Below are positions 1 through 23,185 of a stretch of DNA of 23,185 bases, piece after piece; within the stretch, counting starts at the first letter, position 1, and each line of letters begins with the position of its first letter. The position numbers and the translations under genes were made by a program. The notes beneath the pieces are model-generated. The model had not been told where the DNA came from. It did no database searches and saw nothing but the letters and a program-made list of their open reading frames with translations. The stretch is from a virus, in IMG/VR virus record IMGVR_UViG_3300029309_000335, positions 1,255 through 24,439 of that record; one strand, 5' to 3'.

Positions 1-96
1 CTTCCTAAAGGCTAACTGAACCTGCTTAGAGTAAATAACTGGGGAGAAATTACCATTAGGCAGATTTCCGTAACCTGCTGCAGTTTTAAATGCCAT
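1..96 (-). CDS. Major capsid protein, N-terminal 32 codons (runs off window)
   Basis: Only the first 32 codons are present and the gene continues beyond position 1. The start reads MAFKTAAGYGNLPNGNFSP and continues with VIYSKQVQLAFRK. The pattern N-F-S-P-x-I-Y-S-K-x-V, followed by a hydrophobic residue and FRK, is typical of the N-terminus of phage major capsid proteins. The ATG at 96 is preferred over ATGs at 102 and 108 because GGAG at 103-106 lies six bases upstream. The gene follows the scaffold-like gene, the usual scaffold-capsid order. A long leader and its own sigma-70-type promoter precede it. The capsid call is inferred from a short segment plus position. Confidence 0.72.
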   Translation of the reverse strand, partial: MAFKTAAGYGNLPNGNFSPVIYSKQVQLAFRK

Positions 97-239
97 TTTC
101 ATCTCCATTTTGAAAATAAAACAAATGCACGAATGTGCTATATTTACTCGTCATCGGCTAATAGTATCTAAGGTGTATGTTTAATAGCTAGTCAAACATA
201 GGCTTGTACTATAAGGTAGGCTTCCAAGTGTTTGATTAT

Positions 240-269
240 ATGTGAGTTGTCCACGTGGAGAGGTCACAT
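240..269. promoter_or_regulatory. Nested dyad in the capsid mRNA leader
   Basis: Outer arms ATGTGA (240-245) and TCACAT (264-269) enclose a perfect 10-bp palindrome TCCACGTGGA (250-259). It lies 10-40 nt into the predicted capsid transcript, so it could form a 5' stem that stabilises the mRNA. It could also be a protein-binding site on DNA. There is no U-tract downstream on the minus strand, so it does not look like a terminator there. The rest of the gap 97-316 shows nothing else I can identify. Confidence 0.45.
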
Positions 270-284
270 TTTTAGTTATCTATA

Positions 285-312
285 GTTATACCTATAAACA
301 ACATTTTGTCAA
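285..312 (-). promoter_or_regulatory. Sigma-70-type promoter for the capsid gene
   Basis: On the minus strand a perfect -35 box TTGACA (307-312) is followed, after a 16-bp spacer, by TATAAC (285-290). The predicted start is near 278, giving a leader of about 180 nt before the capsid ATG at 96. It sits just after the scaffold stop codon (317-319). The box TATAAC preceded by AGG also occurs in the promoter at 10345-10373. Confidence 0.65.
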
Positions 313-316
313 CTGA

Positions 317-1198
317 TTATCTAGCAGAGCCTGATATGTCGTAGACAAAATTCCCTGATCGGATTGCTTCCATAATTACGTCTGACTTCTTTTCATATTC
401 TTTTGCAGACATCTTCTGAACTTCCGACTCTAATATCTTATTGTTACTTTCTACAGTAGGTGTAGTCTTTTCGCCTTTTGTCTTAACTTGTGTAGCAGCA
501 CTTTTACTGTTCTTGCCCTTCTCTTCTCTGCCAATATTTCTATCTGCTTTGTAGAGGTCAATGGCTCTTGCTGCTGATTTTGCATCATTGTCATTTTCAT
601 ATAACGCTTTTTGCACCCACTGTGGTTGTTCTTCAGCCCAATTGTGAAAGTCATCACTATCTCTGATGGTATCAAAATCAGGATGTATCTTCATAAGTTC
701 AACTTCTGCTCTTTCTTTTACAGTTTTTTCGTTGAACTCATTTATCTCTTTCAACTTCTTTTCTAGAGTTGTAGATTGTTCTTTTGCTTTTTTCATTGCA
801 ATAGATTCTACAATCTTAGCTACATCAGGATATTCTTTTGCCCATGCCTCTATGTCTTCATCTGACTTAGGCAACTTCATCTCTTTTTGTGTAGCTTGAC
901 TTAGTTGACTTTTTAATTCGTCTATCTGCTTTTGAAAGTCTTTTTCTTTCTCTTGACTATATCTTCGCAGATCACCATAACGCTTCTTAAAAGTTCTTTC
1001 TTCAGCATTCTTCGGTTCTTCTTCTTCTTCCTTCTTCTCTTCAGTAGGCTCTTCAGATTCACCTTTTGCTTCTTTCATAAGCTCTTTTAATTCTTCTTCA
1101 TCTTTTTTAATTCTGTCTTCATGAGTAGAACGTTTAGTCATGAATGCTTTTTTTTCAGGTGTTGCATCAACCACCATTTCTTTAGCTTCTTCTGCCAT
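317..1198 (-). CDS. Scaffold-like capsid assembly protein
   Basis: A 293-residue, highly charged protein made largely of Glu and Lys, with long predicted helices and coiled coil from about residue 20 to 170. There is an acidic patch near residues 45-65 and a short hydrophobic C-terminal tail. This composition and its place immediately upstream of the capsid gene fit a phage scaffolding protein, which fills the procapsid interior during assembly and then leaves. It is not similar to a specific scaffold that I can name. The ATG at 1198 has GGAG a few bases upstream. No protease was seen nearby that would clearly process it. Confidence 0.7.
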   Translation of the reverse strand: MAEEAKEMVVDATPEKKAFMTKRSTHEDRIKKDEEELKELMKEAKGESEEPTEEKKEEEEEPKNAEERTFKKRYGDLRRYSQEKEKDFQKQIDELKSQLSQATQKEMKLPKSDEDIEAWAKEYPDVAKIVESIAMKKAKEQSTTLEKKLKEINEFNEKTVKERAEVELMKIHPDFDTIRDSDDFHNWAEEQPQWVQKALYENDNDAKSAARAIDLYKADRNIGREEKGKNSKSAATQVKTKGEKTTPTVESNNKILESEVQKMSAKEYEKKSDVIMEAIRSGNFVYDISGSAR

Positions 1199-1256
1199 TT
1201 TTTACTCCTAGGGTTATCGTAGCCATCTTTCGGGGGATAAGTAGCTAGTATGTGGA

Positions 1257-2996
1257 TTATTTTTTAGAAGCTAATCCACCTCGCTTCATCTTCTTAGGTT
1301 TAACTTTTCTTTTCGCAAGTCCACCTTGTTTAAAATCAAAACCAGTTTGAGAAAGATCGGATTCAGTTACACCACCTTCAAAAGAAGAAGGTCCTTGAAA
1401 TCCACCCGGTGTCTCTCCTCCAATGCTTGCACCATCAGCTACAGGATCGTCATACACAATTCCACCTAATACTTGCGTTCCTTTATCTCCTTTGGTAACA
1501 GTTTCATCATCACCTTGCAAAGTAGGTGTTTGATCACCAATTGGCTGTGATATTATTTCTTTTGCTCTTTGTTCTTGTTCTTTAGTAAATTTAGACTCTC
1601 GAATATTTTTTGCTATCTCTCTAGCATCTCTTCCCAAATTATCTAACTCTGTTAATGTTAAATCTCCTGCTTCAAAATCTTTCATAGCCTCTACTTTATC
1701 AGCTAAATCGTTAGCTTCCTTAGTGGTTATACTTGTTCTTTTAACACCCTCCCTAGTAACAGTTCTAGCTTTTGTATATTCGTCAGCAGGTATACTAACT
1801 TTACCTCCTATCGGATTTCCTCTCGCATCTATATTTTGAAGATTTATCCTTGTGCCTTCAGGATAATTTCCTGTAAATCCTGCTATAGCCATCTTGCCCA
1901 TAGTAAAAGTATTAAAACCCATATCAGGAGGAGGAGTTACACTAAAAGAAAAAGATTTAGAATTAGTAACTCTACCTGTATTAGGGTCAATTTGTCCACC
2001 TAAACTAACAATAGTTTGAGTAGATGTTGGATCTGGATCATCACTACTTTCTGGCTCTACCCTTGTTGTTCTAGACCTTGCACTTTGTATCTTAGCAGTA
2101 TCTACCTTTTCAGTTTTTAATTTAAACCCTTCAGGAACAGTAAAGCCTGTTAATATCTTTCCGTTTTTAAATGGTATCTGTATCTCTGCACCTGCATCAT
2201 TTACATATGTTCTATACTCATCAGGTCCTTGTGTCAACTCTTCTCCACCAAATAATCCTGTGTATGTAGCTTTTTTAGTTGTATCTATAGGAGATTTATA
2301 TTTAAAACCACCTATCGGTGCTGCAGTTGCAGTCGGTATCGTAGGTGCTACGTAAGATGATTTAACACCTGTCTGTGCTCCTGCTACATTAGGTTGTACT
2401 TGTTGCAAAGGATTTGTTGTAGTTGTTGTACCTGCAAAACCATTTGCTGCCTCTATAACTCCACCTTCTGCTCTTTTCTCAACCTCTTCGTCTTCATCAT
2501 CTTCTGCTATATTTATATCTATTACACTAAATGGTACATCATCAGGTATAGTTGCCTCATCTGCATTACCCATCTGACCCATCTCTTCCATCATCTTGAG
2601 ACCCATCTTTGCTTCTTGTCTCATCCTCATTAATTTTTCTAAACCAATATATCTTACGACATCTGCAGGAAATACAAACTCTCCTTCACTTAACTGTGCA
2701 GGTATATCATCTCTCACTTCTTCTTGTGTAGCTCCCGGAGGTACATCGTTTCCTGATACAGGGTCTACTGTGTTACCTTCATCTTTAAGACCACCATCTT
2801 GAAACATCTCCATTTGTTTCTCTATGTTTCCACCTTTAGCTTTTCCTGTAACCTTTTTTAAGTTTTTTATCTTTTCTTTGTTTATCTCGTCTTGAACCTC
2901 AAGCATTAAAGGAAGGAAAGCTCTTAACTCTTCTCCTGTTATTCCCATTTTCAAAGCTGCCGCTTCTAGCTTTGACATATCTCTTATTTTAGTCAT
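1257..2996 (-). CDS. Conserved marine-phage protein, probably virion-associated
   Basis: A 579-residue protein of unknown function. Residues 85-140 carry the block DVPPGAT, then EGEFVFPADVVRYIG, LEKLMRMRQEAK and a Met-rich helix. I recognise this block as recurrent in marine phages next to portal and capsid genes. An acidic stretch follows (about 160-175), then a long Thr/Pro/Gly-rich low-complexity region. The C-terminus ends in repeated basic Gly-Gly units (QGGLAKRK, RGGLASKK), and GG motifs also occur at about residues 55, 69 and 178. The ATG lies two bases after the stop of the upstream gene, with GAGG just before it, so the two are translationally coupled. A head or ejected role is inferred from position only. 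Confidence 0.7.
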   Translation of the reverse strand: MTKIRDMSKLEAAALKMGITGEELRAFLPLMLEVQDEINKEKIKNLKKVTGKAKGGNIEKQMEMFQDGGLKDEGNTVDPVSGNDVPPGATQEEVRDDIPAQLSEGEFVFPADVVRYIGLEKLMRMRQEAKMGLKMMEEMGQMGNADEATIPDDVPFSVIDINIAEDDEDEEVEKRAEGGVIEAANGFAGTTTTTNPLQQVQPNVAGAQTGVKSSYVAPTIPTATAAPIGGFKYKSPIDTTKKATYTGLFGGEELTQGPDEYRTYVNDAGAEIQIPFKNGKILTGFTVPEGFKLKTEKVDTAKIQSARSRTTRVEPESSDDPDPTSTQTIVSLGGQIDPNTGRVTNSKSFSFSVTPPPDMGFNTFTMGKMAIAGFTGNYPEGTRINLQNIDARGNPIGGKVSIPADEYTKARTVTREGVKRTSITTKEANDLADKVEAMKDFEAGDLTLTELDNLGRDAREIAKNIRESKFTKEQEQRAKEIISQPIGDQTPTLQGDDETVTKGDKGTQVLGGIVYDDPVADGASIGGETPGGFQGPSSFEGGVTESDLSQTGFDFKQGGLAKRKVKPKKMKRGGLASKK

Positions 2997-2998
2997 AT

Positions 2999-5344
2999 TT
3001 ATTCCTCTATTTTAACTTTATCATTATCTATGATTACTTCTTCTTCTTCAAACTTTCTTCCTTTACCTATGCCTTCTGCAAAATCAGGAGAGGCTAATAT
3101 GTCTGATTTTTTTACTTTATATGCCACTAAAGGATCATCTCTGCCTTTTTGCCATGGCAAGTTTAACTCTACATTATAGTTAGGGTCTAAACTAAAAGAT
3201 GAAACACCATCTTCTTGATTTAACTTACCCACCCTGTAAACTGTTATTTCTTCAGGCAAATCTTTGTATCTAAATTGTGTCATATCATATATTTCTTTTT
3301 TTGCCTTATTTAATTTATCAAGAGATATAGGGTCTGCTAATTCATTAGTAATTGTTTTAAATTTTGGTGCTCTATAATCTTGATTTACAATTTCCACACC
3401 TAATTCTTTTGCCCTTTCAGTATCTTTTAAAAATAAACTTTTAACTGTATTTGGATTATCTAAAAATATTATTTCTTGAGTTATGGGAGAAAGGTTTTTT
3501 ATGCTAGAAGGATTTACTGATTGCTCTACGTCTAAATCAAGTTTTTTAGGTATCTGTTTTTCGCCTTTATAAAATTGACCTAAACTTGGAACTTCGTTAG
3601 AGTCTTCAAGTCTCTTTTGAGCAAAAAATGCTTCAACCTCTCCTCTGCTACTTCTATAATTTTTTTCTGCTTGTTTATATGTTTCGTTTAATTTATCAGC
3701 TTCATTTAATAGTTCTATTCTTTTTTTCATATAAGGTTTAAATTCAGGCATACCTGATAATAATCGTATAGTATTAGCTTCAGCTTTATCAAAATTTATT
3801 TTATTGCTCATAGCCATTTCAAAACGATTGTTTGATAAAGTTGTATAATACGTTTCATCAGAGTTAACATTAAAATTAATATCACCATCAAATTTATTAT
3901 AACTTATTTGTTCTTTCTGAGCTAACTTTGTTATCATATTTTCAAACTTTTCTTGAAACATTTCATCCATTCCTTTAGAACCAAATGTTTTCATAAGTTC
4001 ATTAACAAATTGAGGTTCACTACTTTTAAGTAATTCATTTTGTGTTAAGTTAAATTTTAATACATCTATTACATTTTTATTTCTATTGTTAACCTTTTCA
4101 AAAAATTCACTTTGTATTCCACCTAAACTTTTTTTTAAGTTATCTACTTTAAGATCATAATCAGGATCAAGTTTTAATGTTTCTCTTGATACACTACTAC
4201 CACTATCAAATCCTTCTCTTCTTTGTATCGCATGTTGTAATTCGTGTATTATGTCAGACAACATTCCTTTTGATGTATTAGGAGATAATCCAATTTCATC
4301 AGTGTTAGGGTTATAAGTGGCTTGAACTTCATGCATTTCATTTTTAGGAACTCTAACAATTTTTATATCCCCTATGGGTTTATAAGTTTTACTTACACCA
4401 TCTACGTCTATAGTCATTCTTTTATCGTATTGTTTAAATAAATCTTGAAAGTTTAATATATCTTTTAATGTTGCTCCTTCGGGTATAATTAAATTTCCAT
4501 CATTTCCTACTTTAAATGCATCAGTATTTAATGTTGCATCTTTCATAGGGATAGCATATCTTAATTTACCATCAGCACCTCTATAAACACCTGTTGCTTT
4601 ATACAGTGTTTGTTTTTGTGGTAAGGTTAACATTTCATAATTTTTTATAGAGTCTTCTTCTTTTATGTTAAATGTAAATACACTTGACTTAACAGGCTTT
4701 TGTCCTCTCTTTGCAGTGCCAGTTTTTAACTCTCCATATTCTGCTATTCTATACTTTTGTGCTTGCTCTTTACCTAAAGGATTATTTTCACCTATAACAT
4801 TTAAATCTATCTTAGGTCTGTTAACATCTATATCTTTTTTAGGGATAGTCATTACAGGATCAATGTAAGCTCCCTCAGTAACTAAATCACTTTTACCAAA
4901 ATTATTTGCCGATAAAGTATTTTTAATTTTATTATATAATACAGAAGCACCATCAGACAGTTTATCAGCTAATTTTATGGGAGCTAAAAACACACCCGTT
5001 GGAGATAAAATTTCTCCCATAAGTTGATTAATATTTGTAGGATCAGACTTTATTCCTGTTATTTCTTCAAATCCTTGATCAAACGCTTTTCTTCCATATT
5101 CTTTTTCAAACTCTTGTAAGTTTTCTTTTAATAACATTGCCATAGGGCTATACGTGTTCTCAGCTAAAAAAGTGTTAACAGTTTCTGCACCTGTTACTAC
5201 ATCAGAGGGAATTGCTATAGTTCCTGTTAATACTCCTGTTCCAATTTCTTTAAAATCGTCTACAGTTTCTTCTAACGTTTGAACATTGCTAGGCTTAAAC
5301 AAAGTATCCATTTGATCATTTAAACTATTCTGCATTGACCTCAT
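2999..5344 (-). CDS. Large polyvalent-type protein: HExxH peptidase motif and ADP-ribosyltransferase-like C-terminus
   Basis: A 781-residue protein lying between the portal and head genes. Residues 363-371 contain DIIHELQH, a zinc-metallopeptidase HExxH signature (H367, E368, H371), followed by AIQRREGF. This arrangement is familiar from large polyvalent phage proteins. The last 85 residues resemble an ADP-ribosyltransferase of the R-S-E class: VYRVG (R704), SSFSLDP (S715-S718) and a final EEEEVII (E766-E769). A central region (about 400-620) is helical and charged. Proteins of this kind can be packaged and injected with the DNA to act on host targets. The two enzyme calls are motif-level inference. 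The ATG at 5335 is an alternative start, because GAGG lies just before it. Confidence 0.6.
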   Translation of the reverse strand: MRSMQNSLNDQMDTLFKPSNVQTLEETVDDFKEIGTGVLTGTIAIPSDVVTGAETVNTFLAENTYSPMAMLLKENLQEFEKEYGRKAFDQGFEEITGIKSDPTNINQLMGEILSPTGVFLAPIKLADKLSDGASVLYNKIKNTLSANNFGKSDLVTEGAYIDPVMTIPKKDIDVNRPKIDLNVIGENNPLGKEQAQKYRIAEYGELKTGTAKRGQKPVKSSVFTFNIKEEDSIKNYEMLTLPQKQTLYKATGVYRGADGKLRYAIPMKDATLNTDAFKVGNDGNLIIPEGATLKDILNFQDLFKQYDKRMTIDVDGVSKTYKPIGDIKIVRVPKNEMHEVQATYNPNTDEIGLSPNTSKGMLSDIIHELQHAIQRREGFDSGSSVSRETLKLDPDYDLKVDNLKKSLGGIQSEFFEKVNNRNKNVIDVLKFNLTQNELLKSSEPQFVNELMKTFGSKGMDEMFQEKFENMITKLAQKEQISYNKFDGDINFNVNSDETYYTTLSNNRFEMAMSNKINFDKAEANTIRLLSGMPEFKPYMKKRIELLNEADKLNETYKQAEKNYRSSRGEVEAFFAQKRLEDSNEVPSLGQFYKGEKQIPKKLDLDVEQSVNPSSIKNLSPITQEIIFLDNPNTVKSLFLKDTERAKELGVEIVNQDYRAPKFKTITNELADPISLDKLNKAKKEIYDMTQFRYKDLPEEITVYRVGKLNQEDGVSSFSLDPNYNVELNLPWQKGRDDPLVAYKVKKSDILASPDFAEGIGKGRKFEEEEVIIDNDKVKIEE

Positions 5345-5546
5345 CTCTTAATAGTTTTAATCTTTTTAACGCCATCACATAACCTTGTGATCTATGTATA
5401 GATATGGAATCATCTGACTGTTCCATTATTTTATGTTGTTCTTCTATTTTATAATCTAAGTAATCATTGAAGTTGTTGATTAACTTGGGGTTGTTGACCA
5501 ATGTCTTGAGTCGGCTGAGTATCTGTTTGTGGTTGTTGTTCTCCAA
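5325..5546 (-). CDS. Small conserved protein overlapping the portal gene, TTG start
   Basis: A 73-residue helical protein. The segment LVNNPKLINNFNDYLDYKI, then EEQHKIMEQSDD and the end RLKLLRDEVN, matches a small family I remember next to phage portal genes, of unknown function. The frame has no ATG near its start. A TTG at 5546 is well placed, with GGAAGG seven bases upstream. The gene begins 83 bp inside the 3' end of the portal gene, in another frame. Its own end overlaps the next gene by 20 bp. The overlap means the Gln-rich portal tail and this protein share DNA. Confidence 0.68.
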   Translation of the reverse strand: MENNNHKQILSRLKTLVNNPKLINNFNDYLDYKIEEQHKIMEQSDDSISIHRSQGYVMALKRLKLLRDEVNAE

Positions 5547-7617
5547 CTTGTGACCTTCCTGTAAATCCTTGCTCTTGAGGTGTAGGTGCTATTCCTGTAC
5601 CTATTGTTCCTCCACCTGATCCCGTAGGATCGCTTGGGTCTGCTCCTGCAGGTGCTTGTGGTTGAGCTTGCTCTTGTTGGGGTGCTCTGAAATCTTTCAT
5701 GAGTTCTGCTTGTAGTGCAGCTTCATCCATATTGTTTGTAACTTTATCAGGGTCTAAATCCATAGCCTTTGCTATTTCACGTATTATATATTGAAACTTA
5801 GCAAAAGGTGCTAATGCAGGATTAGATGATACTTGTAAGAATTGCATCAACCTTTGTGATCTAACTTCGTTAGCCATGAGACTTTCTGTACCACGAGCTT
5901 TTACTTCTAAGTCACCTTTTATCTGTGGATCATAGTCAAACTGCATATTAAATTTAAACAATCCTTCACCTAAAGGTTTAAGTAAATAATCATCTACATT
6001 TTTAATTACTGTTTTAATACTTCCTGCTGCTGCGTTCATGAGCATGGATATTCCTGAAGCAGTTCTACCTACTCCTGTTATACCTGTTTGACCATGAGCA
6101 AAGGATGGCATACCTGTACTCTCATCTGCTAACTGTCTTGCTTTGTCAAACAACTGTAAATTTTCTCCTGCTACATTAGGAAACTTAGTTCCAAAAATAG
6201 CCTGTCCGGGTGCTCCACCCTGTCTTCTAAATACCTTGCCCGGATATACAGATAAATCTTGTCCCGGAACTAAATTAGTTTCATCTACCTCTATGAGTAA
6301 GTTTCCTGACAATACTGCGTTATCTACTGCCATTCTCATAAAACCATTCATCAACGTTTGTGTATCATCCATGTTTTCTGCTACACCCACACCAAAGAAT
6401 GAATATGGATTTAGTTCGTATGGTGCTGCCACATAAGGTATTCTTGCAGGTTTAAATGGATTAATCACCATTCTGATTAACTTGCCATTACATATCCATA
6501 CGTTTACTTGAATTTCATCTAACTTTTGCAACTCTTTAGGTATATCTATGTCTTGCTCTAAAAGCATAGCAACATCACAGTTACCCCAATACTCTAAAAC
6601 TTCGTATCTTTCTATATAATTTTCAGTTGCGTAATCGGATAAATCATCTTCCCACGATTTTTTATTATAGTTTTCTCCTGCGTCTATGGCTTCTTCTATA
6701 ACTTGTGCTCTAAAATGTGGTCTCTTTTTTAAAGAACGTAGTTGTGATCTAGACATTTTATGTCTTTCAATAACAAATTGTGCATCGTCCATATTTGTAG
6801 CATCGGGATCAGGATAAAAATTCCATACTGATACATGAGATACTTGGGGTATTGTTTTAAACGCAGGATCATATTCCCCATCCTCACCCCAATTAGGGTA
6901 TTCTTTATCTACTGCGAAAGGACCTTTCATGACACCTGTGCCAAATAAAGACATTTCAAATGCAGTGCTTCTCAAAGACTTATTAGCACCTGACTCTTCT
7001 AATTGATCCATGATCTTTTTTTCCATAGCTTTTGCTGCAATCATTGCAGGACTAAAGGTTACGGAAGAAGGCGTTTTACCAGCTTCTTCTTTAAGATTTT
7101 CAACTTCTGACAACTTTTCTTGCAAAGGTCCAAGCCTTTCTTGCAAACTCTTCTCAGTAGCTCCTTTAGGTAAATCGTTACCATCACCACTAAATCCATA
7201 AGGTGATTCCATTGTTTTATTAAAAATTTCTTCAGGTTCTTTGGGGTCAAACGAAACATCTTTTGCAACTCCTTCAGGTAACTCCGTTGGATCAACACTC
7301 AACGGAAACTTATTGTTAGCAAACAACACATCAACAATTTGTCCGTATGCTGCTAACGTTTTGGTTTTTGTAACTTTTATAAATACTCTAGATTTTTCTG
7401 CTTCAGTAAATTGTACATCTGAACCATATAAGCCTCTATAGTTTCTATAAGCTCTTAACCATCTTTGTTCATCTTGTTCCCGATAATCATCAGCACGATA
7501 AAATTTGTCCATTATAAATGGTATCATATTATTTGTGCCTGCATCGGCTATTGTGGCATCATCTGTATCTTCTAAAGATACTGATTCTATTTCCACAGGA
7601 ATGTCTTCTTCAGCCAT
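5464..7617 (-). CDS. Portal protein
   Basis: A protein of 717 residues that should form the dodecameric portal ring for DNA entry and exit. Evidence is its place directly after TerL, its length, and a portal-like body with an acidic N-terminus. Recognisable stretches are FYRADDYREQDEQRWLRAYRNY near the start, VSVWNFYPDPDATNMDDAQFVIER in the middle and ENMDDTQTLMNGFMRMAVDN further on. The last 70 residues are rich in Gln, Pro and Gly and look disordered. I chose the ATG at 7617 over 7638 because GGA lies seven bases before it and the gene then begins one base after the TerL stop (TAA, 7619-7621). The earlier ATG would add seven residues. Confidence 0.88.
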   Translation of the reverse strand: MAEEDIPVEIESVSLEDTDDATIADAGTNNMIPFIMDKFYRADDYREQDEQRWLRAYRNYRGLYGSDVQFTEAEKSRVFIKVTKTKTLAAYGQIVDVLFANNKFPLSVDPTELPEGVAKDVSFDPKEPEEIFNKTMESPYGFSGDGNDLPKGATEKSLQERLGPLQEKLSEVENLKEEAGKTPSSVTFSPAMIAAKAMEKKIMDQLEESGANKSLRSTAFEMSLFGTGVMKGPFAVDKEYPNWGEDGEYDPAFKTIPQVSHVSVWNFYPDPDATNMDDAQFVIERHKMSRSQLRSLKKRPHFRAQVIEEAIDAGENYNKKSWEDDLSDYATENYIERYEVLEYWGNCDVAMLLEQDIDIPKELQKLDEIQVNVWICNGKLIRMVINPFKPARIPYVAAPYELNPYSFFGVGVAENMDDTQTLMNGFMRMAVDNAVLSGNLLIEVDETNLVPGQDLSVYPGKVFRRQGGAPGQAIFGTKFPNVAGENLQLFDKARQLADESTGMPSFAHGQTGITGVGRTASGISMLMNAAAGSIKTVIKNVDDYLLKPLGEGLFKFNMQFDYDPQIKGDLEVKARGTESLMANEVRSQRLMQFLQVSSNPALAPFAKFQYIIREIAKAMDLDPDKVTNNMDEAALQAELMKDFRAPQQEQAQPQAPAGADPSDPTGSGGGTIGTGIAPTPQEQGFTGRSQVGEQQPQTDTQPTQDIGQQPQVNQQLQ

Positions 7618-7618
7618 A

Positions 7619-9166
7619 TTAATATCCAAACGTTGCATCTGCTACAGGCATACCCTGTGAAGGTCTACCCATAGGATCATAATCAAATATACTAAATCTA
7701 GGTCTAGTCATTACTCCATATCTTAGTGCGTCATAGATATGGTCTTCTGCTCTTGTATCCACATCTTCAGGATTCTTTTTATCTAAAGGTATCGCGGGTA
7801 TCTGCGATATTGTGTTTGTGCATGTATTAAAAAATACCATTCGTGGTTTTTCTGTAAACTCATCTACTTGTAATCTTCTGTGTATTTCGTTTTTACCTGC
7901 CACACGACTACCTTTACTTCTGTCTGATGGTCTCCAACGACATCCTCTTTGAACCATTTGTTCTGCAAGTGAAGGTCCTGTATCTCCACGTTTATGCCAA
8001 AGAGAACTATCTAAGACACCATATTTTATGTTACCATCTTCGTGTTCTAGCTCTAGTACCATTTCTGCCAAATCTGTGGCAAGGACTTTAGAAACATATA
8101 ACTCTCTATATAATATAAGTTGCTCATCTGGGCTAACAGCAAACCACAACACAGCACTATAAGACCCATAACCATAATCACATGCACGAAACTTAACCCA
8201 ATTTCTTGGAATGTCAAAAGGTTCAACAACATGAATATCCCTGTTAAACTCAGTAAAAGCAGCACCTTCTTTAATATCCCAATCGCCTTCAAGCAATTGT
8301 TTACGTTGGTGTTCAGGTAAGGAAAGAAGCATTGCTTCGTAATCTCCTTGACTTGACAAGTACGGATTATCAGATAATCGAGCAGGTATGAATCTTCTTT
8401 TAAATAATGACTCACCTGCTTTTTGATGTCCGTCAGGATATTTAAGAACCTTCCCTGTTTCAATATTTGTGGCATCAAATGCTCTTCCGTATGGTGCTGG
8501 GTCAATAAACATTTTTTTAACCCATTGATGTCCCGGACCTCCGGGGTTTGTTGTTGCTCTCATGTACACAGGTAGATCAGAAGCAGTAGAACGTAATCTT
8601 GATCTCATGTAGTTCCAAGCAAATGGTGTTGACCATTGTGTTAATTCATCAAAGCCTATCCAACTAAATGCTAAACCTTGATATCTTAAAACATCATCAT
8701 CACGATCTAGGTAGGACATCCATAGTCTTGCACCTGATGGTGCTACCCATTGCATCTTTCGCTCTGACCACTTGATGCCTTTGTATATGAGAGGATATAA
8801 CTCTCTTGACTTCCACACAAGTTCTCTTAACTCTTCTGTGGTATGTCTTAATAATAATCCACTAAACTGTGGATGATTCATATATCGTAGTGGGTCTGCT
8901 AACATAGCATATGATTTACCACCACCTGCACTACCACCATATAAGACTTCTCTCTCAGGTGACGCAAGAAACTCTGTTTGAGGTCCTTCGTTAGGTTTGA
9001 AAACAACATTCTGTTCTTCAACAGGTATGCTCTCTACCTCTTCTATTATCTTAGGCTTTTGCTCCGATTCTACTTTCTTCGATGGTTTTCGCTTTTTGTA
9101 TTGCTTTTTGGGCGTACTCAGACCATTTTCTAAGAGTTCTAGCCTTGTTCTTACGTTGTTGCTCAT
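7619..9166 (-). CDS. terL: Terminase large subunit
   Basis: The 515-residue packaging motor, combining an ATPase with a nuclease that cuts the concatemer. The Walker A motif is YGGSAGGGKS (residues 76-85), and a Walker B-type block is FSWIGFDEL. The coupling motif is TTNPGGPGHQW. The C-terminal RNase H-like nuclease shows its acidic residues in ACDYG, GVLDSS and EDHIYDALRYG. The first 50 residues are charged and not conserved in type. The gene starts 116 bp inside the 3' end of the upstream gene in a different frame. No strong ribosome site precedes the ATG at 9166, so coupling is likely. Confidence 0.96.
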   Translation of the reverse strand: MSNNVRTRLELLENGLSTPKKQYKKRKPSKKVESEQKPKIIEEVESIPVEEQNVVFKPNEGPQTEFLASPEREVLYGGSAGGGKSYAMLADPLRYMNHPQFSGLLLRHTTEELRELVWKSRELYPLIYKGIKWSERKMQWVAPSGARLWMSYLDRDDDVLRYQGLAFSWIGFDELTQWSTPFAWNYMRSRLRSTASDLPVYMRATTNPGGPGHQWVKKMFIDPAPYGRAFDATNIETGKVLKYPDGHQKAGESLFKRRFIPARLSDNPYLSSQGDYEAMLLSLPEHQRKQLLEGDWDIKEGAAFTEFNRDIHVVEPFDIPRNWVKFRACDYGYGSYSAVLWFAVSPDEQLILYRELYVSKVLATDLAEMVLELEHEDGNIKYGVLDSSLWHKRGDTGPSLAEQMVQRGCRWRPSDRSKGSRVAGKNEIHRRLQVDEFTEKPRMVFFNTCTNTISQIPAIPLDKKNPEDVDTRAEDHIYDALRYGVMTRPRFSIFDYDPMGRPSQGMPVADATFGY

Positions 9167-9452
9167 GCATTAATCTTTTTCTTAATCCTACGTGAGATAT
9201 ATCTCTTCCTGTTTTAGTTGTTAGCCAATTAGCTACTTCACGATAAGAAAACTGTTTCACGTGTTTTCTAGCTAATTCTAATGCCTCTAACTCATATGGC
9301 ACAGGATCAAGTAATTCAGAATCCTCTTTATTTATAACATAACCAAAAGGTATTGTTCTTGCAATTCGTGGTATCTGTATCCACTCTTTTTCATCTTCAT
9401 CTTTTAAATCTGTTGGTTGTGGTAGCTTCCACTTTCCTAAACTTCTATTCAT
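9051..9452 (-). CDS. Helix-turn-helix protein between terminase genes
   Basis: A 133-residue protein with a probable helix-turn-helix at about residues 70-95 (REVANWL, TGRDISH, GLRKRL), a shape seen in DNA-recombinase and transposase DNA-binding domains. A basic helix rich in Lys and Arg follows. It sits between the probable small terminase and TerL and overlaps both genes (TAATG with the first, 116 bp with TerL). I remember similar proteins just before TerL in marine phages. It could help DNA recognition in packaging, or even be the true small subunit. No function is assigned. Confidence 0.7.
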   Translation of the reverse strand: MNRSLGKWKLPQPTDLKDEDEKEWIQIPRIARTIPFGYVINKEDSELLDPVPYELEALELARKHVKQFSYREVANWLTTKTGRDISHVGLRKRLMHEQQRKNKARTLRKWSEYAQKAIQKAKTIEESRIGAKA

Positions 9453-9814
9453 TACTTCTTCTTTGGTGGTAATAACATTACACCACCCGATGCTTCGACT
9501 TGTACCTTCTCAGTTTTAATTAATCCTACTCTATCAAGCAATTCTTTTGCTGCACCAAGTCTGTCTCTAATACCTAATTGTGTAGGGTCATCAATACCAC
9601 TTACCATAGCTACTGCTGCTTTAGGTGCATTACGACTCATGTATAATTGAGTTGCATCCATAATCTCATCTTTCATTGTAGACACAATAGCAGATGTAGA
9701 TGAATGCTCAGAGTAACCTGCAAGTATTTTTGCTTGAGTAGGATCACCATTTGCCTGCTCAAATAAAACATCTAAAAACTTTTGTTGTCTTTCTGTCAAT
9801 TCTCTTTTCTTCAC
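9452..9814 (-). CDS. Probable terminase small subunit
   Basis: A 120-residue protein that starts with ELTERQQKFLDVLFE and AKILAGYSEHSS, the helix-turn-helix pattern of many phage small terminases, which recognise the DNA to be packaged. The remainder (ATQLYMSRNAPKAAVAMVSG, then RLGAAKELLDRVGL) is helical and also typical. The start is GTG at 9814, with GGAG seven bases upstream. It overlaps the lysozyme stop as GTGA. Its position two genes before TerL supports the call. The protein between them also has a DNA-binding look, so the roles could be divided. Confidence 0.72.
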   Translation of the reverse strand: MKKRELTERQQKFLDVLFEQANGDPTQAKILAGYSEHSSTSAIVSTMKDEIMDATQLYMSRNAPKAAVAMVSGIDDPTQLGIRDRLGAAKELLDRVGLIKTEKVQVEASGGVMLLPPKKK

Positions 9815-10266
9815 ACAGGAACTCCATGTTTTACAATTCTATCAATCAAACGTTGTGCTCTGTTTTGAGTTTGTCTAAACCATCTACTGTCTTCCATTTG
9901 CAAAGCCATTTCACGATAGTCTTCCACTTCTACTGCAGCAATCATGAGCTTAAATTTACGTAAACGAGGACCTCCTAGTTGAAATGCCATATTTATTAAA
10001 ACGTGTTGCACATCTTCAGGTAAAGAATCAAAGTCATTAAATATATCTTTACAGTCATTTATAGCAGTCTGCACATCTTTTTTAAACCACTCTTGTACTT
10101 GCTCTTCAGATATAGATGTACCAATAGGTCCTGCATATACTTCTTCATCCCACTCAGTAATCAAATGTCCGATTCCCCCGGTCAAATGCCCTTCACTACA
10201 ATGGTACGTTTCATATTTGCAACCTTCGTCAGCCTCTATTTCTTTTCTCAAAACATCTATATTCAT
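9811..10266 (-). CDS. Endolysin, T4-lysozyme-like (glycoside hydrolase family 24)
   Basis: A 151-residue muramidase that should cut the glycan strands of peptidoglycan at lysis. The catalytic region IEADEGCKYETYHCSEG followed by HLTGGIGHL aligns with the T4 lysozyme motif. It shows E14, then eight residues, C23, then five residues, T29. So it is the E-8-C-5-T form, in which Cys replaces the usual Asp, a known natural variant. The C-terminal half (LINMAFQLGG, RWFRQTQNRAQRL) is also typical. There is no signal peptide, so it needs a holin, and a holin-like gene lies two genes upstream. AAGGA precedes the ATG by about nine bases. Confidence 0.9.
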   Translation of the reverse strand: MNIDVLRKEIEADEGCKYETYHCSEGHLTGGIGHLITEWDEEVYAGPIGTSISEEQVQEWFKKDVQTAINDCKDIFNDFDSLPEDVQHVLINMAFQLGGPRLRKFKLMIAAVEVEDYREMALQMEDSRWFRQTQNRAQRLIDRIVKHGVPV

Positions 10267-10388
10267 GGTCTGAGTCCTTGTTTGTATTGTTGTTTACGGA
10301 TTTCTTGTACATGTTTATGCCAAAAATATACAGATATTTTACTTGTTATACCTGATAGCTTCAAAAATGTCAATGTTTTAAAAGTCAT
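10263..10388 (-). CDS. 41-residue ORF linking two genes by ATGA overlaps
   Basis: An unrecognised 41-residue protein, MTFKTLTFLKLSGITSKISV then YFWHKHVQEIRKQQYKQGLRP. Its ATG overlaps the stop of the upstream gene as ATGA, and its own TGA overlaps the lysozyme ATG in the same way. That tight fit at both ends is the main evidence that it is a gene. It has a hydrophobic N-terminal third and a basic C-terminal half. A strong promoter-like sequence (10345-10373) lies inside it, so the stretch may serve partly as a leader. Confidence 0.5.
   Translation of the reverse strand: MTFKTLTFLKLSGITSKISVYFWHKHVQEIRKQQYKQGLRP
10345..10373 (-). promoter_or_regulatory. Sigma-70-type promoter before the lysozyme and packaging genes
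   Basis: On the minus strand a perfect TTGACA (368-373 of the 10-kb region) is followed after 17 bp by TATAAC (345-350). The predicted start is near 10337, about 70 nt before the lysozyme ATG. It shares the -10 context AGG-TATAAC with the capsid promoter at 285-312. It would give lysozyme, TerS, TerL and portal an extra dose of transcript. Confidence 0.6.
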
Positions 10389-10609
10389 GCTCTTTTCGCT
10401 AACCTTTCTGCTAAATGGCTAATGAGTATTTCTCTCATCTTTTCTGCTCTAGTTCTGTCTGTAAAAGAATACTCTCTCACATCCTCTGAATCAATTTTAA
10501 TTGAGAACACATAAAATGCTCCTTGCTTGATTACTGGAGAGGCACTCCCTCTAGCTACTCTGTCAGGATTAAATAATGTTCCAAACTGTGTCTCTATAAT
10601 TTTATTCAT
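10385..10609 (-). CDS. Small conserved-looking protein, unknown function
   Basis: A 74-residue protein with FNPDRVARGSASPVIKQGAFYVF, then an acidic stretch and a charged helix (FTDRTRAEKMREILISHLAERL). I do not recognise the family. The ATG at 10609 overlaps the stop of the holin-like gene as TAATG, so it is preferred over a longer frame starting at 10699. It ends in an ATGA overlap with the next ORF. It sits inside the lysis cassette between the holin-like gene and lysozyme. There is no signal peptide or membrane segment. Confidence 0.68.
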   Translation of the reverse strand: MNKIIETQFGTLFNPDRVARGSASPVIKQGAFYVFSIKIDSEDVREYSFTDRTRAEKMREILISHLAERLAKRA

Positions 10610-11001
10610 TATTTTTTCTTTAACATTTTTGCTGCCTGTCCTACGCCCTTTATACCAAATGACGCAGAAATTGCAATATATAATAAATATTGATACCAAT
10701 CAGGCAATGTTGCAAGCACTTCAAATCCTTCTTTAACGTATTCTCTCATTCCCGGAATAAAGACTAATACTGCAGGTGCTAGTAGTACAACTAAAGCAAA
10801 TTCGTCTTTCCACGAATCGTTTGTAGCGTCAGCCATTTTACCTTCCCATTCTACTTCGCCTGCTGCAACTTTTTTTGCAACTGTCGCTCTTGCTTTTGCT
10901 TCTGCTACTTTAGCGAGTCCGTCTGCTTTTGTTTTTTCTACTTTGTTTTGAAACCATGTTCCTGCGAGATTTGCGATTGGTCCTATTAGTGCTTGTATCA
11001 T
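10609..11001 (-). CDS. Holin-like membrane protein
   Basis: A 130-residue protein. The N-terminus (about 1-20) is amphipathic. A charged Ala/Lys-rich helix (20-60) follows, and then two membrane segments at about 68-84 (FALVVLLAPAVLVFIPG) and 102-120 (WYQYLLYIAISASFGI). The pattern DSWKDEF before the first segment and the overall layout resemble phage holin-like proteins of the three-segment GTA type. It would form the membrane lesion that lets the lysozyme out. Its neighbour two genes on is the lysozyme, which supports the role. The call is by topology and memory of the family. Confidence 0.72.
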   Translation of the reverse strand: MIQALIGPIANLAGTWFQNKVEKTKADGLAKVAEAKARATVAKKVAAGEVEWEGKMADATNDSWKDEFALVVLLAPAVLVFIPGMREYVKEGFEVLATLPDWYQYLLYIAISASFGIKGVGQAAKMLKKK

Positions 11002-11048
11002 TTTCTATTTTTTCCTTTAATCTCTCTGCTTTTAATTTTTCTATTACC

Positions 11049-11309
11049 TTACGAGAATTTACGAAATCTTGATGTTTTCTTTGCAATCTTTTTGGGTTGT
11101 TTAGATACTTGTTTACCTGATCTCTTCGCTTTTCGTTTAGCAGCAGTAGAGGCTGCGTATTCACTGGCAGAAAGAGCCTTAATTGCTTTCTCAGGTAAAT
11201 AACGTTCGCCAGTAGCCTTTGACCCTTGTGTACTAGGTTTACCTGATTTAGTTCTCCACTTTTGTTTACCCCACGCAACTAACGACCTCTGTGATTTTTT
11301 AAGTGCCAT
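11049..11309 (-). CDS. Small basic conserved phage protein
   Basis: An 86-residue, Lys-rich protein. I recognise the core WGKQKWRTKSGKPSTQGSKA, then ERYLPEKAIKALSASEYA and KQPKKIAKKT, as a recurrent domain of unknown function in marine phages and some larger viruses. It has no Cys and no membrane segment. The ATG at 11309 has AAGGA about seven bases upstream. Another frame is open across almost the same span, but it lacks a good start and the conserved motif. The strong positive charge suggests contact with nucleic acid, which is inference. Confidence 0.75.
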   Translation of the reverse strand: MALKKSQRSLVAWGKQKWRTKSGKPSTQGSKATGERYLPEKAIKALSASEYAASTAAKRKAKRSGKQVSKQPKKIAKKTSRFRKFS

Positions 11310-11318
11310 GTTATATCC

Positions 11319-11414
11319 TTACATACATAAGTCTTCATATTTAGTTGTATGAAGTCTATGTTGTGATAAGTCCCCTTGACTTTTTTTAAATACATTTAAT
11401 ATCCACTGCATCAT
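11319..11414 (-). CDS. 31-residue microprotein
   Basis: A very short ORF, MMQWILNVFKKSQGDLSQHR then LHTTKYEDLCM. Its ATG overlaps the upstream stop as ATGA, and it fills the gap before the next gene. I have a memory of similar short proteins ending in a Tyr-x-Asp-Leu-Cys-Met-like tail in marine phages, but cannot name a family. It has a hydrophobic N-terminus and no further features. The overlap and the filled gap are the evidence. Confidence 0.5.
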   Translation of the reverse strand: MMQWILNVFKKSQGDLSQHRLHTTKYEDLCM

Positions 11415-11854
11415 AATTTACCTGTCCATTTACCTACAAAGTATAATACTATACCACCTAATCCCAATAAAACAATAAAACCTATACTGTAACCCATGAT
11501 CTCAAGAAGTTCTTCTTTTCTTTTTTGAGCCATCTTCTCTGCGTATCGTCTTGACTTTCTAGCCTCTGCTTGAAACCTTTGCCAATCTTGCCATAATCCC
11601 GGTCTACCCGCATAAATCATAATCTGTTTAAGTTCTTCTTCTTGTTGCTTTATTTTCTCTAAAGCCATGAACTCTTCTAATTCATTTGTGCGTACACCTT
11701 TTGCTCTCTGCTTTTTAGCTTTTTTTTCTATCTGTTCTTTTGCAAATACAAAATCTGATATTTGTTTTCCACAACTAGCAAGTTCTTTTCCGTTGCTTAT
11801 AAAACTTTTTATTACACCGAAGGCAGCATTTGCCGCCGCTAGTTCTGCTAACAT
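11411..11854 (-). CDS. Conserved phage protein with C-terminal membrane segment
   Basis: A 147-residue protein. The N-terminus (MLAELAAANAAFGVIKSFIS) is Ala-rich and amphipathic. A long charged helix (about 40-115) contains the landmark MIYAGRPGLWQDWQRFQAEA. A membrane segment at about 121-142 (YSIGFIVLLGLGGIVLYFVG) ends the protein. I recognise this layout from cyanophages and pelagiphages, where the function is unknown. It lies just ahead of the lysis genes, so a role at the inner membrane is possible. The ATG overlaps neither neighbour but lies one base after the upstream stop. Confidence 0.75.
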   Translation of the reverse strand: MLAELAAANAAFGVIKSFISNGKELASCGKQISDFVFAKEQIEKKAKKQRAKGVRTNELEEFMALEKIKQQEEELKQIMIYAGRPGLWQDWQRFQAEARKSRRYAEKMAQKRKEELLEIMGYSIGFIVLLGLGGIVLYFVGKWTGKL

Positions 11855-11855
11855 T

Positions 11856-12008
11856 TTATTTCCTTACAGGTTTACAATATGCAGTTATACGTTTGTTTCC
11901 ATCCTCTGTTGGTATTTGGGGTTGGTTGTGCAGTCTTTCTGCAAAATACAAACATCTATCAATGTTTTTAAATCTCTGTGTCTGATTGACTATTTGTTTG
12001 TCTATCAT
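11856..12008 (-). CDS. 50-residue conserved small protein
   Basis: A small protein, MIDKQIVNQTQRFKNIDRCL then YFAERLHNQPQIPTEDGNKR and ITAYCKPVRK. The pattern C-L-Y-F-A-x-R-L-H, then I-T-A-Y-C near the C-terminus, fits short families I remember from marine phages of unknown function. Two Cys residues (19 and 45) could pair or bind metal. It overlaps the Cys-rich ORF upstream by 41 bp in another frame and ends one base before the next ATG. Confidence 0.62.
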   Translation of the reverse strand: MIDKQIVNQTQRFKNIDRCLYFAERLHNQPQIPTEDGNKRITAYCKPVRK

Positions 12009-12114
12009 GAATATCAGTAAGAACTCGATCATTATGATGACAATCGCATGAGCATTCTTCGCAATCGCAGTCGTAACATTCGCAAGTCTTACACCTTTTT
12101 CTTTTTTCGCTCAT
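11968..12114 (-). CDS. Cysteine-rich microprotein (probable metal binder)
   Basis: A 48-residue ORF starting at an ATG inside the end of the preceding gene. Residues 8-27 read CKTCECYDCDCEECSCDCHH. That is eight Cys with spacing C-x2-C-x-C-x2-C-x-C-x2-C-x-C-x-C, followed by two His. This density suggests a metal-binding site of metallothionein-like or clustered zinc type. Its middle 80 bp is the only coding option there, which supports it. The ribosome site is weak. The function is unknown and it could be a chance frame. Confidence 0.52.
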   Translation of the reverse strand: MSEKRKRCKTCECYDCDCEECSCDCHHNDRVLTDIHDRQTNSQSDTEI

Positions 12115-12397
12115 TTGCTCTTTTTAAACTTTCTTTTGCTTTTTTAAATATGGCAACAACTTCAGTCTTGCCCATTACTTTTGCCCTTTGCTCACCGACT
12201 GTAAGTATCTGTATCTTTCTCGCATATGGCTTATTGACCTTTTTAACTTTTCTAACTGTGTTTCTTGCGTCTGTCGGTGTGGCAAACTTGATGCTAACTG
12301 TGTCTTTAGGGTTTTCATCCGTGTATAAGCGTCTCCCTGAACCTTTCGGTTTCTTCCCTGTACCCACTTTGGGGTCACGCTTTTTTCTTTTTACCAA
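12089..12397 (-). CDS. Basic conserved phage protein, TTG start
   Basis: A 102-residue protein with the opening KKRDPKVGTGKKPKGSGRRL then YTDENPKDTVSIKFATP, a signature I know from many marine phages. The rest is a Lys-rich helical tail. The function is unknown. Between the last in-frame stop and the conserved part, the only usable start is TTG at 12397. AAAGG lies about ten bases before it. It overlaps the upstream gene by 23 bp. The strong charge again suggests contact with nucleic acid or a virion role, unproven. Confidence 0.75.
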   Translation of the reverse strand: MVKRKKRDPKVGTGKKPKGSGRRLYTDENPKDTVSIKFATPTDARNTVRKVKKVNKPYARKIQILTVGEQRAKVMGKTEVVAIFKKAKESLKRANERKKKKV

Positions 12398-12524
12398 CTT
12401 TTTTGTACCTTTTCTTTTGGTCTTTGTTTATTTTAGTCAAAGTTTTAGCTTGACTTGCATGAAGTTTAGATGCCTTCTTTAGTCCTTTGATTACTTTTTT
12501 TAATGGTCTAGTATAATGTGGCAT
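12375..12524 (-). CDS. 49-residue basic microprotein
   Basis: A small very basic protein, MPHYTRPLKKVIKGLKKASK then LHASQAKTLTKINKDQKKRY and a Lys-rich end. Its ATG overlaps the upstream stop as TAATG, and its end overlaps the next gene by 23 bp. I do not recognise the family. It looks like one helix with many Lys and is probably coupled in translation. The evidence is the junction and the filled gap. Confidence 0.58.
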   Translation of the reverse strand: MPHYTRPLKKVIKGLKKASKLHASQAKTLTKINKDQKKRYKKVGKKKKA

Positions 12525-12718
12525 TAGCTTGTATATCCTCCCCCTGCTTTTTTATACGCAGCAGCTAACATCTGAGCTTTTCTAGCAGACCATTGACCTG
12601 CTCCTCCACCTTTTGTTCCTGCCTTTATTCTATTAAATATTCTTTTTCTCATTGCAGGTTTAGTATAATTACCTGCTTTGTTTACTGTACTCTTAGATTT
12701 TTTCTTTGGTTTTGCCAT
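12524..12718 (-). CDS. Small GQWSARKAQ-motif protein
   Basis: A 64-residue protein with YTKPAMRKRIFNRIKAG, then KGGGAGQWSARKAQMLA and a final GGGYTS. The GG-x-GQWSARKAQ signature recurs in phages, bacteria and giant viruses as a small domain of unknown function. It starts at an ATG two bases after the HNH gene stop, with no clear ribosome site, so coupled translation is likely. The basic residues and a Lys-rich N-terminus suggest nucleic-acid contact, which is inference. Confidence 0.78.
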   Translation of the reverse strand: MAKPKKKSKSTVNKAGNYTKPAMRKRIFNRIKAGTKGGGAGQWSARKAQMLAAAYKKAGGGYTS

Positions 12719-12721
12719 AAT

Positions 12722-12982
12722 TTATGCCATTGGATTTTTCTTTTTAGACTGACGGGTTCTGCCAAAAGACCTATTCTTTGATGCTAACTTTGTGGTAAGA
12801 TTGGATGTCCTGTTGTCTTTTGGATTCCCATTCTTATGTGCAACATCTTTGCCTTTTACATTCACACCTTTACTCTTTAGTATTCTACGAGCTTTGTTTC
12901 TACTTTGTCTATTTTTAACTTGCTCAGTTTTACTATGGTAATTCTTATATTCTTTTTTGTAGTTTCTTTTTTTTGGAGACAC
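12722..12982 (-). CDS. Putative HNH-type endonuclease, GTG start
   Basis: An 86-residue basic protein with DVAHKNGNPKDNRTSNLTT, which fits the HNH core: D and H at the first position, N-G-N in the loop, N-R-T-S-N-L at the end. HNH nucleases are often found near phage terminases and may assist packaging cuts or act as small free-standing nucleases. The whole protein is only the HNH plus basic tails, typical of the short phage form. The start is a GTG at 12982, because no ATG precedes the motif in frame. It overlaps the upstream ORF by 38 bp. Confidence 0.72.
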   Translation of the reverse strand: MSPKKRNYKKEYKNYHSKTEQVKNRQSRNKARRILKSKGVNVKGKDVAHKNGNPKDNRTSNLTTKLASKNRSFGRTRQSKKKNPMA

Positions 12983-13082
12983 TTGGTAGTAATCCTTTGT
13001 TCACTGCTCTTGCTCTTTCAGAGAAGCCTAACTTTTGTTTACTTTTTATTTTTCTTTTTATTGTTTTTAGTTTGGCTACCAT
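12945..13082 (-). CDS. 45-residue basic microprotein
   Basis: A short ORF, MVAKLKTIKRKIKSKQKLGF then SERARAVNKGLLPSVSKKKK. Its ATG lies inside the end of the upstream gene (44-bp overlap) and its end overlaps the HNH gene by 38 bp. The middle 56 bp has no other reading. It is very basic and I do not recognise it. It may be a shadow frame, though it has the same character as its neighbours. No strong ribosome site is seen. Confidence 0.5.
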   Translation of the reverse strand: MVAKLKTIKRKIKSKQKLGFSERARAVNKGLLPSVSKKKKLQKRI

Positions 13083-13734
13083 CGGAATATAAATTATTGA
13101 ATGTCGTATGGGGGTCAAGATATGACTCATGAGCCTCTGCAGAATGTAACCATTGAGATGGTGAGAAATCAGGAGCACCCTCTCCTGTTACCCATAAAGC
13201 AGGACTTGTTGCTCTTACTCTGTTATTTGGAAGTGCCACAATATTACCTGTCCATTTACCTGCATCTAACAAGTACAATACATGTGATTGTTTATGTTGT
13301 GCAGGATCATCTGCTATGTCACTCTCTGTATAATCTACAGTGAATAAATATTTAGCAGTATAAAAAGCATTGTCTATTTTACATAGCCATGGAGAAGAAC
13401 TAACTCTATCCATAACTGTAACTGCATGATGTCTAGACTCACAGTCCCAAGGTTGACATAAATGATCTTCCATTGGTTCTGCCCATTCATCGACTGGTAT
13501 ATCAGCTACAAGTGCTTGTATTGGCATTCTTGCCCACATAGCACCACCATGAACATTCTCGTCTTCGTCACATCCTGTGAAGACAACTTGGAAACTTAAT
13601 GACCTGTCTGGTATCGTATTAACTGCAAAAGCAATAGCATGGAGAAATTCACCATGATACTTCATGTGGTTAGAAGTAAACTCTTTTCTTACCCAACATT
13701 TAAAATGTGGAACATTACTTATCAGGTAAGACAT
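13039..13734 (-). CDS. Conserved 231-residue marine-phage protein, unknown function
   Basis: The protein opens with MSYLISNVPHFKCWVRKEFT. Further landmarks are FTGCDEDENVHGGAMWARMP, QPWDCESRHHAVTVMDRVSS and ADDPAQHKQSHVLYLLDAGK. I recognise all of these as very widespread in pelagic phages, with no known function. Most of the chain looks like mixed beta structure with several Cys and His. No catalytic motif is apparent. It starts at an ATG overlapping the upstream stop as TAATG. Length and landmarks suggest an intact copy. Confidence 0.88.
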   Translation of the reverse strand: MSYLISNVPHFKCWVRKEFTSNHMKYHGEFLHAIAFAVNTIPDRSLSFQVVFTGCDEDENVHGGAMWARMPIQALVADIPVDEWAEPMEDHLCQPWDCESRHHAVTVMDRVSSSPWLCKIDNAFYTAKYLFTVDYTESDIADDPAQHKQSHVLYLLDAGKWTGNIVALPNNRVRATSPALWVTGEGAPDFSPSQWLHSAEAHESYLDPHTTFNNLYSDGSQTKNNKKKNKK

Positions 13735-13904
13735 TATTTACGTCTTGCCGCACCACCCCTAGACATATACTTAGTTTTTTTCATGCCGCCCTTTGACATG
13801 TATTTAGTTTTTTTCATAGCACCACCTTTATTCATCATTTTAGATTTTTTAGTAGCACCACCACGACTCATCATCTTGGATTTTTTCTTTTTTTGCATTG
13901 GCAT
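13734..13904 (-). CDS. Repetitive Lys/Met/Gly-rich small protein
   Basis: A 56-residue protein built of short repeats of the type K-M-M-x-[RK]-G-G-A and K-K-T-K-Y-M-S-[KR]-G-G, four units in all. Such repetitive GG proteins are common in marine phages and unassigned. A GGGAG lies eight bases before the ATG at 13904. The same K-[RK]-G-G unit appears at the C-terminus of the 579-residue virion-type protein (1257-2996). This could mean a shared partner, which is inference. Confidence 0.72.
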   Translation of the reverse strand: MPMQKKKKSKMMSRGGATKKSKMMNKGGAMKKTKYMSKGGMKKTKYMSRGGAARRK

Positions 13905-13917
13905 AATTAAGTCTCCC

Positions 13918-14553
13918 TTATTTTTTGCCTCTCATACTTGACCTTACTAAGGACAATGTCTTGCTTCGATTTTTTTCGCTATCAATCTCTTTTAACCTTT
14001 GAGCTATCGTTCCCTTCTTACCACTTCTTAATGTTACCATCTTTGGTAAAGAGGGAGATGTTTTCTTTTTATCTTTTCTTAAATTAGTTGTGAATTTTTT
14101 GCCATCAAAAGTAAATGTTGCTTTACCTGCATTTCTAGCTTTTCTAAATGCTGCGTTAAATCTACGTCTTGTTTCTGATATACCACTACCTGCTTTTGTT
14201 TTTGGACTTCTTTTTAATGATATGTTTGTGTTTGATTGTATAGCTATTGATGCGGGTCTTTTTGTAGGCTTTGCTTTTAAATCTTTAACAACATTTTTTA
14301 ACTCTTTTGTTATAACATTTTTAGCTTTTTTAACATTATCAGTTGCAGACTTATCCATTGAAACTGATTGTTTAACTTTTTTCATTATAGGATTAGTAAA
14401 TTTGTTTGGAATATTGATTGCCTTTAAGTTTTTTTCAAATTGATTTAAAATCATCTTATTGGCTTTGTTTACATCTTTAGATTTTGCTATTTTAACTTTA
14501 GCAACTTGCATTAATTCATTATCTGAAAATTTACTGAAGTCTGGTTTGCTCAT
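13918..14553 (-). CDS. Basic protein with FNAAFRKARNAGKxTFxF motif
   Basis: A 211-residue basic protein. Residues 131-159 carry RRRFNAAFRKARNAGKATFT then FDGKKFTTNL, a small motif of unknown role that I have seen in marine phage proteins. The N-terminal 100 residues are Lys-rich helices. A Ser/Lys linker joins the halves. The ATG overlaps the upstream stop as ATGA. It has no membrane segment or Cys. Its role is unknown, but it sits among virion-type basic proteins. Confidence 0.7.
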   Translation of the reverse strand: MSKPDFSKFSDNELMQVAKVKIAKSKDVNKANKMILNQFEKNLKAINIPNKFTNPIMKKVKQSVSMDKSATDNVKKAKNVITKELKNVVKDLKAKPTKRPASIAIQSNTNISLKRSPKTKAGSGISETRRRFNAAFRKARNAGKATFTFDGKKFTTNLRKDKKKTSPSLPKMVTLRSGKKGTIAQRLKEIDSEKNRSKTLSLVRSSMRGKK

Positions 14554-14837
14554 GTTGTTACCTTTTTACCTTTAGTAATCTTTGCGAATGCTTCAGGACT
14601 TTCTTTACTTAGTGCCATTAGTCCCGGATTCATTTGAACAGAACCTCCTGCTACGTACATGTGCCTTTTACCCATAACAGTACCACCATACGCCATTTTT
14701 GTCTTGCCTTCAACTAATTTCATCGGTTTTTCTCCCTTTTGTGTAAACTTTTCCACAACTTCTTGTGCTTGTTCTACTAATCTTCTACTATGTTTTTCAG
14801 AATCTGCTAATATTTTCTTTGCTTCAGCTAATCTCAT
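14550..14837 (-). CDS. Small conserved-looking protein with GG motifs
   Basis: A 95-residue protein starting MRLAEAKKILADSEKHSRRL, with a helical first half and then MAYGGTVMGKRHMYVAGGSV. The two GG units resemble those of other structural-type proteins in this window. I chose the ATG at 14837 because it overlaps the upstream stop as TAATG and GGAGG lies five bases before it. A longer frame from 14849 lacks such a site. The function is unknown. Confidence 0.68.
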   Translation of the reverse strand: MRLAEAKKILADSEKHSRRLVEQAQEVVEKFTQKGEKPMKLVEGKTKMAYGGTVMGKRHMYVAGGSVQMNPGLMALSKESPEAFAKITKGKKVTT

Positions 14838-15133
14838 TAACACCTCCACCTTCTTCTTGCTTGTCTTAACCTACTGTTAGGGTTTTTAGCAGCTTTTGGG
14901 AACTTTTTCATTTGTCCTGCACTTCTAGCACAGAAAGATTTACGTCTTGCTGCTCTTTTTCCTGTTGGTTTCTTCTCAGTTACTGCTGTTTTTAATTTAC
15001 TGCCCGGATTTTGCCTTCTATACTTGGCAACACCCTTTGCAGTCATACCCGCACCTGATTTTGTGGATCGCATATCCCCACTCTTTTGGGTAAAGCCTTT
15101 TAATCCACCTCTTTTTCGTTTTTTAACAGCCAT
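14837..15133 (-). CDS. SFCAR-motif small basic protein
   Basis: A 98-residue protein with GAGMTAKGVAKYRRQNPGSK, then KRAARRKSFCARSAGQMKKF and the end RLRQARRRWRC. The T-A-K-G, RRKSFCAR and Arg-rich W-x-C end form a well-known small domain of unknown function in phages and bacteria (I recall it as a DUF family). The two conserved Cys might pair or bind metal. It overlaps the upstream gene by 34 bp in another frame. There is no strong ribosome site. Confidence 0.82.
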   Translation of the reverse strand: MAVKKRKRGGLKGFTQKSGDMRSTKSGAGMTAKGVAKYRRQNPGSKLKTAVTEKKPTGKRAARRKSFCARSAGQMKKFPKAAKNPNSRLRQARRRWRC

Positions 15134-15345
15134 TTTGTGTTTAATTTCTCATTTTGTATGGTTGTATCCAAGCATTTAAAACTTTTAGGATAATACATTG
15201 GCATGTGAATAGGCATACCTTGTGCTATTTCGTAAGCTCTAGCTAAACATTTGTCATGAGTGGCATGTGGACTGTATAAATCTTGCAGTGTTACACACAT
15301 ATTCGGTTGTTGCATCAAGCATGCCAACACAAATAATTGGTACAT
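15100..15345 (-). CDS. Small Cys-containing protein with N-terminal hydrophobic segment
   Basis: An 81-residue protein that begins MYQLFVLACLMQQPNMC, a short hydrophobic stretch that may be a signal or anchor. Four Cys lie at about 9, 17, 33 and 58, and the motif DKCLARAYEIAQ, then MPMYY, resembles a known marine-phage family. If exported it could form disulfides in the periplasm. The ATG at 15345 follows directly after the upstream stop (TAAATG). The function is unknown. Confidence 0.75.
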   Translation of the reverse strand: MYQLFVLACLMQQPNMCVTLQDLYSPHATHDKCLARAYEIAQGMPIHMPMYYPKSFKCLDTTIQNEKLNTKWLLKNEKEVD

Positions 15346-15552
15346 TTATGTATCTTTCCATCCCTCTTCTTTCATTATCCTTTCTACATGAGCTAACGAA
15401 AACTTTTGTCCACTACGAGCCTCAACTGCTGCTCTTACGTAGTAAACATCACTGTGGGGAATATGTAATTTATCTAATCTATTAGTACGGACAGCACGAT
15501 AAAATGCTTTAAGCACATTATCTGTATATAGTTTTACGGATTTTTTCCTCAT
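15346..15552 (-). CDS. First gene of the minus-strand block, small conserved protein
   Basis: A 68-residue protein MRKKSVKLYTDNVLKAFYRA then VRTNRLDKLHIPHSDVYYVR. A compact helical protein ending in a Lys/Glu-rich tail, of a type I remember from marine phages without known function. The ATG at 15552 is preferred over an upstream in-frame TTG at 15558. No clear ribosome site is visible. It is the first gene after the repeat array and promoter at 15598-15695, so it heads the late transcript. Confidence 0.7.
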   Translation of the reverse strand: MRKKSVKLYTDNVLKAFYRAVRTNRLDKLHIPHSDVYYVRAAVEARSGQKFSLAHVERIMKEEGWKDT

Positions 15553-15597
15553 TGTCAAGTTCTATGTATATTTACGTAGGGGGTTGTTAGATAAGAC

Positions 15598-15662
15598 ACA
15601 TTATAAATGTTATTATATATTAAATGTATATAACATTATAAATGTTAACATTTTAAATGTAA
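15598..15662. repeat. Four-unit repeat array (ACATT-N3-AATGT type)
   Basis: Units start at 15598, 15615 (degenerate), 15633 and 15648, so spacings are 17, 18 and 15 bp. Each is about 15 bp and itself a dyad: ACATTATAAATGTTA twice, ACATTTTAAATGTAA once. It covers about positions +1 to +60 of the predicted late transcript, so it may be an operator. It could also be iterons of an origin. Confidence 0.6.
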
Positions 15663-15666
15663 CCTA

Positions 15667-15695
15667 GTTGTATCATATTTTTATTAAAATGTCAA
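15667..15695 (-). promoter_or_regulatory. Sigma-70-type promoter for the minus-strand block
   Basis: On the minus strand TTGACA (15690-15695) is followed after 17 bp by TACAAC (15667-15672), with TG one base before the -10 (extended form). Predicted start near 15660, about 110 nt before the first ATG. The repeat array follows at once. Confidence 0.6.
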
Positions 15696-15894
15696 ATCAG
15701 CTAAAGTGTTTGCCCGGCTGTCCTTATTCATATACTTTTAAAAAACATATTGACAGTTATCCTAGTGGTTAACACTTGATTTTTCTAATCTGTGTATTTG
15801 TACATGCATATAACGTGGGTACGGGGGTGTGGCAGTCGCATGGCATGGGCAAAAATGATAGTTTTTAGGCAAGATTGACGCAAAAAAATAATTT

Positions 15895-15909
15895 TTACCA
15901 AGTTGTTAA
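15895..15909. repeat. Dyad repeat copy 1, TTACCAA-G-TTGTTAA
   Basis: First of eight copies of a 15-bp dyad with seven-base half-sites around one central base. It lies upstream of all sigma-54 promoters. Confidence 0.65.
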
Positions 15910-15950
15910 GAATAATGTATTGATTTTATTACATTTTTTATTGTTAAGTA

Positions 15951-15967
15951 ACTGATATTGTATCAGT
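15951..15967. repeat. Inverted repeat ACTGATA-N3-TATCAGT
   Basis: A perfect 7-bp inverted repeat with a three-base centre, followed by TTTTC. It lies 15 bp upstream of the first sigma-54 promoter. It could be a protein site or a weak terminator. The stem is short. Confidence 0.45.
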
Positions 15968-15982
15968 TTTCTTTATATAACT

Positions 15983-15998
15983 TGGCACAAATCTTGCA
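15983..15998 (+). promoter_or_regulatory. Sigma-54-type promoter 1
   Basis: TGGCACAAATCTTGCA matches TGGCACG-N4-TTGCW with one mismatch. GG and GC are exactly ten bases apart. Confidence 0.68.
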
Positions 15999-16056
15999 TT
16001 AGCAAATTCCATGCCAAATTGCAGAATAGGAGCATATATTTTTTTATGGTCGTTTT

Positions 16057-16072
16057 TGGCACGATTCTTGCT
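16057..16072 (+). promoter_or_regulatory. Sigma-54-type promoter 2
   Basis: TGGCACGATTCTTGCT is an exact match to TGGCACG-N4-TTGCW. The 14 bases TCGTTTTTGGCACG covering its -24 element recur at promoter 5 (17250). Confidence 0.75.
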
Positions 16073-16079
16073 ACTATCA

Positions 16080-16097
16080 CTGTCAAAATTTTGACAG
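16080..16097. promoter_or_regulatory. Perfect 18-bp palindrome with TGT-N10-ACA core
   Basis: CTGTCAAAATTTTGACAG is a perfect palindrome. Its TGT-N10-ACA form is the form of NifA-type enhancer sites, which bind activators of sigma-54 promoters. It lies about 170 bp upstream of the predicted start of promoter 4. Whether an activator binds is inference. Confidence 0.6.
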
Positions 16098-16120
16098 GGG
16101 GGAGCGTCAAAAAAGCAGCT

Positions 16121-16136
16121 TGTCAATAATTTGACA
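16121..16136. promoter_or_regulatory. Second TGT-N10-ACA palindrome
   Basis: TGTCAATAATTTGACA is a near-perfect palindrome centred 40 bp from the first. It ends 11 bp before promoter 3. Confidence 0.58.
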
Positions 16137-16147
16137 CCTATCAAAGT

Positions 16148-16163
16148 TGGCACGGAAATTGCA
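16148..16163 (+). promoter_or_regulatory. Sigma-54-type promoter 3
   Basis: TGGCACGGAAATTGCA is an exact match to TGGCACG-N4-TTGCW. Promoter 5 has the identical 16 bases. Confidence 0.78.
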
Positions 16164-16190
16164 TACTACTACTATGTTTATGTTTAATTC

Positions 16191-16205
16191 TTACCAAGTT
16201 GTTAA
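16191..16205. repeat. Dyad repeat copy 2
   Basis: TTACCAAGTTGTTAA in the longer context AATTC-repeat-AAA. It lies between promoter 3 and promoter 4. Confidence 0.7.
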
Positions 16206-16211
16206 AAATTC

Positions 16212-16226
16212 TTACCAAGTTGTTAA
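16212..16226. repeat. Dyad repeat copy 3
   Basis: TTACCAAGTTGTTAA, starting exactly 21 bp (two helical turns) after copy 2. It abuts promoter 4. The pair could bind a regulator cooperatively. Confidence 0.72.
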
Positions 16227-16230
16227 GTTT

Positions 16231-16246
16231 TGGCATAACAATTGCA
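16231..16246 (+). promoter_or_regulatory. Sigma-54-type promoter 4 (weaker match), nearest to the first plus-strand gene
   Basis: TGGCATAACAATTGCA keeps the GG/GC spacing and has two mismatches in the -24 half. Predicted start near 16257, about 30 nt before the ATG at 16289. Confidence 0.55.
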
Positions 16247-16288
16247 AGATGATTTATACATTTTAATTTAATTATAGGAGAAAAAAAA

Positions 16289-16888
16289 ATGATAAATGTA
16301 AATTATAAAAATGTTGAAAAGTTAGTTAATAAAGAAAATAACTTTTTAAAATCAAGTGGTGATCTTATCCAAAATATGTATAAAGATTTTATTTGGTTTT
16401 CTAATATGTTTTGTACTGCAGAAAAAAAGGTAAAAGATAAAAATCTTGATAGTGGCGTAACTAAGGCAATTGATCAAGAATTGCAAAATTTAGGTAAGGA
16501 TTTTTACCAAGTTGTTAAAAAATGTACGCCTAACCATAAAACTGCAATGAGAAAGTTAGGAAAAAATCCTGATCAATCTATTAAAGTTGTTGAGGCTAAA
16601 ATCAAAGATTGTAAAGATAAGAAAAAACCTTTTAAAGAAAATACAATAAGAGGTTTAGGAGGTCTTTTAAATACTGCTCCTGCAGAAAAAACTTTAGATG
16701 AAGTTATTACTGAGTTTTTCAATTCAACAACTAAGAAGTTTGATATTTCAACTGTTAAATTAGTTGAGGCAATTGCAAATAATCAATCTAAAAATAAGGT
16801 TGAAAAATCTTTAGAAGATCAACAATCTAAGCAATTACATGACATTGAAGTTGCAAAAGACATGCAATTAATTGCAAGTAATTCTTAA
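16289..16888 (+). CDS. 199-residue protein of unknown function, own transcription unit
   Basis: A helical, Lys-rich protein that I do not recognise. It starts MINVNYKNVEKLVNKENNFL. A few Cys are present (about 42, 79 and 108), and the tail is Gln/Lys-rich. No signal peptide or membrane segment is seen. AGGAG lies eight bases before the ATG. It is the first gene after four sigma-54-type promoters and is followed by a strong terminator, so it is probably expressed alone. One copy of the dyad repeat lies inside the coding region (16504-16518) and another overlaps the stop. The position suggests an early or regulatory protein, which is inference. Confidence 0.78.
   Translation: MINVNYKNVEKLVNKENNFLKSSGDLIQNMYKDFIWFSNMFCTAEKKVKDKNLDSGVTKAIDQELQNLGKDFYQVVKKCTPNHKTAMRKLGKNPDQSIKVVEAKIKDCKDKKKPFKENTIRGLGGLLNTAPAEKTLDEVITEFFNSTTKKFDISTVKLVEAIANNQSKNKVEKSLEDQQSKQLHDIEVAKDMQLIASNS
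16504..16518. repeat. Dyad repeat copy 4, inside the 199-residue gene
   Basis: TTACCAAGTTGTTAA in frame in the coding sequence, encoding part of Tyr-Gln-Val-Val-Lys. A retained operator inside a gene is unusual. Confidence 0.68.
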
Positions 16889-16899
16889 CAACTTGTTAA
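16885..16899. repeat. Dyad repeat copy 5 at the gene end
   Basis: TTAACAACTTGTTAA is a perfect 7-1-7 dyad. It overlaps the stop codon of the 199-residue gene. Confidence 0.65.
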
Positions 16900-16903
16900 A
16901 TAT

Positions 16904-16938
16904 TAAGGGGGATTTATTTCCCTCTTATATTTTTTTTT
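16904..16938 (+). terminator. Rho-independent terminator after the 199-residue gene
   Basis: AAGGGGGA (16905-16912) pairs with TCCCTCTT (16919-16926), with one G-U pair and a further T-A pair, around a six-base loop. A run of nine T follows. It ends the first plus-strand unit. Confidence 0.85.
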
Positions 16939-16958
16939 GTCGCTACTATCACTAGTGG

Positions 16959-16979
16959 GGAGTGAGGAGTGAGGAGTGG
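16959..16979 (+). repeat. Three tandem GGAGTGR heptamers, ribosome-site-like
   Basis: GGAGTGA, GGAGTGA and GGAGTGG follow one another directly. A fourth GGAGTGA (16997-17003) is the ribosome site of the gene at 17007. The tandem copies are about 30-45 nt upstream of the start and may be standby ribosome sites. Confidence 0.6.
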
Positions 16980-17006
16980 CGAGTAAATTTTATATAGGAG
17001 TGAGCA

Positions 17007-17225
17007 ATGGCTAACAATACATACTATTGGGATAATGGTATTCGTGTGCATATTACACGAGGTAAATTACAATCGTCTATGGCAAGGCTTGCCAAACATA
17101 CATCAAGGCATGAGTTTGATTGGCATTCTATTGATCAGAAGGCAGACTATGTAAATACCAAACAGAAGGAGCAGACCGAACTTGACGAGGCTTTGGCTAA
17201 ATTACGTGCCACGATTGAGGAGTAA
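17007..17225 (+). CDS. 72-residue protein of unknown function
   Basis: A small protein MANNTYYWDNGIRVHITRGK, ending in a charged Glu/Lys helix (about 45-72). No recognised family, no Cys and no membrane segment. GGAGTGA lies just before the ATG. It follows the terminator at 16938, and I see no clear promoter in the 68 bases between. It ends 24 bp before sigma-54 promoter 5. It therefore forms a small unit of its own, or is fed by read-through. Confidence 0.72.
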   Translation: MANNTYYWDNGIRVHITRGKLQSSMARLAKHTSRHEFDWHSIDQKADYVNTKQKEQTELDEALAKLRATIEE

Positions 17226-17249
17226 TTTATTTTTGTCAACTATCGTTTT

Positions 17250-17265
17250 TGGCACGGAAATTGCA
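17250..17265 (+). promoter_or_regulatory. Sigma-54-type promoter 5
   Basis: TGGCACGGAAATTGCA, exact and identical to promoter 3. Predicted start near 17276, so dyad copy 6 lies at the start of the transcript. It would drive the gene set from 17311 on. Confidence 0.78.
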
Positions 17266-17280
17266 TAATATTATTAATTC

Positions 17281-17295
17281 TTACCAACTTGTTAA
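17281..17295. repeat. Dyad repeat copy 6
   Basis: TTACCAACTTGTTAA between promoter 5 and the ribosome site of the next gene. A bound protein there could block elongation or initiation. Confidence 0.7.
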
Positions 17296-17310
17296 AAAAA
17301 GGAGAAATAG

Positions 17311-17520
17311 ATGGAAAAGAGAAATAAATGTGCTGATTGTGGTTGTCTTAGCAATTACAAGGGAAACAGTAAAGTAAAGTATTATGATCGTGGTGAAACA
17401 GAATATGGAAGGTTTAGAATAGGTTATCCTTTATGCGATGATTGCTATAATAAAACTTGTAAAAACTTTTCAGACGATTATGAGGAAGGTAAACCATATT
17501 GGAGGTATGAAAGTGTATAA
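17311..17520 (+). CDS. Small zinc-ribbon-like protein
   Basis: A 69-residue protein with Cys at 7, 10 and 12 (CADCGC) and at 42, 45 and 50 (CDDCYNKTC). Two CxxC knuckles about 30 residues apart fit a zinc ribbon. Such small proteins in phages can act as regulators of host RNA polymerase or as nucleic-acid binders, but nothing here decides. GGAG lies nine bases before the ATG. It is the first gene downstream of promoter 5. The end overlaps the next gene by eight bases. Confidence 0.78.
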   Translation: MEKRNKCADCGCLSNYKGNSKVKYYDRGETEYGRFRIGYPLCDDCYNKTCKNFSDDYEEGKPYWRYESV

Positions 17521-17713
17521 TATTTTAGATGATAATGGGAATATTATAAATGATAAACCTATTAAAACAAAAAAAGAGGCAAAAGAATTTCTTAAAGAAA
17601 TATATTTAGAAGATCATGTTCCATTTTTTGAGTTAGGTTGTCGTGGAAAATTAGATGGTTTTTCTTTTAAAGAATTTTTAATTGATTTTACAATAACAAA
17701 AAAGGAGAAGTAA
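17513..17713 (+). CDS. Small acidic-basic protein, unknown function, GTG start
   Basis: A 66-residue protein with YNILDDNGNIINDKPIKTKK, then EAKEFLKEIY and a hydrophobic middle. I do not recognise the family. GGAGG at 17501-17505 is only one base before an ATG at 17507, but seven bases before GTG at 17513, so GTG is the better start. The ATG would add two residues. It overlaps the zinc-ribbon gene by eight bases and ends just before the next start. Confidence 0.65.
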   Translation: MYNILDDNGNIINDKPIKTKKEAKEFLKEIYLEDHVPFFELGCRGKLDGFSFKEFLIDFTITKKEK

Positions 17714-17902
17714 ATGATAATATTCGCTAGAACTTTAATTACAATATTTGGATTATGTTGTATATTAACAAGCTACACATTTTGGGATATAACAAGGGAA
17801 ATACTTAATCCCTTTTATATGCGAGAGCTAATTACTATTAGTTTGGCTATGTCAGGTGTGGCATTCGGTTGGATTGCAATATGTGATCCATCATGGAAAT
17901 AA
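17714..17902 (+). CDS. Small two-segment membrane protein
   Basis: A 62-residue protein with hydrophobic segments at about 3-24 and 37-57, joined by a charged loop. It starts at an ATG directly after the upstream stop, with GGAG seven bases before it. No family was recognised. It should sit in the inner membrane; a role in host-membrane change is possible. Dyad copy 7 follows its stop. Confidence 0.72.
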   Translation: MIIFARTLITIFGLCCILTSYTFWDITREILNPFYMRELITISLAMSGVAFGWIAICDPSWK

Positions 17903-17905
17903 TTC

Positions 17906-17920
17906 TTACCAACTTGTTAA
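17906..17920. repeat. Dyad repeat copy 7
   Basis: TTACCAACTTGTTAA directly before the ribosome site of the next gene, with no promoter beside it. The layout copies that of copy 6: AATTC-repeat-AAAA-AGGAG. Confidence 0.7.
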
Positions 17921-17935
17921 AAATAGGAGTTTAAC

Positions 17936-18094
17936 ATGAGTATAAAAACAGTAAACATTACTGATAAAATCAGTAAAAGAGATGCAGAGTTAGTTAGTGA
18001 GATGGTCACAGACGCTCTCATAGAAATGGGTATAAGTCTAGGCGAAGACCCATCATTTTCTTGGAATATAGAAGTAGATTATGAGGAGAAGTAA
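17936..18094 (+). CDS. 52-residue acidic protein
   Basis: An unrecognised small acidic protein MSIKTVNITDKISKRDAELV, then SEMVTDALIEMGISLGEDPS. GGAG lies eight bases before the ATG, and it ends directly before the next start. The junction and ribosome site support it. Confidence 0.7.
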   Translation: MSIKTVNITDKISKRDAELVSEMVTDALIEMGISLGEDPSFSWNIEVDYEEK

Positions 18095-18478
18095 ATGGAA
18101 AAAGTAAGAGTATATTGGAACTTACACAAAGACATTTGGAGTGTTGTGTCATGCAAGAGTGGATTAGTCATAGACTACATGAAGTATCTTACTCTTCTTG
18201 ATGCATACTTTACAGTATGGATAAGTGGACAAAAGAGAGTTCGTGAAGAGGGCAAGAAGAATGTTCATGCCTTTGCAGTAGGTTATCTTATGAGTAGTAA
18301 GCAAAGAAGTTATCATGATTGGGATAGAGTCAAGTATGATCCTTATACTGATGATTACTTCATGCACAAAGGCGAAGATCACGATAAGTGGAATGAGATA
18401 CCAAGAGATTTTGTGGGCATAATACACATGGAATCTTTACATCACGAGAATGGAATAGCACCAAGAGTTTATATATAG
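18095..18478 (+). CDS. Conserved phage protein with RxKNVHAF motif
   Basis: A 127-residue protein opening KVRVYWNLHKDIWSVVSCKS, with a middle motif SGQKRVREEGKKNVHAF. I recognise a similar motif from a widespread phage family of unknown function. A charged C-terminus ends the protein, with several Asp, His and Tyr. GGAG lies before the ATG, inside the previous gene's end. A compact beta-type fold is likely. The function is unknown. Confidence 0.78.
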   Translation: MEKVRVYWNLHKDIWSVVSCKSGLVIDYMKYLTLLDAYFTVWISGQKRVREEGKKNVHAFAVGYLMSSKQRSYHDWDRVKYDPYTDDYFMHKGEDHDKWNEIPRDFVGIIHMESLHHENGIAPRVYI

Positions 18479-18487
18479 GAGGTATTT

Positions 18488-19291
18488 ATGGCTATTATTT
18501 ACGATTTATCTAAGTTACCTAAGAAGGTACAAGATCAAATACGAAACACACCTAAATTTACCAAATGGTTTAGTGAGTTTCCAAAACAATTATTTAACAA
18601 AGATGCCAATCCAAAAACTATCAAAGGGCAAAAGTATGGTACACTTACATACATACTGTATATGTCCTCACACAAAGAGAGTGGAGTCAATCTATGTGCT
18701 ATGGCAGATATTGCAGGTTGTGTAGAACCTTGTCTCAAGAATCAAGGTCGTGGTAAAATGACGAGTGTACAAATGTCTAGATTGCGTAAGACTTTGTTTT
18801 ATTTACAGTTCTTTGCTGAGTTCATGGCTATGTTCAAAAAAGAGTTGCGTCTTGGTTTGGCTAGAGCAAAACGATTAGGCTATAATTTTGCAGTAAGACC
18901 AAATGGTACGACAGATATTCGTTGGGAGTTGCGTATTTGGAATTATATGGTTGAGATGTATAAGCAAGGTTTACAATGGTACGACTATACCAAGATACCT
19001 AATCGTCTAGTACCTTGTTCAAAAGTTTATGACTTGACGTTTAGTTATAGTGGTAAAAAAGAGTATCTGCCTTTTGTGGATAAAGCTATCAAACTAGGTA
19101 TGCGTATTGCAGTTGTATTTAGATACAAAGATATCATTCCCAAAACTTTCTTAGGTATGCAAGTTGTAGATGGAGATGATCATGACTTACGATATACAGA
19201 ACCTATGGGAGTAGTATCTGCCTTGTATGCTAAAGGCGATGCAGTTCATAATGACAATGGATTTGTTGTGGGAGAAAGGAGAGTGGCATGA
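18488..19291 (+). CDS. GP88-family protein
   Basis: A 267-residue protein with the phage GP88 signature: SSHKESGVNLCAMADIAGCV, then CLKNQGRGKMTS and, further on, VRPNGTTDIRWE. Three conserved Cys at 70, 78 and 82 suggest a metal or Fe-S site. GP88 proteins occur in many unrelated phages, and their reaction is not known to me. AGGAGG precedes the ATG with good spacing. Its stop overlaps the next start as ATGA. Length and motifs look intact. Confidence 0.88.
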   Translation: MAIIYDLSKLPKKVQDQIRNTPKFTKWFSEFPKQLFNKDANPKTIKGQKYGTLTYILYMSSHKESGVNLCAMADIAGCVEPCLKNQGRGKMTSVQMSRLRKTLFYLQFFAEFMAMFKKELRLGLARAKRLGYNFAVRPNGTTDIRWELRIWNYMVEMYKQGLQWYDYTKIPNRLVPCSKVYDLTFSYSGKKEYLPFVDKAIKLGMRIAVVFRYKDIIPKTFLGMQVVDGDDHDLRYTEPMGVVSALYAKGDAVHNDNGFVVGERRVA

Positions 19292-19464
19292 CAACAGTAA
19301 ATGATTTATTCAATATGTTTGATTTGCATCAGCGTTTATGCAAGATATCAAACATGAGATCGCTAGACTTTGAGGACTTTACTTTAGTATTTATACAAAG
19401 TAATTACACAGACGTACAAGCGAATGCATTTAAAAAACTTACCAAGTTGGTAAAAAATGACTAA
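19288..19464 (+). CDS. 58-residue protein carrying a dyad repeat
   Basis: A short protein MTTVNDLFNMFDLHQRLCKI, then SNMRSLDFEDFTLVFIQSNY and a Lys-rich end. No family was recognised. Its ATG overlaps the GP88 stop as ATGA. Its 3' end contains dyad copy 8 and overlaps the next ORF by eight bases. GGAG lies about ten bases before the start. Confidence 0.66.
   Translation: MTTVNDLFNMFDLHQRLCKISNMRSLDFEDFTLVFIQSNYTDVQANAFKKLTKLVKND
19439..19453. repeat. Dyad repeat copy 8, perfect form
   Basis: TTACCAAGTTGGTAA is a perfect 7-1-7 dyad, in the coding end of the 58-residue gene, just before the next start. Confidence 0.68.
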
Positions 19465-19633
19465 CAGAATTAATCCTGTTGCAAAGGCTATGGCACACAA
19501 TCGCAAGAGAAAACAGATTGTGCCTAACAAGAAGAAGTATAGTCGCAAGAGGGATAATACAATTCCATCAACCAATAACATGAAAGGAGGTTATTATGGA
19601 ATTAAACAACAAGCAGACTCTGAAGACACTTAG
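19457..19633 (+). CDS. 58-residue basic protein of a small phage family
   Basis: A protein MTNRINPVAKAMAHNRKRKQ, then IVPNKKKYSRKR and a Gln/Asp tail. The NPVAK-x-NR-K, then P-N-K-K-x-Y-x-R-K pattern is a short recurrent phage motif of unknown role. The start overlaps the upstream gene end, and it overlaps the next gene by 38 bases. No strong ribosome site is seen, so it is likely coupled. Confidence 0.64.
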   Translation: MTNRINPVAKAMAHNRKRKQIVPNKKKYSRKRDNTIPSTNNMKGGYYGIKQQADSEDT

Positions 19634-19985
19634 AGATCAAATTGAGAACGCATTGAAAGATCGTGTTGTTCTTGAGGAGTTAGTATTTGAATTAGGCAGT
19701 TGTACATACGATAGAGATGGATCAAATGCCACGTTCAAACTTAATGTAAGAGTAAAAGGTGCTAAGACTAGAGAAGAAAAGCAGCTAAACTCTTTTGCTG
19801 ACTTGGATGATATTGATATTAACAAGACATGGACAGAGGGGACTAGAAAGTTCAAGCTATGTGGATACAACACAAAAGCACCAAAGTTTCCCTATCTGAT
19901 GAAGGATATCAATTCAAGTGGCACACAGACTTACAAGATTGGCACATCTACTGCAAAGAGATGGTTTCGTAAGGAATGTGCTTAA
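19596..19985 (+). CDS. 129-residue protein of unknown function
   Basis: A protein MELNNKQTLKTLRDQIENAL with a mixed alpha/beta look. The C-terminal landmark GTRKFKLCGYNTKAPKFPYL, then TAKRWFRKE, is probably conserved but not one I can name. It has one of the best ribosome sites in the window, AAAGGAGG, six bases before the ATG. It begins inside the previous gene. A sigma-54-like sequence TGGCACATCTACTGCA near 19939 lies inside it, but is weak. Confidence 0.74.
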   Translation: MELNNKQTLKTLRDQIENALKDRVVLEELVFELGSCTYDRDGSNATFKLNVRVKGAKTREEKQLNSFADLDDIDINKTWTEGTRKFKLCGYNTKAPKFPYLMKDINSSGTQTYKIGTSTAKRWFRKECA

Positions 19986-19995
19986 TATTAACTAA

Positions 19996-20021
19996 GGTAG
20001 GATACAATCACGTGTCCTACC
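19996..20021 (+). promoter_or_regulatory. Intergenic hairpin GGTAGGA / TCCTACC
   Basis: A 7-bp stem with a 12-base loop in the 60-base gap after the 129-residue gene. No U-tract follows, so it is not a typical terminator. It may be a processing or stability element. Confidence 0.5.
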
Positions 20022-20045
20022 TCTCATATACAGAAAGGAATTATT

Positions 20046-20537
20046 ATGAGAAATTTAACTTTAGACGCAGTCTACGATATGGTAGACTCATTATCAGAGA
20101 GAAAAAGACCATGCGACATAAACGATGTTCTTAATTACAAAGTTTGGTCAAAAGGTAGACAAGATTACATCAGACTTGGTGATCACTACATCGAGCATTT
20201 ACTACGTAAGATTGTTAAACAGACAGAGGATCATCATGACAAGGTGGCTAGACTTGAAGGCTTGATTGAAGAGAAGGATAATTTCATTCACAAGCTAATT
20301 CAAGAACAAGAACCTAAAGGTTGGCGTTATGTGTTTTGTGATATACCTAACAAACTAATAGGTAAAATCTTTATTAGAATGCTCAAGAGGTATCTCAACA
20401 AAGAGAGTTATAAGATACGTGTCAGAGGTCAATATCTTGATGACGAGACTAAGAAGACAGAAGGTTGGAAGAAGTATGAGTTCGGTCAACCTATCGGCAA
20501 GTCTAAGTGTTTACGTGTATATGTGGATAAGGTATGA
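20046..20537 (+). CDS. 163-residue protein of unknown function
   Basis: A protein MRNLTLDAVYDMVDSLSERK, with a helical middle (about 55-85, coiled-coil-like) and a hydrophobic/basic stretch near residue 100-120, IPNKLIGKIFIRMLKRYLNK. I do not recognise the family. AAAGGA precedes the ATG by six bases. Its stop overlaps the next start as ATGA. No Cys knuckles or signal peptide are seen. Confidence 0.7.
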   Translation: MRNLTLDAVYDMVDSLSERKRPCDINDVLNYKVWSKGRQDYIRLGDHYIEHLLRKIVKQTEDHHDKVARLEGLIEEKDNFIHKLIQEQEPKGWRYVFCDIPNKLIGKIFIRMLKRYLNKESYKIRVRGQYLDDETKKTEGWKKYEFGQPIGKSKCLRVYVDKV

Positions 20538-20680
20538 GTATTATCTTAGACAACACAGTAAATGCTAAGTGCAACGAGTGTGGCAAGGAGTGCAGAGCTA
20601 GTGAGATGTATATGTTTCACAAGTTTCTGTACTGCTTTAAATGTTCAATCAAAAGATTAAAAGATGAAAGGAGATTTTGA
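20534..20680 (+). CDS. 48-residue zinc-finger-like protein
   Basis: A small protein MSIILDNTVNAKCNECGKEC, then RASEMYMFHKFLYCFKCSIK. Two CxxC pairs (13/16 and 34/37) plus C20 suggest one zinc site. Start and end both overlap the neighbours (ATGA and TGATG), which supports it. The function is unknown. Confidence 0.68.
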   Translation: MSIILDNTVNAKCNECGKECRASEMYMFHKFLYCFKCSIKRLKDERRF

Positions 20681-20994
20681 TGGCTAAATCAAATATTGTA
20701 ATTAAAAATATAAAGTTAACTGTAAGTCAAGAGGAGTTGGATTTGATTACAGATTCTTTAAATTATTATGTTGAGACTATGGAAACTGGTAATGATGAAT
20801 TATCTTTACGGACTATAGATGTAGGTAGGATACCTTTCTACAAAGTAGATAAAGGTCTTTGTCCTGACATGAGAAAATGGTACATAAAATATACTAGACT
20901 AGCAACTCAGTTGAATAGACTGAATAATAAATTAACTTTTGTGGATAAGTTACATTGGAGAGGCACACATCAACGATTACCGAGGGCAACATGA
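20680..20994 (+). CDS. 104-residue protein of unknown function
   Basis: A protein MAKSNIVIKNIKLTVSQEEL, with alternating helices and a basic C-terminal end. GGAG lies six bases before the ATG at 20680, so this start is better than the TTG three bases before. It overlaps the upstream gene by one base and ends in an ATGA overlap. No family was recognised. Confidence 0.68.
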   Translation: MAKSNIVIKNIKLTVSQEELDLITDSLNYYVETMETGNDELSLRTIDVGRIPFYKVDKGLCPDMRKWYIKYTRLATQLNRLNNKLTFVDKLHWRGTHQRLPRAT

Positions 20995-21215
20995 CTTGGG
21001 TATTGTATGTATTGTTTATGGCAGAAGATCGCACTCTGCAACACATAGCAGAGAAGAAATTCTTTGAAACAGAACAAGCATGTTATGCACATTATAACAA
21101 TAACAAAGAGAGTATTGATAAGAGCATATATACTATCATACGACCTAGAATCAATAAATCACATATACTCCACGTGGGGTGTATGCCTACAACTGCAAAG
21201 ATGGAGATTAAGTAA
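20991..21215 (+). CDS. 74-residue protein of unknown function
   Basis: A protein MTWVLYVLFMAEDRTLQHIA, then EKKFFETEQACYAHYNNNKE. A hydrophobic start is followed by helical and basic parts, with Cys at about 31 and 64. The ATG at 20991 overlaps the upstream stop as ATGA, so I prefer it to a longer frame from 20955. A strong hairpin lies in its 3' end (21162-21185). The function is unknown. Confidence 0.68.
   Translation: MTWVLYVLFMAEDRTLQHIAEKKFFETEQACYAHYNNNKESIDKSIYTIIRPRINKSHILHVGCMPTTAKMEIK
21162..21185 (+). promoter_or_regulatory. 10-bp hairpin inside a coding region
   Basis: CATATACTCC pairs with GGGGTGTATG around an ACGT loop, with two G-U pairs. It shares the core TCCACGTGG with the leader of the capsid gene (250-258). 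Possible RNA processing or translation control. Confidence 0.5.
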
Positions 21216-21376
21216 TGGAAGAAGGTAAACCATATATTGTCACATATTGTGACGTTATCTATGCACACTCGGAGAAAGATGCTCACAGAATATTATTAAG
21301 ACAGTTAGAATCTGATGTAGCATGTGGGGAATTGGGTGCATTTAATTTAAAACCATTAGAGGAGCTAAAGACATGA
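21215..21376 (+). CDS. 53-residue protein of unknown function
   Basis: A small protein MEEGKPYIVTYCDVIYAHSE, then KDAHRILLRQLESDVACGEL. Mixed alpha/beta look. One-base overlap upstream (TAATG) and ATGA downstream support it. No family was recognised. Confidence 0.66.
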   Translation: MEEGKPYIVTYCDVIYAHSEKDAHRILLRQLESDVACGELGAFNLKPLEELKT

Positions 21377-21597
21377 AAGTTTTAAATTCATTAAAATTAA
21401 AAGATGTGTTCTACGAGTTTGTACACACCAGAAAAACTAGTTTCGAGGAGTTAGAGTATACTGCTCGTCACATGGGATATCTTTTAGTAGGCATAAAGTT
21501 TCCTAACGATCATGTTTACAAAGATAGACCACCATCTCCTGCTTACTTAATTGTAGAGCATGGACAAACAAATAAACATTACAGATTGGAGGTATAG
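21373..21597 (+). CDS. 74-residue protein of unknown function
   Basis: A small protein MKVLNSLKLKDVFYEFVHTR, then KTSFEELEYTARHMGYLLVG. It has a compact helical first half and a beta-type end. GAGGAG lies ten bases before the ATG, which overlaps the previous stop as ATGA. It ends one base before the methyltransferase start. No family was recognised. Confidence 0.68.
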   Translation: MKVLNSLKLKDVFYEFVHTRKTSFEELEYTARHMGYLLVGIKFPNDHVYKDRPPSPAYLIVEHGQTNKHYRLEV

Positions 21598-21598
21598 T

Positions 21599-22804
21599 AT
21601 GAATGTATTAAGTTTATTTGATGGCATGTCATGTGGGCAACTTGCCCTAGAACGTGCCAATGTATCTGTAGATAATTACTTTGCTTGTGAGATAGACAAG
21701 TATGCAATGCAGATAGCTAACAAAAATTTTCCTAACACAATACAGTTGGGAGATGTATCAGAGTTTAGTGAAGATTATTTTAAAGCACACAATCACTTTG
21801 ATGACCCACCTATAGATTTACTTATGGGTGGCTCGCCATGTCAGGGATTTTCTTTTGCGGGAGATCAGTTGGCATTTGATGATCCACGTTCTAAGTTATT
21901 CTTTGAATTTATAAGAATTATGAATGAGTTAAAACCTAAATACGTATTGCTTGAGAATGTACGAATGAAGAAACAGTTTGAAGATGTGATTACAGAACAC
22001 ATGGGATTCCCACCACAGTTACGAAATTCAAGCAGTCTATCTCCACAAAACAGATGGAGAAACTATTGGTTTGGTATGCTAATCGATGGCAAGTATGAAC
22101 AGATAATCATACCACCTATGGAAGACAAAGGCTTAGTGTTAAAAGATATACTGCAAGAAGATCATGATGAGCCACCTGTTCCTATCAATGAACGCAATGC
22201 TAGGCATCATCGATCAGCAGATCAAAAAGCCTTATGTACTACTGCTACCATGCACAAAGGTGCAGGTAACAATGGCATGACGATTGTCGATAGGCTAGTA
22301 GAAGTAGGCTATGCTGATAAGTATGCACATTACAAACATGGTCAAGCCAAGCGAGTATATCACATGAATGGCAAAGCACCTACGCTACTCACTATGCAAG
22401 GTGGTAACAGAGAGCCTAAAGTTGCTACGTATTCACCTAAAGGTGGTCGCATTGTTAATCGTAGGCTTGATGAGAATGGTGTTCGCAAAGATTATCAAAT
22501 GAAACTACCTCTCACACCACAGATAGAAGTACGAGGTGACTACAAAACAAACTGTTTAACAACTGTACAAAAAGATAATATCGTGGTAGAAGGTATGACA
22601 TGGAGAAAGTTAACACCTATCGAGTGCGAGAGATTACAGACTTTGCCTGACAATTACACAGAAGGTGTGTCAAAGACACAACGATACAAGATGATTGGGA
22701 ATGGTTGGACAGTTGATGTGATTGCACATATACTAGGTGAGACACTGCTCCCGAAAAAAATAAAGTCTGACAACTATGAGAAAGGATATTTTGTACATGT
22801 CTAA
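21599..22804 (+). CDS. DNA (cytosine-5) methyltransferase, orphan
   Basis: A 401-residue enzyme that transfers a methyl group from AdoMet to carbon 5 of cytosine in DNA. Motif I is LSLFDGMSCGQLALER (4-19). Motif IV is GGSPCQGFSFAG (77-88), with the catalytic P80-C81. Motif VI is ENV (119-121) and motif VIII is QNRWR (150-154). The target-recognition region is about 190-320, and motif X is GNGWTVDVIAHI near the end. All key residues are present. The ATG at 21599 has GGAGG six bases before it; a longer frame from 21560 overlaps the previous gene. No restriction enzyme lies beside it, so it likely protects phage DNA from host restriction. Confidence 0.95.
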   Translation: MNVLSLFDGMSCGQLALERANVSVDNYFACEIDKYAMQIANKNFPNTIQLGDVSEFSEDYFKAHNHFDDPPIDLLMGGSPCQGFSFAGDQLAFDDPRSKLFFEFIRIMNELKPKYVLLENVRMKKQFEDVITEHMGFPPQLRNSSSLSPQNRWRNYWFGMLIDGKYEQIIIPPMEDKGLVLKDILQEDHDEPPVPINERNARHHRSADQKALCTTATMHKGAGNNGMTIVDRLVEVGYADKYAHYKHGQAKRVYHMNGKAPTLLTMQGGNREPKVATYSPKGGRIVNRRLDENGVRKDYQMKLPLTPQIEVRGDYKTNCLTTVQKDNIVVEGMTWRKLTPIECERLQTLPDNYTEGVSKTQRYKMIGNGWTVDVIAHILGETLLPKKIKSDNYEKGYFVHV

Positions 22805-23185
22805 AAAAGATACAAGACGAGATGCTTGGAACTTCGATTATGTGGGATTTAAATCAAAGAAAAAGAAAGTTAAACCACACTGGGAAGTTATGTCTGACGA
22901 TTCATTTAACAAGACATTAAAATTAATAATAATAATCTTATATTCTTTTGCTATAATTTCAGTAGCTAATGAACTCATGGCAGGAACTTGGAATGACAAA
23001 CCAGTCATGTGTGCAAAAGAAAAAGAGATGATGTATACAATACAAGATAAAAATGAAAAGTTATTATTTAATGCAGTACAACTAGCTAAAGTTAGAAGTA
23101 AAGAAGGATTACAGGAGAAACCTGTTATGATACCTTTGCAGATATATGCTAACATAAAAACTAAAACATATACTATCGTAGAGTT
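22797..23185 (+). CDS. Membrane-anchored protein, partial at window end
   Basis: The first 129 codons of a protein that runs off the window. It begins MSKKDTRRDAWNFDYVGFKS, with a very basic stretch (about 19-27). A membrane segment lies at about 41-60 (LKLIIIILYSFAIISVANEL), followed by a helical part facing the other side. It overlaps the methyltransferase gene by eight bases. AAAGGA lies 11 bases before the ATG. A single-pass membrane protein is likely, with positive residues on the cytoplasmic side. The function is unknown. Confidence 0.7.
   Translation, partial: MSKKDTRRDAWNFDYVGFKSKKKKVKPHWEVMSDDSFNKTLKLIIIILYSFAIISVANELMAGTWNDKPVMCAKEKEMMYTIQDKNEKLLFNAVQLAKVRSKEGLQEKPVMIPLQIYANIKTKTYTIVE

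Follow-up and report, generated by a model that had tools for sequence, protein, structure and literature searches.

Six −24/−12 sites within 1.3 kb of the genome of an uncultured marine podovirus are very probably real promoters for host RNA polymerase containing sigma-54 (RpoN), opened by a host activator, with the individual sites and the accompanying dyads R1 and R2 taking the roles proposed below. The window, which is the whole stretch of DNA that was analysed (23,185 bases), represents most of a 24,439-base IMG/VR record that is itself incomplete. The terminase large subunit of the window (7619–9166, minus strand), which was used for phage identification, shares 78–84% identity with those of Roseobacter phage CRP-1, Puniceispirillum phage HMO-2011 and Roseobacter phage CRP-345 and 53% identity with that of HTVC033P. 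The 78–84% identity assigns the window to the HMO-2011-type marine podoviruses, and two opposed gene blocks and a shared anchor gene are also found.

Genomic context of the array

The structural and packaging genes of the window run leftward and end at 15558, and a second block runs rightward from 16289, the same two-block layout as in HMO-2011, CRP-1, CRP-345 and HTVC033P. The two blocks are located at opposite record ends in the cultured relatives, and the window therefore spans the block junction. The leftward block starts with a 70-aa gene (15346–15558, minus strand), which is also present in five HMO-2011-type isolates and served as the anchor for comparing relatives. The first plus-strand gene encodes 199 aa (16289–16888), and a 69-aa gene is located further downstream (17311–17520, plus strand). 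The rightward block also contains a cytosine-5 DNA methyltransferase gene (21560–22804), and two adjacent genes of the window (18095–18478 and 18488–19291) give Pfam matches to Phage_L5_gp82 (PF25735, mycobacteriophage L5) and GP88 (PF17338). Promoters are not mentioned in the paper on the HMO-2011 group (PMC9038755).

The six sigma-54 sites

The sequence-only reading of the window had listed exact TGGCAC-N5-TTGC sequences on the plus strand at 15983, 16057, 16148 and 17250, all of which are present, as is a weaker fifth site at 16231 (TGGCATAACAATTGC). The fifth site has one mismatch to TGGCAC-N5-TTGC, yet it fits the full consensus TGGCAYRN4TTGCW. A common plus-strand orientation had also been claimed, which holds for these five sites but not for a sixth, previously overlooked site. 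This full-consensus site (TTGGCATGGAATTTGC, 16017–16002) is located on the minus strand and faces the 15983 site across a 4-bp gap, generating a 36-bp palindrome. In the main cluster, the sites are designated A+ (TTGGCACAAATCTTGCA, 15982–15998), A− (TTGGCATGGAATTTGCT, 16001–16017, minus strand), B+ (TTGGCACGATTCTTGCT, 16056–16072), C+ (TTGGCACGGAAATTGCA, 16147–16163) and D+ (TTGGCATAACAATTGCA, 16230–16246), and the plus-strand sites are spaced 74–91 bp apart. The remaining site, E+ (TTGGCACGGAAATTGCA, 17249–17265), is located downstream of the 199-aa gene. A+, B+, C+ and E+ combine the exact consensus with support from alignment, and D+ combines the full consensus with an invariant core; all six sites show the consensus with exact spacing. 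Five sites are found in the gap at 15559–16288 and one in the gap at 17226–17310.

Transcription is predicted to start at ∼16009 from A+, ∼15990 from A−, ∼16257 from D+ and ∼17276 from E+. The predicted D+ start lies 32 nt upstream of the 199-aa gene, which would be under A+ to D+, and the predicted E+ start lies 35 nt upstream of the 69-aa gene, which would be under E+. Both start codons are preceded by a ribosome-binding site. A chance origin had been considered very unlikely, and dinucleotide shuffles lead to the same view, with 0.045 exact sites expected per window versus 4 observed, 0.05 full-consensus sites expected versus 6 observed and, in the 730-bp intergenic stretch alone, 0.002 expected versus 5 observed. 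The reversed pattern gives 0 matches, and no further exact TGGCAC-N5-TTGC site is found elsewhere in the 24.4-kb record.

Conservation in relatives

The window was aligned with 13 relatives from viral contigs, yielding 12 sequences once two near-duplicates were dropped and fewer at the outer sites, where contigs end. In the 12-sequence alignment, 57 of the 58 scorable core columns are invariant, including the entire A+ core. Mean pairwise differences amount to 0.003 (core), 0.19 (spacer) and 0.32 (flanks), and the core-versus-flank contrast was reached in none of 20,000 permutations. Degenerate positions vary as C/T at Y and A/G at R, that is, inside the sigma-54 consensus. The sites survive indels between them and even the insertion of a whole gene (G012), and the A− core is kept in all relatives except L216 and L217 (TTGC to TTGT). 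Such conservation is the pattern expected of selection on −24/−12 promoters and is the strongest evidence in the case; with cores unchanged in diverged relatives and substitutions staying inside the consensus, the sigma-54 interpretation of the earlier reading is supported. The window shares with bacterial RpoN promoters the TGGCAYRN4TTGCW consensus, the fixed spacing and the behaviour of the degenerate positions, and it has candidate upstream activator dyads, but it differs in that its sites are phage-borne, number six within 1.3 kb and include one face-to-face pair.

A TAGGAG ribosome-binding-like sequence just past A+ (16028–16038) is also invariant in the relatives, with no conserved frame behind it. 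A small leader peptide downstream of A+ (start codon near 16053) was considered and rejected because its frame is lost in one relative (G014).

Probable gain of the array within the group

In one clade, all members have the array at a distance of 423–487 nt from the 70-aa anchor gene, with A− broken in the two relatives noted above. No sigma-54 sites occur in six sister contigs that span the whole region, and a seventh (L054) contains two scattered sites located elsewhere. The comparison included 14 cultured HMO-2011-type and allied phages that infect SAR116, roseobacters, SAR11, Sinorhizobium or Rhizobium. Full-consensus sites are absent from 12 of them, and the other two contain a single isolated site each; unlike the window, none of the cultured HMO-2011-type members tested carries the array. 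In the terminase tree, the array bearers all fall to one side of a branch (support 91/99) and are nested among non-bearers. This topology reads as a single gain, and the array was probably gained once. Absence of the sites in close relatives had been named in advance as grounds for giving up the sigma-54 reading. The cultured relatives and sister lineages indeed lack the array, but the tree reads as one gain and not as decay.

Sinorhizobium and Rhizobium possess rpoN, and their phages among the 14 are without arrays; host rpoN alone does not bring the sites. Three relatives (G027, G041 and G043) of the Pelagibacter phages HTVC103P, HTVC104P and HTVC115P contain one facing sigma-54 pair each, and no facing pair is found in the cultured pelagiphages. 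SAR11 hosts are not known to carry rpoN, and the three uncultured relatives may therefore infect other hosts.

Dyads and a sigma-70-like promoter near the array

Two dyads of the form TGTCAA-N4-TTGACA, R2a (TGTCAAAATTTTGACA, 16081–16096) and R2b (TGTCAATAATTTGACA, 16121–16136), are candidate activator (enhancer) sites. The pair is spaced 40–41 bp between centres in the sigma-54-bearing relatives (40 bp in the window), is slightly degraded in one bearer (L116) and never occurs as a tandem pair in the sister lineages. Relative to the predicted starts, the dyads are located at −98/−138 of A−, −168/−128 of D+ and −86/−46 of C+, and distances of this kind are usual for sigma-54 activator sites. The activator-like distance and the pairing only with the array make R2 the best candidate enhancer. 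Both dyads also match TGT-N10-ACA, the NifA-type upstream activator motif. However, R2a overlaps the predicted B+ start, and R2 could also be a repressor site. It is quite possible, although we lean against it, that the array is of the sigma-54 type but R2 is a repressor operator, with the host activator acting from solution or from unrecognised sites. This arrangement would accommodate the B+ overlap and the finding that no enhancer dyad is common to other phage clades, but it leaves unaccounted for the co-occurrence of the R2 pair with the array and not with the sisters, the regular 40–41-bp spacing and the distances of −98 to −168 from A− and D+. A reading of R2 as sigma-70 −35 boxes was rejected because no matching −10 is found.

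Dyad R1 (TTACCAAGTTGTTAA, 15895–15909) is a candidate repressor operator with further copies at 16191, 16212, 16504, 16885, 17281, 17906 and 19439. In all, eight copies (TTACCAASTTGTTAA, close variants counted) are distributed over 15895–19453. One copy is located inside a gene and two immediately before ribosome-binding sites, and the positions are conserved. Symmetric variants (TTACCAAGTTGGTAA and TTAACCAAGTTGGTTAA) occur in relatives, and the R1 core CCAAGTTGG is found also in sister lineages without sigma-54 sites. R1 has the appearance of a phage repressor operator, comparable to the scattered repressor operators of phages. Assignment of R1 as an NtrC or CtrA site was rejected, given that the likeness is partial and that R1 is present in sisters without sigma-54 sites. 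A third dyad, R3 (AACTGATATTGTATCAGTT, 15950–15968), lies directly upstream of A+ and is conserved in the alignment.

On the leftward side, a sigma-70-like promoter, TTGACA-17-TACAAC, is found at 15667–15695 (minus strand). In most sister lineages, a perfect TTGACA-17-TATAAT points leftward near the anchor gene. With this promoter kept as TTGACA-17-TACAAC in the window, leftward transcription probably does not depend on sigma-54 alone.

Sigma-54 clusters in other viruses

Control by sigma-54 had been described as a rare way to run a phage, a view that is not borne out, as clusters occur in numerous viral contigs and also in Pseudomonas phages from culture. A facing-pair pattern scan of viral contigs returned at least 119 stretches from many lineages, and facing pairs with a gap of 3–7 bp are present in more than 100 viral contigs. 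With the gap left free, 3–7 bp predominates among the viral matches listed. The same search for facing pairs, run to completion on 257 Gb of genomes from bacteria and archaea, yielded 18 matches, of which two have a 3–7-bp gap, both on contigs of 4–5 kb. In 201 viral half-sites from among the matches listed, the position left free behind TTGGCAY holds A or G in 99%, and TTGC is followed by A or T in 86% and by G in 1%, preferences that correspond to those known for sigma-54. Viral records with a facing pair contain up to 20 sites each, frequently confined to stretches of several hundred bases to several kb, and the reversed pattern is absent from all 33 records tested. Among the matches listed, 71 facing pairs have an unambiguous coding strand to either side; 51 of them are located at divergent junctions and 20 in the three non-divergent arrangements taken together, with two convergent cases. 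A terminase gene is found in 21 of 26 records, often a few kb or less from the cluster. Tying phage genes to the host sigma-54 switch thus looks far commoner than thought.

Outward-facing pairs are likewise frequent among the viral-contig matches listed. Facing geometry alone was therefore rejected as a virus-specific trait, and the trait consists of dense bidirectional sigma-54 clusters rather than of the palindrome alone. A universal enhancer dyad near the viral pairs was also rejected, as only homopolymer runs and simple repeats were observed; TGT-N10-ACA is present in 18 of 85 flanks, which was judged near chance. At contig ends (the L172 tail, which corresponds to G045 56980–57271, and G045 1–127), five to ten identical sigma-54 sites are arranged head to tail every 26 bp. 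These repeats are too dense for one polymerase each and are perhaps decoys or iteron-like. Five phage contigs (L132, L143, L190, L193 and L194) contain three 36-bp facing pairs with a 54-bp period. A Chitinophagales bacterium contig (L303) contains eleven full-consensus sigma-54 sites in 8 kb, which may belong to a prophage or form a sigma-54 cluster of the bacterium.

Sigma-54 sites in cultured Pseudomonas phages

The Pseudomonas phages phiMK and PAK_P4 (Pakpunavirus) contain a perfect facing pair separated by 4 bp, and phiPMW and Bitten contain two pairs each with the same gap and one mismatch in one site per pair. Matches to the phiMK region are present in 134 Pseudomonas phage records. In seven aligned Pakpunavirus genomes (including PAK_P4, JG004 and phiMK), TGGCA, TTGC, GCAA and TGCCA are unchanged, and the variable columns within the pair are the degenerate consensus positions. 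The intergenic facing pair, its 4-bp gap and its invariant core are shared with the window, but these are unrelated, larger phages of ∼93 kb. An antisense RNA of PAK_P4 annotated from RNA-seq (minus strand, 55650–55850; L424 2151–2351) begins within the facing pair (55822–55857). The sigma-70-like promoter proposed for this RNA in the PAK_P4 record (55811–55784) lies inside the RNA, downstream of its start, and thus does not explain that start. The RNA coordinates look rounded, which makes their match with the pair a hint only.

Precedent for such control exists in Pseudomonas phage YuA, whose record annotates three highly active −24/−12 promoters in the structural region. Dependence of these promoters on rpoN was reportedly published in 2008. 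The YuA promoters are of the sigma-54 class, as in the window, but they are single, have 3–5 consensus mismatches and form neither an array nor a facing pair; because of this poor fit, YuA was rejected as a perfect-consensus control. The open-licence literature yielded no account of phage sigma-54 arrays or facing pairs, and a claim of novelty is limited to that literature, with subscription papers mostly outside it. Sigma-54 phage promoters as such were already known from YuA; arrays of perfect-consensus sites, face-to-face pairs and a gain between closely related lineages appear to be new.

Proposed mechanism and alternatives

Neither an AAA+ activator domain (PF00158) nor an RpoN DNA-binding domain (PF04552) was detected in 37 viral records, including the clade of the window, under positive controls; given the incomplete clade genomes, this absence is provisional. 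A phage-encoded sigma-54 system was thus not found in these records, and we infer a host activator. Host RNA polymerase with sigma-54 would be held at the sites as closed complexes and would open only upon ATP hydrolysis by a host AAA+ activator (bEBP), for which the R2 pair is the likely site. The host would accordingly be one with rpoN. The rightward block, from the 199-aa gene onward, would be started from A+ to E+, and A− would add leftward transcription to a block that still keeps its sigma-70-like promoter. A− and A+ face each other so closely that there would be room for only one polymerase. R1 would be a phage repressor operator passed down from ancestors that lacked sigma-54 sites.

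Closed complexes are stable in the absence of an activator, and clustered perfect sites could instead be decoys that sequester host sigma-54 polymerase and deprive the host sigma-54 regulon (motility, nitrogen and envelope functions) of it. Some viral clusters, such as the 26-bp tandem repeats and the 36-bp pairs every 54 bp, are indeed too dense for productive use of each site. Nonetheless, a decoy function is improbable for the window, where D+ and E+ are correctly positioned before genes and the plus-strand sites of the main cluster stand 74–91 bp apart; the preference of facing pairs for divergent junctions and the annotated activity of the same promoter class in YuA point the same way. 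Binding of the motif by a phage protein of sigma-54-like specificity, such as a dimeric regulator at the 36-bp palindrome, would fit the restricted 3–7-bp facing geometry and its occurrence mainly in viruses. It is highly improbable because the 37 records contain no sigma-54 DNA-binding domain, the partnerless sites B+ to E+ are equally conserved, the gap varies by almost half a turn of the helix, pairs facing outward are common too and the base preferences are those of sigma-54. Chance matches of a short motif in AT-rich intergenic DNA have a negligible probability: 0.05 sites are expected per window and six are present, and the conservation in relatives already refutes this reading.

Implications for phage gene control

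Transcription of phage genes is usually attributed to host sigma-70 or to polymerases and sigma factors of the phage itself. A sigma-54 promoter, by comparison, is shut until an ATP-driven activator answers a cell signal, and a phage that uses one hands part of its timing to host physiology. On balance, we favour the view that perfect sigma-54 clusters with 3–7-bp facing pairs at divergent junctions are a widespread, almost virus-specific control element, through which many unrelated phage lineages independently put their block switch under the control of host sigma-54 and an activator of the host, and which can be gained between close lineages. If such arrays are common, as the scans suggest, they would provide a sequence-based hint of host sigma-54 use, may account for unassigned transcription in cultured Pseudomonas phages and would offer a clean natural case of promoter-class gain. 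As the element is present in cultured P. aeruginosa phages, the question is directly testable in laboratory strains.
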